In this document: one piece after another, positions 1 to 64,000 of the stretch | Numbering within the stretch: position 1 is the stretch's first letter | How the letters are laid out: each line of letters opens with the position of its first letter | Source: Microbacterium hydrothermale | GTDB lineage: Bacteria; Actinomycetota; Actinomycetes; Actinomycetales; Microbacteriaceae | Assembly (NCBI RefSeq): GCF_004854025.1 | Contig: NZ_STGM01000002.1 | Location: forward strand, 620,001-684,000 | DNA: 64,000 bases | Direction: 5' to 3' | Translations under genes and position numbers: made by a program | The notes under the pieces: generated by a model | Told to the model about the DNA's origin: nothing | What the model saw: only the letters and a program-made list of their open reading frames with translations | Databases searched by the model: none

Positions 1-186
1 GAAGATGACGTTCGTGTAGAGCGGACCCTCGCCCTTGGCGCCGGTGGCCGGGTCCGTCCATTCCTGCGTCCCATCGGACAGACCGATGAAGTTGCGGACG
101 GTGCGCGGAGCGTGGTCACCGAAGAGGTTGACGACGATGTCGCCGTGGTTGGTGTGCAGGGTCGCGACGGCGGTGTGGTTGGCCAT
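1..186 (-). CDS. Cyclophilin-type peptidyl-prolyl isomerase (partial)
   Basis: N-terminal 62 codons of a cyclophilin that catalyses cis-trans isomerisation of Xaa-Pro bonds during protein folding. The ATG lies at 186-184 and the reading frame is open to the window edge, so the C-terminal two thirds, with most catalytic residues, are missing. Visible motifs are the first beta strands (TAVATLHTNHGDIVVNLFG) followed by APRTVRNFIGL, the standard cyclophilin N-terminus. There is no signal peptide, so it is probably the cytoplasmic PpiA type common near actinobacterial origins. It is transcribed away from the membrane-protein gene at 288. Confident about the family, less about the exact member. Confidence 0.85.
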   Translation of the reverse strand, partial: MANHTAVATLHTNHGDIVVNLFGDHAPRTVRNFIGLSDGTQEWTDPATGAKGEGPLYTNVIF

Positions 187-287
187 GGGTACATTCTCTC
201 AGAGTTATCTGCAAGGGTCGGCGGCGCGAGCGGCCCGTTCTGGCAAGATGAGGGCAACGTACATCCCATCGACAGGGAGGATGAGCC

Positions 288-860
288 GTGGGCCTCAGCC
301 GCAAGAGCAAGAAGGAACTGCGCAAGCTCCAGAAGCACGCCGCCAAGGTGTGGGAGTCGCAGCAGGTGCTGCTGGGCGAGAGCGGGAAGGTCGCTCGTGA
401 AGCCGGCCACCAGCTCGGTCGCTTCAGCCGCGAAGACCTCGTCCCCGCCGTGCAGGACGGCTACAACAAGTACGCCGCGCCGTACGTCGACAAGAGCGTG
501 AAGTACAGCAACCGCTTCCTCAGCAACAAGGTCGTCCCGGCCGCCGGAGCCGTCGTCGGCGGCGCGCTCTCTGTCTGGGACGCGGCGGGCGACACCCGTG
601 ACCGCCTCGCCAAGGGCAAGGGCTTCGAGCTCGACGCCCACAAGTACGCCAAGCGTGCCGAGAAGTACGGGAAGCAGGCGTCGAAGCGCCTCTCGAAGAA
701 GCTCCCCTCGCAGCACGACGGCATCGGCGCCGGTGGCGTGATCGCCATCATCCTGGGCGTCGTGGCCGCGGCGGGCGTGGCCTACGCCGCGTGGCAGACG
801 CTGCGCGCCGACGACGAGCTGTGGGTGGCCGACGACCCGCTGCGCGCACCGGACGCGTGA
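288..860 (+). CDS. Basic single-pass membrane protein, unknown function
   Basis: A 190-residue protein of unknown function. It starts at GTG with a good ribosome site (GGGAGG, 7 bases upstream). The N-terminal two thirds are lysine/arginine-rich and predicted helical (for example KKELRKLQKHAAKVW). A hydrophobic stretch near residues 147-168 (GGVIAIILGVVAAAGVAYAA) should be one transmembrane helix. The acidic C-terminus then probably lies outside and the basic N-terminal part in the cytoplasm. The stop codon overlaps the start of the YbaK-type gene by 4 bases (GTGA), so the two are probably translated together. I recognise no catalytic motif. The real gene is likely, the function unknown. Confidence 0.75.
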   Translation: MGLSRKSKKELRKLQKHAAKVWESQQVLLGESGKVAREAGHQLGRFSREDLVPAVQDGYNKYAAPYVDKSVKYSNRFLSNKVVPAAGAVVGGALSVWDAAGDTRDRLAKGKGFELDAHKYAKRAEKYGKQASKRLSKKLPSQHDGIGAGGVIAIILGVVAAAGVAYAAWQTLRADDELWVADDPLRAPDA

Positions 861-1339
861 GCGATCCCACCATCAGAGTCAGAGAGGCCGCGCGCGAGCG
901 CGGCCTCTCTGTCGATGTGCGCGAGCGCCCCGCGGCCTCGAGTCTCGTCGAGGCGGCGGACCTCCTCGGCATCCCTCCCTCCGCGATCGTGAAGACGCTT
1001 GTGGTCAAGCGCTCCGACGACACCTACCTGTTCGCCCTGGTGCCCGGCGACCGTGCCATCTCGTGGCCCAAGCTGCGCGCGGTCGTGGGCGTGAACAAAC
1101 TTCGGCTGCCTGAGCCCGAACTCGCTCTCGCCGCGACCGGTTACGAACGCGGCACGATCGTGCCTATCGGCAGCACCACCGCCTGGCCGGTCTTCGCCGA
1201 CGAACGCATCGTCGGCGAACGGATCGCGATGGGAGCCGGCGCACACGGCTACAGCCTGTTCGTCGACGCCGACGATCTGATCGCCGCGTACGGGGCCGTC
1301 GTCGCCGACATCACCACGGAGAGCGCGCAGCGAGGGTGA
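857..1339 (+). CDS. YbaK/ProX-type aminoacyl-tRNA deacylase
   Basis: A 160-residue member of the YbaK/EbsC/ProX family, which hydrolyses mischarged tRNAs such as Cys-tRNA(Pro) or Ala-tRNA(Pro). Typical sequence is seen in KTLVVKRSDDTYLFALVPGD, with the conserved lysine early in that segment, followed by the KLR/NKLRLPEPEL stretch and the Gly-rich TTAWPVFADERI loop. I chose the GTG at 857 because it overlaps the upstream stop (GTGA) and gives the usual family length; an in-frame start at 791 would add 22 non-homologous arginine-rich residues. It is probably cytoplasmic and coupled to the preceding membrane-protein gene. Confidence 0.85.
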   Translation: MSDPTIRVREAARERGLSVDVRERPAASSLVEAADLLGIPPSAIVKTLVVKRSDDTYLFALVPGDRAISWPKLRAVVGVNKLRLPEPELALAATGYERGTIVPIGSTTAWPVFADERIVGERIAMGAGAHGYSLFVDADDLIAAYGAVVADITTESAQRG

Positions 1340-1771
1340 TCAGGGCCGCGGCAGGTCGGCCATCCGGAAGGCGATGTCGACCAGCTGCACCCGGCGCACC
1401 TTCCGCGCCGCCGCGAGGGTGAACCACGCCGCACGATCCGTCGACCCGTCCGTCTCGAACCGGAGGCGACCGCCGACGATCCGCGCGCGATAGACGATCC
1501 TCAGCGCGTGCAGGGGTTCGGACGCCCCGTCGGCGAGACGCGCCTCTGCCGGGATGACTCGGGAATGGATGCCGAGAAGGTCGCCGACGACCACTCGGAA
1601 CCCGGTCTCTTCGCGCACCTCTCGACGGACAGCGTGAGCCGGATCCTCGCCCGGCTCGAGGCCGCCGCCGGGGAGCGTCCAGGCCGCCCGCCGACCGTCG
1701 ATCCAGTGGGCGAGCAGCACGCGGTCGTCGGCGTCGGTGATGACGGCGTACGCGGCAACCCGCATGTCCAT
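1340..1771 (-). CDS. Nudix hydrolase
   Basis: A 143-residue Nudix-fold pyrophosphatase. The Nudix box is intact around residues 36-58: GGGLEPGED then REVREETGF, matching GX5EX7REUXEEXGU, so metal-dependent nucleotide-diphosphate hydrolysis is expected. The substrate cannot be told from the sequence; NUDIX proteins of this size include dNTP-sanitising and NADH/ADP-ribose enzymes. The gene converges with the YbaK-type gene with no spacer. A TAGAGT hexamer ends 6 bases before the ATG and there is no ribosome site, which suggests a leaderless mRNA. Confidence 0.85.
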   Translation of the reverse strand: MDMRVAAYAVITDADDRVLLAHWIDGRRAAWTLPGGGLEPGEDPAHAVRREVREETGFRVVVGDLLGIHSRVIPAEARLADGASEPLHALRIVYRARIVGGRLRFETDGSTDRAAWFTLAAARKVRRVQLVDIAFRMADLPRP

Positions 1772-1777
1772 GACCAG

Positions 1778-1783
1778 ACTCTA
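1778..1783 (-). promoter_or_regulatory. -10 box of Nudix gene (leaderless)
   Basis: TAGAGT on the minus strand, separated by 6 bases from the ATG of the Nudix gene. This spacing places the transcription start at or next to the start codon. No Shine-Dalgarno sequence is seen. Confidence 0.5.
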
Positions 1784-1845
1784 GCGACCCCGCCCGCCGA
1801 CGACGGTCCGCGCCGCTCGAATGGAGGGCGGGCCAGCATGGACGG

Positions 1846-2305
1846 ATGAGCCCCGACGCATCGTCCTCCGCCGTCTCCGACCCGCACTGGCGAGACCTCA
1901 CGTTGGACCTGGCGCGTGTCGCGGCCGTCGTCTTCGTCGTGGTCGTGGAATCTTCCCGTCATCCTGATCGTGTCCGCGGTGGCTCTGATCGTCCCCGGTG
2001 CGGCTCCTCTCCCGGGCAGCGCCGACTGGTGGGCGACGCGTCCCGTGGTCTTCGTGGTCTTGGTGATCGTGCGGGGGCTGCTGTCGGTTCCGCTCGCGCG
2101 CATCGAGACGATCGGGGTCTCCCCGGCATCGACGCGTCCGCGGCCGCGCGCCGTCGCCGTGGCCCGGACCTCGGCGTTCCTGCCGCTGTTCCTCGTGACC
2201 GTGTACGGGCTCGATACGACCCTGCTTCTCTGCGGGACGGTGCCGCTCGCGGCATCCGTCGTCCTTCTGAGAGGACGGCGCGCAACGCCGCACCGCGCCG
2301 CGTGA
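1846..2305 (+). pseudogene. Decayed multi-pass membrane protein gene
   Basis: Two incomplete reading frames abut here. From ATG 1846 the sequence reads HWRDLTLDLARVAAVVFVVVV, which resembles the first helix of acyltransferase-3 (OafA-like) membrane proteins. It then loses hydrophobic character near 1950. The +2 frame takes over with NLPVILIVSAVALIV and further hydrophobic segments up to a stop at 2303-2305. Neither frame alone makes a sensible protein, and the total, about 150 codons, is far shorter than the roughly 370 or more of that family. I read this as a remnant with an internal deletion and frameshift. It is also possible that only the second part is a small genuine membrane protein starting at GTG 1916. 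Confidence 0.4.
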
Positions 2306-2310
2306 AACGA

Positions 2311-2338
2311 GAACAGCCGGCCCGAAGGCCGGCTGTTC
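2311..2338. terminator. Bidirectional hairpin terminator
   Basis: Perfect 12-bp stem (GAACAGCCGGCC with its complement) and a CGAA tetraloop. It sits between the membrane-protein remnant on the plus strand and the two tRNA genes on the minus strand, so it can end transcripts from both sides. Confidence 0.75.
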
Positions 2339-2348
2339 ATCGTGAGTG

Positions 2349-2421
2349 TGGAGCCTAGGAGATTCGAACTCCTGACATCCTGCTTGCAAAGCAGGCGCTC
2401 TACCAGCTGAGCTAAGGCCCC
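2349..2421 (-). tRNA. tRNA-Ala (anticodon TGC)
   Basis: 73-nt cloverleaf on the minus strand. The acceptor arm GGGGCCT pairs with AGGCTCC (one G-U), the discriminator is A, and the anticodon loop reads TTTGCAA with anticodon TGC. The T-loop is GTTCGAATC. The 3' CCA is not encoded. It lies 14 bases downstream of tRNA-Ile; the Ile-Ala pair after gyrA is typical of actinobacterial origins, and the two are probably processed from one transcript. Confidence 0.95.
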
Positions 2422-2435
2422 GCGAGGGAAAGGGG

Positions 2436-2509
2436 TGGGGCTACCAGGACTTGAACCTGGGACCTCTTCATTATCAGTGAAGCGCTCTAACCGCCTGAGC
2501 TATAGCCCC
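2436..2509 (-). tRNA. tRNA-Ile (anticodon GAT)
   Basis: 74-nt cloverleaf on the minus strand. The acceptor GGGGCTA pairs perfectly with TAGCCCC, the discriminator is A, the anticodon loop is CTGATAA with anticodon GAT, and the T-loop is GTTCAAGTC. CCA is not encoded. It lies 68 bases downstream of the DUF3566 gene. Confidence 0.95.
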
Positions 2510-2577
2510 GTCTCGCTGACGTGATCACGTCAACCTCGAAGAGTTTACCGGACTTGCGAGGTTTTGACGAATCGGCG

Positions 2578-2979
2578 TCAGTTCGAGGTGAAACCGACGA
2601 GCAGACCGCCGGTCACCTTCACCGCGAGGTTGTAGATCCCGGCCATCACTGCACCGAGGACCGTCACGACGACGAGGTTCAGGATGGCCACGATCGCGGC
2701 GAACGCCATGACCTGCGGCAGACCGATGTACTGCGACAGCGTCGCACCGCCGTCGGTGAAGCTCGTGAAGAACTCGTCGAGCTTGGTGAGCAGCGTCGCC
2801 GAGACCACCAGGTAGATGAGGAAGTACGACACGACCGTCACGATGGCCAGAGCGACGGCCACCAGGAACGACAGCTTCACCGCCGACCAGAAGTCGATGT
2901 AGACCAGGCGGAGACGCACCTGCTTGGCAGGGGTCTTATGAGTCGACTTCTTGGCGAGTTTGTCGGCTACCGTGCTCAT
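2578..2979 (-). CDS. DUF3566 transmembrane protein
   Basis: A 133-residue membrane protein of the DUF3566 family, the same position and type as the Rv0007-like gene after gyrA in mycobacteria. A short basic N-terminus (residues 1-25) precedes the family start [18 protein letters not shown], then two or three hydrophobic segments (around residues 30-60 and 88-125). The ATG overlaps the gyrA stop by 4 bases (ATGA), so translation is probably coupled. The function is not established; the location at the end of the gyrase operon suggests a link to chromosome or cell-envelope processes, but this is inference. Confidence 0.88.
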
Positions 2980-5606
2980 GCGTCAGTACTTTCCTCGGGG
3001 GTCTCGGGAGTGGAGGCGGTGGCCTCGTTCGCGTCATCCGCGGCGGGCTCCGTGGTCGTCTCCGTCGTCTCGGCCAGGTTGCGCTCGGCATTTCGCGCGA
3101 TCGCGATGATCTTGTCGTCGCCTCCTGCACGGGCGAAAACGACACCCATCGTGTCGCGACCCTTGGCAGGCACCTCGGCCACGGAGGAGCGTACCACCTT
3201 GCCACTGGCAAGAACCACAAGGACCTCGTCGGTCTCGGACACCATCATGCCGCCCGCGAGAACCCCGCGATCGTCGGTCAGACGGGCCACCTTGATGCCC
3301 AGACCGCCGCGGTTCTGCATGCGGTATTCAGTCACGGCGGTGCGCTTGGCGTATCCGCCCTCGGTGACGACGAAGACGAATTCGTCGTCCTTGGCGACGG
3401 ATGCCGACAGAAGGCTGTCGCCCTCGCGGAAGTCCATGCCCTTCACGCCCGAGGTCGAACGCCCCATCGGGCGCAGAGCGCTGTCGGTCGCGGAGAACCG
3501 GAGCGACATCCCCAGTCGGCTGATCAGAAGGATGTCGTCGCCCTCGTCGACGAGCAGTGCGCTCACGAGTTCGTCGGCACCGCCCTGATCGGCGTCGCCG
3601 TTCTCCTCGGAGCCATGATCACGGAGCTTGATCGCGATGACACCGCCCTGGCGGTTGGTGTCGTACTCGTCGAGGCGGGTCTTCTTCACCAAACCGCCGC
3701 GCGTGGCGAGCACGAGGTACGTCGCCACCTGGTAATCGCGGATGTCGAGGATCTGGGCGATCTCCTCGTCGGGCTGCAGCGCGAGGAGGTTCGCGACGTG
3801 CTGGCCCTTGGCATCCCGACCGGCCTCGGGGACCTCGTAGGCCTTCGAGCGGTACACGCGGCCCTTGTTCGTGAAGAACAGCAGCCAGTGGTGGGTCGTC
3901 GTGACGAAGAAGTGCTCGACGACGTCGTCGGCGCGCAGCTGCGCGCCCTTCACACCCTTGCCACCGCGGTGCTGCGAGCGGTAGTTGTCGCTGCGGGTGC
4001 GCTTGATGTAACCGTCGCGCGTGACGGTGACCACCATCTCCTCTTCGGCGATGAGGTCTTCGATCGACACGTCGCCGTCGAATCCGTGCAGGATCTCGGT
4101 GCGACGGTCGTCGCCGAAGCGATCGACGATCGCGGTGAGCTCGTCGCGGATGATCGTGCGCTGGCGGGCCGGCGTGGCGAGGATGTCGTTGTAGTCGGCG
4201 ATGCGCGCCTCGAGCTCGGTGGCCTCGTCAACGATCTTCTGCCGTTCGAGTGCCGCGAGACGGCGCAGCTGCATGTCGAGGATCGCCTGCGCCTGGACCT
4301 CGTCGATGTCGAGGAGCTTCTGCAGGCCCTCGTTGGCATCCTGGGCCGTCGGAGAACGACGGATGAGCGCGATGACCTCGTCGAGCGCGTCGAGCGCCTT
4401 GAGGTAGCCGCGCAGAATGTGCATGCGCTCCTCCGCCTTGCGCAGGCGGTAGCGCGTGCGGCGGACGATGACCTCGACCTGGTGGTCGATCCACAGGCTG
4501 ATGAACCCGTCGAGCGACAGCGTGCGCGGCACCCCGTCGACGATCGCCAGCATGTTGGCGCCGAAATTCTCCTGAAGCTGGGTGTGCTTGTACAGGTTGT
4601 TCAGCACGACCTTGGCGACGGCGTCGCGCTTCAGCACGATGACGAGGCGCTGGCCCGTACGACCCGAGGTCTCGTCGCGGATGTCGGCGATACCGGTGAT
4701 CTTGCCCTCGCGCGCGAGGTCGCCGATCTTGACCGCGACGTTGTCGGGGTTCACCTGGTACGGCAGCTCGGTGATCACAAGACAGGTGCGGCCCTGGATC
4801 TCCTCGATGTTGACCACGGCGCGCATCGTGATGGAGCCGCGACCGGTGCGGTAGGCGTCCTTGATGCCGCGCGTGCCGAGGATCTGCGCGCGGGTCGGGA
4901 AGTCGGGCCCCGGGATGCGCTGCATGAGCGCCTCGAGCAGCTCCTCGCGCGTGGCATCCGGGTTCTCGAGGGCCCACAGCGCGCCGGCCGAGACCTCGCG
5001 GAGGTTGTGCGGGGGGATGTTCGTCGCCATACCGACGGCGATGCCGACGGAACCGTTCACGAGCAGGTTCGGGAAGCGCGCCGGCAGGACCGTCGGCTCC
5101 TGCGTCTGACCGTCGTAGTTGTCCTGGAAGTCGACGGTCTCTTCTTCGATGTCTCGCACCATCTCGAGCGCGAGAGGAGCCATCTTCGTCTCGGTGTAGC
5201 GCGGGGCGGCCGCCCCCTGGTTTCCGGGCGAGCCGAAGTTTCCCTGGCCGAGAGCGAGGGGGTATCGCAGCGACCACGGCTGCACGAGGCGCACGAGGGC
5301 GTCGTAGATGGGGGCGTCACCGTGCGGGTGGTAATGGCCCATCACCTCGCCGACAACGCGCGCGCACTTCGAGAACGACTTGTCGGGGCGGAAGCCGCCG
5401 TCGTACATGCCGTAGATCACGCGGCGGTGCACCGGCTTGAGACCGTCGCGCACGTCGGGCAGCGCGCGACCGACGATCACGCTCATCGCGTAGTCGAGGT
5501 AGCTCCGCTGCATCTCGAGCTGCAGGTCGACCTGGTCGATCTTGCCGTGGTCGTGCACCGGTTCGCCCCGGACGTCGTCGGGCTCGGGCGTGGTGTCGTC
5601 AGCCAT
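2976..5606 (-). CDS. gyrA: DNA gyrase subunit A
   Basis: An 876-residue GyrA, the DNA-cleaving and rejoining subunit of gyrase, which introduces negative supercoils in an A2B2 complex. The active-site tyrosine is Tyr137 in AAAPRYTE. The quinolone-resistance region reads [15 protein letters not shown] (residues 93-107), with the E. coli Ser83 position occupied by Ala98 and the Ala84 position by Pro99. The GyrA box is present as QHRGGKG in the C-terminal beta-propeller, so true supercoiling activity is expected. The tail is long, acidic and low in complexity (many T, E, D, A). The gene follows gyrB by 60 bases and overlaps the DUF3566 gene. Confidence 0.98.
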
Positions 5607-5666
5607 GTCTTCTCAGTTCCGTAGTGCGTTCGTCGTCTGTCGGTGCCGTGTCTCGCGTCGGCGAGA

Positions 5667-7703
5667 TCAGATGTCGAGGAAGCGGACGTCTTTGGCGTTG
5701 CGCTGGATGAAGCTGCGGCGCGACTCCACGTCTTCGCCCATGAGGACGGAGAAGATCTCGTCGGCCGCGGCCGCGTCGTCGATCGTCACCTGCTTCAGCG
5801 TGCGGGTCTGGGGGTCCATCGTGGTCTCCCAGAGCTCGTGGTCGTTCATCTCGCCGAGACCCTTATAGCGCTGGATGCCGTTGTCTTTGGGGATCCGGCG
5901 ACCCGAGGCCTGCCCGTCCACGAGCATCGCGTCGCGCTCGCGGTCGCTGTAGGCGTACTCGTGGGGGTGGTTCGACCACTTCAGGCGGTACAGCGGCGGC
6001 TGCGCGAGATAGACGAAGCCCGCTTCGATGAGACCGCGCATGTAACGGAACAGCAGGGTCAGCAGCAGGGTGGTGATGTGCTGGCCGTCGACGTCGGCAT
6101 CGGCCATGAGCACGATCTTGTGGTACCGCGCCTTCGCCATGTCGAAGTCTTCGCCGATGCCCGTGCCGAAGGCCTGGATCATCGCCTGGACTTCTTTGTT
6201 GCCCAGGGCGCGATCGAGGCGCGCGCGCTCGACGTTGAGGATCTTGCCGCGCAGCGCGAGGATCGCCTGCGTGTGCGGGTCGCGGCCCTGCACGGCCGAA
6301 CCGCCGGCGGAGTCACCCTCGACGAGGAAGATCTCGCTGATCGACGGGTCTTTCGAGGTGCAGTCCTTGAGCTTGTCGGGCATCGCGGCGGACTCGAACA
6401 CGCTCTTGCGGCGAGCGGTCTCACGCGCCTTGCGCGCGGCCAGACGCGCTGTGGCCGCGTCGATCGCCTTGCGGATGATGTTCTTCGCCTGGCCGGGGTT
6501 GCGGTCGAACCAGTCGCCCAGCTTGTCGCCGACGACCTTCTGCACGAAGGCGCGCGCCTCGGTGTTGCCGAGCTTCGTCTTGGTCTGGCCCTCGAACTGC
6601 GGTTCGGACAGCTTCACCGAGATGACGGCGGTGAGGCCCTCGCGGATGTCGTCGCCGGTGAGGTTGTCGTCCTTCTCTTTGAGGAGGTTGTTGGCGCGGG
6701 CGTACCGGTTGACCAGCGTGGTCAGCGCGGCGCGGAAGCCCTCTTCGTGCGTGCCGCCCTCGTGCGTGTTGATGGTGTTCGCGTAGGTGAAGACGTTCTC
6801 GGTGTACGCGGTCGTCCACTGCATCGCGAGCTCGAGGGCGATCTTGCGCTCGGTGTCCTCGGACTCGACCTCGATGATCTCGTCGTTGACGACGTCGGCC
6901 TTGCGCACGCGGTTGAGGTGCTCGACGTAGTCGACGAGGCCGCGCTCGTAGAGGAACGAGTCGTGGCGTGCCTGGGTGACCTCTTCGCCCGGCTCGCCCT
7001 CGGTGACGAGGGACTGCGGGCGCTCGTCGCGCAGGCTGATGCGAAGTCCCTTGTTCAGGAACGCCATCTGCTGGAAGCGCGTGCGCAGCGTGTCGTAGTC
7101 GAAGTCGATGGTGTCGAAGATCGTGGCATCCGGCCAGAACGTGATCGACGTTCCGGTCTGGTCGCTCTCCTCGCCCTTCTCAAGCGGGGCCAGCGGAGAC
7201 CCGCCGTCGCGGAACGACTGGCGCCACACGTGACCCTGGCGACGCACCTCGACCTCGAGGCGCGTGGAGAGCGCGTTCACGACCGAGGAACCGACGCCAT
7301 GCAGACCACCCGAGACCGCGTAGCCGCCGCCGCCGAACTTGCCGCCCGCGTGCAGGACGGTGAGGACGACCTCGACCGTGGACTTGCCCTCGGTGCGGTG
7401 CATGTCGACCGGGATGCCGCGACCGTTGTCGACCACGCGGACGGCGCCGTCCTGGAGGATCGTGACGTCGATCGTGTCGCAGTAGCCGGCGAGGGCCTCG
7501 TCGACGGAGTTGTCGACGATCTCTTGCACGAGGTGGTGGAGCCCGCGCTCGCCGGTCGAACCGATGTACATACCGGGGCGCTTGCGGACGGCCTCGAGAC
7601 CCTCGAGCACCTGGATGGCGTCTGCCCCGTACTCGTTGGGAACCTTCGCGGGGGTGGTCGCTTCGGGTTCCTCGGAAACGCTGTCGGGGTTATCGGACGT
7701 CAT
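5667..7703 (-). CDS. gyrB: DNA gyrase subunit B
   Basis: A 678-residue GyrB, the ATPase subunit of gyrase. The GHKL ATP site is visible as [16 protein letters not shown] and [15 protein letters not shown]. The TOPRIM domain shows EGDSAGG and [11 protein letters not shown], which carry the metal-binding acidic residues. I chose the ATG at 7703 because the sequence from there (with [20 protein letters not shown] soon after) has the normal family length; upstream in-frame starts at 7742 or 7880 would add up to 59 residues not typical of GyrB. It is followed by gyrA, forming the gyrase operon. 119 bases separate it from dciA. Confidence 0.98.
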
Positions 7704-7822
7704 GAGTGAGCGCGCTCCAGATCGATTCGTCGGAAGCTCCATCTTACCGCGCGGGTGCCCGCGAAATGGCGTGTACGCCCCTACGCGGGGAGAAATCGTG
7801 TCGATCCGGGACCGACCATGGC

Positions 7823-8311
7823 CTAACCGTAGGTATCGCGCGGACCGCGGCCTGGAACGGCTCTGGGCCCCCATTTCCACGAGGGGACGTCAGGCCCGAC
7901 GAAGCGGATGGCCTCGACTCCCGCCTCGGGGAAGCGGCGGATGATCTCCGACAGGATGTGGGCGCGCATCAACTGGAGCTGCTTGGCCCACGCGGTCGAG
8001 TCGGCCTGGACGGTCAACGTGCCGGCATCCAGAGCCACCGGGCGCGTGTGTGCGGCGGTGTCGGCTCCTGCCACCTCGTCCCACGTGCGCACCAGGTCTT
8101 CCCGCGAGAGCTGGGGTTCCCACCCGGCCGACCGGGTCAGCGATGACAGCACGTCGCCCAGGCCGCGGGGATCGCGCCCCGGTGCGAAGGGCGCGTTGTC
8201 GCCATCGTCGACCCGACGTCGACGCTTCTTCTTGCGGTAGGGCGAGGGCTCGAGCCCGCGCAAGCGCAGGTACGTGGCCATGGTCTCGGGGAGTTCGCCC
8301 TCGTCACTCAT
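7823..8311 (-). CDS. dciA: DciA-type helicase operator (DUF721)
   Basis: A 162-residue DUF721 protein. DciA proteins recruit or load the replicative helicase DnaB in bacteria that lack DnaC or DnaI. The N-terminus is polar and basic ([12 protein letters not shown], residues 27-38). The conserved globular part starts near residue 50 ([19 protein letters not shown]) and contains VRTWDEVAG and [17 protein letters not shown], typical of the family. The start overlaps the recF stop by 8 bases, so the dnaN-recF-dciA block is compact, as in other actinobacteria. Confidence 0.88.
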
Positions 8312-9458
8312 CGCGCGCCTCCGCGATGCGACCCGCGTCGACCCGCACCACGTGCGCGCGGAGCCCCTCGGGAACGTCCTCTTCGACCGCGGACGTCACG
8401 ATGACCTGCTCGTAGCCCGACGCGAGCTCGGCCAGACGCTGCCGGCGGCCCGCGTCGAGCTCGGCGAAGACGTCGTCGAGGATGAGGACCGGGTCGCCCA
8501 GGCGCGATTCCGCCCGCAGCAGTTCGGCCGAGGCGAGCCGCAGGCCGAGCGCGACCGACCAGGACTCCCCGTGCGAGGCGTAGCCCTTCACCGGAAGCCC
8601 GCGCACTTCGAGCACGAGGTCGTCGCGGTGCGGACCGACGAGCGTCAGCCCGCGCTCGAGCTCGGCGTTGCGGCGCGAGGCGAGAGCGGCGCGGAACTGG
8701 TCCCCCAGGGGAGCGGACGATCCGGACAGGCCCGAGGACTCTCCCTCCTCGGGATCGCCGCCGCCGACGGAGAGCGCCCACGACAGCCGCGGGGCGTGGT
8801 CGGCCCCGGCGATCGCCGCGTACGCCTGCGCCATCGGCTCCGACAGATCGGATGCCAATGCCATGCGCGCCTCGATCACCTCGGTGCCGAGGGTCACGAG
8901 CTTCTCATCCCACACGTCGAGCGTGCTCAGGGCGTCGCCGCGCACGCCTCGAGCGCGCGCGGACTTCAACAGCGCGGTGCGCTGGCGCACCACGCGTTCG
9001 TAGTCGCCGAGGACCGCCGCCATGCGCGGCGTCCGCTGAACGATCAGCTGGTCGGCGAAACGGCGGCGGGCCGACGGATCGCCGCGGACGATCTGCAGGT
9101 CTTCGGGCGCGAACAGCACGACCTGCGCGTACCGCGGGAGTTCGGACGTGCGGACGTTCACGCCGTTCACGCGGGCCTTGTTCGCACCCTGCCGGTTGAG
9201 CTGCAGTTCGAGCAGCACGCTGCGCTCACCGTGGGCGAGGCGTGCGCGCACGATCGCGGCATCCGTTCCGTCGCGCACCATCGGTGCGTCGCTCGAGACG
9301 CGGTGCGAACCGAGGGTGGCGAGGTACGCGACGGCTTCGACGAGGTTCGTCTTGCCCTGGCCGTTGCGCCCGACGAAGAGATTGGCTCCCGGGGAGAGCG
9401 CGACGTCGGCGCCCGCGTAATTGCGGAAGTCCTTCAGTCCGAGCTGCTCCACGATCAC
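8304..9458 (-). CDS. recF: DNA repair/recombination protein RecF
   Basis: A 384-residue RecF, an SMC-like ATPase that, with RecO and RecR, loads RecA at single-strand gaps. The Walker A motif is GRNGQGKTNLVEA (around residues 30-42), the ABC-type signature region lies around SARRRFADQL, and the Walker B is in the DPVLILDDVFAELD stretch. The typical N-terminus VEQLGLKDFRNY is present. Translation probably starts at GTG 9458; a second GTG two codons downstream is an alternative. It follows dnaN by 54 bases and overlaps dciA. Confidence 0.96.
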   Translation of the reverse strand: MIVEQLGLKDFRNYAGADVALSPGANLFVGRNGQGKTNLVEAVAYLATLGSHRVSSDAPMVRDGTDAAIVRARLAHGERSVLLELQLNRQGANKARVNGVNVRTSELPRYAQVVLFAPEDLQIVRGDPSARRRFADQLIVQRTPRMAAVLGDYERVVRQRTALLKSARARGVRGDALSTLDVWDEKLVTLGTEVIEARMALASDLSEPMAQAYAAIAGADHAPRLSWALSVGGGDPEEGESSGLSGSSAPLGDQFRAALASRRNAELERGLTLVGPHRDDLVLEVRGLPVKGYASHGESWSVALGLRLASAELLRAESRLGDPVLILDDVFAELDAGRRQRLAELASGYEQVIVTSAVEEDVPEGLRAHVVRVDAGRIAEARDE

Positions 9459-9512
9459 CGAGTCAGACTACCCGTCGCCTCCGACACGGCCGAGGCGAAG
9501 GGTGCCCGACGA

Positions 9513-10664
9513 TCAGCGCAGCAGCAGGTTGGGCTGCAGCAGGTACTTGAACGACCCTTCGCCGCCCTTGTCGACCGAGGTCTGCGGGGTCACGAGGACC
9601 GGGCTGAGCTTGTTGGCGTTGTCGCTCGAGGTGAACGTGATGCGCGCGAACTCGCTGCGGACCGCGCCGAGCGACTCGAGGAGGTACTGGGGGTTCAGTC
9701 CCAGCGTCACCTCGTCGCCGACGAGCGTCGCGTCGACGGACTCGGTCGCGCGGGCCTGCTCCGTACCCGAGGCGTCCATCGAGACGCCGTCGGCCCCGAA
9801 GGTGAAACGCAGGGGGGCGGACCGGTCCAGCACGAGGGCGACGCGTCGGACGGCCTCGGCGAGCTCGGCGGTGTTCACGACGCTGTGGTGCTCGGTCTGG
9901 GCGGGGAACAGTCGGCGCACGGGCGGAAAGTTCCCCTTGATGAGCAGCGAGGTCACCGTCTTGTTGCCCGACGAGAACGCGATGATCTCGCGGTCTCCCG
10001 AGCCCGAGAACGCGATCGAGATGTCGCCGCCGTGCGCGAAGGTCTTGCCGACCTCCTGCAGCGTGCGGGCGGGGACGAGCGCGGAGGTCGGTTCGTCGGA
10101 TGCCGCGGCCCCGCCGTCCCAGGGGATCTCGCGCAGGGCGACGCGGTAGCGGTCGGTGGCGACGAGGCTCAGCTGCGTTCCGGTGACCTCGAGCTGCACG
10201 CCGGTGAGGACGGGGGTGACGTCGTCGCGCGACGCGGCGAAGGCGACCTGGGCGATCGCCGTGGCGAACTCGTCGGCGGGGACCAGGCCGGACTCCCCGG
10301 TGACCTCGGGGATCGCGGGGTATTCCTGGACGGGCATGGAGGCGAGCGTGAATCGCGCGGAGCCGCACGTCAGCAGGATGCCGCCGTCGTCGTCGACGGC
10401 GATCTGGATGGGGGCGTTGGGAAGCCGGCTGGCGATGTCGCTGAGCAGACGGCCATGGACGAGGATCGTGCCCGGTTCGTCGACCGTGGCCTCGATGGTC
10501 GTCCGGGCGGACGCCTCGTAGTCGAAGGCGGCGAGGGTGAGTCCCTGCTCTCCGGCCTCGATCAGCACACCGGCGAGGATCGGCTGCGGGTTGCGCTGAG
10601 GCAGGAGCTTGACCACGAACGAGACGGCTTCGCTGAACACATCGCGATTGACGTGGAACTTCAC
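9513..10664 (-). CDS. dnaN: DNA polymerase III sliding clamp (beta)
   Basis: A 383-residue beta clamp, the ring that tethers DNA polymerase III to DNA. It opens with MKFHVNRDVFSEAVSFVVKLLPQR and continues through the three repeated clamp domains; YRVALREIPW and the C-terminal LLQPNLLLR are typical. The start is a GTG at 10664 with AAGGGAG 6 bases upstream. It lies immediately on the dnaN side of oriC and transcribes away from it together with recF and dciA. Confidence 0.97.
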   Translation of the reverse strand: MKFHVNRDVFSEAVSFVVKLLPQRNPQPILAGVLIEAGEQGLTLAAFDYEASARTTIEATVDEPGTILVHGRLLSDIASRLPNAPIQIAVDDDGGILLTCGSARFTLASMPVQEYPAIPEVTGESGLVPADEFATAIAQVAFAASRDDVTPVLTGVQLEVTGTQLSLVATDRYRVALREIPWDGGAAASDEPTSALVPARTLQEVGKTFAHGGDISIAFSGSGDREIIAFSSGNKTVTSLLIKGNFPPVRRLFPAQTEHHSVVNTAELAEAVRRVALVLDRSAPLRFTFGADGVSMDASGTEQARATESVDATLVGDEVTLGLNPQYLLESLGAVRSEFARITFTSSDNANKLSPVLVTPQTSVDKGGEGSFKYLLQPNLLLR

Positions 10665-10800
10665 GGGCGCTCCCTTGACGGCGGGTATGGCTTACCCATG
10701 CTAGTGCCCCGTTCCGGCGGAGCCTGCGTCGTTCGGTCCGCACGGCAAGGTCATCGAATCTCTCTTAACAACGAGAAATGATCTTCATCTTGTTAACCGC

Positions 10801-10818
10801 TGTGGACAGTGTGGATAA
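10801..10818 (-). promoter_or_regulatory. DnaA box pair in oriC
   Basis: Two adjacent boxes in the same orientation: TGTGGACAG (weak) followed directly by TGTGGATAA (consensus). They mark the dnaN-proximal side of the origin. Confidence 0.75.
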
Positions 10819-10977
10819 CTCCCGACACGCGTGTTAACACAAGGGATCGCGGAGGTTGTTAACTGTGGACGCGCTGCGGGAAGCCTGGGCAGTTAACAGC
10901 GATGGCCGAGGGTGGCCTCGCACCGCCATCCACAGAGTTAACGCGTTCGTGCACAGCTCATCCGCAGCAAATCCGAG

Positions 10978-10997
10978 TTATCCACAGGTTTTCCACA
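10978..10997 (+). promoter_or_regulatory. DnaA box pair in oriC
   Basis: TTATCCACA and TTTTCCACA, two bases apart and in the same orientation, opposite to the pair at 10801-10818. They are the strongest boxes on the dnaA-proximal side. Confidence 0.8.
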
Positions 10998-11064
10998 CTG
11001 TGCAGAACTCGCTGAAAAATCGTGTCGAGCGCAGGCAGGAGCTCCGTCGGGGGCCGAAAACGAC

Positions 11065-11101
11065 CGAAGGGTCCGTCCGAGAACCTCGGACGGACCCTTC
11101 G
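11065..11101 (-). terminator. dnaA terminator
   Basis: Perfect 17-bp stem with an AAC loop, 13 bases beyond the dnaA stop. On the minus strand it is followed by a short GTTTTC tract. It should stop dnaA transcription before it runs into oriC. Confidence 0.85.
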
Positions 11102-11114
11102 GGGAGACGGGCGC

Positions 11115-12557
11115 TCAGCGCATGCGGCCGAGTTGGCTGGTGATCTCCGAGACCTGGTTGAAGATCGAACGGCGTTCCTTCATGAGGTCGCTGATCTTCT
11201 TGTAGGCGTACATCACGGTGGTGTGGTCGCGGTTGCCGAAGAGCTGGCCGATCTTCGGCAACGACAGACTCGTCCGCTCACGGCACAGGTACATCGCGAT
11301 CTGACGCGCCGTCGCGACGGCCTGCGAGCGACTCGAGCCGTAGAGGTCGTCGACCGAGAGCTTGAAGTACTGGGCGGTCGCCGTGATGATGTCGGTCGGC
11401 GAGATGACGTTCGCGTCGTCTTGATCGATGATGTCGCGCAGCACCGTCTGCGCGAGCGACATGTCGAGGGTCGACCGGTTCAGGCTCGCGAACGCCGAGA
11501 CGCGGATGAGGGCGCCCTCGAGTTCGCGGATGTTCGACGAGACGACGGTCGCGATGTACTCGAGCACGTCGTCGGGGATGAGCAGTCGCTCGCTCTGCGC
11601 CTTCTTGCGCAGGATCGCGATACGCGTCTCGAGGTCGGGGGCCTGCACGTCGGTGATGAGACCCCACTCGAACCGGCTGCGCATGCGGTCTTCGAAGCCG
11701 GTCAGCTGCTTCGGCGGCAGGTCGCTGGTGATCACGACCTGCTTGTCGTGGTCGTGCAGGGTGTTGAACGTGTGGAAGAAGGCTTCCTGCGTCTCGGCTC
11801 GACCCTGGAGGAACTGGATGTCGTCGATCAGCAGGATGTCGACGTCGCGATATCGCGCTTGGAACGCCGAGCCGCGGTTGTTGGCGATCGAGTTGATGAA
11901 GTCGTTCGTGAACTCTTCGCTGGAGACGTACCGGACGCGGATGCCGGCGTACATGCTCGCGGCGTAGTCGCCGATCGCATGCAGGAGGTGCGTCTTGCCG
12001 AGGCCGGAATCCCCGTAGATGAAGAGGGGGTTGTACGCCTTGGCCGGCGCTTCGGCGACGGCGACCGCGGCCGCGTGGGCGAAGCGGTTGGACTGCCCGA
12101 TGACGAAGTTGTCGAAGGTGTACTTCGGATTGAGTCGGGTGTCGTTTCGCGAGGCGGGGACGATGGGATCGGGGGCCTGCTCCACCGCCGGCGTGCTCGA
12201 GGCGGCCGGCGAGCGGTCTCGTCCCGCAGCGCGGTCGGATGCCGCCGATGCGGGCGACGCGGCCGGCCGCGGCGTTTCGACCAGATCGGGGTTGACCACG
12301 ACCCGGAAGGTCCCGACGGCCGGATCCTCACCCTGCACCTGCGCGAGGGCCTCCATGATCGGCGCCCGCATGCGCTTGTTGAACTGCGCGGCGGTCAGAT
12401 CGTTGGGGACGTCGAGATACAGCGTCCCTCCCATCACGCCCTGCGGAACCGCGAGGTTCAGGAAGCCGTGCAGCTGGGGGGTGACGCGGTCGTCGGTGAG
12501 AAGATGGTCCAGCACGGCCGACCAGACGGGGACATCCGGTACTTCGTGCAAAGACAT
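11115..12557 (-). CDS. dnaA: Chromosomal replication initiator DnaA
   Basis: A 480-residue DnaA, the AAA+ protein that binds DnaA boxes and opens oriC. Domain I is residues 1 to about 90, followed by a low-complexity Ala/Pro/Ser linker (domain II, about 95-140). The AAA+ domain holds Walker [10 protein letters not shown] and Walker [11 protein letters not shown]. The C-terminal DNA-binding helix-turn-helix has the signature [15 protein letters not shown]. The ATG at 12557 is chosen for its strong ribosome site (GGAGGGG, 3 bases upstream) and family-typical N-terminus; an in-frame start at 12902 would add 115 residues that run back into rpmH. Confidence 0.98.
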
Positions 12558-12851
12558 ATCCCCTCCGGGATCTAGACGCGACGGGCGATCGACGTGTCGC
12601 GCCGAACCTGTGGATAACTTCCGGGGCCACGCTAGTTCGCGGCTCTCGCGGAGCAAAATCCACTGTAAGACCCGGCCGCGTGTCTTTGCCACGCTTGTGG
12701 ACAACGCCTGGGGATAATGGGCGGTCGCCTCCCCGGTTTGAGTTAACGCCGCGCGCGACGTAGCCTTAGTCGGTTGACTTATGCCTATACGGCAGTCCCG
12801 ACCCCGTCCCCGGCAGAAGAGCATCGGGCGACACCACCTCCGGAGTGACCC
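12558..12851. promoter_or_regulatory. dnaA-rpmH divergent promoter region with DnaA boxes
   Basis: 294 bases between the divergent dnaA and rpmH genes. It contains a consensus DnaA box TGTGGATAA at 12609-12617 and a near-consensus TGTGGACAA at 12696-12704, suggesting DnaA autoregulation. A sixth GTTAAC is at about 12742-12747. A TAGCCT/TTAGTC-rich stretch near 12761-12772 may hold the rpmH -10 element. No gene is seen. Confidence 0.6.
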
Positions 12852-12989
12852 ATGAGCAAGCGCACCTTCCAGCCCAACAACCGCCGCCGCGCCAAGAAGC
12901 ACGGCTTCCGCGCCCGCATGCGCACGCGTGCCGGCCGCAGCATCCTCTCGGCGCGTCGCGCCAAGGGCCGTACCGAGCTCTCGGCCTGA
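12852..12989 (+). CDS. rpmH: Ribosomal protein bL34
   Basis: A 45-residue, strongly basic large-subunit protein. It begins [20 protein letters not shown] and continues with [15 protein letters not shown], the invariant L34 pattern. It is full length for the family. It is the first gene of the rpmH-rnpA-yidD-yidC-jag-rsmG group, which is divergent from dnaA. rnpA begins 8 bases after its stop. Confidence 0.98.
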
Positions 12990-12997
12990 CAGACCCG

Positions 12998-13342
12998 GTG
13001 CTCGCGAAGCCGAACCGACTCACCCGCGGATCGGACTACAAAGCCACAGTCCGACGGGGTTCTCGTTGTGCCGGAGCGCACACGATCACCTATGTCGGTT
13101 CGTCGGCCGAGGTCAGTACCGACGCCCCGCGATTCGGCTTCATCGTGAGCCGACAGGTCGGCTCCGCTGTCACCCGCAACACCATCCGCCGCCGCCTCAA
13201 GGCGGTGTGCGCCGAGGCGCTCCCGTCCATCCGCGGGGGCGCCTCGATCGTCATCCGTGCACTTCCCTCCGCCGCCACGATCGACTACGCGACCCTTCGC
13301 GCCGACGTGGTGAGGTGCCTCGAACGAAAAGCGTCAGCATGA
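12998..13342 (+). CDS. rnpA: Ribonuclease P protein component
   Basis: A 114-residue basic protein that assists the RNase P RNA in maturing tRNA 5' ends. The start is a GTG at 12998 giving [20 protein letters not shown]. The conserved RNA-binding helix is [14 protein letters not shown] (the family RNR motif), preceded by [13 protein letters not shown]. The stop overlaps the yidD start by 4 bases (ATGA). An upstream in-frame start inside rpmH gives no homology. Confidence 0.95.
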
Positions 13343-13695
13343 GCGCTTCGACACTCCCGACCTCGTCGACGGGCGCCGGCCGACTCCGGGCGGACGCCGT
13401 CCTCGCATCCGTGCCCCTGCTCCCGCGGAACGCGGGGCTCGCGCTCCTGCATGGCTATCGCGCGACGATCTCGCACGTCTACGGCGACGTGTGCAAGTAC
13501 TACCCGTCCTGCTCCGCCTATTCGGTGGGCGCCGTGCAGCAGCACGGACTCGTGAAGGGCATCGCGTTGACCGCGGCCCGTCTCGCACGGTGTCATCCCT
13601 GGGCTCAGGGTGGCATCGACGACGTCCGTCCTCACCGGGCCTTCCGCCACGAACTCACTCGGCACGGATTCGTCGTGCCCGCCCGAAAGGACTGA
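13339..13695 (+). CDS. yidD: Membrane protein insertion efficiency factor YidD
   Basis: A 118-residue YidD protein, which helps YidC insert inner-membrane proteins. The conserved core is seen as ISHVYGDVCKYYPSCSAYSVGAV, then KGIALTAARLARCHPWAQGGIDDV, including the three family cysteines. The N-terminal 35 residues are longer and less conserved than usual. The ATG overlaps the rnpA stop; yidC starts 2 bases after its own stop. Confidence 0.94.
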   Translation: MSASTLPTSSTGAGRLRADAVLASVPLLPRNAGLALLHGYRATISHVYGDVCKYYPSCSAYSVGAVQQHGLVKGIALTAARLARCHPWAQGGIDDVRPHRAFRHELTRHGFVVPARKD

Positions 13696-13697
13696 TC

Positions 13698-14771
13698 GTG
13701 CAATTCGATCTCATTGGGACCATCCTCTGGCCGCTGAAATGGGCGGTCGAGCTCGTGCTCGTGGGCTGGCACGCGCTGTTCACGGCCCTCGGCATGGCTC
13801 CGGCCGCCGGCCTCACGTGGGTGCTGTCCATCATCGGCCTCGTTCTGATCGTCCGCGCGGCTCTGATCCCGCTCTTCGTGAAGCAGATCAAGAGCCAGCG
13901 CAAGATGATGGAGATCGCCCCCGAGCTCCGCAAGGTGCAGGAGAAGTACAGGGGCAAGCGCGACCAGCTCTCCCGCGAGGCGATGAGCCGCGAGACGATG
14001 GCGCTGTACAAGAAGCACGGCACCACGCCGGTTTCCAGCTGCCTGCCTCTGCTCGTGCAGATGCCGATCTTCTTCGCGCTGTTCAGCGTGCTCAACGACG
14101 TGTCGAAGCACGCGGCGAGCGGCGTCGGCGGAGTGGGGCTGCTGACCCCCGAACTCACGACCGAGTTCTACGACGCGCGCCTCTTCGACGTGGCATCCAT
14201 GCACGTGAACCTGGTCACCGCGTGGAGCCAGCCCGATGGGCAGGTCACCGTCGCGATCCTCCTGACCCTGGTCGTACTGATGATCGGGTCGCAGTTCTTC
14301 ACCCAGCTGCAGATCATCTCGAAGAACCTGTCGCCCGAGGCCAAGACCGGTCAGGCGTACCAGATGCAGAAGATCATGCTCTACATCCTGCCGCTGGCGT
14401 TCATCTTCTCGGGTGTCTTCTTCCCGCTCGGTGTCGTCATCTACTGGTTCGTCAGCAACCTGTGGACGATGGTCCAGCAGTTCGTGGTCATCCGCGAGAT
14501 GCCCACCCCCGGCTCGGACGCGGCGAAGGCGCGCGAGGAGCGACTTGCACGCAAGGGCAAGGCCATCGACTCGTCGGGCAAGGTCGTGGCGATCGAGAAG
14601 TACCAGGCCGAGCAGCAGCGTCTTCTTGAGGAGGCGGAGCGTGCGCGCGCCGCGGCCCCGAAGCGTCAGCAGCCCGTCGGCAAGCAGCGCGCCAAGAAGC
14701 AGCAGTCCGCCAAGAACACCGGAGCCGCGGGCGGTCCCGCGGGTAGCCCCGGCTCCTCCCCCGCCTCCTGA
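13698..14771 (+). CDS. yidC: Membrane protein insertase YidC
   Basis: A 357-residue Oxa1/YidC/Alb3-type insertase for integral membrane proteins. It has the Gram-positive layout without a large periplasmic domain: first helix in LKWAVELVLVGWHALFTALG, then AAGLTWVLSIIGLVLIVRAA with the conserved arginine of the hydrophilic groove, the cytoplasmic coiled hairpin (IKSQRKMMEIAPELRKVQEK) and later helices (MPIFFALFSVLND, VAILLTLVVLMIG, IMLYILPLAFIFSGVFFPLG, VVIYWFVSNLWTMVQQF). The C-terminal tail is long and basic with Lys/Ala/Gln, suited to ribosome binding. Start GTG 13698 lies 2 bases after yidD. Confidence 0.97.
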   Translation: MQFDLIGTILWPLKWAVELVLVGWHALFTALGMAPAAGLTWVLSIIGLVLIVRAALIPLFVKQIKSQRKMMEIAPELRKVQEKYRGKRDQLSREAMSRETMALYKKHGTTPVSSCLPLLVQMPIFFALFSVLNDVSKHAASGVGGVGLLTPELTTEFYDARLFDVASMHVNLVTAWSQPDGQVTVAILLTLVVLMIGSQFFTQLQIISKNLSPEAKTGQAYQMQKIMLYILPLAFIFSGVFFPLGVVIYWFVSNLWTMVQQFVVIREMPTPGSDAAKAREERLARKGKAIDSSGKVVAIEKYQAEQQRLLEEAERARAAAPKRQQPVGKQRAKKQQSAKNTGAAGGPAGSPGSSPAS

Positions 14772-14786
14772 GACCCGGAGATCACG

Positions 14787-15290
14787 ATGACGACGTCCGA
14801 TCAGATCGCCCCCGACCAGACCGCCGCCACCGAGGAGCAGCTCGAGCAGGAGGGCGACATCGCGGCCGACTACCTCGAGGGTCTCCTCGACATCGCCGAC
14901 ATCGACGGCGATCTGGCGCTCGATGTGCGCGCGGGACGCGCGTACGTCTCGGTCGAGGCGGAGGACGCCGAGGCTCTCGGCAGCCTGTCGCACCCCGACA
15001 CCGTGCAGGCGCTGCAGGAGCTCACGCGGCTGGCCGTGCAGAACGCGACGGGGCGCTTCTCACGCCTGATCCTCGACATCGGCGGCTCGCGGGATGCCCG
15101 CCAGCGTCAGCTGGAGACCCTCGTCGACCGTGCGATCGCCCGTCTCGACGAAGGCGCCTCGCAGGCGTCGCTGCCCGCCATGTCGAGCTACGAGCGAAAG
15201 CTCGTGCACGACATCGCGGCCGACCGCGGGTACTCCTCCGAGTCGTTCGGTGAGGGTGCCGATCGTCACACCGTGCTGCGTCGCGGCTGA
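14787..15290 (+). CDS. Jag/KhpB-type RNA-binding protein (R3H)
   Basis: A 167-residue protein with a KH-like domain (residues about 30-100) and a C-terminal R3H domain recognisable by MSSYERKLVHDIAADRGYSSESFG followed by DRHTVLRR. KhpB/Jag proteins bind RNA and influence cell division and envelope synthesis in Gram-positive bacteria. This copy lacks the N-terminal Jag domain, as in many actinobacteria. It follows yidC by 15 bases and precedes rsmG by 8. Confidence 0.92.
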   Translation: MTTSDQIAPDQTAATEEQLEQEGDIAADYLEGLLDIADIDGDLALDVRAGRAYVSVEAEDAEALGSLSHPDTVQALQELTRLAVQNATGRFSRLILDIGGSRDARQRQLETLVDRAIARLDEGASQASLPAMSSYERKLVHDIAADRGYSSESFGEGADRHTVLRRG

Positions 15291-15298
15291 GTATCGAG

Positions 15299-15928
15299 AT
15301 GTCGGAGCAGCTCGAGACCGAGCCGGCCGTCGCGGCGTCGCTCTTCGGCAACAACATCGATCGAGCGCGTCGGTTCACCGAGAACCTCGCGCGACACGGT
15401 GAGGAGAGGGGCCTCATCGGCCCGCTCGAAGTACCGCGCCTGTGGACGCGTCACATCCTGAACAGCGCGATCGCGGCGCCGTATTTCCACGGACGGTCCG
15501 TCGACGTGGGCTCCGGTGCGGGCCTTCCGGGTCTGGTGCTGGCGATCGCACGGCCCGATGTGGAGTGGACGCTCATCGAGCCCATGGAGCGACGGACGGC
15601 GTGGCTCACGGAGCAGGTGGCCGAGCTGGAGCTGTTGAACGTGACTGTCGCGCGCATGCGCGGCGAGGAGTGGACGGGCGGACGGGTCTTCGACGTGGCG
15701 ACGGCCCGCGCGGTGAGCGCGCTGCGCACCCTGCTCCCGTTCACCGCTCCCCTCGTCCGACCCCGGGGGAAGCTGGTCTTCCTCAAGGGAGCGAACGTCG
15801 CGGCAGAGGTCGACGCTGCGGCGAAGCAGATCCGGAAGTTCGGCCTTGAGGACGTGAGGGTCGAGATCGTCGGCGAGGGCGTGCTCAACGAGCCGACGAG
15901 GGTGTTCTCCGCGACCGTTTCACGCTGA
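15299..15928 (+). CDS. rsmG: 16S rRNA m7G527 methyltransferase
   Basis: A 209-residue RsmG (GidB) that methylates G527 of 16S rRNA using S-adenosylmethionine. The SAM site is VDVGSGAGLPGLVLAIARP (about residues 67-85), and later RAVSALRTLLPFTAPLVRPRG is typical. The N-terminal RARRFTENLARHGEERGLIGP precedes the catalytic fold as usual. It is the last gene before the 4.5-kb gene-free spacer. In many actinobacteria parA follows closely; here it does not. Confidence 0.95.
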   Translation: MSEQLETEPAVAASLFGNNIDRARRFTENLARHGEERGLIGPLEVPRLWTRHILNSAIAAPYFHGRSVDVGSGAGLPGLVLAIARPDVEWTLIEPMERRTAWLTEQVAELELLNVTVARMRGEEWTGGRVFDVATARAVSALRTLLPFTAPLVRPRGKLVFLKGANVAAEVDAAAKQIRKFGLEDVRVEIVGEGVLNEPTRVFSATVSR

Positions 15929-16850
15929 CGTAGGTGTAAAAGCCGTCTGATCTGGTATTTAGTTCCGTTTATCGGTGCGACGTGCGGCCCCCGCAGGCAT
16001 AGGGGTGGGATGCCGCGGCATTGCTCACCTGCGTTACTCGTTCTCGCGGGCGCAGAGTGTGCGAGGGTTCCCGTCCTTGCGTGGGGTGCGGAGGCCGCCG
16101 GGGGCTACAGCGATTCAGGTTCCTGTTGGGTCGCGTACTTTGTGCTCCGGGCCTGCGTAGGGACGTGGCCCTCGCCTCTTCGTCTGGTGTGAAGCGCTCG
16201 ACGTCGCGGTGGTCGGTCGGGGGCTGGATCGCTGAAGCGGAGCACCCGCGCTGAGTGCGTGCGCCTCTCGCGCCACGGGATGGCATGGAGATGTGTAGTC
16301 AGCCGTCGCGGCTACCTCACTGCTCTTCACGAGAGAACTGCGGGTGCGATTCTTGGGCTTCGGGTTGGCGGTTGTGGGTCGCGTGCCGGCACTCGTCGGG
16401 CTGCGGCTCCATGCGTGCGTCGCGAATCTCCGTTCGCGGCTCGGGGTTCACGTCGTGCCCCGTCGGTCGTGGTTCCTTGCGCGCTATGGGTCTCTCGACG
16501 CGTGCGCTGCGCGGCAGGCGTTTGGGTCAGGCAGGTGAACTGTGCGCTGAGCCCGCTGAGTTGGGCGCCGCGTTGCCCGTGGTGTCCGCGACGGGTAAGT
16601 GATGGAGTCCGGGGTGATGAGCACCCGGAGCACTGGGTTTCTCGACCTCGCGGTCTTCTATCGGGGTGAGCTGCTTCTGCGCGCCGTGGAGTCCCATCCG
16701 GCTGTTGTTTCCGGGGGCGTGTGCAGGAGCGTGAGGCTGTTGGGTTATCAATGGAGGTTCGCCTTCTCGTGGCGGCGCAGCGAGAGCTTACTGCCGCCTG
16801 AGCATGGTGGAGGGGAGGCGACCGCGTATCCGTCGTGAGGCGCCGACGGT

Positions 16851-16864
16851 GTTTCACGTGAAAC
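16851..16864. other. parS site 1
   Basis: Perfect 14-bp palindrome GTTTCACGTGAAAC, the ParB binding core. Flanks are G on the left and C on the right, so the 16-bp form with T and A ends is not complete. Confidence 0.92.
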
Positions 16865-17476
16865 CGACATGCCCCACGCGGCCGCTGACGCTTCGGAGTG
16901 CGACAGGGTGGTGACGTGCGTTGCTGCCTGCGTGGTGCGGTTGTGACGGCTGACGAGCGAACGCGAAGGGTCCTCGTCCGGGTGGGGGATCTCCTACGCT
17001 GAGCGGCGGGCCCGCTGCCCACTGCCCCCCTCTCACTTCGCATGCCGCCATGTCCGTGATGTGGCTTTGCAGCGGTGAGAGGACACTGTCCGCCTCATGG
17101 GCTTGCGTCAATTTGGCGCACATTCATCTGCAAGGTCCTCTGTGTCGAGCCGTGCGTGCGACGTGGTGCGCGTGGGCAAGGATCCGTGTGTCCCCGCACG
17201 CCATCGCCTGGAAATCGAACTCACTTCGGGACGTGGTCGTTGCCCTGATGAATGCGCGTGCTCGGTCGGAGCGCCAACATCGCATCGCCTTGCGCGGTGG
17301 GGTTGTCGAGGGCGCGGGGTGGCGTAGCGCGGGATACTCCCCCGTCGAATCTGCGGGCTCCCTCTGGTCCCCCGGCTGCTGTCCACGGCGATGACCGGCG
17401 GAAGTAGTTCCGGGTTGGGAAGCTCGCTCGGGGTCACCTCCGTGTGGGCCGCACACACACAGACGGGCGCAGGATC

Positions 17477-17510
17477 GCGATGACGCGCAGGGGCTCCCGC
17501 GCGTCATCGC
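17477..17510. other. Strong hairpin in the parS spacer
   Basis: A perfect 12-bp stem (GCGATGACGCGC and its complement) with a 10-base loop that can extend it by GGG/CCC past one bulged base. No T-run follows. It could be part of an unrecognised RNA or simply a chance GC-rich palindrome. Confidence 0.4.
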
Positions 17511-18103
17511 CGGTGGCGGACGGCTCACGGCGGTCGTCGCGGTGTCCGTGGCTATGAGGGTGACTCGTGATCGTGGTGACGGCCCCGGGTTCAAGATTTG
17601 CAGACTCGCTGGCGAGGGCGTCGAGGGCTGGTCTGCCCCTGCAGCGATGGGTGGTCCTTGGACGCGAGAGCCTCCACCCAGATTCGCCGCTCTCCCCCGG
17701 TGGTCGACCGCTGAGGTGCATGCGTGCCGTGCTTCTGTAGGTCGCGCCGCAGCTGTCGATTCTGCCGTGACGCAACCGTCTGTCCCGAGTCCATCACTCA
17801 CTCCCCTGCGGTTGCCTCGTTCCGAGCTGCCGTGTCGCTCCGCCCCGCGGAGGTGACAACATCGTTGACCATAGGGTGCAGCTCGTTCTGGGGCGCGCGT
17901 TGAGTGCCTGGGACATCGCCGAAGCTGATCCTCGAGCTCTTTTCGACTCTCGAGCTCGGCGTCGTCAGCTCGATTGATCAGGCGGGTAGCCGGCGGCCTT
18001 CATCAGATCGGCGCGGTCGTCGCTTTCCCGACCATCACCTGGGGACGGTCGATCGGGATCGTCGTCATGAGCCTCTCCCCGACGGAGAGTGGCGCTGTGC
18101 GCC

Positions 18104-18119
18104 TGTTTCACGTGAAACA
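18104..18119. other. parS site 2
   Basis: Complete 16-bp parS palindrome TGTTTCACGTGAAACA. Confidence 0.95.
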
Positions 18120-18413
18120 TCGCGACCGGCTGAATCATCTGCGGCAGAGCTCGTCTTCACGAGGTGGATGGACCCGCACCGTTCCGCATGTCCTGCAGCA
18201 CACGCGAGCCTGTGAGAGTCCGTGGTGCGCCGGTCGTTGATCCCCGGCGGCCATGGGCCGTCGTCGTGCGTGCGTCTCCATTTCGCCCAGCGGCTGGTCG
18301 TCCGGTTGATCTCAAGTCAATGACGCGAGGACGAGTAAATGGCGCACCCACGGGCAGCCCCGCTTCCCGTCACAAAGCCGACGTCCCGTCTGGGCCGGTC
18401 CTGTCCACGTCGC

Positions 18414-18427
18414 GTTTCACGTGAAAC
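18414..18427. other. parS site 3
   Basis: Perfect GTTTCACGTGAAAC core followed by A; only about 300 bases from site 2. Confidence 0.93.
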
Positions 18428-20019
18428 ATCGTCTAGGCGGCGCTCGTGTGCAGAACTGCGGGCGGAATTGGTCACGTACTCATTCGGGCGCGCATTCCGG
18501 CTGATGAGTCTGCGGTTGGCGCGCGCCCTTGCCTTGGCCCGCCGTTGAGGACGTCCGTCGCAAGACCCAGAGCGGCCGCAGTTTTGCGTGAACGGCGTGT
18601 TCCCAATGCTGAGCAATTCCGACGCCTTCGTTCTCCCCCGCGGCCGCCGCATGACGGAGAAGTCTGCTGGCTTGGCGAGCTGGAAAGGATGCGCCGTTGC
18701 GATTGCCGGGCTAAGACCGACTGTTGAGGTCGCCGAAGGGGATGGGCGTGTGAACCCGCCTGCCTACACGCGCGATTCGCCCCGAATGCTTGAGTCGGTA
18801 CTGCCGTCGCCTCGGGTGGGACGTCTGAGTGAGTGAGTGCGGGGCCCGGGCGGGTTCGAAGTGGCAGTTGGATGCGGCGGTGAGAAGCACGGGCGAACCT
18901 GGGGGTTTTGGGCGCATCAGATGCCGACGAAGCGCACTTGCTCTAAGGGTGCTGCGGCAACCTAGGCGCTGGCGCCGGAGGGATAGGCACGTTCGTGACT
19001 CGAGGCGTCGTATCGGAGTTTCCGGACGGTGCATCTGGGTGAGCGACGCGCGCCGGGATCGATTGCGGTGAGGGATGGGGGTCGAGAGTGCAGGGGAACG
19101 GTCCCGTCCGCCCTCTCGCCTGCCGGTGGGTGTCGCGGCCTGTTACGAACACGTGTGGGCGATAACCGCTTGCGCGACGAGGGCGACCGTCCGCGCCTCC
19201 GACGGTGGGCGCTCGCTCGCCTCACCGCTGCTTCCGTGGGACGCCTCACGTCCTTCGATCGTGAGGCGCGCCGCACGTCTCACGACATCCTCAGGTCACA
19301 GTCGACCAGGGCAAGAGTGGTGGCTGCGACCGTGAGAAGGCAGGACGTCGTGGGTGGACTGCGGCGGGGACCCGCGGTGCCACCGCGCGCGGTAAGCACC
19401 CTGGTGCGCCGCACTCTCTCATCGACGCGTCCTCTCAGCGTCGGCGGAGCCACCCTTGCGGCTCGGCTGGCCGAGGGCTCGCGAAGACAGGCACGGGATC
19501 ATCGGATCTCGCGATTCTGCGATTCTGAGTCGGTGCCTGAATTGCCGTTCAGCGATGTCGCCGGGAATCATCGGCTCTTGCCAGCTCTATGGGATTCAGG
19601 TCTGTAACGAGCCGCCGCAGGAGCTTCCCAAGCACTTGCCTGAGCCCCCGCTCGCGTCGTGCAGAAGCAGTAGATCAGCCGATCTTGGATTACATCGCCT
19701 CCGGAGTCGCCCTCTGGGAGGGGTACAAACGTCCACATCCGCGTGAGAAGCTTCTCCCCGACTTCACGATGAGTGCCTGGCGGGGATTGGTCGATCCCCA
19801 TGGAACGAAGCACGAAGTGGTGCCGCATCAACGAGCGCACGGTAGCGGGCGCTGAAGCGCGTCTCGCAACCGATGCCGGCCGGCATCCTGTCCGCGTCCA
19901 CTCGTCAATATGCGACCGGTGGCGTCCGAACAAACGGGCGCTTCCGACGGGGACAAACGTTCTGAAGCGTCCCCGAGGGGTGCAGGAAACCACTTGCTTC
20001 TCTGCATGCTCGCGGAATC

Positions 20020-20035
20020 TGTTTCACGTGAAACA
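20020..20035. other. parS site 4
   Basis: Complete 16-bp parS palindrome TGTTTCACGTGAAACA, 450 bases before parA. Confidence 0.95.
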
Positions 20036-20485
20036 TCACTCGCGTGACACTCGTCCCTGCGGGGGGTGAGAGGCTGCCGGCGGCCGATGCACTTGGCTCG
20101 GCGATGGTGACAATTGCGGGCGCGCGGGGGACCCCGCGCGTCGAGCATGCCCGCACGCGGAGTCCTTCTCCGACGACGTCGCAGGACGGGGTGGATGGCG
20201 CCATCCGTGCCGAACGGGCCTGATGCTGCGTCATTCCACCCGTCCCGTCTGTGTGGGTTGGACGCGGGGATGTACCACGGAGGTCCTCAGTTCAACGTTC
20301 CCCGTCACGCGCACAGCGTCGGCGAAGGTCGGAGGTACTCGTGGGAGCGTGGTGTCGATCGCTCTATGGGTGACCAGACGCGTGCTTCAGCGAATGAGGG
20401 CGGATGTGAGACGGGTGGCATCTGTCGCGGACGACGTGGATGTCGGGGGGCGCGGGTAGACTGAGCAAGTTCGCGACGGAGAGGT

Positions 20486-21412
20486 GTGTTTCACGTGAAA
20501 CAGTCCGATGAGGCGTCCACGTCGTTCTCTCTTGACGACTCCCCCATCGCCCGCGAGATCGCTGATCTTTCCGCTCGGCGTCGAGCACTGGAGGCCGCGT
20601 CCGTCGAACTGTCGGGCCGCACCCGCATCTTCACGGTCTCGAATCAGAAGGGCGGCGTCGGAAAGACGACGACGGCTGTTAACATCGCTGCCGCCCTCGT
20701 GTCCGTCGGTGCGCGCGTGCTCGTGATCGACCTCGATCCCCAGGGCAATGCCTCGACGGCGCTGGGAGTCGCCCACAACGCGGAAACCCCCAGCATTTAC
20801 GACGTGCTCATCGATGAGTTCCCGCTGGCTGACATCGTGCAGACGAGCCCGGAGTCCCCGAACCTGCTGTGCGCCCCGAGCACGATCCACCTGGCGGGCG
20901 CGGAGATCGAACTCGTCTCCCAGGTCGCTCGCGAGCACCGTCTGCGCGGCGCCCTTCGCGACTATCTCGCGATCGAGGACAACCACCTCGACTTCGTCAT
21001 CATCGACTGCCCGCCGTCGCTGGGGCTTCTCACCATCAATGCGTTCACGGCCGCCGACGAGGTCATGATCCCCATCCAGTGCGAGTACTACGCGCTGGAA
21101 GGCCTGAGCCAACTGTTGGGGAGCGTGCAGATGATCCAGAAGCATCTGAATCCCACGCTGCACGTGTCCACCATCCTGCTCACGATGTACGACGGTCGTA
21201 CCCGCCTCGCTCAGCAGGTCGCGGAGGAAGTCCGATCTCACTTCACGAGCGAGGTGCTCGACACCGTCATCCCCCGCTCGGTCCGCGTCTCCGAAGCACC
21301 GAGCTTCGGACAGACCGTCATCGCGTACGATGGCCAGTCAGCGGGCGCCATCGCCTACCGCGAAGCCGCGGTCGAGATCGTCTCGCGAGACACCACGAAG
21401 AAGGGTTCCTGA
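20486..21412 (+). CDS. parA: Chromosome partitioning ATPase ParA
   Basis: A 308-residue ParA/Soj ATPase that works with ParB on parS to segregate replicated origins. The deviant Walker A is NQKGGVGKTTTAVNIAAAL, the A' region is VIDLDPQGNASTALG, and the Walker B region is FVIIDCPPSLGLLTINA. The start GTG at 20486 has GGAGAGG just upstream, and codons 1-6 lie inside parS site 5. The first 50 residues are a polar, less conserved extension. parB follows with the stop and start codons sharing one base (TGATG). Confidence 0.97.
   Translation: MFHVKQSDEASTSFSLDDSPIAREIADLSARRRALEAASVELSGRTRIFTVSNQKGGVGKTTTAVNIAAALVSVGARVLVIDLDPQGNASTALGVAHNAETPSIYDVLIDEFPLADIVQTSPESPNLLCAPSTIHLAGAEIELVSQVAREHRLRGALRDYLAIEDNHLDFVIIDCPPSLGLLTINAFTAADEVMIPIQCEYYALEGLSQLLGSVQMIQKHLNPTLHVSTILLTMYDGRTRLAQQVAEEVRSHFTSEVLDTVIPRSVRVSEAPSFGQTVIAYDGQSAGAIAYREAAVEIVSRDTTKKGS
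20487..20502. other. parS site 5, overlapping the parA start
   Basis: Complete parS TGTTTCACGTGAAACA beginning one base into the parA GTG start codon. The site therefore encodes the first residues of ParA (MFHVKQ). ParB bound here would cover the translation start region and could repress or couple parAB expression. Confidence 0.95.
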
Positions 21413-22377
21413 TGGCCAAGAGGACCGGACTGGGCCGCGGCATCGGCGCCCTCATCCCCACGGCGGAGCCCTCGGAGGCTCGCCCCGTCGACGTGTTCTT
21501 CCCCGAGGGGAACGCCGCTCCGAAGGACGACTCCCCCGTCGCCGCCGACACCACCGACGATTCCCTCGTCCGCGTTCCCGGCGCGCGCCTCGTGCACATC
21601 GATCCGAAGTCGATCGTTCCGAACCCTCGCCAGCCGCGCACGCACTTCGATCCGGACGACCTCGCGGAGCTCATCCATTCCGTGCGTGAGTTCGGGGTGC
21701 TGCAGCCGGTCGTGGTGCGCGACAAGGGCGACGGAACGTACGAGCTGATCATGGGCGAGCGCCGCACGCGCGCATCGCGTGAGGCCGGCCTCGAGACCAT
21801 CCCCGCCGTCGTCCGGGAGACGGAGGACGAGTACCTTCTGCGGGACGCCCTGCTCGAGAACCTGCACCGTTCGCAGCTGAACCCTCTCGAAGAGGCATCC
21901 GCGTACCAGCAGCTGCTCGAGGACTTCGGAATCACCCAGGAAGAGCTCGCGACGCGAATCGGTCGTTCGCGGCCTCAGATCAGCAACACCATCCGGCTAC
22001 TCAAGCTGCCGGTCCCCGTGCAGCAGCGTGTTGCGGCCGGCGTGCTGAGTGCCGGTCACGCCCGCGCAATCCTCTCGCTCGACGACGCGAAAGAGATGCA
22101 GAAGCTCGCCGACAAGATCGTGAACGAGGACCTCTCCGTTCGCGCGGCCGAAGCGGCAGCGAAGATGCCGGGTGTCGCCCCCGTTCGGCAGAAGCCCACC
22201 GCGGGCTCTCGTCGGTCCGGTCTCGATGACGTCGCGGAGCGTCTGGGCGATCGTCTCGACACCAAGGTCCGGGTTTCACTGAACGCCAAAAAAGGCCAGA
22301 TCAGCATCGATTTTGCGAGCATCCAAGACTTGAATCGCATCCTCGCCGCGCTCGGTGAGGACGGTTACACGGGCTGA
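21412..22377 (+). CDS. parB: Chromosome partitioning protein ParB
   Basis: A 321-residue ParB, the CTP-dependent clamp that loads at parS, spreads on DNA and recruits SMC. It opens with the ParA-interacting segment KRTGLGRGIGALIP. CTP-binding motifs are visible as the PRQPRTHFD region, LIMGERRTRASREAG and LLENLHRSQLNPLEEASAY. The parS-reading helix-turn-helix is TQEELATRIGRSRPQISNTI. The C-terminal dimerisation part begins near residue 270. The cognate sites are the five parS palindromes upstream. Confidence 0.97.
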   Translation: MAKRTGLGRGIGALIPTAEPSEARPVDVFFPEGNAAPKDDSPVAADTTDDSLVRVPGARLVHIDPKSIVPNPRQPRTHFDPDDLAELIHSVREFGVLQPVVVRDKGDGTYELIMGERRTRASREAGLETIPAVVRETEDEYLLRDALLENLHRSQLNPLEEASAYQQLLEDFGITQEELATRIGRSRPQISNTIRLLKLPVPVQQRVAAGVLSAGHARAILSLDDAKEMQKLADKIVNEDLSVRAAEAAAKMPGVAPVRQKPTAGSRRSGLDDVAERLGDRLDTKVRVSLNAKKGQISIDFASIQDLNRILAALGEDGYTG

Positions 22378-22446
22378 GGTCGACGGTCTCCTCGTCGTCA
22401 CGCGGGGAGCGAACGCCCGAGGGCGCCCGGTGTCGGTGGTGCGACG

Positions 22447-22452
22447 TACGCT
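22447..22452 (+). promoter_or_regulatory. -10 box (leaderless) of gene at 22459
   Basis: TACGCT ending 6 bases before the GTG start at 22459; no ribosome site is present. Confidence 0.5.
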
Positions 22453-22458
22453 GGAACG

Positions 22459-22806
22459 GTGACTGCGAACGAAGACCACCCGCGCCGTCGCGCCAGCCTC
22501 GAGCTTCTGCGCGCCGAGGCCTCCGATGAGCTGGCCGTGCTGATCCACGAGCGACTCCGCGGCGGTGAAGATCCGTGGGACTTCATGGAAGACCTCCCCA
22601 GCGTCGACGAGCTCGTCGTCCTCACTCTTCGTGCCGAGAACATCACGGAGAACGGGGGCGTCCGACCGACGAAGGCGCGCAACTACCGCGTCCTCCGGCA
22701 GATCGCCCTCGACTACCCGGCCCTCACGCGCGCTGTGTGGCGCATTCTGGGCGAAGACGAGCCGCACCGCCGCTGGGACGCGAGCGTCCGTCTCGACGCG
22801 TCCTGA
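22459..22806 (+). CDS. Small acidic protein, unknown function
   Basis: A 115-residue soluble protein that I do not recognise by name; similar small proteins follow parB in other actinobacteria. It is charged and predicted mostly helical: ASLELLRAEASDELAVLIHERLRGGEDPWDFMEDLPSVDELVVL is its central part in overlapping pieces, followed by RNYRVLRQIALDYPALTRAVWRILGE. No catalytic motif is seen. The start is GTG, probably leaderless. It lies 81 bases after parB and may be transcribed separately. Function unknown. Confidence 0.75.
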   Translation: MTANEDHPRRRASLELLRAEASDELAVLIHERLRGGEDPWDFMEDLPSVDELVVLTLRAENITENGGVRPTKARNYRVLRQIALDYPALTRAVWRILGEDEPHRRWDASVRLDAS

Positions 22807-23258
22807 GCGCCCCACACGGCGTCTGGGGCGGTGGAGGCTGCCGTGCCCTCTGTCGCACCCCACGACGCGCGAACGTCGTCGTGCGGCCGCTGCCGCGGGA
22901 GCTCGGTCCCTCGCAGAGCCTCAGCGCCTCGCGATCGATCCGTCGCTCGAGAGCTGTCTCGCGCGCCTGGCCGACGAGTCAGCCGCAGTGCCCGACCCGC
23001 GAGTGAGCCGCAGCTCCCCGGCGCCCGACACGCCGCAGGGCCGAAGCGCCCGCCTTCCGCTCCCCGCACCTCCCCCGCGCCGCCTGTCGCGTCCCCGGGA
23101 GGCGCAGCGCCGAGGGGGTGCCGAGGTCCAGCCCGCCGGACACCTCCCGCTCGGCCGTGCGGCGGAACCGGCCTCACCACACACGCCTCGACGCGGTGTC
23201 GGCGGACGGACGCGGCATCCTGGCCCTCCTGGGAGAGAGCCGGCGCCCCGGGAACGGC
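22807..23258. other. GC-rich spacer with no visible gene
   Basis: About 450 bases of very GC-rich sequence between the gene at 22459 and the trxA terminator. Frames on both strands are open, but their products are Arg/Pro/Ala-rich and show no domain. I see no promoter, RNA or repeat that I can support. Confidence 0.6.
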
Positions 23259-23290
23259 GAAAGCCCCGGCACGACGGTGCCGGGGCTTTC
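23259..23290. terminator. Terminator of trxBA operon
   Basis: Perfect 14-bp stem GAAAGCCCCGGCAC with its complement and a GACG loop, 15 bases past the trxA stop. The A/T-bearing ends let it work in both directions. Confidence 0.85.
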
Positions 23291-23305
23291 GAGGACGGAG
23301 AGGAC

Positions 23306-23629
23306 TCAGCCGATGAACGGAGCGAGGTCCTGCTCGAGCGCATACTTGGGCTTCGCGCCGATGATGGTCGTCTTGACCTCACCGCCCTGGAAGACCTTCA
23401 TCGCGGGGATCGAGGTGATCTGGTACTTCATCGCCAGATCGGGGTTCTCGTCGACGTTGAGCTTGAGGATGGTGATCTTGCCCGAGTTCTCGTTCTGGAT
23501 CTCGTCGAGGACGGGGGCGACCATGCGACACGGTCCACACCACTCGGCCCAGAAGTCCACGAGAACGGGTCCGTCGGCCTGCAGGACGTCCTGCTCGAAC
23601 GTCGCGGAGGTCGTCGCCTTGGCGGTCAT
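23306..23629 (-). CDS. trxA: Thioredoxin
   Basis: A 107-residue thioredoxin, the small dithiol reductant for ribonucleotide reductase, methionine sulfoxide reductases and other proteins. The active site is WCGPCR with Cys31 and Cys34, and the conserved cis-proline loop is TSIPAMKVF. It has no signal peptide, so it is cytoplasmic. It is downstream of trxB by 62 bases, on the same strand, so reductase and substrate are probably co-transcribed. The ribosome site AAGGAGAAATC precedes the ATG. Confidence 0.96.
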   Translation of the reverse strand: MTAKATTSATFEQDVLQADGPVLVDFWAEWCGPCRMVAPVLDEIQNENSGKITILKLNVDENPDLAMKYQITSIPAMKVFQGGEVKTTIIGAKPKYALEQDLAPFIG

Positions 23630-23691
23630 GTGATTTCTCCTTAGATAAGAGCGTCAGTAGTTGAAAACGCCGGTGACGGCGGATTTGTTCC

Positions 23692-24678
23692 TCAGACCAC
23701 GGCCGCGTCGGGAAGCCCCTCGATGGGGCTCTCGGCGACGGCGGGCTCGCCGGCCTCACCGCGCGCGGCGAGGAAGTGCTCCACGTCGAGGGCGGCGACG
23801 GTTCCGCTCCCGGCCGCGGTGATCGCCTGCCGGTAAGTGGGGTCGATCACGTCGCCGGCCGCGAAGACGCCCTCGACCGAGGTACGCGACGAACGTCCGT
23901 CGACCCAGATGGTGCCCTGGTCGGTCAGCTGGAGCTTGTCGTGCACGAGGTGCGTGCGGGGGTCGTTGCCGATCGCGACGAACAGACCGTCGAGCGGGAG
24001 CTCGCGCAGGGTGTCGTCGACCGTCGACCGCAGACGGACACCGTTCACGGCATCCTCTCCGAGGATCTCGTCGACGGCGCTGTTCCAGATGAACTCGATC
24101 TTGGGATTCGCGAACGCGCGCTCCTGCATGATCTTCGACGCGCGCAGCGTGTCTTTGCGGTGGATGATGTAGACCTTCGACGCGAACTTGGTGAGGAAGT
24201 TCGCCTCTTCCATGGCCGAGTCGCCACCGCCGACGACCGCGATCGTGCGGTCGCGGAAGAAGAAGCCGTCGCAGGTGGCGCACCACGAGACACCGCGGCC
24301 GGAGAGGCGGTCTTCACCCTCGAGGCCGAGCTTGCGGTAGGCCGAGCCGGTCGCGTAGATGACGGAGACGGCCTCCTCGACCTTGCCACTGCCGAGGGTG
24401 ACCTTCTTGACGGGACCGTCGAGCTCGAGCGACACGACGTCGTCGTAGAGCACCTGTGCACCGAAGCGCTCGGCCTGCGCCTGCATCTTCGCCATGAGGT
24501 CGGGGCCCTGGATGCCGTCGGGGAAGCCGGGGAAGTTCTCGACCTCGGTGGTGTTCATGAGGTCGCCGCCGGCCTCGACGGAGCTCGCGACGACGAGGGG
24601 CTCGAGGTTGGCTCGGGCCGCGTAAATGGCGGCCGTGTAGCCGGCCGGGCCGGATCCGATGATGATGACGTGACGCAC
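23692..24678 (-). CDS. trxB: Thioredoxin reductase
   Basis: A 328-residue NADPH-dependent flavoenzyme that reduces thioredoxin. The FAD-binding GSGPAGYTAAIYAARA is at the N-terminus, the redox site is CATCDG (Cys133 and Cys136), the NADPH-binding VVGGGDSAMEEA follows, and the second FAD motif GVFAAGDVIDPTYRQA is near the C-terminus. I placed the start at GTG 24678, directly before RHVIIIGSGPAG; the in-frame ATG at 24870 would add 64 residues of low complexity. trxA follows. Confidence 0.96.
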   Translation of the reverse strand: MRHVIIIGSGPAGYTAAIYAARANLEPLVVASSVEAGGDLMNTTEVENFPGFPDGIQGPDLMAKMQAQAERFGAQVLYDDVVSLELDGPVKKVTLGSGKVEEAVSVIYATGSAYRKLGLEGEDRLSGRGVSWCATCDGFFFRDRTIAVVGGGDSAMEEANFLTKFASKVYIIHRKDTLRASKIMQERAFANPKIEFIWNSAVDEILGEDAVNGVRLRSTVDDTLRELPLDGLFVAIGNDPRTHLVHDKLQLTDQGTIWVDGRSSRTSVEGVFAAGDVIDPTYRQAITAAGSGTVAALDVEHFLAARGEAGEPAVAESPIEGLPDAAVV

Positions 24679-24751
24679 GGTAGCGCGTTCCCTTCGTTGA
24701 TTCCGCCGGATGAAACCCATGCTAGCCCTGGGGTATTCCGGGGGCGGGGGG

Positions 24752-26371
24752 CTAGCGCTTGGGGAGGAACCGTCGGCCGAGCGCGATCGCGGGAGTGAGC
24801 TCGGGTGTGCGGAACAGAGCAAGGATGCCGATGTAGACGGCGAGGACGACGGCGCCGATGAGCCCGGCACCGAGCGCCCCGGTCAGGCGGTCCGCCGAGA
24901 GCCAGCCCTCCGGACCGCCGCAGAGCAGCACGACGGCCCACCCGGCCGCCCCGGCCGGGATGCCGACGAGCACGAAGCGGACCAGCGGGAGGAGCCACGA
25001 ACGGATGCCGATGCCCCCAAGCCGACGGTTCAGGATGGCCGTCGCGATCACGACCTGCACGATGCTCGAGATCGACTGTCCCAGCGCGACGGCGGCGGCG
25101 AGCTGCGTGACGGGAAGGAGCCCCGCCCCCAGTGCCCCGGCGGCGGCGAGGGCGGTGAGCACGACGAGGACGCCCTGTACGAGCGTGAAGAAGAACGGCG
25201 TGCGGGTGTCGTTGTAGGCGTAGAACGTGCGCTGGATGACGAACAGCACCGCGAGGGGCAGGAGGCACGCGAGGAAGCACAGCAGCACCGGCGCGGCGGC
25301 GACCGCCTCGGACGCGTCGTTCGTGAAGATGCGGGACGCCGGAACGGCCGCGGCGACCAGAGCCGCGGTGGCGGCGACGATGAACAGGCCCAGGACGCGG
25401 ATGCTGCGGATGATGTCGTCGCGCACCCGATCGTCTCGACCGGCCGTCGCATGCTCGCTCAACTGCGTGAAGTACGGGGTTCCGATCGAGAGCACGATGA
25501 GCGAATACGGGAGCATGAAGACGAGCCAGGCGTTCTGCGAGGCGAGCACGGCGGGGCCGTTCCCGGTCGCTTCGAAGAGCACGCGGCTCTGCACGATGCC
25601 CGCCAGCTGGCCGACGATGACCATGAGGAAGGTCCATCCGGCGAGGCGACCGATGTGACGCAGTCCCACACCCCGCCACTGGAAGTCGGGACGTACCCGC
25701 AATCCTGCTCGGCGCCAGAAGACGAGCAGGACGACGGTCTGCAGCACGATCCCGCCCGTGGCGACTCCGCCGAGCAGCGCGATCATGCCGGGGGTCCACT
25801 GCGCGACCGCGGTGTTGGGCCCGCCGAAGATGAGCAGGAAGACGCCGAAGCCGACGAGGGAGACGACGTTGTTGACGATCGGCGCCCAGGTGTAAGGCCC
25901 GAAGACCTTCCGCGCGTTGAGGATCTCACCGAGCAGGGCGTACAGACCGTAGAAGAAGATCTGCGGAAGACACCAGTACGCGAACGCGGTGGCGAGGGCG
26001 ATCTGATCGGGTGCGGTCGTCGCGGGCGTGTACAGCGACACGATCCAGGGTGCGGCGATCATCGCCACGGCCGTGGTGGCCAGCAGGATGACCGTGCCGA
26101 GCGTGAAGAGCTTGGAGATGAAGGCCCGGCCCCCGTCCGCGTGCGTCGCGGCCTTGACGATCTGCGGGACGATGACGGCCGTCAGCACGCCGGTCGAGAT
26201 GAGGGCGTAGATGTTGTTGGGCAGCGAGTTGGCGAGGCCGAACGCGTCGCCCGCGTAGCTCTGCACCGACCCGACGATGGCCACCAGGACCACCTGTCGC
26301 AGCAGACCGCTGACGCGCGACACGATCGTGCCGGCCCCGATGAGCACACTCGCCCGTCCGATACTGCTCAC
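24752..26371 (-). CDS. murJ: Lipid II flippase MurJ (MviN-like)
   Basis: A 539-residue polytopic membrane protein of the MOP superfamily that flips lipid II across the membrane for peptidoglycan synthesis. The family N-terminus is clear (GTIVSRVSGLLRQVVLVAIV, then LANSLPNNIYALISTGVLTAV). About 14 hydrophobic segments are spread over the whole length. The start GTG at 26371 overlaps the stop of the upstream DUF6049-like gene by 4 bases. A mycobacterial-type kinase or pseudokinase extension is absent. Confidence 0.93.
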   Translation of the reverse strand: MSSIGRASVLIGAGTIVSRVSGLLRQVVLVAIVGSVQSYAGDAFGLANSLPNNIYALISTGVLTAVIVPQIVKAATHADGGRAFISKLFTLGTVILLATTAVAMIAAPWIVSLYTPATTAPDQIALATAFAYWCLPQIFFYGLYALLGEILNARKVFGPYTWAPIVNNVVSLVGFGVFLLIFGGPNTAVAQWTPGMIALLGGVATGGIVLQTVVLLVFWRRAGLRVRPDFQWRGVGLRHIGRLAGWTFLMVIVGQLAGIVQSRVLFEATGNGPAVLASQNAWLVFMLPYSLIVLSIGTPYFTQLSEHATAGRDDRVRDDIIRSIRVLGLFIVAATAALVAAAVPASRIFTNDASEAVAAAPVLLCFLACLLPLAVLFVIQRTFYAYNDTRTPFFFTLVQGVLVVLTALAAAGALGAGLLPVTQLAAAVALGQSISSIVQVVIATAILNRRLGGIGIRSWLLPLVRFVLVGIPAGAAGWAVVLLCGGPEGWLSADRLTGALGAGLIGAVVLAVYIGILALFRTPELTPAIALGRRFLPKR

Positions 26372-28578
26372 GGGCGCGTCTCCTGCTCGAGGTCGATGTG
26401 TTCGTCGTCTTCGGGATCGGCTGCGCCGCGCCCGTCGGCATCCGGATCCTTGTTCCCCACGCCGTCGAGCGGGGGCTCGGCGTCGTCGGGCGGGGCCGCG
26501 GCGGCCCGACGACGCCGCGCGACGGTGCGCACGACCCCGAGGCTGAGGAACGCGACGACCAGGACGATGATGACGATCAGTCCGATGCTCTCCCACTCGG
26601 CGCGCACCTCGACGTCGACCGCCTGCGGCTGTCCGATCGGCTCTCCCGTGGGGCTGAACAGCTGCAGGTCGACGCTCACCTCGCCGTTGGCGATGCGGGC
26701 CTCGACGGGGACCTCGACGCGCGTGTTCGCGGAGGCCTGGGCGTCGACGGTCGTGCGGGGCTGCACGCGCAGACGCGCATCGTCGGGGCGCACCGAGAGC
26801 ACCACCGTGACCGGCCAGGGCAGGTCGTTGCGCACCCAGGGCCGGAGCGGAGCGCTCGAGCTCACGAGCCGGAAGTCGGATGACAGGATGCCGACCGAGT
26901 CGAGCGTCGTGCGCGTCGCGTCGCGGTGGTCCGACACGGCCTGGCGGGCGGCATCCCCCGTCCACGAGATGCTGGTGACCTGCAGCACCTCGGCGCGCTC
27001 GCGACCGGTGAGCAATTCGGGCTGGTCGAGGATGGTCGCGAAGCGGTCGATGACCTGCTCGTCGTCGAGCAGTGCGCCGACATCGCCGACGCGCGCGTCG
27101 TCGACGACGGGATCGGTGAGGGTGATCTCGGATGCCGGCGACGAGGCGACGGCGGCCAGACGCGAGCCCGCGAATCCCGGGGCGGTGGCGATGAGACCCA
27201 GCGTGGCCCGCAGGCTCACGCGGGAGCGGTCGGTGCCGCGGTCGAGTACGGCCAGCACGGGCTGTGCTCCGGTCGTCGCGCGGGCGAGCGCGAGGTATCC
27301 CTGTGCGGCCGCGAGGGAGGCCCCGCGGAAGGTGGCGTCGTTCTGCCCGGCCGCATCGGCGAGGGCGCGCGACACCTCGGCGTCGTAGACGGGCGTCGAC
27401 ACTCCCCCGACGGCGGCGGCGGCCTGACGTGCTCCCCCGGCCACGCTCGTGGAGGGCACGAGAACGTGCGCGGGATCGTCGGCGCTGCCGAGGGCGCCGA
27501 GGGCGGCGACGGTGTCGGAGCCCGCCGAACCCGTCGCGGGCCAGTACACGTTCGGCGTCGAGGTGCCGATGTCGAGCAGCGCCGCGGTGGAGGGGTAGGT
27601 CGGCTGCCCCGGGGTGCTCGCGGGTGAGGGGTCGGGGGTCGACGCGGCCGAGACGGCCGGCGCCGGCTGAGTGAAGTCGGCGGCGCTCATGTACGTCTGC
27701 AACGACGTGGGGGCCAGCGGTCCGGATAGACCCGCCCGCAGCTGCGACGCGACGTCGGAGTCGCCGAACTGCAGGGCGAAACGATCGTTGGGGAGTCCGA
27801 GCAGACGCTGCAGCCACGCCACCGCGGTCGGCGGTGCCGCGGAACCGAGCACCCGGATGGCGGCGGGGATCGCGGGATCCACCGCCAGGGTCGCTCCCGT
27901 GCCGTCGACCGCGTCGAGCTGGGCCGACAGCGCGCCGTCGACGGCCGTGAGCTCCGCGAGTTCGTTCGCCGTGAGCAGGCCCCGGGTCATCGGCGCCGCG
28001 GTGATGGGGACCACGAGGGCGATGGGGGTCTGCGCCCCCGTGTCGGCGGGCACGACGATGACGCTCGTCGCCGAGAGACCTGCCGCGGTCACCTGCACCG
28101 GGTAGACACCCGCCGCGAGACCGGCCAGCGAGGCGTCGGTCGCCGGCACGGAGAGCGTCGTCGTGGTCTGGGACCCGGAGGACGTGGCATCCACCGTCCC
28201 CGTCGCCACCTGCTGCACGCTCACCCCGGTCGCGTCGCCGCTCAGCCACCGCTGGAGGGCCGCGTCGTCGGTGAGCGCACCGCGTCCGAGCGAGAGCGCG
28301 ACGGGCGTCGAGGTCGTGCCCGTCGATCCCGCCGAGAGCGTCGCGACGACCGAGAGCGAATCGCCGGAGCGCAGGATGCCGTTGGCCGCCGGGGCCGCGG
28401 CCAGGGTCGCGGGGGAGGCGGATGCTGAGGGCGACGGCGTGGCCTCGGCGGCGGCGGCCGCCGTTGCGGGCGCGGCGATTCCGAGGGCCAGCGCGAGCGT
28501 TGCGAGGGTCGCCAGCAGTCGGCGCGTGCGAGGGCGCCGCGGCACGGGTGAGCCCGAAGGCGGGGAAGTCACGGTCAT
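26368..28578 (-). CDS. DUF6049-like secreted, membrane-anchored protein
   Basis: A 736-residue exported protein. An arginine-rich start (PRRPRTRR) and hydrophobic core (LLATLATLALALGIAAPATA) form a signal peptide ending near residue 40, followed by a Ser/Ala/Pro-rich linker. A large extracytoplasmic region follows, with repeated Ala/Ser/Thr-rich beta-type sequence. One transmembrane helix lies near residue 670 (SIGLIVIIVLVVAFLSLGVV), and the acidic cytoplasmic tail is about 50 residues. This is the layout of actinobacterial DUF6049 proteins, which are encoded next to murJ. The function is unknown, but coupling to murJ suggests a role in cell-wall assembly. Confidence 0.8.
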   Translation of the reverse strand: MTVTSPPSGSPVPRRPRTRRLLATLATLALALGIAAPATAAAAAEATPSPSASASPATLAAAPAANGILRSGDSLSVVATLSAGSTGTTSTPVALSLGRGALTDDAALQRWLSGDATGVSVQQVATGTVDATSSGSQTTTTLSVPATDASLAGLAAGVYPVQVTAAGLSATSVIVVPADTGAQTPIALVVPITAAPMTRGLLTANELAELTAVDGALSAQLDAVDGTGATLAVDPAIPAAIRVLGSAAPPTAVAWLQRLLGLPNDRFALQFGDSDVASQLRAGLSGPLAPTSLQTYMSAADFTQPAPAVSAASTPDPSPASTPGQPTYPSTAALLDIGTSTPNVYWPATGSAGSDTVAALGALGSADDPAHVLVPSTSVAGGARQAAAAVGGVSTPVYDAEVSRALADAAGQNDATFRGASLAAAQGYLALARATTGAQPVLAVLDRGTDRSRVSLRATLGLIATAPGFAGSRLAAVASSPASEITLTDPVVDDARVGDVGALLDDEQVIDRFATILDQPELLTGRERAEVLQVTSISWTGDAARQAVSDHRDATRTTLDSVGILSSDFRLVSSSAPLRPWVRNDLPWPVTVVLSVRPDDARLRVQPRTTVDAQASANTRVEVPVEARIANGEVSVDLQLFSPTGEPIGQPQAVDVEVRAEWESIGLIVIIVLVVAFLSLGVVRTVARRRRAAAAPPDDAEPPLDGVGNKDPDADGRGAADPEDDEHIDLEQETRP

Positions 28579-28682
28579 ACGAGCGTCGGTGGAACGAGGG
28601 GGCGGGTCCTCGTACCGCGACGAGTCTAGGCCGCGTGCCTTCACGCCCGCCGAAAGCCTCGCGCAGACGGTTGAATGGACCG

Positions 28683-30200
28683 GTGCTCCCCGAACCCGAC
28701 GTCCAGCTCTGTCACGCCCTCGCCTCCGACCTGCGTGCGGCGGGCTACGCCAGCGCCGCGCTGCGGGACGCCTGGGGCGCTCAGGCCGACGACGCGGTCG
28801 CTCGCGGTCTGCGCGGGCCGGCGGAGCGCGCCCTCGCCGGCCGCGACGACGCCCTCGCGGTGCTCGGTCGCCTGTGGGGACTGGGTCTGACCGTGTCGCG
28901 TGCCGAGGCGGACGCGGCGCTGCCAACGCTCGGCGTCGACGGCGCTGCCGCGCTGGGCCTCGTCGCCCTCGACGCAGACGCGGGGAGGGTGCGGCCCGCC
29001 GTGCTGGTGCGCCCGCAGGCCTTCGCCGACGAGGAGGGCGAGGTGGAGTGGTGGATCGCCAGCGACCTCGACGAGGCCGCGCTGGGCGGGCCGCTGCCCG
29101 AGGACCACGTCCTCGGCGTGGGAGGGGCCTCGCAGACCCTCGCCCGGCTGCAGCTGACCCGTCGCGGGGGCACGGCGCTCGACCTGGGCACCGGATGCGG
29201 CATCCAGGCCCTGCGTCTGCGGCGTCTGGTCGACCGCGTCGTCGCGACGGACATCTCGGAGCGCGCCCTGCGCTTCACCCGCCTCAACGCCCTGCTCAAC
29301 GACGTCGACGGGATCGACACTCGCCTCGGTTCGCTGTTCGAACCGGTGGGTGACGAGACGTTCGACCGGGTGGCATCCAATCCCCCGTTCGTCATCACCC
29401 CGCGCGTCGAGGGGGTGCCGGCGTACGAGTACCGCGACGGCGGGATGGAGGGCGATGCGCTCGTCGCCACGGTGATCCGCGAGGTCGGCGCGCACCTCGC
29501 TCCGGGCGGGATCGCCCAGTCGCTCGGAAACTGGGAGTACCACGACGGCGAGTCGGGGCTCGATCGCGTCAGTGGATGGGTCGGCGACGGCCTCGACGCC
29601 TGGGTGATCGAGCGCGAGGTGCTCGATCCGCTGGCGTACGCGGAGCTCTGGGTCCGCGACGGGGGGACCGTCCCGGGGACGCCGGCCTACGCCCGCCTCG
29701 TCGAGGCGTGGCTTGAAGATTTCGCGCGGCGCGGGGTGACCGGGGTGGGATTCGGCTACGTGCTCGTGCGCAGGCCCCTCGCCGGCAGCCCCACCCTCAC
29801 GCGCTACGAGCGCGTCGCGGGAGGGGGCGAGGCGGGCTTCGGTCCGCACCTTGCGGACTGCCTGGCCGCGCACGACCGCGCGGCGCTCCTGGACGACGAC
29901 GACCTCGCCGACAGCGTGCTGCGCGTCGCACCCGATGTGACCGAGGCCCGCCACCATCGCCCCGGGGAAGGCGATCCCTCGGTGATCGAGCTGCGTCAGG
30001 GCGGCGGCTTCGCCCGCACGATCGAGGTCGACCCGGCCCTGGCCGCTCTCGTCGGGGCCTGCGACGGCGACCTGCCGGTCGGCACGCTCGTGGATGCGAT
30101 CGCGCAGCTCATGGAGGTCGACGCCGCGCACCTGCGCGCCGACGTGCTCCCCCGCGTGCGCGAACTGCTGGTGACCGGGTTCCTCTCGTTCGAGGACTGA
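28683..30200 (+). CDS. Class I SAM methyltransferase with N-terminal extension
   Basis: A 505-residue protein with a SAM-binding fold in the middle: DLGTGCGIQALRLRRLVDRV (about residues 162-181), the acidic VVATDISERAL and the catalytic-type SNPPFVI. NPPF resembles the NPPY loop of HemK/RsmC enzymes that methylate exocyclic amines of glutamine, adenine or guanine. An N-terminal domain of about 155 residues and a C-terminal domain of over 150 residues flank it, so it is larger than HemK. The target is not known. It starts at GTG 28683, divergent from the DUF6049-like gene and 60 bases before pcnA. Confidence 0.8.
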   Translation: MLPEPDVQLCHALASDLRAAGYASAALRDAWGAQADDAVARGLRGPAERALAGRDDALAVLGRLWGLGLTVSRAEADAALPTLGVDGAAALGLVALDADAGRVRPAVLVRPQAFADEEGEVEWWIASDLDEAALGGPLPEDHVLGVGGASQTLARLQLTRRGGTALDLGTGCGIQALRLRRLVDRVVATDISERALRFTRLNALLNDVDGIDTRLGSLFEPVGDETFDRVASNPPFVITPRVEGVPAYEYRDGGMEGDALVATVIREVGAHLAPGGIAQSLGNWEYHDGESGLDRVSGWVGDGLDAWVIEREVLDPLAYAELWVRDGGTVPGTPAYARLVEAWLEDFARRGVTGVGFGYVLVRRPLAGSPTLTRYERVAGGGEAGFGPHLADCLAAHDRAALLDDDDLADSVLRVAPDVTEARHHRPGEGDPSVIELRQGGGFARTIEVDPALAALVGACDGDLPVGTLVDAIAQLMEVDAAHLRADVLPRVRELLVTGFLSFED

Positions 30201-30247
30201 GCCCCGCGGGTCGTCCACGGCCGCCGGACGCCGTCGGCGCCCCCGGT

Positions 30248-30253
30248 TAGGCT
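30248..30253 (+). promoter_or_regulatory. -10 box (leaderless) of CCA-adding enzyme
   Basis: TAGGCT followed by 7 bases and the ATG at 30261. Confidence 0.5.
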
Positions 30254-30260
30254 CGAAGGC

Positions 30261-31688
30261 ATGCTGAACATGGCCGAGGGTCTCGCGCGCCTCGAGGAGC
30301 TCGCGGCGCACCCCGTCGTCTCCGCCGTCGCCCGCGCCTTCGCTGACGCGGGCCGCGATCTGGCGATCGTCGGCGGCCCGGTTCGCGACGCCCTGCTGGG
30401 TCGCATCACCCACGACTTCGATTTCACGACCGATGCGCGTCCCGACGAGATCCTCGCCCTCGTGAAGCCCATCTCGTCGGTGCAGTGGGACGTCGGTCGC
30501 GCCTTCGGAACCATCGGCGCACGCGTCAAGGGCGAGCAGGTCGAGATCACGACGTTCCGCGCCGACAGCTACGACGGCGTCACCCGCAAGCCGACCGTCG
30601 AGTTCGGCGACACCCTCGAGGCCGACCTCAGCCGCCGTGATTTCACCGTGAACGCGATGGCCCTGCGCGTCCCCGCGCGCACCCTCGTCGACCCGACGGG
30701 CGGCGTCGAAGACCTGCTCGCCGGGCGCCTGCGCACCCCCATCGATCCGGCCGTCAGCTTCGGCGACGACCCGCTGCGCATGCTGCGCGCGGCCCGGTTC
30801 TCGTCGCAGCTCGACTTCGCGGTCGACCCCGCGACGCTCGATGCGATCGCCGAGCTGCGGGCGTCTCTCGCCATCGTCAGCCCCGAGCGCGTGCAGGCCG
30901 AGCTGGTGCGTCTGCTGCAGACCGACGATCCGGTGCGCGGGATCCGCGTGCTCGTCGAGACCGGCCTGATCGAGGAGTTCCTGCCCGAGGTGCCGGCGCT
31001 GCGCCTCGAGGTCGACGAGCACCACCACCACAAAGACGTCTATGAGCACTCGCTCACTGTGCTGCGCCAGGCGATCGCGCTCGAGAAGAAGCGGCATCCG
31101 GATGCCGCCCCCGACGTGCCCCTGCGATTGGCGGCGCTGCTGCACGACATCGGCAAGCCCGCCACACGGCGCCTCGAGACCGGGGGCGGGGTCACCTTCC
31201 ACCACCACGACATCAAGGGCGCGCGCATGGCCCGCAAGCGCCTGCAGGCGCTGCGCTTCGACGCGGCGACCACGACGGTCGTCTCGCGCCTGGTCGAGCT
31301 GCACCTGCGGTTCTTCGGCTACGCCGAGGGGGCGTGGACGGATGCCGCCGTCCGCCGCTACGTGCGCGACGCCGGTGACGAGCTCGAGCGCCTGCACATC
31401 CTCACGCGGGCCGACGTGACCACGCGCAACAAGCGCAAGGCGCAGCGCCTGGCATCCGCCTACGACGACATCGAAGCCCGCATCGCGTCGCTGCGCGAGC
31501 AGGAGCAGATCGATGCGATCCGCCCCGAGCTCGACGGCAACCGCATCCAGGAGATCCTGGGCCTGCGTCCGGGACGCGAGGTCGGCGAGGCGTACCGCTT
31601 CCTGCTCGACCTGCGCCTCGACGAGGGCGTGCTCGGCGAGGACGAGGCCGAGGAGCGCCTGCGGGCCTGGTGGGCGGCGCGGGGCTGA
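30261..31688 (+). CDS. CCA tRNA nucleotidyltransferase
   Basis: A 475-residue enzyme that adds or repairs the 3' CCA end of tRNAs. The class II nucleotidyltransferase head shows VGGPVRDALLGRITHDFDFTT, with the catalytic Asp-Phe-Asp (residues 52-54). The neck segment is RRDFTVNAMAL and the head-and-neck helix begins at GDDPLRMLRAARF. A C-terminal HD domain is visible (HHHHKDVYEHSL, LLHDIGKP), as in the actinobacterial PcnA type, suggesting extra phosphohydrolase activity. Both tRNAs in this window lack an encoded CCA, so the enzyme is required. A second ATG three codons on is an alternative start. Confidence 0.94.
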   Translation: MLNMAEGLARLEELAAHPVVSAVARAFADAGRDLAIVGGPVRDALLGRITHDFDFTTDARPDEILALVKPISSVQWDVGRAFGTIGARVKGEQVEITTFRADSYDGVTRKPTVEFGDTLEADLSRRDFTVNAMALRVPARTLVDPTGGVEDLLAGRLRTPIDPAVSFGDDPLRMLRAARFSSQLDFAVDPATLDAIAELRASLAIVSPERVQAELVRLLQTDDPVRGIRVLVETGLIEEFLPEVPALRLEVDEHHHHKDVYEHSLTVLRQAIALEKKRHPDAAPDVPLRLAALLHDIGKPATRRLETGGGVTFHHHDIKGARMARKRLQALRFDAATTTVVSRLVELHLRFFGYAEGAWTDAAVRRYVRDAGDELERLHILTRADVTTRNKRKAQRLASAYDDIEARIASLREQEQIDAIRPELDGNRIQEILGLRPGREVGEAYRFLLDLRLDEGVLGEDEAEERLRAWWAARG

Positions 31689-31977
31689 GCCCGATTCGTC
31701 ATTGATCGGCGATCGTCGTCCGGATCGCGGGCGTGACACGCCGGCGGTGGAGCACGGCAGCGGATGCGTCTGCGGTTTGGGGCGCCGGTCGGTACATGCC
31801 CGATTCGGAATAACGCCGATTGCCGGTGCCCGGCACGGCATTCGGAAGCCCCCACTCCTCCGAAGATCCGTACCGGGCACCTGTCTCAGTGGGGCTGATC
31901 GCCATCGTCGTCGACCTGCGCGAGCGCGGCGATCACGAGGTGCGTCAGGTCGATGCTGACGATCCGCGGCTGATCGG
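31689..31977. other. Spacer with inverted repeat after the CCA enzyme
   Basis: 289 bases between convergent genes. It holds an inverted repeat with 14-base arms and one mismatch at 31825-31838 and 31868-31881 (GGTGCCCGGCACGG and its near complement), separated by 29 bases. Two ATTCGGAA copies lie near 31803 and 31840. A 68-codon frame on the minus strand from 31905 shows no homology I recognise and no good ribosome site. The repeat may terminate transcription from both sides. Confidence 0.45.
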
Positions 31978-33084
31978 TCACGGGGTGATCGATCCGGTGG
32001 GCTGCACGAGCGGGGTCGGGCTGACTCCGCTGGACGGAGTCGGGCCGAGGCCGGTGGAGACGGCCGAGCGATCGGGCTCGGGGAGAGGCTGCACGCGGTC
32101 GAAGGGGAACGCGGGGAGTCTGGCAGCGGACAGTCCTCCGACGCCGTCCCAGGTCCATTCTCCGGCGGGGACCTCGCGCAGAGGGAAGACGTTCCACTGA
32201 GGGGCCGCGCCCGGGTACGTCTCCGGAACGGGGACGGGACCGCCACCCCCGGCGAAGTACGGATCGTAGGACTCGGATGCCGCATCGCTCTGGACCGTAC
32301 GCAGCGGGTTGCCGTCCTGATCGAACAGTTGCACTCCGGTGATCGGGTCGCCCGCGGCGTCGTAAGCGTAGATGTTGCGGATGCGCTGCCCGTCGATCGC
32401 CAGACCTGGTGTCTCGTATCCGACCTGCGGGGCGTCGACCCAGCCGGTGAACAGTTGGGTCATGGCCGTCGAGATTGATCCCGCGAGCATGGGCACCGCG
32501 ATGACCGCGATCACCGTCGACACCGTTCGCACCACACGGATCCACCTGAAGGGGGCCCAGCGTCCCCTGCCCCACTGGATGCTGACGAGCAGGGAGGTCA
32601 GCAGGATGGCCCACGACACCGGGTTGTACCTCAGCGTGAGGAACGCGTCGAGGATGCCGCCGGTGCTCGGCCTCGACATGACCGACAGGAAGATCCAGAG
32701 ATAGAACACGACGCCCCGCAGCACCCACCACGCGGGCCGGAGCGAGACGAGGAGGTCGAGGAGCCATGCCCCGGCCGCGTTGGCGCGGACCCGGTCGTGG
32801 ATCTCCCGCCATCCGTGCCGCACGTCGTCGACGATGGCGAAGCGCTTCTTGGGGGTGGCGACGCTGCCGCGTTCCGGGAGTCCCGCGGCCGCACGCAGTT
32901 CGGCGGCGTAGGTCGTGGCATCCGGAAGCTCGAAGTCATCACCCGCCTCGGACGCCTGGTCGGACAGGTCGGCTTCCAGCCCGTCGAGCAGGTCGTCGAC
33001 CTCGTCGGCGGGCAGGTCGTCAAGGTGCGAGCGGACCGCGGCGGCGAAGGCGCGGATGTCGTCGTGGACGGTCGTGGTGATCAT
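31978..33084 (-). CDS. PadR-associated HAAS-domain membrane protein
   Basis: A 368-residue protein. Residues about 1-75 (DIRAFAAAVRSHLDDLPADEVDDLLDGLEADL and following) resemble the HAAS helical domain found beside PadR regulators. Several transmembrane helices follow (for example VLRGVVFYLWIFLSVM, VSWAILLTSLLVSIQW, VSTVIAVIAVPMLAGS). The last third is extracytoplasmic, with a beta-type segment (AYDAAGDPITGVQLFDQDG) and a Pro/Ser-rich tail. The ATG overlaps the padR stop by 4 bases. It is probably a membrane partner of the regulator; what it senses is unknown. Confidence 0.8.
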   Translation of the reverse strand: MITTTVHDDIRAFAAAVRSHLDDLPADEVDDLLDGLEADLSDQASEAGDDFELPDATTYAAELRAAAGLPERGSVATPKKRFAIVDDVRHGWREIHDRVRANAAGAWLLDLLVSLRPAWWVLRGVVFYLWIFLSVMSRPSTGGILDAFLTLRYNPVSWAILLTSLLVSIQWGRGRWAPFRWIRVVRTVSTVIAVIAVPMLAGSISTAMTQLFTGWVDAPQVGYETPGLAIDGQRIRNIYAYDAAGDPITGVQLFDQDGNPLRTVQSDAASESYDPYFAGGGGPVPVPETYPGAAPQWNVFPLREVPAGEWTWDGVGGLSAARLPAFPFDRVQPLPEPDRSAVSTGLGPTPSSGVSPTPLVQPTGSITP

Positions 33085-33440
33085 CGTGCGTCTCCGATCG
33101 CGCGCAGCTTCGGGGTGGGAGTGGTGTCGTCGAGCAGGCTCGTCATGGCGGAGGAGAAGTGCGTCCAGCTGGCGCGCTGGGCGTCGAGCAGCTCGCGGCC
33201 CTGCGGGTTGATGGCGTAGTACTTGCGGTGCGGTCCTCCCTCGGACGGCACGACGTAGCTCGACAGTGCGCCGGCGGAGTACAGACGCCGAAGCGTCCCG
33301 TACACCGATGCATCGCCGACCTCGCCGAGACCCGCCTCGCGCAGGCGCCGCACGATGTCGTAGCCGTACCCGTCGTCGTGCTGCACCACCGCCAGTACGG
33401 CGGCATCCAGCACCCCTTTCAACAGCTGCGTCGTATCCAC
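33081..33440 (-). CDS. PadR-family transcriptional regulator
   Basis: A 119-residue winged-helix repressor of the PadR family. The core is LLKGVLDAAVLAVVQHDDGYGYDI, then VYGTLRRLYSAGALSSYV and the wing GGPHRKYYAINPQGRELL, all characteristic. It starts at GTG 33440 with AAGGGGG upstream. It is co-transcribed with the HAAS-domain membrane protein. The region before its start has repeated AGTGCG motifs (about 33478-33496) that could be its operator, but this is only a suggestion. Confidence 0.92.
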   Translation of the reverse strand: MDTTQLLKGVLDAAVLAVVQHDDGYGYDIVRRLREAGLGEVGDASVYGTLRRLYSAGALSSYVVPSEGGPHRKYYAINPQGRELLDAQRASWTHFSSAMTSLLDDTTPTPKLRAIGDAR

Positions 33441-33537
33441 GCGGCCCCCTTCGCTTCTCTGCCACGGACAGTACCACGCAGTGCGCAGTAGTGCGTAGTG
33501 TGAGACTCGAGGTTTCTTCCCAGCCAGACACGCAGAA

Positions 33538-33568
33538 GGGGCGGCATCCGTCGATCGGATGCCGCCCC
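33538..33568. terminator. Terminator after alcohol dehydrogenase gene
   Basis: Perfect 13-bp stem with TCGAT loop, 13 bases past the minus-strand adh stop. Each arm contains one copy of the GGCATCC/GGATGCC heptamer discussed in the findings. Confidence 0.85.
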
Positions 33569-33581
33569 CTCGAGGCTTGCG

Positions 33582-34616
33582 TCAGGGGACGACGACGGCG
33601 CGACCGCGCACCTGTCCCTTGTGCAGCTTGCCGTAGGCCTCCACGGCGCCGTCGAAGCCGTAGCGCTCGACGTGCACGCCGACCGCGCCGCTGCGGGCGA
33701 GGTCGAGGACCTCGATCAGCTCGCTGCGCGTTCCCCAGTACGGCGCGCGGACGGCCGCGCCCATCGGCGTGGAGAAGAAGCCGGCGGGAAGGATGCCGCC
33801 ACCGATGCCGACGATGTGGATGAAGCTGTCGAGCCCGGCGACGGCGCGCGCGAGGTCGATGGTGGGCTGCACGCCGACGAAGTCGAACACGGCGGTGGCG
33901 CCGAGGCCGTTCGTGAGCTCGCGGATGCGCTCGGCGGCGTGCTCGTCGGAGGTCACGGTGTGGTGCGCCCCGACCTCGCGGGCGAGGGCGAGCTTGTCCT
34001 CGCCGAGGTCGACGGCGATGACGGTGGCCTGGGTGATGGCGCGCAGGATCTGCACGCCCACGTGTCCGAGACCGCCGACGCCGATCACGACGGCCGTGGC
34101 TCCGGGGTAGAGCTTCTCCTTCGCCGCAACGATCGCGTGGTACGGCGTGAGTCCCGCGTCGGTCAGCGACACGGTCTCGACGGGGTCGAGGTCGCCGAGG
34201 GGCGCGAGGTGGCGCGGATCGTCGACGATGACGTACTCGGCCATCGCTCCGGGGCTGCCCAGTCCCGGAGGGGTGATGCCCATCTCGGCCGCGTAGGGGC
34301 AGTAGTTCTCCGCGCCCTGCGCGCAGGCGTGGCAGCGACCGCAGCCCCAGGGGCCGTAGATGGCGTACGCCGCGCCCATCTGCACGCCCTCGACGCCCTC
34401 GCCGAGCTCGTCGACGATGCCGGCTCCCTCGTGGCCGAGCGTGAGCGGCAGACCGTAGGTGTACTGGTCTTCGGGAAGGTCCATCACGAACCAGTCCGAG
34501 TGGCACAGCCCCGCGGCCGTGACCTTCAGTCGCACCTGGCCCGGGCCCGCGTGGGGCTCCTCGATGTCGACCACCTCGGGGCCCTTGCCGATCTCGCGAT
34601 ACTGCACTGCCTTCAT
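33582..34616 (-). CDS. Zinc-dependent NAD alcohol dehydrogenase
   Basis: A 344-residue medium-chain dehydrogenase. Catalytic zinc ligands are Cys38 and His62-Glu63 (GHEGAG). The structural zinc cluster is Cys92, Cys95, Cys98 and Cys106 (GCGRCHACAQGAENYC). The Rossmann motif is VIGVGGLGHVGVQIL with an acidic residue after the second strand (VIAVDL), implying NAD. The whole sequence resembles the Rhodococcus ADH-A type, which oxidises many primary and secondary alcohols. I chose ATG 34616 (AAAGGGA upstream). The product aldehyde could be taken on by the aldehyde dehydrogenase at 37.6 kb. Confidence 0.92.
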   Translation of the reverse strand: MKAVQYREIGKGPEVVDIEEPHAGPGQVRLKVTAAGLCHSDWFVMDLPEDQYTYGLPLTLGHEGAGIVDELGEGVEGVQMGAAYAIYGPWGCGRCHACAQGAENYCPYAAEMGITPPGLGSPGAMAEYVIVDDPRHLAPLGDLDPVETVSLTDAGLTPYHAIVAAKEKLYPGATAVVIGVGGLGHVGVQILRAITQATVIAVDLGEDKLALAREVGAHHTVTSDEHAAERIRELTNGLGATAVFDFVGVQPTIDLARAVAGLDSFIHIVGIGGGILPAGFFSTPMGAAVRAPYWGTRSELIEVLDLARSGAVGVHVERYGFDGAVEAYGKLHKGQVRGRAVVVP

Positions 34617-34728
34617 GGCATCCCTTTCTCTCAGTGAATCCACCGTGCGTCCACGATCTCTCTCCCGGGGCGGGGGTTGACGGCGTTTTCCGCTGATCGG
34701 GAACCGTTCTCACCGTCAGGGTGGGGGG

Positions 34729-35304
34729 ATGGATGCCGCTGGTCACGTCTTCCACGCCCGAATCGAGCTCGTGGCGGGCACGTCCTCGCTGCTGCCCCTG
34801 AGCGACCTGGCGGGCGTCGATCCCGAGGCGCATCGGCGCGCCCTCGCGAAGTACGACGACACCCCGGAGCGGCGGCGTCTGCGCGACACGGTGATCCCGG
34901 GACTCGGGCGCTCGTGGACGGAGGTCGTCTTCCTCTCGCCCGTGCACCCGCACGCGATCTGGTCGGCGTGGCGCGAGATCCGCGGTCGGGAGCGCCCGCC
35001 GATGGAGTTCTGGGCCATCCCGGCCGCGGACCTCCCGGAGGGCACCGTCGTCGTCGATCGCACGCTGACGGCCACCGGCGATCCCCTCGATCCACGCGAG
35101 GTCCGACCGTTCGACCGGGCGTCGCACCGCGCCGCCGTGACCACGACGGCGCAGAACCGCGTCTGGCTCGAGGAGTGCGCGCGCCGCGGGGTGAGCGGGG
35201 CGTGGTTCCACGGCATCCCGCATGTGCTGGCGCCCGGGGTGGTGCCGCTGCGGCGCGCACGGGTCGTCTCCTGGGGCGACCCCCCGGAGAGCAACGCGCC
35301 CTGA
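34729..35304 (+). CDS. Hypothetical protein
   Basis: A 191-residue soluble protein without recognisable domain. It has a DNA-frame with strong GC third-position bias and sensible amino-acid balance: VFHARIELVAGTSSLLPLSDL, SWTEVVFLSPVHPHAIWSAW, and AWFHGIPHVLAPGVVPLRRA are its most protein-like parts. Several His, Trp and Asp residues could form a site, but nothing specific can be said. It is divergent from the alcohol dehydrogenase (112 bases apart) and precedes the GAF-type regulator by 67 bases. Confidence 0.65.
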   Translation: MDAAGHVFHARIELVAGTSSLLPLSDLAGVDPEAHRRALAKYDDTPERRRLRDTVIPGLGRSWTEVVFLSPVHPHAIWSAWREIRGRERPPMEFWAIPAADLPEGTVVVDRTLTATGDPLDPREVRPFDRASHRAAVTTTAQNRVWLEECARRGVSGAWFHGIPHVLAPGVVPLRRARVVSWGDPPESNAP

Positions 35305-35371
35305 CCCCTGCCGTTCGGCCCCCGCCCGACTTACACTGAGACCCACCTCCGTCACCGCCGATGGGAGTCCC

Positions 35372-36658
35372 GTGCCCTCACCGTGGTCGCGACCGCCGAT
35401 CTCCCCCGAGACCTCGGGGCTGCTCATCGCGCGCGCCCACGACGAACTCCTCGCCGGCAACGACGACCGACGGCTCGCCGACGTGCGCCCGCTCGTGCAG
35501 GATTCGTGGCGGCGGTCGCTGGCATCCCTCGTCGGTCCCGAGGGTCTTCCGAGCCTCGACTTCGCCAGCGACGAGCTCGACGCGTACCGCAGCGCCCACC
35601 CTCTCGCCGGGGTCATGGACATGATCCGGGCCCTGCTGCTGCCCGGAACCGCCGAGGAATCGGGCGTCGTCGTCGCCGTAGGCGACGCGGCGGGGCGGCT
35701 GCTCTGGGTCGAGGGCGACCGCCACATCCGCTCGTTGACGGGCGACATGGGCTTCGTCGCGGGAGCGAACTGGGCCGAGGATGCCGTGGGCACCTCGGCG
35801 CCGGGAACGGCCCTGACCCTCGACCGGTCGGTGCAGATCCGCGGGGCCGAGCACTTCAACCGGCTCGTGCAGCCATGGTCGTGTACGGCCGCGCCCGTCC
35901 ACGATCCCGAGACGCGGCGACTGCTCGGGGTGATCGACGTCACGGGAGGGCTCGAGGCCGTCACCCCGCAGGCGCAGTTGCTCGTGGATGCCACGGCCCG
36001 GGCGGTCGAGAGCGAACTGCTCGTCGCGAGGTTGCGCGCGCAGCAGGCTCCGCCGCCGAAGCGTTCGACGCCGTCGCGTGCCCTCCTGCGCATCCTCGGG
36101 AGGGACCGCGCTCTGCTCGAGGTCGGCGGGTCGACGCTCGAGCTCAGTGCGCGGCACGCGGAGATCCTCCTGCTGCTGGCGGTGCACCGCGAGGGGCTCT
36201 CGGCCGAGGCCCTGAGCGAGGCCGTTTACGGGCACGCGGCGGTCGAGACGCTCCGACCCGAGATGGTGCGACTGCGCCGCGCGCTGGTGCCGGTCGCGCC
36301 GCGGCTGGTGCCGGCGTCGCGTCCCTACCGCCTGCCCGACGGTCTCGAGACCGACGCGCAGCACATGCTGTCGCTGCTGGACCGGGGGGCGCATCGCGTC
36401 GCCCTGGCGGCCTACTCCGGCCCCGTGCTGCCGGAGTCGGACGCCCCGGGCGTGGTCGAGGTGCGCGAATCGGTGCGCTCGGCGCTGCGCGAGGCGCTCA
36501 TCGCCGAGGCGGGGGTCGACGTTCTTCTCGCCTACGCCGAGACGCTCGACGGCCGCGACGACGACGACGTGCTGCGACTGTGCCTGTCGATGCTCCCCGC
36601 GCGCTCGCCGAAACGCGCCGGTCTGGTCGCCCGCATCGAGCGGCTCGAACGCGACTGA
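35372..36658 (+). CDS. GAF-domain transcriptional regulator
   Basis: A 428-residue regulator resembling the sensory half of AcoR-type activators. The N-terminus (ARAHDELLAGNDDRRLADVRPLVQDSWRR) and the GAF-type region (about residues 90-230, with GTSAPGTALTLDRSVQIRGAEHFN) are typical. There is no sigma-54 AAA+ domain. The C-terminal part (LELSARHAEILLLLAVHREG) looks like a winged-helix DNA-binding domain. Such proteins sit beside aldehyde dehydrogenase genes in actinobacteria and probably activate them. The start is GTG 35372 with GGGAG upstream; TACACT at 35332-35337 is a likely -10 box. Confidence 0.8.
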   Translation: MPSPWSRPPISPETSGLLIARAHDELLAGNDDRRLADVRPLVQDSWRRSLASLVGPEGLPSLDFASDELDAYRSAHPLAGVMDMIRALLLPGTAEESGVVVAVGDAAGRLLWVEGDRHIRSLTGDMGFVAGANWAEDAVGTSAPGTALTLDRSVQIRGAEHFNRLVQPWSCTAAPVHDPETRRLLGVIDVTGGLEAVTPQAQLLVDATARAVESELLVARLRAQQAPPPKRSTPSRALLRILGRDRALLEVGGSTLELSARHAEILLLLAVHREGLSAEALSEAVYGHAAVETLRPEMVRLRRALVPVAPRLVPASRPYRLPDGLETDAQHMLSLLDRGAHRVALAAYSGPVLPESDAPGVVEVRESVRSALREALIAEAGVDVLLAYAETLDGRDDDDVLRLCLSMLPARSPKRAGLVARIERLERD

Positions 36659-36724
36659 GGCGATCGCCGCTCGCGTGTCCACAGGCGACGCGCCGCACGG
36701 GTGCCCGATGTCGGAGGCCGTGGT

Positions 36725-36730
36725 TACAGT
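36725..36730 (+). promoter_or_regulatory. -10 box (leaderless) of gene at 36737
   Basis: TACAGT followed by 6 bases and the ATG at 36737. Confidence 0.55.
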
Positions 36731-36736
36731 GAACAT

Positions 36737-37261
36737 ATGGACGAAAAAGCGCTTGACATCTTCTCGGCAGCCCGCGCCCGTCGCGATGTGGCGCGCATCC
36801 GTGAGGCGCTCGCCGAGGTCTCGGCCGGCGATGTCGCCCGCGTGATCGTCCGTTCCCCGCGCTACGGGCTCTACGCCCTCGAGGGCACCGTGCGCATCGG
36901 TGTCGGCGGTCAGCCCCTCGTCGGCGACGTCATCCTCGCCACCAGCTCCGAGATCCAGCGCATCGACCTCGGGATCGATCCGCCGCAACCGGCTCTCGAG
37001 GCTGATGTCGTCGACCCCTCGACGCTCCCCCACGGCACGCCCGTCCGCGTGACCTTCCTCACGCCCACGCACCAGACCTTCGCTCTCACCGGGCCGATCA
37101 CCGCGGGCAACGACCGGTTCCTGCTCGTGGGCAGCTGGATCGTCGCCGACGACCGCGCGATCGCTCCGCGCGTGCAGAGTATCGAGCGTCTCGATGACGT
37201 CGACCTGCACGAGGTCAACGTCCCCCCGCTGCGCTCGGTGCTGGCCGACGCCGACGCCTGA
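36737..37261 (+). CDS. Hypothetical protein
   Basis: A 174-residue soluble protein that I do not recognise. The first 35 residues look helical (ALDIFSAARARRDVARIREALAEV), the rest beta-rich (ARVIVRSPRYGLYALEGTVRIG, VRVTFLTPTHQTFALTGPIT). No catalytic motif or signal peptide is visible. It is probably leaderless, with -10 TACAGT just before the ATG; an in-frame ATG at 36701 lies upstream of this promoter and is less likely. It sits between the GAF regulator and the aldehyde dehydrogenase but is not obviously part of that module. Confidence 0.7.
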   Translation: MDEKALDIFSAARARRDVARIREALAEVSAGDVARVIVRSPRYGLYALEGTVRIGVGGQPLVGDVILATSSEIQRIDLGIDPPQPALEADVVDPSTLPHGTPVRVTFLTPTHQTFALTGPITAGNDRFLLVGSWIVADDRAIAPRVQSIERLDDVDLHEVNVPPLRSVLADADA

Positions 37262-37383
37262 GCGCATCGGGCGGTGACGGACCCCGCGGCCGCGGGGTCG
37301 TGGCATCCGTCATCCCGTGATGCCGGCCCGTCGGGCACGCTTTCGCGCCGCCACCGCGCCGGAGTCTCGAGAGCACGCGCTGC

Positions 37384-37449
37384 CGCCGAGATCACACGTC
37401 ATTTCTAGGGAAATGCATGTGATCCCGCGCCGATCGGGTGATCTCGGCG
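37384..37449. repeat. Nested inverted repeat before aldehyde dehydrogenase
   Basis: A 66-base element with 12-base perfect outer arms (CGCCGAGATCAC at 37384-37395, complement at 37438-37449). Inside are a second inverted pair, GATCACA at 37390-37396 with TGTGATC at 37418-37424, and CATTTC/GAAATG at 37400-37405 and 37410-37415. The left outer arm can pair with either right partner, so two folds compete. It lies in the 311-base spacer 37262-37572, which has no gene; the rest holds the promoter region of the aldehyde dehydrogenase. Confidence 0.7.
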
Positions 37450-37572
37450 CGCCCGGCTCCTCCGCGATCGGTCGCAACCCGGTGCAACCCGATGCAACCT
37501 CCCCCGGCGTAGCGTCGGCGCATCGCCGCCCGAAGCCGTCGCGGCGACTCATGACCGTCGAAGGAGACACGC

Positions 37573-39123
37573 ATGACCATCGTCGAAGAAGGCGTCTCGA
37601 GCGTCTACGCCGCACCCGGAACCCGCGGGGCCGTCGCCGAGTACCGCTCGCGGTACGGGCACTACATCGGCGGCGAGTGGGTCGAACCGCACAGCGGCGA
37701 GTACTTCGAGAACATCACCCCCGTCACCGGCAAGCCCTTCTGCGAGGTGGCTCGCGGCGACGCTCACGACATCGATCGGGCGGTGGATGCCGCGTGGAAG
37801 GCGTTCGCGAGCTGGAAGAAGACCACTCCGGCCGAGCGCAGCGTCATCCTGAACAAGATCGCCGATCGGATCGAGGAGAACCTCGAGAAGATCGCCGTCG
37901 CCGAGACGTGGGAGAACGGCAAGCCGGTCCGCGAGACCCTCGCCGCCGACATCCCCCTGACCGTCGACCACTTCCGGTACTTCGCGGGCGTGCTGCGGGC
38001 GCAGGAGGGCTCGCTCAGCCAGCTCGACGAGAACACCGTGGCCTACCACTTCAACGAGCCGCTCGGCGTGGTCGGGCAGATCATCCCGTGGAACTTCCCG
38101 ATCCTCATGGCCGCGTGGAAGCTGGCCCCGGCCCTCGCCGCGGGCAACTGCGTCGTGATCAAGCCGGCGGAGCAGACCCCGGCATCCCTGCTCTTCCTGT
38201 TCGACATCATCGGCGACCTGCTCCCCGCGGGCGTCGTCAATATCGTCAACGGGTTCGGCATCGAGGCGGGTGCGCCCCTCGCTCAGCACAAGCGGATCCG
38301 CAAGATCGCCTTCACGGGTGAGACGACGACCGGTCGCCTGATCATGCAGTACGCGTCGCAGAACCTCATCCCGGTGACGCTCGAGCTCGGTGGCAAGAGC
38401 CCCAACGTCTTCTTCGCGGACGTCGCCCGCACCACCGACGACGCCTATTACGACAAGGCGCTCGAGGGCTTCACGATGTTCGCCCTCAACCAGGGCGAGG
38501 TGTGCACGTGTCCGTCGCGGTCGCTCATCCAGCGGTCGATCTACGACCAGTTCCTCGGCGACGGCCTCGAGCGCGTCAAGAAGGTACGTCAGGGCAACCC
38601 GCTCGACCCCGAGACGATGATCGGCGCGCAGGCGTCGAACGACCAGCTCGAGAAGATCCTGTCGTACATCGACATCGGCAAGCAGGGCGGCGCGAAGCTG
38701 CTCACCGGCGGGGAGCGCGTCGACCTCGGCGGCGACCTGTCGGGCGGCTACTACGTCGCCCCGACGGTGTTCGAGGGCACGAACGACATGCGCATCTTCC
38801 AAGAGGAGATCTTCGGACCGGTGCTGTCGGTGACGTCGTTCGACGACTTCGACGACGCGATCTCGATCGCCAACGACACCCTCTACGGCCTCGGCGCCGG
38901 CGTGTGGAGCCGCAGTGGCGACACCGCGTACCGCGCGGGCCGGGCGATCGAGGCCGGACGCGTCTGGACGAACACCTACCACCAGTACCCCGCGCACGCG
39001 GCGTTCGGCGGATACAAGCAGTCGGGCATCGGCCGTGAGAACCACCTCAGGATGCTCGACCACTACCAGCAGACGAAGAACCTGCTCGTGTCGTACGCCG
39101 AAGGCGCGATGGGCTTCTTCTGA
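37573..39123 (+). CDS. NAD-dependent aldehyde dehydrogenase
   Basis: A 516-residue aldehyde dehydrogenase of the acetaldehyde/ExaC type, oxidising aldehydes to acids. The catalytic Cys is Cys311 in [11 protein letters not shown], and Glu271 in [10 protein letters not shown] is the general base. The NAD-binding [10 protein letters not shown] is present. It begins at ATG 37573 with GAAGGAG upstream. DUF779 follows 251 bases later, a conserved partnership, and a GAF-type regulator and zinc alcohol dehydrogenase lie upstream, so the set forms an alcohol-to-acid oxidation module. It is cytoplasmic. Confidence 0.95.
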
Positions 39124-39161
39124 TCGGCCGTGTCGGGGTCGTGGCGGCGATCCCGACCCGC

Positions 39162-39190
39162 GTGACCCCCGGGTTCGTCCCGGGGGTCAC
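39162..39190 (+). terminator. Terminator of aldehyde dehydrogenase
   Basis: Perfect 12-bp stem GTGACCCCCGGG with complement and TTCGT loop, followed by ACCCCTTTTCG. It lies 38 bases after the gene, so the DUF779 gene beyond may be reached only by read-through or its own promoter. Confidence 0.8.
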
Positions 39191-39221
39191 ACCCCTTTTC
39201 GTCGCCGTCGCTCCGGGCCCG

Positions 39222-39309
39222 TTGCGGCTGGCGCGGTGACCGGCGGCGTCCCTGCAGCTGCCGCGCTGACCGTCGGCCCTCCTGCGACTGCCGCGCTGAC
39301 CCTCGTCCC
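39222..39309. repeat. Three imperfect 30-bp tandem repeats
   Basis: Units begin at 39222, 39252 and 39282, the last shortened to 28 bases. Each carries a CTGCCGCGCTGACC-like core (first unit diverged). They sit between the terminator and the DUF779 gene. No function is evident. Confidence 0.65.
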
Positions 39310-39374
39310 ACTTATTGCCGGTCACCGGCCGCGACACCGACACATTTTGGGACATGAACCGAAAGGAGTGGGAC

Positions 39375-39770
39375 ATGGCGACCCAGCTCTCCCGTGTGGA
39401 TGTGACGGATGCCGCAGCTGCGCTGCTGCGCGATCTCACGGCCAGGCACGGCCCCCTGATGTTCCACCAGTCGGGCGGGTGCTGCGACGGCAGCTCGCCG
39501 ATGTGTTACCCCGTGGGGATGTTCCTGACCGGACCCAGCGACGTGTTGTTGGGCACCATCGACGCCGGGCTCGACGATCCGATCCAGGTCTTCATGTCGG
39601 AGTCGCAGTTCGAGTACTGGAAGTTCACGCACCTGACGATCGACGTCGTGCCGGGGCGCGGCGCGGGCTTCTCGGTCGAAGGGCCGACGGGGATGCGATT
39701 CCTCATCCGTTCGCGGATGCTGACGGAGGAGGAGGCGGTGGCGTTCGGGGTGGGCGCTGCTGCCGAATGA
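39375..39770 (+). CDS. DUF779 protein
   Basis: A 131-residue DUF779 protein. The hallmark is the cysteine-rich segment QSGGCCDGSSPMCYP (about residues 32-46), followed by the conserved VFMSESQFEYWKFTHLTIDVV and GRGAGFSVEGPTGMRFL. These proteins are encoded beside acetaldehyde-type aldehyde dehydrogenases; the biochemical role is not established, though the clustered cysteines suggest metal binding or redox work. I chose ATG 39375 because GAAAGGAG lies 7 bases before it. Confidence 0.9.
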   Translation: MATQLSRVDVTDAAAALLRDLTARHGPLMFHQSGGCCDGSSPMCYPVGMFLTGPSDVLLGTIDAGLDDPIQVFMSESQFEYWKFTHLTIDVVPGRGAGFSVEGPTGMRFLIRSRMLTEEEAVAFGVGAAAE

Positions 39771-40018
39771 GACTCGCTCTCCAGCGTCGTTCGCGATACC
39801 AGGCGGTGGTCGCGAACGACATGGTGAGGAGCGGCAGTGCGTGCGCGGTGAGCGGTTTCCTTCACGCGCGCGGGGGAAGCTCGCGCTCGAGGGGGTGAAA
39901 CGCGAGCGGATCCGCGGATGCTGATGCGCAGCGCTCACTAGCGTGTGGTGCCTCCGGGCGCGACGCCCGGTCCGCCCCGCGCTATAGCGGGCGTGACGTG
40001 CCGTGCGAGAGGTGCCTG

Positions 40019-40291
40019 ATGAGATTCCGTGTCGGTCGCCTGGTGCTCGCCCTGCTCTCCCCCGTCATCGCCGCAGTGTTCGTCGCGGTGGTGCTCATGC
40101 TGCTCGCGATCGTCGCGACCGAGATGGCGACCACCATCGACATCCCCTACCTCGTCACTTACACGGGGACCAAAGACCCGGGCGGGGGCGGGCGGACGCT
40201 CTCCATCGACGGGTCGTGGACGGTGGCGACGGCAGTGACCGGCATCCTCGCTTCTCCGATGATGGCGCTGGCGCTTTTCCTGCCGGAGTGA
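40019..40291 (+). CDS. Small two-helix membrane protein
   Basis: A 90-residue hydrophobic protein of unknown function. The first helix is LVLALLSPVIAAVFVAVVLMLLAIV, then a short external loop with TKDPGGGGRTLS, then a second hydrophobic stretch near VATAVTGILASPMMALALFL. The ATG at 40019 has GAGAGG 6 bases before it; an in-frame start at 39998 is possible. It ends 22 bases from the convergent response-regulator gene. Confidence 0.55.
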   Translation: MRFRVGRLVLALLSPVIAAVFVAVVLMLLAIVATEMATTIDIPYLVTYTGTKDPGGGGRTLSIDGSWTVATAVTGILASPMMALALFLPE

Positions 40292-40312
40292 ACGAACGGG
40301 CAAGGCGTTTCG

Positions 40313-40921
40313 CTACATCCACCCCCGCTCCACAGCCACGCGCACGGCATCCGCCCGGTTCCGGCCGCCGGTCTTGCCGATCGCGCTCGACAGGTGGTTC
40401 TTGACCGTGCCCTCCGAGAGGTGGACCATCCGCGCGATGTCGGCGATCGAGCCTCCGGATCGGGCCGCGGCGAGCACGTCGGTCTCGCGCTCGGTGAGGG
40501 GGGAATCCCCCTGGGCGAGTGATTCCACGGCCAGCGCCGGGTCCACGACGCGCAGACCCTGAGCGACCCGCCGGACGGCGTCCGCGAGTTCGGTCGCGGG
40601 GGTGTCCTTGACGACGAATCCCGACGCACCGGCCTGCATGGCGCGCGCCAGGTAGCCCGGGCGTCCGAAGGTGGTGACGATGAGGGCGCGGCATCCGGGG
40701 ACCTCCGAACGGAGGAGGGATGCCGCGGCGATGCCGTCGATTCCGGGCATCTCGATGTCGAGCAGGGCGACGTCGGCCTGGGAGGTGCGGGCGGCCTCGA
40801 CCACCTCGTCGCCGCGGCCGACCTGCGCGACGACCTCGATGTCGGACTCGAGCCCGAGGAGCGCGGCCAGGGCGCCGCGGACGAGAGCCTGGTCGTCGGC
40901 GATGAGGAGGCGGATCACCAC
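40313..40921 (-). CDS. LuxR-type response regulator
   Basis: A 202-residue NarL/DesR-type regulator. The receiver domain has the acidic pair in LLIADDQALVRGAL, the phosphoacceptor Asp in ADVALLDIEMPG, and the Lys in GFVVKDTP. The DNA-binding domain is LTERETDVLAAARSGGSIADIARMVHLSEGTVKNHLSSAI. It overlaps the histidine-kinase gene by 7 bases; the pair follows the ABC-2 exporter genes, so it probably controls them. Confidence 0.93.
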   Translation of the reverse strand: MVIRLLIADDQALVRGALAALLGLESDIEVVAQVGRGDEVVEAARTSQADVALLDIEMPGIDGIAAASLLRSEVPGCRALIVTTFGRPGYLARAMQAGASGFVVKDTPATELADAVRRVAQGLRVVDPALAVESLAQGDSPLTERETDVLAAARSGGSIADIARMVHLSEGTVKNHLSSAIGKTGGRNRADAVRVAVERGWM

Positions 40922-42018
40922 GCCACCCTCACACGGAACCCGCCCAGATCGCTGCGGCCGACGGTCAGACGAGCGCCGGACGTCTCGACGCGCTCGCGAA
41001 GGCCCGTCAGCCCCGAGCCGGTGGATGCCGTGGACGAGGGGCCGCAGCCGTCATCGGCCACCTCGATCGACCGCCCGTCGAGCAGAACCCGGCAGGCGGT
41101 GGCACCGGAATGACGGATGACGTTGGTCACCGCCTCGCGGACGACCCAACCGGCGAGTTCGCGACGGTCGGCGGGAACCTGCTCGGTCGATCCGGGGAGG
41201 TCGGCGGAGACCCCGGCGCTCTCCAGCGCCGCTCGCGCGGCGGCGAGCTCGCCGCTGATGCTCACGCCGCGGTACCCGTGCACCGTCGCGCGGACATCGG
41301 CGAGGGCACCGCGCGCCAGTTCTTCGATCTGGGCGACCTCGTCGCGAGCGGCCGGGGAGCCGGCATCCAGGAGTCGTCCCGCGAGTTCCGCCTTCACGGT
41401 TATCACCGTGAGCGAGTGGCCGAGGATGTCGTGGACGTCGCGCGCGACGCGCCCGCGCTCCTTCTCGGCGGCGAGTTCGGCGATCTGAGCCTGCGCATCG
41501 CGCAGACGCTCGAGGGTCGAGATGTTTCGCATGAAGCTGAACATCATCATCGAGACGGAGAGGATGATCGCCGAGTTGAGCACGCTCGTGAAAGTGTCGG
41601 CTTCGCTCCACTCTCCCACGACGAATGAAAGCCCGCTCAGCACGCCGACGGTCGTCCACATGGTGCGGGATCCCATACGCGAGACGGCGACGGAGACGCC
41701 CACGAACGTCCACAACCAGCGCACGTCGGCACCGAGCCACGGCCAGAGGGACAGGCTCAGCGCGAAGAGCACGACGGGGGGAATCAACCGGCGGCCGAAT
41801 GAGGGGGTGATGCGCGCGAGGGGTGCGGTCGCCATGAACAGCGCGGCGAAAACAACGACGATCGCGGTTCCGAGGACCTTCGGGGCCAGGTCCGGTTCTT
41901 CCCAGAGGGTGAGCAGCGTCGGGAAGGTCCAGATCAGGGAGACCGACGAACCGATCAGCCACCCGCGCTGAAACGGGCGACGGCCCGGAACGATCGCTCG
42001 CTCCGGGCCGGTCGTCAT
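40915..42018 (-). CDS. Sensor histidine kinase (DesK/NarL type)
   Basis: A 367-residue membrane kinase. Five or so hydrophobic segments occupy the N-terminal half (WLIGSSVSLIWTFPTLLTLW, VLGTAIVVVFAALFMATAP, VVLFALSLSLWPWLG and others). The HisKA_3 dimerisation box is ERGRVARDVHDILGHSLTVI, with the phosphorylated His in DVHDILGH. The ATP-binding N-box is REAVTNVIRHSGAT and the G-box includes DDGCGPSS and GSGLTGLRERV. No ribosome site is clear, so the start is uncertain: ATG 42018 is used, GTG 42033 or 42024 are alternatives. Confidence 0.92.
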   Translation of the reverse strand: MTTGPERAIVPGRRPFQRGWLIGSSVSLIWTFPTLLTLWEEPDLAPKVLGTAIVVVFAALFMATAPLARITPSFGRRLIPPVVLFALSLSLWPWLGADVRWLWTFVGVSVAVSRMGSRTMWTTVGVLSGLSFVVGEWSEADTFTSVLNSAIILSVSMMMFSFMRNISTLERLRDAQAQIAELAAEKERGRVARDVHDILGHSLTVITVKAELAGRLLDAGSPAARDEVAQIEELARGALADVRATVHGYRGVSISGELAAARAALESAGVSADLPGSTEQVPADRRELAGWVVREAVTNVIRHSGATACRVLLDGRSIEVADDGCGPSSTASTGSGLTGLRERVETSGARLTVGRSDLGGFRVRVAW

Positions 42019-42043
42019 GCTCACGTCGTTCACGATAGGCGTG

Positions 42044-42841
42044 TCACGCGCGCCGCGTGTCGCGGCGGAAGAAGTACACAGTCCCGGCGACGAATACCGC
42101 GAGCCACACCACCGCATTGATCAGGGCGCCGAGGTCGAAGGCATCGCCGGTGAGGGGCGACCGGGCGAGCTCGCCGATGCCGTACACGGGCGTCAGCTTG
42201 CCGATCACCTGGAGGAAGTCGGGCATCGACGACAGCGGGAAGAACAGCCCGCCGAGGAACGCCAGCAGCACCACCGCAAGGCTCGTGATCTGCGCCGCGT
42301 TCTCGCCCGGCACCATGTAACCGACCATGAGGCCCAGCGTCGTGAACACGGCACTCGCGAGGAGCCACGCCGCGAGACCGGTCGCGATCCACTGCACGGG
42401 GGCGAGCTGTACGCCGGCGCCCGCGGCCACCGCGTAGGTCGCGACGACGGCCACCAGCCCGAACATCATTCCCGCGAGCATCTTGACCACGACGTTCGCG
42501 ACGGGGTTGAGGGGAGTGAGCCGCAACTGCCGCGACCAGCCCTGCGCGCGCTCCACGGCGACCGACGCCCCGGTCTGGGTCGCCGACATCATGGTTCCGT
42601 ACATCGCCATCGAGACCATGATGTACGCGGCCACCGACACGCCACCGGATGCCACCGGGGTTCCGGTCAACGGCTCGTCGAGCAACTGGTATCCGACGAT
42701 GAAGAACATCAGCACGGGGAACGCCACGGTGAAGAAGATGCTGCGCGGGTTGCGGAGTTTGCGCACCAGCTCGATCCGCAGGTAGGTCAGCGTGAATCCG
42801 CCGAACGCGGGGACCGGGCGGTCGAGGGAGATGGCGGTCAT
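42044..42841 (-). CDS. ABC-2 type transporter permease
   Basis: A 265-residue membrane component of an ABC-2 exporter, with six hydrophobic segments (SIFFTVAFPVLMFFIVGYQLL, VAAYIMVSMAMYGTMMS, GLVAVVATYAVAAGA, WLLASAVFTTLGLMVGYM, SLAVVLLAFLGGLFFPLSSM, INAVVWLAVFVAGTVYFF). The ATG at 42841 overlaps the ATPase stop by 4 bases. A much longer open frame upstream runs across the ATPase gene and is not used. Together with the ATPase it should export a drug, peptide or lipid. Confidence 0.92.
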   Translation of the reverse strand: MTAISLDRPVPAFGGFTLTYLRIELVRKLRNPRSIFFTVAFPVLMFFIVGYQLLDEPLTGTPVASGGVSVAAYIMVSMAMYGTMMSATQTGASVAVERAQGWSRQLRLTPLNPVANVVVKMLAGMMFGLVAVVATYAVAAGAGVQLAPVQWIATGLAAWLLASAVFTTLGLMVGYMVPGENAAQITSLAVVLLAFLGGLFFPLSSMPDFLQVIGKLTPVYGIGELARSPLTGDAFDLGALINAVVWLAVFVAGTVYFFRRDTRRA

Positions 42842-43767
42842 CGGACGGCTCCATTCTGGGCGGGTGCGGCGGTGTCGGAAGTGAGGGTCAGGAAGACGCT
42901 CTCGAGGTTCTGGGCCGTGATCTCGAGGTCTCGCGCGTCCGTGGTGGTGAGCAGGAGCCGGGCGAGGGCGTCGGAGTCGCTCGTGCGGATCGCGACGCGC
43001 TCGCCGGCGGCCTCGACCGAGTCGACGCCCGGCACGGACGCGAGCGCCGCGATGTCGGCATCCGGAAGCGTCGCGTGAACCACGCGTCCCGACACGAGGT
43101 TCTTGATCTCGGAGGTCGGGCCATCGGCGACGATCTCTCCCCCGCGCATCAGCACGATGCGGTCGGCGTACTCGTCGGCCTCGTCGAGGTAGTGCGTCGC
43201 AAACATCACGGTGCGTCCGCGGGCGGCATCCGCTCGGATCGCGTTCCAGAACGAGCGGCGCGCTTCGACGTCCATCCCCGTGGTCGGCTCGTCGAGGATG
43301 AGCAGCGCGGGATCGCTCACGAGCGCCATCGCGAAGCGCAGCCGCTGCTGCTCGCCGCCCGAGCACAGGCCGACGCGTCGATTCGCGAGACTCCGGATGC
43401 CGGCGCGCTCGAGCGCTTCGTCGACGGGACGCTTCTCGGCGAACAGGCTCGCCGTGAGCTCGACGGTCTCGCGGACGGTCAGGTCTTTCAGTAGGCCGCC
43501 GGTCTGGAGCACCGCCGAGACGAGACCGCGGGCGACTGCTCCGCGCGGGCTGTGGCCGAACACCTCGATGGATCCGGAATCGGGTGTGGTGAGGCCGAGG
43601 ATCATGTCGATCGTCGTGGTCTTGCCCGCGCCGTTCGGCCCGAGGAACGCCACGATCTCGCCCGGCTTGATCGAGAGGTCGATGCCGCGGACGGCATGGA
43701 CGGAGCCGAAGCTCTTGACGACGCCCCGCGCGTCGATCGCGGCGGGGCCGGTGGAGGAGGAGGTCAT
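42838..43767 (-). CDS. ABC transporter ATP-binding protein
   Basis: A 309-residue ABC ATPase of the drug/multidrug-export subfamily. Walker A is GPNGAGKTTTIDMI, the signature is LCSGGEQQRLRFAMAL, Walker B is LLILDEPTTGMD, and the switch His lies in MFATHYLDEADEYADR. It has the extended C-terminal domain of this subfamily (about residues 215-309). It heads an operon with the permease, kinase and response regulator, an arrangement typical of antimicrobial or envelope-stress exporters. Confidence 0.94.
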   Translation of the reverse strand: MTSSSTGPAAIDARGVVKSFGSVHAVRGIDLSIKPGEIVAFLGPNGAGKTTTIDMILGLTTPDSGSIEVFGHSPRGAVARGLVSAVLQTGGLLKDLTVRETVELTASLFAEKRPVDEALERAGIRSLANRRVGLCSGGEQQRLRFAMALVSDPALLILDEPTTGMDVEARRSFWNAIRADAARGRTVMFATHYLDEADEYADRIVLMRGGEIVADGPTSEIKNLVSGRVVHATLPDADIAALASVPGVDSVEAAGERVAIRTSDSDALARLLLTTTDARDLEITAQNLESVFLTLTSDTAAPAQNGAVR

Positions 43768-43941
43768 GACTTCATGCTCGCGTCGCGCGGCCCCCTGTAC
43801 CCGGGGCCTGGGTCACGACTCGGGGGTGACGTTCGTCATGGGTGGAGGCGCCCCGCCGGCTCGGACGCGGCGGCATCCGGCGAGTTCGGCCGGCATCGCG
43901 TCGTTGCTGCGCTGCTCTCCGAAGCGCGACAGACTGGGAAC

Positions 43942-44778
43942 GTGCACGCCGGCATCGACTACACCGCGTTGACGCACCCTGTCGCTCCCCCGGCACGGAC
44001 CGACCCGACCGCCCACGCGGTCTCGCGGTTGGCGTCGGAGAACGGATGGCAGTACTTCACGCACGCCGTCGATCAGCAGCTCCCCGGGGTGGTGTTCCGC
44101 GAGGTGGACGGGAAGGCGCGGTTCTCTCAGCGCGCGGTGAACATCGTGCGCATTCCGGGAGATCCGATGGTCGAGGTCGGCGACAGCTTCTACACGGAGG
44201 TCGCCGTGGGGAATCAGTTCACGCAGCAGTGGGGGTACGCCGCCGTGGATCTGGGGGTCGCCGTGCCCTCGGTCACCATCGAGGCGGTTCGCAACCGCGC
44301 GCGGTCGGCGCTTCCGGCGACCCCGGCCGGGGCTGCGGTGGACGACAGTCGTCCAGGCGTGCGGGTGGAAGCCGCACCCGGTTCGGAACAGGTCGTCGAT
44401 GCGCTGCTCACGCCGGAGATCATCGACGCCCTCGCTGACGAGGCCCATCCTCTCGACGTGGAGCTGCGCGGTCAGTGGCTCTTCCTCTACGCGCCGCGTT
44501 CACTGTCGAACGACGACGCGACGTCGTGGCGGGCCGTCCTGGCCACCGTCGACCTGTTCGTGGCGCGCGTGCGCGAGCTGAGGCTCCCACAGGCCGCCGC
44601 GGAGCTGCCTCCGGCCGCTGGAAGCCCGGCCGCCGCACCGCCGGCTTTCGCGGTCCACACGGCACCCCTGAAGTCGCGGGGATCGCGGGTGAACGGCGCT
44701 CGCGTGGGTCTGTACCTCGGGGTCGTGCTCGCCGCAATGGTCATCGCGGGCGGCGCCGCGCTGTTCTTCGGGCGGTGA
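43942..44778 (+). CDS. Membrane protein, paralogue of the gene at 63.3 kb
   Basis: A 278-residue protein of unknown function with a single C-terminal transmembrane helix (GLYLGVVLAAMVIAGGAALFFG). The soluble part shares clear blocks with the gene at the right window edge: MVEVGDSFYTEVAVG against VEVGNYRYETGSG, QQWGYAAVDLGVAVP against HRWGYVAVRLDTPLP, and LDVELRGQWLFLYAPRSLS against LDVEIIDDWLFLYARRDLS. The two are therefore one family. A Pro/Ala-rich linker (about residues 225-250) separates the soluble part from the helix. Start GTG 43942 is inferred, without a strong ribosome site. Confidence 0.75.
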   Translation: MHAGIDYTALTHPVAPPARTDPTAHAVSRLASENGWQYFTHAVDQQLPGVVFREVDGKARFSQRAVNIVRIPGDPMVEVGDSFYTEVAVGNQFTQQWGYAAVDLGVAVPSVTIEAVRNRARSALPATPAGAAVDDSRPGVRVEAAPGSEQVVDALLTPEIIDALADEAHPLDVELRGQWLFLYAPRSLSNDDATSWRAVLATVDLFVARVRELRLPQAAAELPPAAGSPAAAPPAFAVHTAPLKSRGSRVNGARVGLYLGVVLAAMVIAGGAALFFGR

Positions 44779-44943
44779 TGATCGCGGGCATCGCCGCGTC
44801 GGATCAGGCCCCGTGAACGACGGTGACGACCCGCTTCCCACCGCCCGGACCGCTGCGGTGGCACGGTTGTCCAGATGGATGAAGGATCGCCCACATCCGG
44901 GTGAGCCTGTGGACAACTTCGCGGCGGTGTATCGAGATCTCAG

Positions 44944-44949
44944 TACGGT
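44944..44949 (+). promoter_or_regulatory. -10 box (leaderless) of gene at 44956
   Basis: TACGGT followed by 6 bases and the ATG at 44956, so the whole three-gene cassette may be made from a leaderless first gene. Confidence 0.5.
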
Positions 44950-44955
44950 TCCGGG

Positions 44956-45246
44956 ATGCGGAGCCTCACCGTCGTCACCGACACCCTGCGTCGCGCGGCC
45001 GGATCGCTCGACCTGACGGCGCGAGCAGCCGAGGCGGAGACGGCGGTCGCCGACGCGCGACAGCTCGGGCACGCGCAGCTCGGCCAGGCCGTGGACGCCT
45101 TCATGCAGGCGATGACGGGAGGCTGGGCGGAGGCGACGGCACAGGTGGACGACACCGCCGCGGGTCTCCGAGAGGCGGCTGCGTTGTACGAGCGGGCCGA
45201 AGAAGGGTCCGACGCCACCATCCGGGCGCTGGCGGGTGACACGTGA
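44956..45246 (+). CDS. WXG100/ESX-like small protein
   Basis: A 96-residue helical protein: TDTLRRAAGSLDLTARAAEAETAVADAR, then a central turn GGWAEA, then AQVDDTAAGLREAAALYERAEE. This two-helix layout, size and Gly-Gly-Trp turn resemble ESX/WXG100 proteins, the small partners or substrates of type VII secretion, although the canonical WXG is replaced by GGW. Its stop overlaps the start of the hydrolase gene by 4 bases (GTGA), so the two are coupled. No secretion machinery lies in this window. Confidence 0.7.
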   Translation: MRSLTVVTDTLRRAAGSLDLTARAAEAETAVADARQLGHAQLGQAVDAFMQAMTGGWAEATAQVDDTAAGLREAAALYERAEEGSDATIRALAGDT

Positions 45247-47012
45247 GCAGCCTTTCGTCCGCGTCGATTCCCGAGGAGATCGTGCCCGGGTCCGTCGAAG
45301 CGGCGTACGAGGTCTCCCATCTGGGGGAACGGCGCGCGAAGGTCACCGGCGAAGTGGTGGAGCGACTGCGCTGGCACGCCGATATCGAGGGCTGGACCGG
45401 CGAAGGCGCCGATGCGTACACCGCGCGGATGGAGGCCGTTGCGAAACGGTGGCTGGAGATCGGTCAGGGCGTGACGATGATCGTCGAGCCGATGCGGACG
45501 TACGCTTTGGCGCTCCGACGGGCGCAGGGGCTGGCGGCGGCGGCGATCGAGGCGTGGAGCTTCGCGGCGACTCTCCCGGAGGATGCCACGGCGGCAGCGG
45601 GAGCATTCGCTTCGTTCGCGCAGGGCTGGCCCGCCTTCATCGCCGACCCCCGCCATCAAGGTGCGGTTCCCTCGACAGCGAAAGAGGCGCGGGCCCGCGC
45701 CGAGGCGATGCTCGCCGACGCTCGCGCCGACGTGGCGGCCGCCGGCGAGATCGCTGCTCAGGCCGTTCGGGTGGCGATCGAGAAGGTTCGAGCACGAGGC
45801 GACTTCTGGGCGTCCCTGGGGGTCGGGCTGGGCGTCGCGCCGGTCACCGCGGAGCGCGTCCTCGACGTGCTGCAGTCCCTCGATGAGGGATCGCTGCGGG
45901 CGCTGTTGCGAGCTCGCCCCGATCTGATCGAGCGTCTGAAGCAGACGGCGTCGGAGGACGTCGCACCGTGGTGGCGGCGACTGAGCCCTGCGCAACAGAA
46001 CGTGCTGATCGCCGAGGCGCCGGGGGTCGTCGGGAATCTCGGCGGGGTGGCGTACGCCGCGCGCGACCGCGCGAATCGCATCGTGCTGGCGCAAGCGCTC
46101 GCCGAGGCGCGGAACAGTCCGTGGGATCAGTCGGAGCAGGTGCGGGCGTTGGAGGCACTGGAACGAGCGGCCGAGGGGAACACGATCGCCTCGCTCGTGC
46201 TGGACCGGCCACCGTTGGCGCAGGTGGCGGTCGGGGATCTGGATGCGGCTGAGCACGTGAGCGTGATCGTGCCGGGAATGGGGACGACGGTGGGCGGGGA
46301 CGTCAAGAATTACGTGCGAGCAGCAGACGAGCTCATCGCAGAGCAGAAGAAACTGACCGGTGCGACCCGAGATTCGCTCGCCGCTGTCGCCTGGATCGGT
46401 TATCACCCGCCTATGCCGACAGTGGCTGCCGGTGAGGTCCTTCTCGACGACCGGGCGCGTGCGGGCGCTGAAAACCTCGCGCACGATATCGACGCACTCC
46501 AACAGATGAGACAGGCGGCGTCCGCCCCGCTCGATCTGAGCATCGTCGCGCATTCCTACGGGACAGACGTCGCGACTCTCGGGCTGGAGACGGCACGAGC
46601 AGATCATCTCGTTCTGCTCGGGTCCGCGGGGGTTGCGGATGAGGTCGATCACGTTTCTGATCTGAACGTTCCCCCTGGGCAAGTGTTCGCGTCGCAGGCG
46701 GTCCGCGACGAGTGGGCGCCGATCGGGCAGCTCCTGTCGGGACGAGAAGATCCCACGTCGCCGGACTTCGGGGCACGGGTCTTCTCATCCGAGGCAGCCG
46801 AGACGGAGGGCGTGATCCTCGAGCCGGTGCGCCGGCATGGCCCGCTCGGCTCGGTGGAGAACGGCGATGCGAGCTACTTCACGAACAACACCACCGCGCT
46901 GCACAACACTGCACTGGCGACGATGGGACACGATGAACGCCTCATCATGGGCGGGACATCGATTGAACGAGCGGTCATGGGAGGTGGCAAATGGGCTGTT
47001 CGGCCCTCGTGA
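45243..47012 (+). CDS. DUF1023 alpha/beta-hydrolase with WXG-like N-terminus
   Basis: A 589-residue protein. Residues 1-110 form a helical WXG-like domain (WHADIEGWTGEGADAYTARM, with Trp-Thr-Gly in the turn). A long Ala-rich helical middle follows. The C-terminal hydrolase resembles DUF1023: VSVIVPGMGTTVGGDVKN near residues 340-357 and the nucleophile elbow IVAHSYGTDVATLG with Ser438. The substrate is unknown; DUF1023 proteins often carry ESX-like N-termini and may be exported. It is coupled to the small upstream protein and overlapped by the lipoprotein gene by 22 bases. Confidence 0.85.
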   Translation: MSSLSSASIPEEIVPGSVEAAYEVSHLGERRAKVTGEVVERLRWHADIEGWTGEGADAYTARMEAVAKRWLEIGQGVTMIVEPMRTYALALRRAQGLAAAAIEAWSFAATLPEDATAAAGAFASFAQGWPAFIADPRHQGAVPSTAKEARARAEAMLADARADVAAAGEIAAQAVRVAIEKVRARGDFWASLGVGLGVAPVTAERVLDVLQSLDEGSLRALLRARPDLIERLKQTASEDVAPWWRRLSPAQQNVLIAEAPGVVGNLGGVAYAARDRANRIVLAQALAEARNSPWDQSEQVRALEALERAAEGNTIASLVLDRPPLAQVAVGDLDAAEHVSVIVPGMGTTVGGDVKNYVRAADELIAEQKKLTGATRDSLAAVAWIGYHPPMPTVAAGEVLLDDRARAGAENLAHDIDALQQMRQAASAPLDLSIVAHSYGTDVATLGLETARADHLVLLGSAGVADEVDHVSDLNVPPGQVFASQAVRDEWAPIGQLLSGREDPTSPDFGARVFSSEAAETEGVILEPVRRHGPLGSVENGDASYFTNNTTALHNTALATMGHDERLIMGGTSIERAVMGGGKWAVRPS

Positions 47013-47557
47013 AAATCTTCGGAGGTGTTGTCCTCCTGCTTTCGATGGGGGGCGCGTTGGCCGCGTGTGCCTCTCAACCAGGACGGGGGGAGTCGGTCGT
47101 GACGCCGCAACAGGTATCTGAGAAGGGCGATTCGCTTTTCGAGGCGGTGACCGCTGTGCTCGGCAGGGAGGGGTGGGAACAGGACAACCAATGGTTTGCG
47201 TGCGACGCCTCCGGCGGAGCAAACGGGGTGGTGCTGCGCCGAGAAGCTCGCCTCGCCCAACCCTCGCAGGCCGAACCGGAGGAGATGCTCAAACGTGTGC
47301 AGGACGCCTGGGGCAAGCTCGGAGTTCATGCCGAGACCGCCGTCGACACGACGCTCGACCCTGTGCGCTACATCCTGTCCGACCCGCCGTACCTCGCCGG
47401 GGTCAATCCAGACGGCTCGCTCTCCGATCTGTGGATCGGAACGGGCATCGTGAACTTCAGCTACGTCAGCCCCTGCGTCCCCGGGGACATCTTCGAACTG
47501 CAGCCGCAAATGACCTCCTCGCCGGAACCGACCGTCATCCTGCCTTCGACGCCCTGA
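46991..47557 (+). CDS. Small lipoprotein
   Basis: A 188-residue exported lipoprotein. The signal peptide runs from VKIFGGVVLLLSMGGALAAC, with lipobox LAAC and lipidated Cys26. The mature part is unknown; it starts with QQVSEKGDSLFEAVTAVLGREGW. GGAGG lies 6 bases before ATG 46991, which is inside the end of the hydrolase gene, so it belongs to the same operon. It may be an inhibitor, immunity or assembly partner of the hydrolase; that is inference. Its 3' end overlaps the convergent methyltransferase gene by 23 bases. Confidence 0.8.
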   Translation: MGCSALVKIFGGVVLLLSMGGALAACASQPGRGESVVTPQQVSEKGDSLFEAVTAVLGREGWEQDNQWFACDASGGANGVVLRREARLAQPSQAEPEEMLKRVQDAWGKLGVHAETAVDTTLDPVRYILSDPPYLAGVNPDGSLSDLWIGTGIVNFSYVSPCVPGDIFELQPQMTSSPEPTVILPSTP

Positions 47558-48365
47558 TCGTGTAGCTCAGTGGCATGACGGAAGGCTGCTCGGTCAGCGC
47601 GTACTCGCCATCGGCTCGCAGGGTCATCCGACCCGGGAGCGCCTCCCACGGAACACTGTCGTGCTCGACGAGCGTGTCGATGCGCAAGCCCCGGGAGAGG
47701 AGGGCGGTGACGATCTCGCCCAGACCCCGGTTCCACTCGTACGTCCGGGTGGACTGCAGGGGCGCCGCCACCTCGACGTACGTGCTGTCGTCGTCCCACT
47801 CGAGCGGCACGGGCTGCTCGAAGTACGGGAAGGCCAGTGTCAGACCGGGCAGGGTCTCGTTCATCGACCACAGCACGGGGTGTCCCTCGCGAATGTGCAG
47901 GGTTCCCCCGGGCGCCAGCAGGTCGGCCACCACACCGGCCCATTCGTCGATCGAGGGAAGCCAGCACAGGGCGCCGATGCCCGTGTAGACGAGGTCGAAC
48001 GACTCGCGCGGGAGCACGGTGGCGGCATCCTTCACCTCCGCCTGGACGTATTCGATGTCGGCTCCCGCCTCGGCGGCGAGTCGCCGCGCCTCGGCGACGG
48101 CGTTCTCGGAGAAGTCGAGACCGGTCACTCGAGCGCCCAGACGCGCCAGGGAGAGGGTGTCGGTGCCGATGTGGCACTGGAGGTGCACGGTGCGCTTGCC
48201 GGCGATGTCTCCGAGGAGGGGTGCGTCGAAGCGGACGACGTCGGACAACGCCTCCGGTTCGGTCACGTAGCGCTGCACGCCGTAGCCCGATCCGTCACGC
48301 GCGGCGTGCAGGGTCGCTCGTTCGTTCCAGTTGGCGCGATTGGCGGCGATGAAATCAGAGGTCAT
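47535..48365 (-). CDS. SAM-dependent methyltransferase
   Basis: A 276-residue class I methyltransferase. The SAM site is unusual but recognisable: GKRTVHLQCHIGTDTLSLARL (motif I, with HLQCHIG), VTGLDFSENAV, and EVKDAATVLPRESFDLVYTGIG. The first 60 residues (ANRANWNERATLHAARDG) are typical of actinobacterial small-molecule methyltransferases of this kind. The substrate is unknown. The ATG at 48365 is chosen; a much longer frame upstream crosses the ATP-grasp gene and is not used. Confidence 0.85.
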   Translation of the reverse strand: MTSDFIAANRANWNERATLHAARDGSGYGVQRYVTEPEALSDVVRFDAPLLGDIAGKRTVHLQCHIGTDTLSLARLGARVTGLDFSENAVAEARRLAAEAGADIEYVQAEVKDAATVLPRESFDLVYTGIGALCWLPSIDEWAGVVADLLAPGGTLHIREGHPVLWSMNETLPGLTLAFPYFEQPVPLEWDDDSTYVEVAAPLQSTRTYEWNRGLGEIVTALLSRGLRIDTLVEHDSVPWEALPGRMTLRADGEYALTEQPSVMPLSYTIRASKAG

Positions 48366-48455
48366 GGCATCCTTCCGGCAGACCTCCAGACTAGGGACCC
48401 GTCGTTTCGGTGTCGCCTCGTGACGGACGAGGGCGGCGATGTCGGAGCCCCGGGT

Positions 48456-48461
48456 TAGCCT
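48456..48461 (+). promoter_or_regulatory. -10 box (leaderless) of ATP-grasp gene
   Basis: TAGCCT followed by 6 bases and the ATG at 48468. Confidence 0.55.
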
Positions 48462-48467
48462 GGCGAC

Positions 48468-49409
48468 ATGTCGGGCAAGGTCTATGTCATCCACGAGAAC
48501 CCCCAGTGGATTCCGCCGTTCGCGGCGGCGTTCGAGGCGGAGGGCGTGCCGTTCGAGGAGTGGATGCTCACCGACGGGTCGATCGACCTGGCGGTGGAGC
48601 CGCCCGAGGGTGTGTTCTGGTCGCGGCTGAGCGCCTCCGCCCACACCCGCGATCACGCCCACAGCAAGGAGTTCGGGCGGGCGGTCCTGCGGTGGCTCTC
48701 CTCGTGGGGGCGCACGGTCATCAACGGCGCCGACGTTCTCGAGCTCGAGGTCAGCAAGGTCGCGCAGCACGCGGCGCTCCGGCACGCGGGCATCGATGTT
48801 CCGCGCACCGTCGCGGTCTTCGGAACGGATGACATCGTCGCCCAGGCCGAGAAATTCGGCGCCCCCTTCATCAGTAAGCACAATCAGGGCGGCAAGGGCC
48901 TCGGTGTGCGTCGATGGGAGACGGTCGACGAGTTCGCCGCGTGGGTCGACGGCCCTTCGTTCGAGCCCTCCCCCGACGGCATCACCCTGCTGCAAGAGCT
49001 GCTCGTCGCGAAGACCCCCTTCATCACGCGCGCCGAGTTCGTCGCGGGCGAGTTCGTCTACGCCGTCCGCGTCGACACGAGCGCCGGCAGCTTCGAACTC
49101 TGCCCCGCCGAGGCGTGCGCCGTTCCCGGGGCCGACGGCGTGGAGCCCGAGCCGCTCTTCCGTCGACGAGACGACGTCGATCCCGCCCTCATCGACCGCT
49201 ACCTGGCCTTCCTCGCGGCCGAGGGGGTCGGCATCGCCGGCATCGAGTTCATCGAGACGCGCGACGGGCGCACCGTCACGTACGACGTCAACACCAACAC
49301 GAACTACAACCCCGACGTCGAAGCCACGGCCCCCCGCTCCGGGCCCCGCGAGATCGCGCGCTGGCTCGGCTCGCTCCTCCCGCAAGAAGCGATCGGTCTC
49401 CGTGGCTGA
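48468..49409 (+). CDS. ATP-grasp ligase (RimK-like)
   Basis: A 313-residue ATP-grasp enzyme resembling RimK-type alpha-L-glutamate ligases, which join a carboxylate to an amine with ATP. The ATP-grasp region is ADVLELEVSKVAQHAALRHAGIDVPRT, then the glycine-rich loop FISKHNQGGKGLGVRR, the TLLQELL strand, and the Mg-binding end IEFIETRDGRTVTYDVNTNTNYN. The substrate cannot be told. It probably has a leaderless start. Its last 8 bases overlap the sulfhydrylase gene, so the two are coupled; ligation of a sulfur amino acid is a possible joint role, as inference. Confidence 0.85.
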   Translation: MSGKVYVIHENPQWIPPFAAAFEAEGVPFEEWMLTDGSIDLAVEPPEGVFWSRLSASAHTRDHAHSKEFGRAVLRWLSSWGRTVINGADVLELEVSKVAQHAALRHAGIDVPRTVAVFGTDDIVAQAEKFGAPFISKHNQGGKGLGVRRWETVDEFAAWVDGPSFEPSPDGITLLQELLVAKTPFITRAEFVAGEFVYAVRVDTSAGSFELCPAEACAVPGADGVEPEPLFRRRDDVDPALIDRYLAFLAAEGVGIAGIEFIETRDGRTVTYDVNTNTNYNPDVEATAPRSGPREIARWLGSLLPQEAIGLRG

Positions 49410-50715
49410 GCCCGCGCCGCCGCACGTCGACTGGACCGGCTTCGGCTTCGCCACCCGCCAGGTGCACGCGGGCGAAGAAGAAGACCTCACGCACGGGTCG
49501 CGCATCACGCCCGTGCACCTCTCGGCCGCCTACCGTTTCGCCTCCTTCCAAGAGGCGACCGATCGATTCGGCGCCGTCGACCTGGGTCATCTCTACTCGC
49601 GCAACGCCAACCCCACCAACCAGGTCGCCGAGCGGCGTCTCGCGTCACTCGAGGGCGGATCGGGAGCGCTCGTCGTCGGGTCGGGTCAGGCCGCGATCAC
49701 CATGGCGCTCCTGGGTCTCGCGGGAAGCGGAGAGCACATCGTCTCGACGGCGAGCATCTACAGCGGCACCCGCGTGCTCTTCGACCGCACGTTCGCGCGC
49801 ATGGGAGTGCGCGTCGAGTACGTCTGGGACCCTCTCGACGAATCCGAGTGGGACGCCCTGATCCGGCCCGAGACCAAGGCGATCTTCACCGAGACGCTTC
49901 CCAATCCCAAGAACGACGTCGTCGACATCGACGCGGTCTCGCGCATCGCGCGCCGGCACGGCATCCCCCTCGTCGTCGACAACACCATCGCGACGCCCTT
50001 CCTCATCCGCCCCATCGAGCACGGCGCCGACGTCGTGGTGCACTCGGCCACGAAGTTCCTCTCGGGCCACGGTGCCAACCTCGCTGGTGCGGTGATCGAC
50101 GGCGGAACGTTCGACTGGGTGGCATCCGACCGTTCCTACCCGGCGCTCACCGACACGCCGGTCGCCGCGCACTCGTCGTTCGTCGAGGCATTCGGCGCAC
50201 GCGCGTTCGAGCTGTCGCTGCGGTTCGGGATCGCCAACGACACAGGTCCCGCCCTGTCGCCACTGAATGGCTTCCTGCTGCAGCAGGGCATGGAGACCCT
50301 GTCGGTGCGCATGCGCCAACACCTCGCCAGTGCCCGCACGATCGCGGAATGGCTCGAGGGTCACGGCGCGGTCGAGAGCGTCGACTACGCCGGACTCCCG
50401 TCCCATCCGCAGCACGCGCTCGCCGTCCGCGACTACGACGGACTCTCGGGTTCGGTGTTCTCGTTCACCGTGCGCGGAGGGCGAGACGCGGCGGAACGCT
50501 TCTTCGATGCTCTGCGCCTGTTCAGCCGCATGACAAACATCGGCGACACGCGATCGATGGCCCTGCATCCCGCGACCACCACGCACCTCGGTTTCACGCA
50601 AGAGACGCGCGACCGCCTCGGGATCGGCGACGGCCTCATCCGCCTGTCGATCGGACTCGAGGATGCCGACGACCTCATCGCCGACCTCGATCAGGCGCTC
50701 CGCGCGGCGGGATAG
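49402..50715 (+). CDS. O-acetylhomoserine sulfhydrylase-type enzyme
   Basis: A 437-residue PLP enzyme of the Cys/Met-metabolism family. The Schiff-base lysine is Lys218 in VVHSATKFLSGHG, with Asp193 in VVDNTIATPF binding the pyridine nitrogen and SIYSGT upstream. The length (about 430) fits O-acetylhomoserine sulfhydrylase (MetY), which makes homocysteine or methionine precursors from sulfide or methanethiol, rather than the roughly 390-residue cystathionine lyases. The start GTG 49402 lies inside the end of the ATP-grasp gene. It opens a run of sulfur-related genes up to 54.4 kb. Confidence 0.88.
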   Translation: MAEPAPPHVDWTGFGFATRQVHAGEEEDLTHGSRITPVHLSAAYRFASFQEATDRFGAVDLGHLYSRNANPTNQVAERRLASLEGGSGALVVGSGQAAITMALLGLAGSGEHIVSTASIYSGTRVLFDRTFARMGVRVEYVWDPLDESEWDALIRPETKAIFTETLPNPKNDVVDIDAVSRIARRHGIPLVVDNTIATPFLIRPIEHGADVVVHSATKFLSGHGANLAGAVIDGGTFDWVASDRSYPALTDTPVAAHSSFVEAFGARAFELSLRFGIANDTGPALSPLNGFLLQQGMETLSVRMRQHLASARTIAEWLEGHGAVESVDYAGLPSHPQHALAVRDYDGLSGSVFSFTVRGGRDAAERFFDALRLFSRMTNIGDTRSMALHPATTTHLGFTQETRDRLGIGDGLIRLSIGLEDADDLIADLDQALRAAG

Positions 50716-50719
50716 CCGG

Positions 50720-50936
50720 GCCCCTGAGCCTGTCGAAGGGTCCGGGTGCGCTTCGGGGCGGTGGCTTCGACGGGCTCAGCCACCTTGCGCGGGCGTTCCG
50801 GAGGGCCCTGAGCTCGTCGAAGGGCCCGAGGGCGCGGTGGGGCGGTGGCTTCGACGGGCTCAGCCACCTCGCGCGGCTCAGCCACCTCGCGCGGGCTCAG
50901 CCACCTCGCGTTGCTCAGCCACCTCGCGTTGCTCAG
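50720..50936. repeat. Palindrome/tandem repeat cluster after metY-like gene
   Basis: Two identical 25-base imperfect palindromes at 50760-50784 and 50844-50868 (ends GGTGGCT and AGCCACC). Two related CTGAG...TCGAAGGG palindromes lie near 50722-50743 and 50803-50827. From 50858 to 50936 the unit GCTCAGCCACCTCGCG repeats four times at 18-19-base spacing plus a partial fifth copy. This resembles the TCGAAGGG/CTCAG intergenic repeats seen in high-GC actinobacteria. It separates the convergent metY-like and monooxygenase genes. Confidence 0.8.
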
Positions 50937-50952
50937 ACCGCGACGGCGTGCG

Positions 50953-52014
50953 TCAGGAGTCGCGCTGCGCCTCCAGACGGCGCACGCGCGGGATGACCTC
51001 GGCCGCGAAGCGCTGCATCTCAGGCAGGTGCGGCGAGAACTGCAGGAGCAGGGTCGAGACGCCGACGTTCGCGAACGCGACGATGCGTTCCGCGACCTGA
51101 TCGGGGGTCCCGACGAGGTTCGGGCGCAGGCCGCGATTCGAGACCGAGTACTCCTTGAGGTCGACCTGGGTGTCGAGCTTCGACTTGCTGACGAAGTCCT
51201 GGTACGAGCCGTAGGCCGCTCCCCCGCGCACGTCGGTGATGCGGTCGACCTCGGCCTGCGCCTCCTCCTCGGTGTCGCGGACGATGCCGTACGCCGCCAT
51301 GCCGAAGGCCTCGAACGGCGCGGCTCCGGCCTCGGCACGGCGACGGCGCATGTCGGCCACCTTCGTCTCGAGCTCCTCGAGGGTGCCGCCGTGGGTGAGG
51401 TACGCGTCGGCGTAGCGGGTGATCGCGGTGCGCCCGGCCTCGCTCTCGCCCCCGGCGTACAGGCGCGGCACGACCCGCGGCTTCGGCTCGGTGTACGTCC
51501 CCTCGGTGCGGTAGTACTCGCCCTCGTAGGCGAAGGGCGTCTGTGACCACAGGCCCCGCAGCACCTCGACCCACTCGATCGTGCGGGCGTAGCGGTCGTC
51601 GTGCGCGCTGAAGAGGCCGTCGTACTGCTTGGCCTCCTCGGCCCACCAGGCCGACACGACGTTCAGGGTGAACCGGCCGCCGCTGATCTCGTCGATCGTC
51701 GCGGCCTGCTTCGCGGTGTGGAACGGGTTGTGGAAACCGGGGCGGACGGCGGTCATCAGCTCGAGCTTCGACGTCACCGCGGCGAGACCGGCGGTGACGG
51801 CCCAGGCATCGAGCGAGGGCGCTTCGACGCCCTTGATGTCGTTGAGGTTGAGCTCGGGGATGAGCGTCAGGTCGAACCCGCCCTCCTCCGCGGCCCGCGC
51901 GATCTCGGCGATGTGCGCGAACGAGACGGGCGTGTGCTCGTCGTCGACGTTGCGCAGCCAGCCGCCGAAGATCGGGGTCCAGTAGCCGAAACGCACGCGC
52001 TGAGGAGAGGTCAT
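50953..52014 (-). CDS. LLM-class flavin-dependent monooxygenase
   Basis: A 353-residue luciferase-like (LLM) monooxygenase using reduced FMN. The TIM-barrel family pattern is seen in VRFGYWTPIFGGWLRN, RAAEEGGFDLTLIPELN, then FNPFHTAKQAATIDEISGGRFTLNVVSAWW minus its first residue, and YAGGESEAGRTAI. It resembles SsuD/SfnG-type enzymes that release sulfite or methanesulfinate from organosulfur compounds. I chose ATG 52014 (GGAG 6 bases before it). It is divergent from sfnG with 125 bases between, probably a shared control region. Confidence 0.85.
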   Translation of the reverse strand: MTSPQRVRFGYWTPIFGGWLRNVDDEHTPVSFAHIAEIARAAEEGGFDLTLIPELNLNDIKGVEAPSLDAWAVTAGLAAVTSKLELMTAVRPGFHNPFHTAKQAATIDEISGGRFTLNVVSAWWAEEAKQYDGLFSAHDDRYARTIEWVEVLRGLWSQTPFAYEGEYYRTEGTYTEPKPRVVPRLYAGGESEAGRTAITRYADAYLTHGGTLEELETKVADMRRRRAEAGAAPFEAFGMAAYGIVRDTEEEAQAEVDRITDVRGGAAYGSYQDFVSKSKLDTQVDLKEYSVSNRGLRPNLVGTPDQVAERIVAFANVGVSTLLLQFSPHLPEMQRFAAEVIPRVRRLEAQRDS

Positions 52015-52139
52015 GCGCTCCATCCTCGCCCGGAGCGCGTCCGCCGGCGTCACACGACGAAACGGTCCGTCACATGTCGTTGACGGTGCGTCGGACCGGT
52101 GCGACGGTAGCCGGGTTCCGATCCCGCCAGGAGGACCCC

Positions 52140-53273
52140 ATGACCGAGACCACGCCCACCCACGAGCCGCTGAAGTTCGCCTACTGGGTGCCCAACGTCA
52201 GCGGCGGGCTCGTGATCAGCTCGATCGAGCAGCGCACCGACTGGGGCTACGACTACAACGTGAAGCTGGCGCAGACCGCGGAGCGCGTCGGCTTCGAATA
52301 CGCCCTCAGCCAGGTGCGTTACGCCTCGAGCTACGGCGCCGCGCAGCAGCACGAGTCCACCTCCATCAGCCTCGCGCTGCTGCTGAACACCGAGAAGCTC
52401 AAGGTCATCTCGGCGATCCACCCCGGGATCTGGCATCCGGCGGTCCTGGCGAAGTTCATCAACACCGCCGATCAGTTCTCGCACGGGCGTGCGGCGGTCA
52501 ACGTCGTCAGCGGATGGTTCAAAGACGAGTACACCGACCTCGGCCTCGAGTGGCTCGAGCACGACGAGCGGTACGAGCGTGCGGCTGAGTTCATCCAGGT
52601 GCTGCGCGGGTTGTGGACGCAGGAGAAGTTCTCTTTCCACGGGAAGTACTACGACATCACCGACTTCACCCTGCGTCCGTTCCCGTACGAGGTGCCGGGA
52701 CGCGCTCACCCCGACATCTTCCAGGGCGGCAACTCCACGGCGGCCCGGTTCAACGGCGGCGCGTACTCCGACTGGTACTTCTCGAACGGCAAAGATTTCG
52801 ACGGCTTCACCGAGCAGTACGACGACGTCACGCGCATCGCCGCCGAGCACGGGCGCCGTACGCGCTTCGGGCTCAACGGCTTCGTCATCCAGCGCGACTC
52901 CCGCGCCGAGGCCGAGGCGCAGCTGCGCGAGATCATCGCCCACGCCGACGGCGGCGCGGTCGACGGGTTCCGCAAGAGCGTGCAGGAAGCCGGCGCCTCC
53001 ACGAAAGACGGCAAGGGGATGTGGGCCGACTCGACCCTCGACGATCTCGTGCAGTACAACGACGGCTTCCGCACGCAGCTGTTCGGCGACGCCCAGCAGA
53101 TCGCGGAGCGCATCATCGCCTACAAGAAGCGCGGGGTCGACCTGTTCCTGCTGGGGTTCCTGCATTTCCAGGAGGAGCTCGAGCGCTTCGGTGAGACGGT
53201 GATCCCGATCGTGCGCGAGATCGAGGCCGACCTCGCCCGCACCGGTGACCCGATCGAGGTCGCATCGCGCTGA
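52140..53273 (+). CDS. sfnG: Dimethyl sulfone monooxygenase SfnG
   Basis: A 377-residue FMNH2-dependent monooxygenase. SfnG converts dimethyl sulfone to methanesulfinate, allowing sulfur scavenging. The sequence matches the SfnG pattern closely: LKFAYWVPNVSGGLVISSIE, then DYNVKLAQTAERVGFEYALSQ, NVVSGWFKDEYTDLG, WLEHDERYERAAEFIQVLRG and HPDIFQGGNSTAARF. Start ATG 52140 has AGGAGG 6 bases before it. It is followed by another LLM monooxygenase on the same strand. Confidence 0.88.
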   Translation: MTETTPTHEPLKFAYWVPNVSGGLVISSIEQRTDWGYDYNVKLAQTAERVGFEYALSQVRYASSYGAAQQHESTSISLALLLNTEKLKVISAIHPGIWHPAVLAKFINTADQFSHGRAAVNVVSGWFKDEYTDLGLEWLEHDERYERAAEFIQVLRGLWTQEKFSFHGKYYDITDFTLRPFPYEVPGRAHPDIFQGGNSTAARFNGGAYSDWYFSNGKDFDGFTEQYDDVTRIAAEHGRRTRFGLNGFVIQRDSRAEAEAQLREIIAHADGGAVDGFRKSVQEAGASTKDGKGMWADSTLDDLVQYNDGFRTQLFGDAQQIAERIIAYKKRGVDLFLLGFLHFQEELERFGETVIPIVREIEADLARTGDPIEVASR

Positions 53274-53377
53274 GAGACGCGTGGGAGTCGCCGGCACCCG
53301 GCCGACCCCTCCCCGGACGGTCCTAGCCTGGAGAGCGACGGCATTCCGTGGCGGGAATGCGTCGGAGAGGATGACGG

Positions 53378-54418
53378 ATGACCGGCGCACGGCTCGGGTT
53401 CTTCACGCGGCTTCTGGATGCCGGGACCGACGGCGAGCGATACCGCGCGGCGCTCGCGCAGGTACGCGCCGCCGAGGACAACGGGTTCGCGTCGGCGTGG
53501 GTCGCTCAGCATCACTTCGACCGCGACGAGGGCGGATTGCCGTCTCCGTTCCCCTTCCTCGCCGCCGCGGCCGTGCAGACGCAGCGCATCGCGCTCGGCA
53601 CCGGCATCGTGACCCTCCCCCTCGATGAGCCGGTGCGGGTGGCGGAGGATGCCGCCGTCGTCGACGCCCTGAGCGGGGGCCGCGTGCAGCTCGGCATCGG
53701 CACGGGCGGAACCCCGTCGTCGTTCGCCGCGTTCGAGCGTTCCTCCGACGATCGGCGCGAGATCCAGGCCGCGCACGTGACGGTGCTGCGCGACGCGTTC
53801 GGCGGGCGCGGCATCCGGAACACCGATCTGCATCTGAACCCCGCCGCACCCCACCTGGGCGGGCGGTTTTGGCAGGCCACCTTCTCGGTCGACGGGGGCC
53901 GCCGCGCGGGACTCGCGGGCGACGGTCTGCTCCTGTCCCGCACGCAGCCGCGCGACGAGGGGCAGGCGCTGCACGAGGTGCAGGTGCCGATCGTCGAGGC
54001 CTATCTCGCCGCCCTGCCCGACGGCGTTCCGCCCCGCATCCTCGCCTCGCGCACCGCGGTGGTGGTGGATGCCGACCGCCTCGACGAGACCTGGAGGGCG
54101 GCGGACCACGGCGTCCGGCGTCTGACCCGCACATTCCTCAAGAGGAATGCAGAGGGCGATCTCCGCGACCTCGCGCGGGCGACCGACACGCACCTCGGAA
54201 CGGTCGAGCAGGTCGTCGCCTCGCTCTCCGCCGACCGGACCCTCTCCCTCGCCACGGACGTGGCGTTCCAGGTGCATTCCGTCGATCCGGCCACCGAGAT
54301 CACGCTCCGCTCGATCGAGCTGCTGGCCACGGAGGTCGCGCCGCGGCTCGGGCTGCGCACGGGCGCGCGCGCCGCCGCGGAGCTGCACGACCTCGGAACG
54401 CAGCCGGTCCCCCGCTGA
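53378..54418 (+). CDS. Luciferase-like FMN monooxygenase
   Basis: A 346-residue putative FMN-dependent monooxygenase, similar to the KPN_01858 family of luciferase-like proteins. The barrel is seen in AEDNGFASAWVAQHHFDRDEG, QRIALGTGIVTLPLDEPVRVAED and LSGGRVQLGIGTGGTP. Proteins of this family tend to occur near Opp/Dpp-type importers, as here at 57.8 kb, so a compound brought in by that transporter could be the substrate; that is inference. Start ATG 53378 has GGAGAGG 7 bases before it. It converges with the LysR gene with 7 bases between. Confidence 0.82.
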   Translation: MTGARLGFFTRLLDAGTDGERYRAALAQVRAAEDNGFASAWVAQHHFDRDEGGLPSPFPFLAAAAVQTQRIALGTGIVTLPLDEPVRVAEDAAVVDALSGGRVQLGIGTGGTPSSFAAFERSSDDRREIQAAHVTVLRDAFGGRGIRNTDLHLNPAAPHLGGRFWQATFSVDGGRRAGLAGDGLLLSRTQPRDEGQALHEVQVPIVEAYLAALPDGVPPRILASRTAVVVDADRLDETWRAADHGVRRLTRTFLKRNAEGDLRDLARATDTHLGTVEQVVASLSADRTLSLATDVAFQVHSVDPATEITLRSIELLATEVAPRLGLRTGARAAAELHDLGTQPVPR

Positions 54419-54425
54419 CCCGGGC

Positions 54426-55331
54426 TCAGGCCCGTCCCTCGAGCATCGTCCGCGAGCGCGCCGTCTGCTCGCGCAGCGCGTCGGCGAGGGCGGCGACGGC
54501 GGGGATCCGGAGCGAATCCGCGCGGATCACCATCCAGTACGGCAGACGCTCGGTCACGAGCTGCGGCAGCAGCCGCACGAGATCGTCATGGCGGTCGGCG
54601 ACGAAGCACGGGAGCATGCCGATGCCCGCCCCGGCGCGCGTGGCCTCGACCTGCACGAGCACGTTCGTCGAGGTGACGCCGTCGCGCATGCGGGGCACCA
54701 CCCTGCGGGGCAGGTCGAGCGCCTCGACCTGCAGCATCGCGTCGACGAAGTAGACCAGGCGGTGCGTCTGCAGCTCGTCCATGTCGCGCGGTTCCCCGTG
54801 TTCGGCGAGGTAGGCGCGCGAGGCGTACATGCCGAGCGTGTACGAGCCGAGCTCGACGGTGGTCCCTCGCGAGGTCTGCGGACGACCGACCACCACCTCG
54901 AGATCGAGACCGGGACGGTGCAGGGCCGCGCGGCGCTGCGCGGCGACGATCTCGACGACGAGGTCGGGATGCCGCTCCCGCAAGCGGGCGATCGCGGGGG
55001 CCGCGATGAACGCGCTGAAGCCGTCGGTCGCCGACATACGGACGACGCCTGCGACGGGGTCGGGTTCCTCTCCCCCGGCGGCCAGCTGCGTCATCGCCGC
55101 TTCGATGCGCCCGGCGGCCTCCGTCGCGCGGCGGCCGAGGGAGGTGAGTTCCCACCCGCGGCCCGATTGGGCGACGACGCGGCCCCCGAGGGCGTCCTCG
55201 AGCGCCGCGATGCGGCGGGCGATGGTCGTGTGATCGACGCCGCGCACCTGCGCCGCGGCGCTGTACGTGCCGGTTCGCGCGACCGCGAGGAGCATGAGCA
55301 GGTCGTCGGCGCGCGCGGTGATGGCATCCAT
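54426..55331 (-). CDS. LysR-family transcriptional regulator
   Basis: A 301-residue LysR regulator. The winged helix-turn-helix is RADDLLMLLAVARTGTYSAAAQVRGVDHTTIARRIAALED, and the effector domain follows from about residue 95. It is divergent from the MFS transporter (104 bases apart), so it probably controls the transporter and the 3-hydroxybutyrate dehydrogenase. A GTGCA/TGCAC inverted repeat at 55333-55346, next to its start codon, is a candidate operator. ATG 55331 is used; an ATG 24 codons upstream is the alternative. Confidence 0.92.
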   Translation of the reverse strand: MDAITARADDLLMLLAVARTGTYSAAAQVRGVDHTTIARRIAALEDALGGRVVAQSGRGWELTSLGRRATEAAGRIEAAMTQLAAGGEEPDPVAGVVRMSATDGFSAFIAAPAIARLRERHPDLVVEIVAAQRRAALHRPGLDLEVVVGRPQTSRGTTVELGSYTLGMYASRAYLAEHGEPRDMDELQTHRLVYFVDAMLQVEALDLPRRVVPRMRDGVTSTNVLVQVEATRAGAGIGMLPCFVADRHDDLVRLLPQLVTERLPYWMVIRADSLRIPAVAALADALREQTARSRTMLEGRA

Positions 55332-55332
55332 C

Positions 55333-55346
55333 GTGCAATTGTGCAC
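55333..55346. promoter_or_regulatory. Candidate LysR operator
   Basis: GTGCA-ATTG-TGCAC, 5-base arms with a 4-base spacer, directly before the lysR start codon in the lysR-MFS intergenic region. The ends GTGCA and TGCAC fit T-N-A LysR-type sites only loosely. Confidence 0.35.
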
Positions 55347-55435
55347 AGCGCGGGAGCACGAATGGGCATTGTCGCAATCTCCGAGCGCCCGCAGACTCGT
55401 CACCGGATGTCACCGTCGACACCGAAGGAGCCAGC

Positions 55436-56809
55436 ATGGAATCCCCCGCCGCGCAGCAGCGCACCGCGAACGCCTCCCCCGACGCCCCCACGAGCAGGAT
55501 CAAGAGGGTCGTCGCCGCGTCGATGGCCGGAACGGTTGTGGAGTGGTACGAGTTCTTCCTCTACGCCACGGCCGCCAGCCTCGTGTTCGGCACGTTCTTC
55601 TTCCCGTCGTCGGGCTCCCCGCTCGACGGCATCATCGCCGCCTTCGTCACGTACGCGGTCGGCTTCGTCGCGCGCCCCCTGGGCGGCATCGTCTTCGGAC
55701 AGATCGGCGACCGCTTCGGCCGCAAGCCCACCCTCCAGGCGACGATCATCATCGTCGGAGCCGCGACCTTCCTGATGGGATGCCTCCCGGGCTTCGCCTC
55801 CGTCGGATACTGGGCCCCGGCGATGCTCGTGGCCCTGCGCTTCATCCAGGGCTTCGCCGTGGGCGGGGAATGGGGCGGTGCCGTCCTCCTGGTCGCGGAG
55901 CAGAGCCCGAACCGCTCGCGTGCGTTCTGGGCGAGCTGGCCGCAGGCCGCCGTCCCCGTCGGCAACCTGCTCGCCACGACCGTGCTGCTGGTGATGTCGT
56001 TCATCCTCTCCCCCGCCGCCTTCCTCGACTGGGGCTGGCGCGTCGCGTTCTGGCTCTCCGCCGTGATCGTGCTGGTCGGCTTCTACATCCGCACGCACGT
56101 CGAGGAGGCCCCGATCTTCCTCGAGGCGAAGAAGCAGGTCGAGCAGGAGAAGGCGACGTCGTTCGGTGTCGTCGAGGTGCTGCGCCGCTACCCGAAGGGT
56201 GTCATCCAGGCCATGGGCGTGCGCTTCGCGGAGAACATCGTCTATTACATCGTCGTCAGCTTCTCGATCGTCTATCTCAAGGTCGTGCACTCCTACGACA
56301 CCAGCCAGCTGCTGCTCGCGCTGCTGATCGCGCACATCATCCATTTCGCCGTGATCCCCCCGATCGGGCGACTGGCCGACCTCATCGGCCGCAAGCCCGT
56401 GTACCTCACCGGCGCGATCCTCAGTGCGACCTGGGCATTCTTCGCCTTCCCGATGTTCGACACTCTGAACCCGGTCGTCATCGTCGCGGCGGTGGCGCTG
56501 GGCCTCGTGTTCCACGCCGGCATGTACGCGCCGCAGCCGGCGGTCATGGCCGAGCTGTTCCCGACGCGCATGCGCTACTCGGGCGTCTCGCTCGGCGCCC
56601 AGGTCACGGCGATCCTCGCCGGGTCGCTCGCCCCGATCCTCGCGACGCAGTGGCTCAAGGACTTCGGGTCGTGGCTGCCGATCGCCCTGTACATCGTGGG
56701 GGCCTGCGTGATCACCTCGGTCGCCGTACTGTCGCTGAAGGAGACGCGCGGCATCTCGCTGCGCGACATCGACGCCGCGGACGCCGAGCGCGCTGCGCGG
56801 GGGAAGTAG
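55436..56809 (+). CDS. MFS transporter (MHS family)
   Basis: A 457-residue member of the metabolite:H+ symporter branch of the major facilitator superfamily, with twelve hydrophobic segments. The family signatures are GTVVEWYEFFLYATAASLVF at the first helix, GDRFGRKP in the first cytoplasmic loop, and RFIQGFAVGGEWGGAVLLVAE. This branch takes up organic acids and osmolytes. The 3-hydroxybutyrate dehydrogenase begins 5 bases after it, which suggests 3-hydroxybutyrate or a related hydroxy acid as the substrate. Confidence 0.92.
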   Translation: MESPAAQQRTANASPDAPTSRIKRVVAASMAGTVVEWYEFFLYATAASLVFGTFFFPSSGSPLDGIIAAFVTYAVGFVARPLGGIVFGQIGDRFGRKPTLQATIIIVGAATFLMGCLPGFASVGYWAPAMLVALRFIQGFAVGGEWGGAVLLVAEQSPNRSRAFWASWPQAAVPVGNLLATTVLLVMSFILSPAAFLDWGWRVAFWLSAVIVLVGFYIRTHVEEAPIFLEAKKQVEQEKATSFGVVEVLRRYPKGVIQAMGVRFAENIVYYIVVSFSIVYLKVVHSYDTSQLLLALLIAHIIHFAVIPPIGRLADLIGRKPVYLTGAILSATWAFFAFPMFDTLNPVVIVAAVALGLVFHAGMYAPQPAVMAELFPTRMRYSGVSLGAQVTAILAGSLAPILATQWLKDFGSWLPIALYIVGACVITSVAVLSLKETRGISLRDIDAADAERAARGK

Positions 56810-56814
56810 GAGCC

Positions 56815-57564
56815 ATGAGCATCGACCTCAGCGGACGCCGTGCCCTCGTCACCGGCGGTGCCAGCGGCATCGGTGCGGCAATCGCGCGGGCGTTCGCCGA
56901 GGCCGGCGCCACGGTGACGGTCGCCGATCTGAACGCCGAGGGTGCACAGGCCCTCGCCGACGAGATCGGCGGCCGCGCGTGGGCGGTCGACCTGTCCGAC
57001 ACCGCCGCCCTCGCCGATCTGCGCCTCGACGTCGACATCCTCGTCAACAACGCCGGCATCCAGCACGTCAGCCCGATCGAGGATTTCGCCCCCGAGCGCT
57101 TCTCGTTCATGCTGCGCCTGATGCTCGAAGCACCGTTCCTGCTCATCCGCGCAGCCCTCCCCGGCATGTACGAGCGAGGGTTCGGGCGGGTGCTCAACGT
57201 GTCGAGCGTGCACGGTATACGCGCATCGGCATACAAGTCCGCCTACGTCACGGCGAAGCACGGGCTGGAGGGGCTGTCCAAGACGACGGCCCTCGAGGGG
57301 GGACCGCGCGGGGTCACCAGCGTCTGCATCGACCCCGGATACGTGCGCTCGCCGCTCGTGGAGAAGCAGCTCGCCGATCAGGCGCGGGCGCACGGCATCC
57401 CGGAGTCCGAGGTGCTCGAGACGGTGCTGCTGCAGGATGCCGCGATCAAGAGGCTCGTCGAGCCGAGCGAGGTCGCGTCCCTCGCCCTCTGGCTCGCGGG
57501 TCCGGATGCCGCAATGGTCACGGGTACCAGTTACGTCATGGACGGCGGCTGGTCGGCGCACTGA
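56815..57564 (+). CDS. 3-hydroxybutyrate dehydrogenase
   Basis: A 249-residue short-chain dehydrogenase, most like D-3-hydroxybutyrate dehydrogenase, which interconverts 3-hydroxybutyrate and acetoacetate with NAD. The cofactor site is TGGASGIG (residues 14-21), with ADLN after the second strand, NNAGIQHVSPIEDF, and the catalytic Ser and Tyr-x-x-x-Lys in NVSSVHGIRASAYKSAYVTAKHG. The Q-HVSPIE pattern after NNAG is typical of this enzyme. Start ATG 56815 lies 5 bases after the transporter, with TAGGAG upstream. Confidence 0.88.
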   Translation: MSIDLSGRRALVTGGASGIGAAIARAFAEAGATVTVADLNAEGAQALADEIGGRAWAVDLSDTAALADLRLDVDILVNNAGIQHVSPIEDFAPERFSFMLRLMLEAPFLLIRAALPGMYERGFGRVLNVSSVHGIRASAYKSAYVTAKHGLEGLSKTTALEGGPRGVTSVCIDPGYVRSPLVEKQLADQARAHGIPESEVLETVLLQDAAIKRLVEPSEVASLALWLAGPDAAMVTGTSYVMDGGWSAH

Positions 57565-57769
57565 CCGCGACGGCTCGGTGTCGGGAGCGCTCCCCCGCGG
57601 AGATCTTCGGGGCGGTGCGAGACCGCGCCGGAAGAAATCCGACTTCTGCCGCGAGTTTCGGTAACGTTAAAAAACCTCGGAGCAGTTGGTGACAGGCCCG
57701 CCGAGGACAAAGATGTCCGAAGGATGGCGGCATTTGTCGCAATCGACACTTCACAGCAGAGGTAACGCA

Positions 57770-59401
57770 ATGACACTGCACACCAGTGGTCGAGGCCGTC
57801 TCGGTCTCGCCCTCGGCGCTCTCGGCGCCTCGGCACTCGTCCTGGCCGGCTGCTCCGCCGGCGGCGGAGACACCGGCTCCGAGGGCGGCTCGACCGACCC
57901 GCTCGTGGTCGGCACGACCGACAAGATCAGCTCGATCGACCCGGCCGGCTCGTACGACAACGGCTCGTTCGCCGTGATGAACCAGGTCTACCCCTTCCTC
58001 CTGAACAGCCAGTACGGCACCTCGGACGTCACGCCCGACATCGCCGAGTCGGCCGAGTTCACCTCGCCGACCGAATACACCGTGAAGCTGAAGTCGGGCC
58101 TGAAGTTCGCCAACGGCCACGACCTGACCTCGTCGGACGTGAAGTTCTCGTTCGACCGCCAGGTGACCATCGCCGACCCCAACGGCCCGTCCTCGCTGCT
58201 CGGCAACCTCGACAGCGTCGCCACGCCCGACGACACCACCGTCGTGTTCACCCTGAAGAACGGCAACGACCAGATCTGGCCCCAGATCCTGTCGAGCCCC
58301 GCGGCTCCCATCGTCGACGAAGAGGTCTTCTCGGCCGACGCGGTCACCCCCGACGACACCATCGTCGAGGCCAAGCCCTTCGCCGGTCAGTACACGATCG
58401 AGTCCTACAAGCAGAACGAGCTCATCTCGTACGCGCCCTACGCCGACTACCAGGGCTCGCTGCCGAAGCCCGCGAACGGCGGGATCTCGGCGAAGTACTA
58501 CGCCGACGCCTCGAACCTGAAGCTCGACGTGCAGTCCGGCGCGATCGACGTGGCCTTCCGCAGCCTGAGCGCGACCGACATCGCCGACCTGTCGTCGAAC
58601 GACGCGGTCAAGATCGTCGACGGCCCCGGCGGCGAGATCCGCTACATCGTGTTCAACTTCGACACGATGCCCTACGGCGCGACGACGCCCGAGGCCGACG
58701 CGGCCAAGTCGCTCGCGGTGCGCCAGGCGGCGGCCGACCTGATCGACCGTCAGGCGATCGCGACCGACGTCTACAAGGACACCTACTCGCCGCTGTACTC
58801 CTACGTGCCGCAGGGTGTCGCGGGCGCCAACGAAGCCCTCAAGGGCCTGTACGGCGACGGCAGCGGAGCGCCCGACGCCGCGAAGGCGAAGGCGACGCTC
58901 GAGGCCGCCGGTGTCTCGACGCCCGTCACGCTGAACCTGCAGTACAACGGCGACCACTACGGCCCCTCGTCGGGTGACGAGTACGCCGCGGTGAAGGCGC
59001 AGCTCGAGGAGGACGGTCTGTTCACCGTCAACCTCGCGCAGACCGAGTGGGTGCAGTACTCCAAGGACCGCACGGCCGACGTCTACCCCGCGTACCAGCT
59101 CGGCTGGTTCCCGGACTACTCGGATGCCGACAACTACCTGACCCCGTTCTTCTCGGCGGACAACTTCCTGGGCAACCACTACGACAACGCCGAGGTGCAG
59201 AAGCTGCTCGTCGAAGAGGCGACGCAGACCGACAAGTCGACGCGCGAGCAGCAGCTTGGCGAGATCCAGGACAAGGTGGCCGCCGACCTGTCGACGCTGC
59301 CCCTGCTTCAGGGCAAGCAGGTCGCGGTCGTGGGCTCGAGCGTGGAGGGCGCCGTCCTCGACGGATCCTTCAAGTTCCGCTACGCCCCGCTGCACAAGTA
59401 A
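57770..59401 (+). CDS. Dpp/Opp-type substrate-binding lipoprotein
   Basis: A 543-residue solute-binding protein of the family-5 (dipeptide/oligopeptide/nickel) type. The signal peptide ends in lipobox LVLAGC with lipidated Cys28. The mature part has SBP_bac_5 features: VGTTDKISSIDPAGSYDNG, YTVKLKSGLKFANGHDLTSSDVKFSFDR and later FLGNHYDNAEVQKLL. It should capture a ligand outside the membrane and deliver it to the permeases downstream. Start ATG 57770 has AGAGG nearby. A hairpin follows, which may keep it in excess over the other components. Confidence 0.93.
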   Translation: MTLHTSGRGRLGLALGALGASALVLAGCSAGGGDTGSEGGSTDPLVVGTTDKISSIDPAGSYDNGSFAVMNQVYPFLLNSQYGTSDVTPDIAESAEFTSPTEYTVKLKSGLKFANGHDLTSSDVKFSFDRQVTIADPNGPSSLLGNLDSVATPDDTTVVFTLKNGNDQIWPQILSSPAAPIVDEEVFSADAVTPDDTIVEAKPFAGQYTIESYKQNELISYAPYADYQGSLPKPANGGISAKYYADASNLKLDVQSGAIDVAFRSLSATDIADLSSNDAVKIVDGPGGEIRYIVFNFDTMPYGATTPEADAAKSLAVRQAAADLIDRQAIATDVYKDTYSPLYSYVPQGVAGANEALKGLYGDGSGAPDAAKAKATLEAAGVSTPVTLNLQYNGDHYGPSSGDEYAAVKAQLEEDGLFTVNLAQTEWVQYSKDRTADVYPAYQLGWFPDYSDADNYLTPFFSADNFLGNHYDNAEVQKLLVEEATQTDKSTREQQLGEIQDKVAADLSTLPLLQGKQVAVVGSSVEGAVLDGSFKFRYAPLHK

Positions 59402-59406
59402 TCGAT

Positions 59407-59450
59407 CGGCGGGTGCCCGGTCCCTCCGTGAATGGACCGGGTGCCCGCCG
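59407..59450 (+). terminator. Hairpin between binding protein and permease
   Basis: 17-base arms with two mismatches and a 10-base loop, starting 6 bases after the binding-protein stop and followed by CTTTCCGTTCC. It probably ends most transcripts after the lipoprotein, allowing partial read-through into the permease genes. Confidence 0.7.
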
Positions 59451-59475
59451 CTTTCCGTTCCCCAGTTAGGTCCTC

Positions 59476-60549
59476 ATGGCCACCGCCGTCGACGCCCCCG
59501 TCATCGCCGCGCCCGCCGCCCCGAAAGGCGGCGGCCTCTGGCGCTACATCCTCGTCCGACTCCTCCTGATCATCCCCACGGTCTTCATCCTTGTGACCGT
59601 CGTGTTCCTGCTCATGCGGGTCACCGGCGACCCGATCACGGCCGCCCTCGGCGGGCGCCTCCCTCCCGAGCAACTCGCGGAGCGCATCGCCGCCGCCGGG
59701 TACGACCGCCCCCTCTACCAGCAGTACTTCGAGTACATCTGGGGGGTGCTGCGGGGCGACTTCGGCACCACCATCACCGACAACCGCCCGGTCATCGGCA
59801 TCCTCCTGCAGTACGGGTCGGCGACGCTCGAGCTGGCGATCTACGCCCTCGTCGTGGCGCTGCTGATCGGCATCCCGTTCGGTCTCATCGCCGCGTACCG
59901 CCGCGACCGCTGGCAGGATGCGACGCTGCGCATCGGCGCGATCCTCGGCTACGCGACCCCCATCTTCTTCGTCGGCCTGCTGCTCAAGCTCGTGTTCGCG
60001 GTGTGGCTGAGCGTGCTGCCGGTCGCCGGGCGAGCGAACACCCGCACCGAGCTGAAGCTGGCGGCACTGGATTCCCCGAGCGGCATCTACCTGCTCGACG
60101 CGATCCGCCTCGGCGACGGCGCGGCGGTGGGCGACGTGCTGATCCACGCGATCCTGCCCGGTGTGGCCCTCGGCATCCTGACCGCGGGGATCTTCCTGCG
60201 GCTCGTGCGCACCAACGTCATCGGCACGCTGGGGTCGCAGTACGTCACCTCGGCGCGCTCGCGCGGCGTGGGGGAGTACCGCCTCGTCACAAAGCACGCC
60301 TACCGGCCCGCGCTCATCCCGATCATCACGGTCATCGGCCTGCAGATCGCCCTGCTGCTGTCGGGCGCGGTGCTGACCGAGACGACGTTCGAGTGGAAGG
60401 GACTGGGCTTCATGCTCAGCGAATACCTCAAGGCCCGCGACTTCGTCGCCGTGCAGGGCATCGTCGTGATGATCGCGGTGCTGGTCGCCTTCACGAACTT
60501 CCTCGTCGACGTCATCGCGGCGATCATCGACCCGCGAGTGAGGTACTGA
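59476..60549 (+). CDS. ABC transporter permease (DppB-like)
   Basis: A 357-residue inner-membrane permease. Hydrophobic segments include YILVRLLLIIPTVFILVTVV, ELAIYALVVALLIGIPFGL, ILGYATPIFFVGLLLKLVF, and ITVIGLQIALLLSGAVLT. The EAA-type loop is in SARSRGVGEYRLVTKHAYRPALIPI. It partners with the next permease to form the channel of the importer. It starts 75 bases after the binding protein. Confidence 0.93.
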   Translation: MATAVDAPVIAAPAAPKGGGLWRYILVRLLLIIPTVFILVTVVFLLMRVTGDPITAALGGRLPPEQLAERIAAAGYDRPLYQQYFEYIWGVLRGDFGTTITDNRPVIGILLQYGSATLELAIYALVVALLIGIPFGLIAAYRRDRWQDATLRIGAILGYATPIFFVGLLLKLVFAVWLSVLPVAGRANTRTELKLAALDSPSGIYLLDAIRLGDGAAVGDVLIHAILPGVALGILTAGIFLRLVRTNVIGTLGSQYVTSARSRGVGEYRLVTKHAYRPALIPIITVIGLQIALLLSGAVLTETTFEWKGLGFMLSEYLKARDFVAVQGIVVMIAVLVAFTNFLVDVIAAIIDPRVRY

Positions 60550-60550
60550 C

Positions 60551-61606
60551 ATGTCGGATGCCACGACGCCCACCGCCCTGACCGAGCGCAAGGTCCCGCT
60601 GCGCGATCGCCTGCCGGTCGTCTCGCACCTGCGCCGCAGCGTCGGCCTGCAGCGCGGGATGCTCGTGCTGGGCCTGGTCATCACGACGGTGTTCGTGATC
60701 ATCGCGGTCTTCGCCCCGCTGCTCGCGCCCTACGGCTTCGCGCAGCAAGAGGCCGACGGAGTGAAGTTCGGGACGCAGCAGGCGCCCGACGCCCTGAACC
60801 TGCTCGGCACGACCGTCGGCGGGTACGACGTGCTCTCGCGCGTGATCTGGGGAGCGCAGACGGCGCTGCTGGTGATCGTGTGCGCGATCGCGTTCTCGAT
60901 CTTCCTCGGCATCTTCCTCGGTCTGGTCGGCGGCTACTTCGGCGGCTGGCTCGACCGCATCCTCGTGGTGCTGTGCGACGCGATCTACGCCTTCCCCTCG
61001 CTGCTGCTCGCGATCGTCATGTCGATCGCGATCACGCGGGGGCAGTCGACCCTGTGGGGCGGCATCCTCGCCACCGCGATCTCGATCACCGTGGTGTTCG
61101 TGCCGCAGTACTTCCGCGTCATCCGCGCCGAGGTGGTGCGCGTCAAGGCCGAGCCGTTCGTCGAATCGGCCCGCGTGATCGGCGTGCCGACCGGGCGCAT
61201 CCTGCTGCGCCACGTGCTGCGCAACTCGACGCGCTCGCTGCCCGTCGTGGTGACGCTCAACGCCTCCGAGGCGCTGCTGACCCTCGCGGGGCTCGGCTTC
61301 CTCGGCTTCGGCATCGAGGCCACCGCCGCCGCCGAGTGGGGTTACGACCTCAACCGCTCGGTCAGCGACGTCACGAGCGGCATCTGGTGGACGGCCATCC
61401 CGCCCGGGATCGCGATCGTCCTCGCCGTGCTGGGCATCACGCTCGTCGGCGAGAGCCTGAACGACCTCAGCGACCCGCGCCTGCGCACGCGCCGCCGCGC
61501 CGGTCGCGCCCCCGCCCCGGTCACGGCCGTCGACCCCTCCGCGGCTCCCGCCGACGCGTCGACCACCGCGACCCCGGGCCACACGACCGACGGGACCCCC
61601 TCATGA
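60551..61606 (+). CDS. ABC transporter permease (DppC-like)
   Basis: A 351-residue permease, the second half of the channel. The N-terminal OppC segment has GMLVLGLVITTVFVIIAVFAPL, later helices include TALLVIVCAIAFSIFLGIFLGLVGGYF in two parts and LLAIVMSIAITRG, and the EAA loop lies in ESARVIGVPTGRILLRHVLRN. A Pro/Ala-rich tail of about 50 residues ends the protein. It begins one base after the dppB-like stop and overlaps the ATPase gene by 4 bases. Confidence 0.92.
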   Translation: MSDATTPTALTERKVPLRDRLPVVSHLRRSVGLQRGMLVLGLVITTVFVIIAVFAPLLAPYGFAQQEADGVKFGTQQAPDALNLLGTTVGGYDVLSRVIWGAQTALLVIVCAIAFSIFLGIFLGLVGGYFGGWLDRILVVLCDAIYAFPSLLLAIVMSIAITRGQSTLWGGILATAISITVVFVPQYFRVIRAEVVRVKAEPFVESARVIGVPTGRILLRHVLRNSTRSLPVVVTLNASEALLTLAGLGFLGFGIEATAAAEWGYDLNRSVSDVTSGIWWTAIPPGIAIVLAVLGITLVGESLNDLSDPRLRTRRRAGRAPAPVTAVDPSAAPADASTTATPGHTTDGTPS

Positions 61607-63294
61607 CCGGCACCGCGGCATCCGTCGCCCGTATCGACGACCTGCGCGTCACCTTCGCCACCGACGGCGCCCCCGTCGCCGCCATTAACGGCATCTCGCT
61701 CGACGCGCGCGCCGGAGAGGTGCTCGCGATCGTCGGCGAATCGGGCTCGGGCAAGACCGTCACCGCGAACACGCTGCTCGGGCTGCTCCCCGAGACCGCG
61801 ACCCTGTCGGGCGCCGTGATCGTGCGCGGCCGCGACGGCGGCGAGACCGACATCGTGCACGCCACCGGCGCGCAGCTGCGCGAGATGCGCGGCCGCGACG
61901 CGGCGATGGTGTTCCAGGAGCCGTCGACCGCGCTGAACCCCGTCTACACCGTGGGGTGGCAGATCGCCGAGGGCCTGCGCGCGCACGAGAAGCTCTCGAA
62001 GTCCGAGGCGAAGGCGAAGGCGGTCGACATCCTGCGCCGAGTCGGCATCCCCGACCCCGAGAAGCGCGTCGACGACTACCCGCACCAGTTCTCGGGCGGT
62101 CAGAAGCAGCGCGTCGTGATCGCGATGGCCCTGGTGCTGGATGCCGGCCTGATCATCGCCGACGAGCCCACCACCGCTCTCGACGTGACCGTGCAGGCCG
62201 AGATCCTCGACCTGCTGCGCACGTGCCGCGACGAGTTCGGGGCGACGATCGTGCTCATCACCCACAACATGGGCGTCGTCGCCGACCTCGCCGACCGCGT
62301 GATCGTGATGTACCGCGGCGACATCGTCGAGCAGGCGCCGGTGCGCGAGCTGTTCGCCGCACCGCAGCAGGACTACACCCGCGAGCTGCTCGCCGCCGTG
62401 CCGCACGTCGGCCGCGGCAAGAGCGCGCGGCAGTCGCTCGACACCCCCGCACCGACCTCTCCGCCCGAGGGCAGTCTCGTCGTGGCCGAGAAGGTCGAGA
62501 TCGGCTATCCCGGGCGTTTCGGCTCCGCGGGGGTCGTCGCCGTGAAGGGCGTCGACTTCTGGATCGGCCCCGGCGAAGTGCTGGGCCTGGTGGGGGAGTC
62601 GGGGTCGGGCAAGACCACGATCGGTCGCGCCATGGTGGGCCTGACCTCGGTGGTGGGCGGATCGCTCAAGGTGCTCGGCACCGAGATGCGCGGCGCCAAG
62701 CCCCGCCACCTGGCCCGGACGCGCCCCGACATCGGTTTCGTCTTCCAAGACCCGGCGACGAGCTTCAACCCGCTGCTGACGATCGCGGAGTGCATCGCCG
62801 AGCCGCTCATCGTGCACAAGCGCGCCTCCGGAGCCCGCGCGGCGCGGCAGCGGGTGAACGAGCTGCTCGACGCGGTGCAGCTGCCGCAGACGTTCGGAGA
62901 CCGCTACCCGCACGAGCTCTCAGGCGGTCAGCGTCAGCGCGCGTCGCTCGCGCGCGCCCTCGCGCTGGACCCGAAGCTGCTCATCGCCGACGAGCCGACC
63001 TCGGCGCTCGACGTGTCGGTGCAGGCGCGCGTGCTCCAGCTGTTCGCGCAGCTGCAGGCCGAGTTCGGCTTCGCCTGCCTGTTCATCAGCCACGACCTCG
63101 CCGTCGTCGACGAGGTCGCCGACCGCGTCGTGGTGCTGCGTCAGGGGGTCATCCGGGAGCAGGGGACGACGGTGCAGGTGCTCACCGAGCCGCGCGACGA
63201 CTACACCCGGCGGCTGCTCGCGTCGCTGCCCGTGCCCGACCCGGTCGAGCAGGAGGCGCGCCGCGAGCTCTGGCGCACCACGCGCGGGGCCTGA
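61603..63294 (+). CDS. Fused Dpp/Opp ABC ATPase (DppD-DppF type)
   Basis: A 563-residue protein with two complete ABC ATPase domains in one chain. Domain 1 (about residues 1-265) has [30 protein letters not shown] and [12 protein letters not shown]. Domain 2 (about 285-563) has [29 protein letters not shown] and [12 protein letters not shown]. Each has the oligopeptide-type tail region ([15 protein letters not shown] and [15 protein letters not shown]). It powers the importer formed by the three genes upstream; fusion of the D and F subunits is common in actinobacteria. Confidence 0.95.
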
Positions 63295-63323
63295 GGCGCG
63301 ACCGGACGCGGGGTCGCCGTGCG

Positions 63324-64000
63324 TCAGCGCACGAAGATGTCGGTCACGACCGTCAGCAGCCACCACGCGATCGCGAGGACGGCGATCACGCCGCCGACCC
63401 ACGAGAACCCGCGGCGCAGGCGTCGTCCCTCGCGCGCGACCCCGACCGGCGGGGGAGTGAGCAGGGCCGACGCCTCTCCGGGGATCCCGGATGCCGCCGC
63501 CCCGGCCGTGGGCGCTGCCGACGGCGTCTCGGCGGCCAGGCGTTCGTCGCGCCAGCGCGCCCACTGGGCGAGCTTGTCGTCGATCGCCGCCACCGTGGCG
63601 AACAGCCACCGCCACGTCGCCGGATCGAGGGTCGACAGGTCGCGACGCGCGTAGAGGAAGAGCCAGTCGTCGATGATCTCGACGTCGAGGGCGGCGGCGT
63701 TGTCGATGAAGCGCGCCATGACGTCGGGCGTGAACAGGTACAGCGCATCGCGTTCGTAGCCCTCGGGGCAGTACAGGGCGAAGTGCCGGTCGAAGTCGCC
63801 CTCGAGGCTCAAGCGCTGGCCGCGCCCGAAGGTGACCGGCAGATTCGACGCGCCGAACAGACCGTTGTTGCCGACGGCATCCAGAACCATGTGGGGGAGC
63901 GGAGTGTCGAGGCGGACGGCGACGTAGCCCCAACGGTGCGTCTGCTTGTTCTTGCCCGATCCGGTCTCGTACCGGTAGTTGCCCACCTCGACGAACCGGG
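63324..64000 (-). CDS. Membrane protein, paralogue of the gene at 43.9 kb (partial)
   Basis: The C-terminal 224 codons of a gene that continues past the right window edge; the frame is open to 64000 (RFVEVGNYRYETG at the edge). It has one transmembrane helix near the C-terminus (WVGGVIAVLAIAWWLLTVVTDIF) after a Pro/Ala/Ser-rich linker. Conserved blocks WGYVAVRLDTPLP, LFTPDVMARF and DVEIIDDWLFLYARRDLSTLD align with the protein at 43942-44778. Function unknown. A GTG at 63986 could serve as a start but lies inside the conserved region, so the true start is outside the window. Confidence 0.78.
   Translation of the reverse strand, partial: RFVEVGNYRYETGSGKNKQTHRWGYVAVRLDTPLPHMVLDAVGNNGLFGASNLPVTFGRGQRLSLEGDFDRHFALYCPEGYERDALYLFTPDVMARFIDNAAALDVEIIDDWLFLYARRDLSTLDPATWRWLFATVAAIDDKLAQWARWRDERLAAETPSAAPTAGAAASGIPGEASALLTPPPVGVAREGRRLRRGFSWVGGVIAVLAIAWWLLTVVTDIFVR

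What the first reader, a model, noticed from the sequence alone, without database searches (positions are those of the whole stretch)
44956..47557. ESX-like small protein, WXG-headed DUF1023 hydrolase and lipoprotein in one overlapping operon
Seen: three genes linked by 4- and 22-base overlaps. The first is a 96-residue two-helix WXG100-like protein; the second fuses a WXG-like N-terminus to a hydrolase with Ser438 nucleophile; the third is a lipoprotein with lipobox LAAC. Known: type VII systems export WXG100 partners and larger proteins with such N-termini. Inference: an orphan exported hydrolase with its chaperone and a surface lipoprotein acting as inhibitor or anchor, possibly in competition between cells. 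No ESX machinery is in the window.
Basis: partly seen in the sequence, partly recalled or inferred. Interest (0 to 1): 0.6.

Follow-up and report, generated by a model that had tools for sequence, protein, structure and literature searches.

The report
Secreted hydrolase with immunity-like lipoprotein
A soil-type bacterium carries a three-gene cassette that most likely makes an exported enzyme weapon, the helper that gets it out of the cell, and a membrane-anchored bodyguard protein that protects the maker; the same cassette recurs, reshuffled, in many relatives.

Summary
The three overlapping genes are real: an EspC-like small protein, a 589-aa protein with a T7SS_signal head (PF21725) and an Abhydrolase_8 domain (PF06259; Ser438/Asp489/His532), and a lipoprotein. 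The genome (Microbacterium) has an ESX locus (EccB, EccC, EccD, mycosins, WXG100 pairs) and a second complete trio.

A lipobox gene follows the hydrolase or its head at 53 of 59 distinct loci (Microbacterium, four Curtobacterium), against 4 of 346 control genes. Five of the six exceptions are broken or head-less loci or carry another C-terminus. The lipoproteins occur in tandem (up to four copies, some truncated) and as orphans. The same head is also joined to another C-terminal domain followed by a soluble protein. These are signatures of polymorphic toxin-immunity systems; the nearest functional analogue is TslA/TilA of Staphylococcus.

The trio extends to Mycolicibacterium and Streptomycetaceae plasmids. 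In unnamed class-level genomes, 12 of 13 LppA-family genes sit beside a PF06259 hydrolase.

Best reading: a T7SS-exported antibacterial lipase/esterase with lipoprotein immunity. Toxicity, secretion, substrate and binding are untested.

The parts
44956..45246 (+). Small helical partner, EspC-like (putative T7SS co-substrate/chaperone)
   Evidence: PF10824 E 3e-4 (below cut-off); at E up to 0.01, 9 of 43 relatives match EspC and 12 of 43 DUF6507; often a 4-base overlap with the hydrolase in relatives.
45243..47012 (+). T7SS_signal-Abhydrolase_8 protein, putative exported toxin
   Evidence: PF06259 E 3.4e-28 and PF21725 E 2e-13, both over cut-off.
45255..45785 (+). T7SS_signal domain (residues 5-181); WTG at residues 51-53 between two predicted helices
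   Evidence: model of low confidence; the alignment profile matches EsxA structures over positions 11-91, best E 2.5e-6; designed coiled coils and colicin E3 also match, more weakly.
46215..46712 (+). Abhydrolase_8 domain (residues 325-490)
46554..46556 (+). Ser438, nucleophile in AHSYG
   Evidence: Invariant in 50 of 50 aligned relatives
46707..46709 (+). Asp489, putative triad acid
   Evidence: Invariant in 50 of 50
46836..46838 (+). His532, putative triad base
   Evidence: Aligned His in 31 of 50; a number of the others show a His a few residues away in the printed alignment
46991..47557 (+). Lipoprotein (lipobox LAAC, Cys at 47066-47068), putative immunity protein; alternative GTG start at 47009
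   Evidence: AlphaFold2 pLDDT 84.7. Invariant C1, W37, C46, G86, G112, C137, G140 in 25 mature relatives.

Best explanation
The trio is a chromosomal type VII toxin-immunity cassette. The EspC-like protein pairs with the helical WXG-type head of the hydrolase to form a composite signal that the genome's ESX machinery recognises (inferred). The exported serine hydrolase attacks an ester-bearing envelope substrate, probably membrane lipid, of neighbouring cells (inferred). The lipoprotein sits on the outer face of the producer's membrane and inhibits the hydrolase, protecting self and kin (inferred). Shown here: gene order, domains, catalytic residues, presence of ESX machinery, co-conservation, tandem and orphan copies of the lipoprotein gene, and swapping of the C-terminal domain together with the gene that follows it.
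For: T7SS_signal and Abhydrolase_8 over cut-off; Ser and Asp of the triad invariant in 50 of 50. ESX locus and a second trio in the same genome. Lipobox gene after the hydrolase (or its head) at 53 of 59 distinct loci versus 4 of 346 controls; L096, dropped by my tblastn filter, has one too. Tandem copies: four at G084:C3 (last one partial) and at G127:C9 (second and last incomplete), three at G084:C22 (middle one partial), two at G070, at G046 (one partial) and at G035; eight loci in seven genomes have the lipoprotein but no hydrolase match there, five of them intact. At the window's own site (beside the ATP-grasp gene), G058 keeps only the lipoprotein (L125). The same head carries another C-terminal domain ending in a VKSG/VKGG-type stretch at L073, L130 and L131 (T7SS_signal confirmed) and, in part, L069, L084, L129 and L132; where the next gene was seen it is a soluble non-lipobox protein. 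L089/L090: lipoprotein dS 0.75 against hydrolase dS 0.13, suggesting exchange of the immunity gene. Trio on named plasmids of Mycolicibacterium, Kitasatospora and Streptomyces.
Against: No toxicity, secretion, enzymatic or binding data. The hydrolase model is poor (pLDDT 58.2) and the substrate is unknown. The EccC association is not corrected for phylogeny; 15 of 43 genomes with a relative lack the full-length ESX-type EccC, the 43 include genomes with only the head or the middle region, and two of the 57 EccC genomes hold only a fragment. Upstream small ORFs are common by my ORF test: 38 of 55 versus 101 of 292 controls, 31 versus 47 for a 1- or 4-base overlap. dN/dS is below 1 for every pair with a finite value, so no positive selection was seen. 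L113 has a Sec-like N-terminus (judged by eye), not a T7SS head, yet keeps the lipoprotein; L099 matches PF06259 weakly and has no lipoprotein; an Amycolatopsis plasmid locus has no lipoprotein. PF21725 was detected in only 14 of 47 relatives, and WXG100 in 4.
Confidence: 0.72

Rival explanations
1. The lipoprotein is a foldase, activator or surface anchor of a secreted housekeeping lipase, and the trio serves nutrition or envelope remodelling rather than competition.
For: It is cis-linked to the hydrolase at nearly all loci and lipid-anchored at the place where an exported enzyme would fold. It is kept even with the Sec-type hydrolase of L113. dN/dS is below 1 where finite.
Against: A foldase or anchor should not occur in two to four divergent copies behind one hydrolase, nor persist intact without any hydrolase. 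The patchy distribution (43 of 149 genomes by protein search; 97 of 149 by the PF06259 model, many of them near the cut-off) and the domain swap with a different following gene fit a weapon better.
Confidence: 0.15
2. The exported hydrolase acts on eukaryotic hosts or predators (plants, amoebae) and the lipoprotein only limits self-damage.
For: T7SSa substrates of mycobacteria act on hosts (general knowledge). T7SS_signal says nothing about the target.
Against: A dedicated lipoprotein inhibitor on the producer's surface would imply that bacterial envelopes are susceptible. Tandem and orphan copies point to rival toxin alleles from other bacteria.
Confidence: 0.1
3. A decaying or neutral genomic island: linkage reflects shared descent of an operon with no present function.
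For: Remnants occur: L059 deletion, L066 without head and partner, L112 frameshift, broken lipoproteins in L126-L128.
Against: Invariant triad Ser and Asp across divergent copies (17-65% identity to the window protein), dN/dS well under 1, and recurrence across families of Actinomycetes.
Confidence: 0.03

Closest known systems
TslA/TilA/TlaA1/TlaA2 of Staphylococcus aureus T7SSb (PMC10730906; passages read)
   Same: T7SS-exported lipase toxin, small helical partners, adjacent lipoprotein that binds and inhibits the lipase (Kd 14.2 nM); a variable number of TilA homologues upstream of the cluster.
   Different: TslA has the reverse order (lipase first, helical targeting domain last), its immunity gene comes first in the cluster, and TilA is DUF576, which none of the 35 lipoproteins scanned here matched. 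T7SSb against the EccB/EccD/mycosin type of machinery here.
Prophage polymorphic toxin-immunity cassettes of Mycobacterium abscessus (PMC8092301; passages read)
   Same: Toxin with WXG-100 head, small ESAT6-like partner, Imm gene; several Imm proteins predicted to be lipoproteins.
   Different: Described as prophage-borne with TNT-like and other C-termini. I saw no mention of an Abhydrolase_8 toxin in the passages read; here the loci are in chromosomal contigs or on plasmids, and no phage record matched.
LppA/LppB lipoproteins of mycobacteria (PF16708; PDB 2v7s)
   Same: One Microbacterium trio lipoprotein (L095) matches PF16708, E 2e-10. The window lipoprotein's model aligns to LppA with Z 8.5 over 126 residues, rmsd 3.7. 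PF16708 genes sit beside PF06259 hydrolases at 12 of 13 over-cut-off places.
   Different: The window lipoprotein itself has no Pfam match over cut-off. LppA was not described as an immunity protein in the passages read.
Tox-ABhydrolase-1/2/3 and Imm65 of Zhang et al. 2012 (PMC3482391; passages read)
   Same: Alpha/beta hydrolases as polymorphic-toxin domains; Imm65 is a lipoprotein immunity protein.
   Different: Tox-ABhydrolase-1 is tied to phage base-plate (T6SS) modules, 2 and 3 to classical polymorphic toxins; Imm65 goes with Tox-JAB-1 and was called the only immunity protein of that collection that appears to be a lipoprotein. I did not compare these families with PF06259.

Membership tests
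T7SS polymorphic toxin-immunity system | N-terminal T7SS targeting domain | tested here: met
   PF21725 51.2 bits, cut-off 27
T7SS polymorphic toxin-immunity system | Small helical partner encoded alongside | tested here: inconclusive
   EspC match below cut-off for the window protein; above cut-off for the Mycolicibacterium counterpart; ORF-based enrichment modest
T7SS polymorphic toxin-immunity system | C-terminal enzymatic domain with intact active site | tested here: met
   Ser438 and Asp489 invariant in 50 of 50
T7SS polymorphic toxin-immunity system | Same head joined to different toxin domains with different following genes | tested here: met
   L073, L130, L131 and in part L069, L084, L129, L132; S. 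decoyicus L140, annotated restriction endonuclease fold toxin-2, matched over the middle region
T7SS polymorphic toxin-immunity system | Tandem and orphan immunity genes | tested here: met
T7SS polymorphic toxin-immunity system | Secretion machinery in the genome | tested here: met
   EccCa/EccCb, EccB and one EccD over NCBIfam cut-offs; a second EccD-like protein and the mycosins below theirs
T7SS polymorphic toxin-immunity system | Toxicity neutralised by the immunity protein | not testable with these tools
   Needs expression and competition assays
TslA/TilA lipase toxin | Reverse domain order, lipase first | tested here: not met
   Helical head precedes the hydrolase
TslA/TilA lipase toxin | DUF576-family immunity lipoprotein | tested here: not met
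   No Pfam family at E up to 0.05 for the mature window lipoprotein; 1 of 25 mature relatives matched one family, DUF3459
PF16708 LppA | Sequence match to the family model | tested here: not met
   Window lipoprotein: no match; L095 lipoprotein: 41.3 bits, cut-off 26.4
PF16708 LppA | Shared fold | tested here: inconclusive
   Z 8.5 to 2v7s, Z 9.9 to DUF4853 4mjg, Z 8.7 to DcrB 6e8a
WXG100 (PF06013), for the small protein | Sequence match | tested here: not met
   No match for the small protein at E up to 1
Abhydrolase_8 (PF06259) | Sequence match over cut-off | tested here: met
   99 bits, cut-off 20.5

The most novel reading that the evidence does not exclude
EspC-like partner + Abhydrolase_8 + lipoprotein is a class-wide antibacterial weapon of Actinomycetes exported by T7SSa-type (and FHA-EccC type) machines. 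The LppA/LppB lipoproteins of mycobacteria, known as recombination and positive-selection hotspots and discussed as possible antigens, are then immunity proteins of this weapon, so that their diversity records conflict between bacteria rather than with the host.
Probability: 0.42. Interest if true: 0.88.

Novelty: new variant of a known kind. Interest (0 to 1): 0.68.

Why it matters
Toxin-immunity roles of type VII secretion are documented mainly for Bacillota (general knowledge; the papers listed point the same way). A conserved, shuffled toxin-immunity cassette linked to actinobacterial T7SS makes antagonism by this branch directly testable in harmless environmental species. It would give a function to Abhydrolase_8 proteins with T7SS heads and to an unnamed lipoprotein family, and offers an alternative reading of LppA/LppB variation. 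My searches for DUF1023/PF06259/Abhydrolase_8, DUF4853/T7SS_signal/PF21725/DUF6507 (nothing found), LppA and neighbouring gene names and T7SS-Streptomyces-polymorphic toxin terms listed no paper whose title or abstract start describes this trio; most of those papers I saw only as listings, a few as passages.

Tried and rejected
Hydrolase structure: AlphaFold2 with 8 sequences gave pLDDT 58.2, so no fold search was run with it. WXG100 membership of the small protein was rejected. dN/dS as a sign of an immunity arms race: all finite values below 1; two lipoprotein pairs had saturated dS. A phage origin: no match in phage records. An anti-phage defence system: no PADLOC match. Foldseek of the lipoprotein gave no match at E up to 0.001; the VIA look gave DUF4853, DcrB and LppA. 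A DUF4853 link by sequence was not found. The third Abhydrolase_8 hit of the genome (21 bits, positions 97-142 of the model, 285-aa frame) was set aside as a partial match just over the cut-off.

Rows dropped and corrections: of the regions fetched, L080, L084, L096 and L114 gave no local tblastn hit and are not among the 61 loci (59 distinct). On later inspection L096 has the full trio; L080 has the small gene, the hydrolase and a downstream frame with lipoprotein-family sequence whose lipobox I did not verify; L084 carries the other C-terminal domain; L114 was only glanced at. The 59 include L069 and L073, which share only the head with the window protein, and fragments such as L065 and L106. 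Seven loci were left out of the 55 and 292 or of the 50-row alignment as duplicates, fragments or non-hydrolases, as the scripts of those calls list. An earlier count said 54 of 60 and 'no Pfam match for 25'; the recount is 55 of 61, or 53 of 59 without two duplicates, and 1 of 25 matched DUF3459. The genome lists used were typed by hand; the 65 places are not all Abhydrolase_8 hits, one of the 17 near ones (G138, 22.6 bits) is weak, and the EccC list was itself capped. One search kept only hydrolase matches at E up to 1e-10, so a weaker neighbour of the one lone LppA gene is not excluded. That Rv2542 and lppA/lppB are neighbours is recalled and was not tested. Only 8 of the hydrolase-bearing plasmid records were viewed.
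Full report
OBSERVATION. The small protein is EspC-like (PF10824, E 3e-4, just under the curated cut-off) and not WXG100. The hydrolase carries PF21725 T7SS_signal (residues 5-181) and PF06259 Abhydrolase_8 (residues 325-490), both over cut-off. The lipoprotein matches nothing over cut-off. NCBIfam gives only matches below cut-off and PADLOC none.

GENOME. The window is G000:C11:620001-684000 of a 3.58 Mb genome; named relatives show the genus to be Microbacterium. Roughly 0.37-0.39 Mb away on the same contig lies an ESX locus: EccC of 1334 aa (TIGR03924 and TIGR03925 over cut-off), EccB and EccD over cut-off, a second EccD-like protein and two mycosins below cut-off, two WXG100 pairs. A second complete trio lies on C1: small protein of 81 aa, hydrolase, lipoprotein with the same CVPGD motif near its end.

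CO-CONSERVATION. The protein has relatives in 43 of 149 sampled genomes of the genus (some matches cover only the head or the middle region) and in Curtobacterium. I fetched regions round most hits and annotated them with my own scripts. Of 61 loci with a local hit (59 distinct), 55 (53 distinct) have a lipobox ORF starting -90 to +150 bases from the stop of the matched frame; of 346 other genes in the same regions, 4 do. The six exceptions: L059 (internal deletion remnant), L066 (no head, no partner), L112 (frameshifted), L069 and L073 (same head, other C-terminus), L099 (no T7SS head seen). The upstream small gene overlaps by 1 or 4 bases in 31 of 55 loci versus 47 of 292 control genes; small ORFs as such are frequent in controls (101 of 292, against 38 of 55), so this test alone is modest. 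By family search at E up to 0.01, 9 of 43 small proteins match EspC and 12 match DUF6507.

ACTIVE SITE. In 50 aligned relatives Ser438 and Asp489 are invariant; His532 aligns in 31, and a number of the others have a His close by. At E up to 0.001 Abhydrolase_8 is found in 33 of 47 members, T7SS_signal in 14, WXG100 in 4. A profile of the hydrolases matches EsxA structures over the head, best E 2.5e-6, with designed coiled coils and colicin E3 further down the list; this is consistent with a WXG-type helical hairpin.

IMMUNITY SIGNATURES. A profile of 25 lipoproteins finds matches in 24 of 149 genomes, a few of them weak. Inspection shows tandem copies: four behind one hydrolase at G084:C3 (last partial) and at G127:C9 (two incomplete), three at G084:C22 (middle one partial), two at G070 and at G046 (one partial), and an orphan pair in G035. 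Eight loci in seven genomes have the lipoprotein and no hydrolase match; five are intact (L121-L125) and three broken (L126-L128). At the window's own site beside the ATP-grasp gene, G058 keeps only the lipoprotein (L125), G070 has a divergent trio with two lipoproteins (L078), and G044 only a head-less hydrolase (L066). In L089/L090 the hydrolases are 98% identical (dS 0.13) but the lipoproteins 84% (dS 0.75), as if the immunity gene had been exchanged; all finite dN/dS values are below 1. Strings of recombining immunity genes are described for T7SSb toxins (PMC9484751, abstract and outline).

DOMAIN SWAP. L073, L130 and L131 carry T7SS_signal (E 3.5e-21 to 1.4e-29) with a small gene upstream, but a different C-terminal domain whose end bears a VKSG-type stretch, followed by a soluble protein without lipobox (judged from its start); L069, L084, L129 and L132 show the same layout in part, and L069, L073, L129 and L130 end in a WXG100-size protein (the one scanned, in L130, matches WXG100). 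A Streptomyces decoyicus plasmid shows a like layout with an annotated restriction-endonuclease-fold toxin. So the type of the following gene goes with the toxin domain, as expected if the hydrolase acts outside the membrane and the other domain inside (inference).

MACHINERY LINK. Full-length ESX-type EccC (two of 57 being fragments) and relatives of the protein co-occur in 149 genomes: 28 both, 15 relative only, 29 EccC only, 77 neither; p 3e-5, not corrected for descent. The three such loci examined by Pfam encode an FtsK/SpoIIIE ATPase with an N-terminal FHA domain; in L115 the hydrolase and lipoprotein end the EccC cluster.

BEYOND THE GENUS. On named plasmids, hydrolase relatives with a small upstream gene and a downstream lipobox gene occur in Mycolicibacterium sp. 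TY66, Kitasatospora cathayae, Streptomyces sp. NBC_00648, S. goshikiensis, Streptomyces sp. ADI95-16 and, with an upstream start, S. melanogenes. That is 6 of the 8 hydrolase regions viewed: Amycolatopsis sp. TNS106 lacks the lipoprotein, and S. cadmiisoli has one giant ORF running off the view (lipoboxes judged by eye). In 246 class-level genomes PF16708 (LppA) passes its cut-off at 13 places in 7 genomes, all of one genus and 7 of the 13 in one genome; 12 lie beside or in tandem behind a PF06259 hydrolase, one (G304) does not. One Microbacterium trio lipoprotein matches PF16708. The window lipoprotein's model (pLDDT 84.7) aligns to DUF4853 4mjg (Z 9.9), DcrB (Z 8.7) and LppA 2v7s (Z 8.5); such Z values allow a shared fold but do not prove homology. 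Papers describe lppA/lppB as recombination and positive-selection hotspots (PMC4770551, PMC11056549; passages read).

MECHANISM AND LIMITS. The most likely mechanism is in Best explanation. Shown: anatomy, conservation, tandem and orphan copies, swaps, machinery. Inferred: export, lipid or ester substrate, killing, inhibition. The closest tested system is TslA/TilA, which it works like but does not belong to: domain order and immunity family differ.

Noticed in passing
L018:5938-8496 (own genome, contig C1): A second complete trio in the same genome (small protein, T7SS-type hydrolase, lipoprotein), between a MarP-like and a GcvT-like gene (names recalled); relatives at the same site hold tandem or broken lipoproteins (L071, L127, L128).
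   Followed up: yes
L073:2049-4348; L129:1303-3684; L130:2407-4752; L131:2-3614; L132:1517-3617: Another likely polymorphic toxin on the same T7SS_signal head with a VKSG/VKGG-type C-terminus, a soluble downstream protein (two in L131) and, in L073, L129 and L130, a WXG100-size protein; the C-terminus and the downstream protein match no Pfam family where scanned.
   Followed up: partly
L115, L116, L117, L119: A second kind of EccC-like ATPase (about 1460-1530 aa, N-terminal FHA domain in the three scanned) with WXG100-size genes, and kinase, phosphatase, RDD or FHA-like genes in some loci, resembling what PMC11217815 (passages) calls T7SSd; hydrolase-lipoprotein pairs sit in or beside several of these loci.
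   Followed up: partly
L113:2155-3884: A hydrolase with a Sec-like N-terminus instead of a T7SS head, still followed by a family lipoprotein: a natural test that the lipoprotein goes with the enzyme, not with the secretion route.
   Followed up: partly
G197:C1:4624002-4630859, G179:C69:138663, G254:C82:20287, S. cadmiisoli L135: Abhydrolase_8 domains inside giant open frames (about 4,300 to 21,000 aa; four matches in one G197 frame), unexplained.
   Followed up: no
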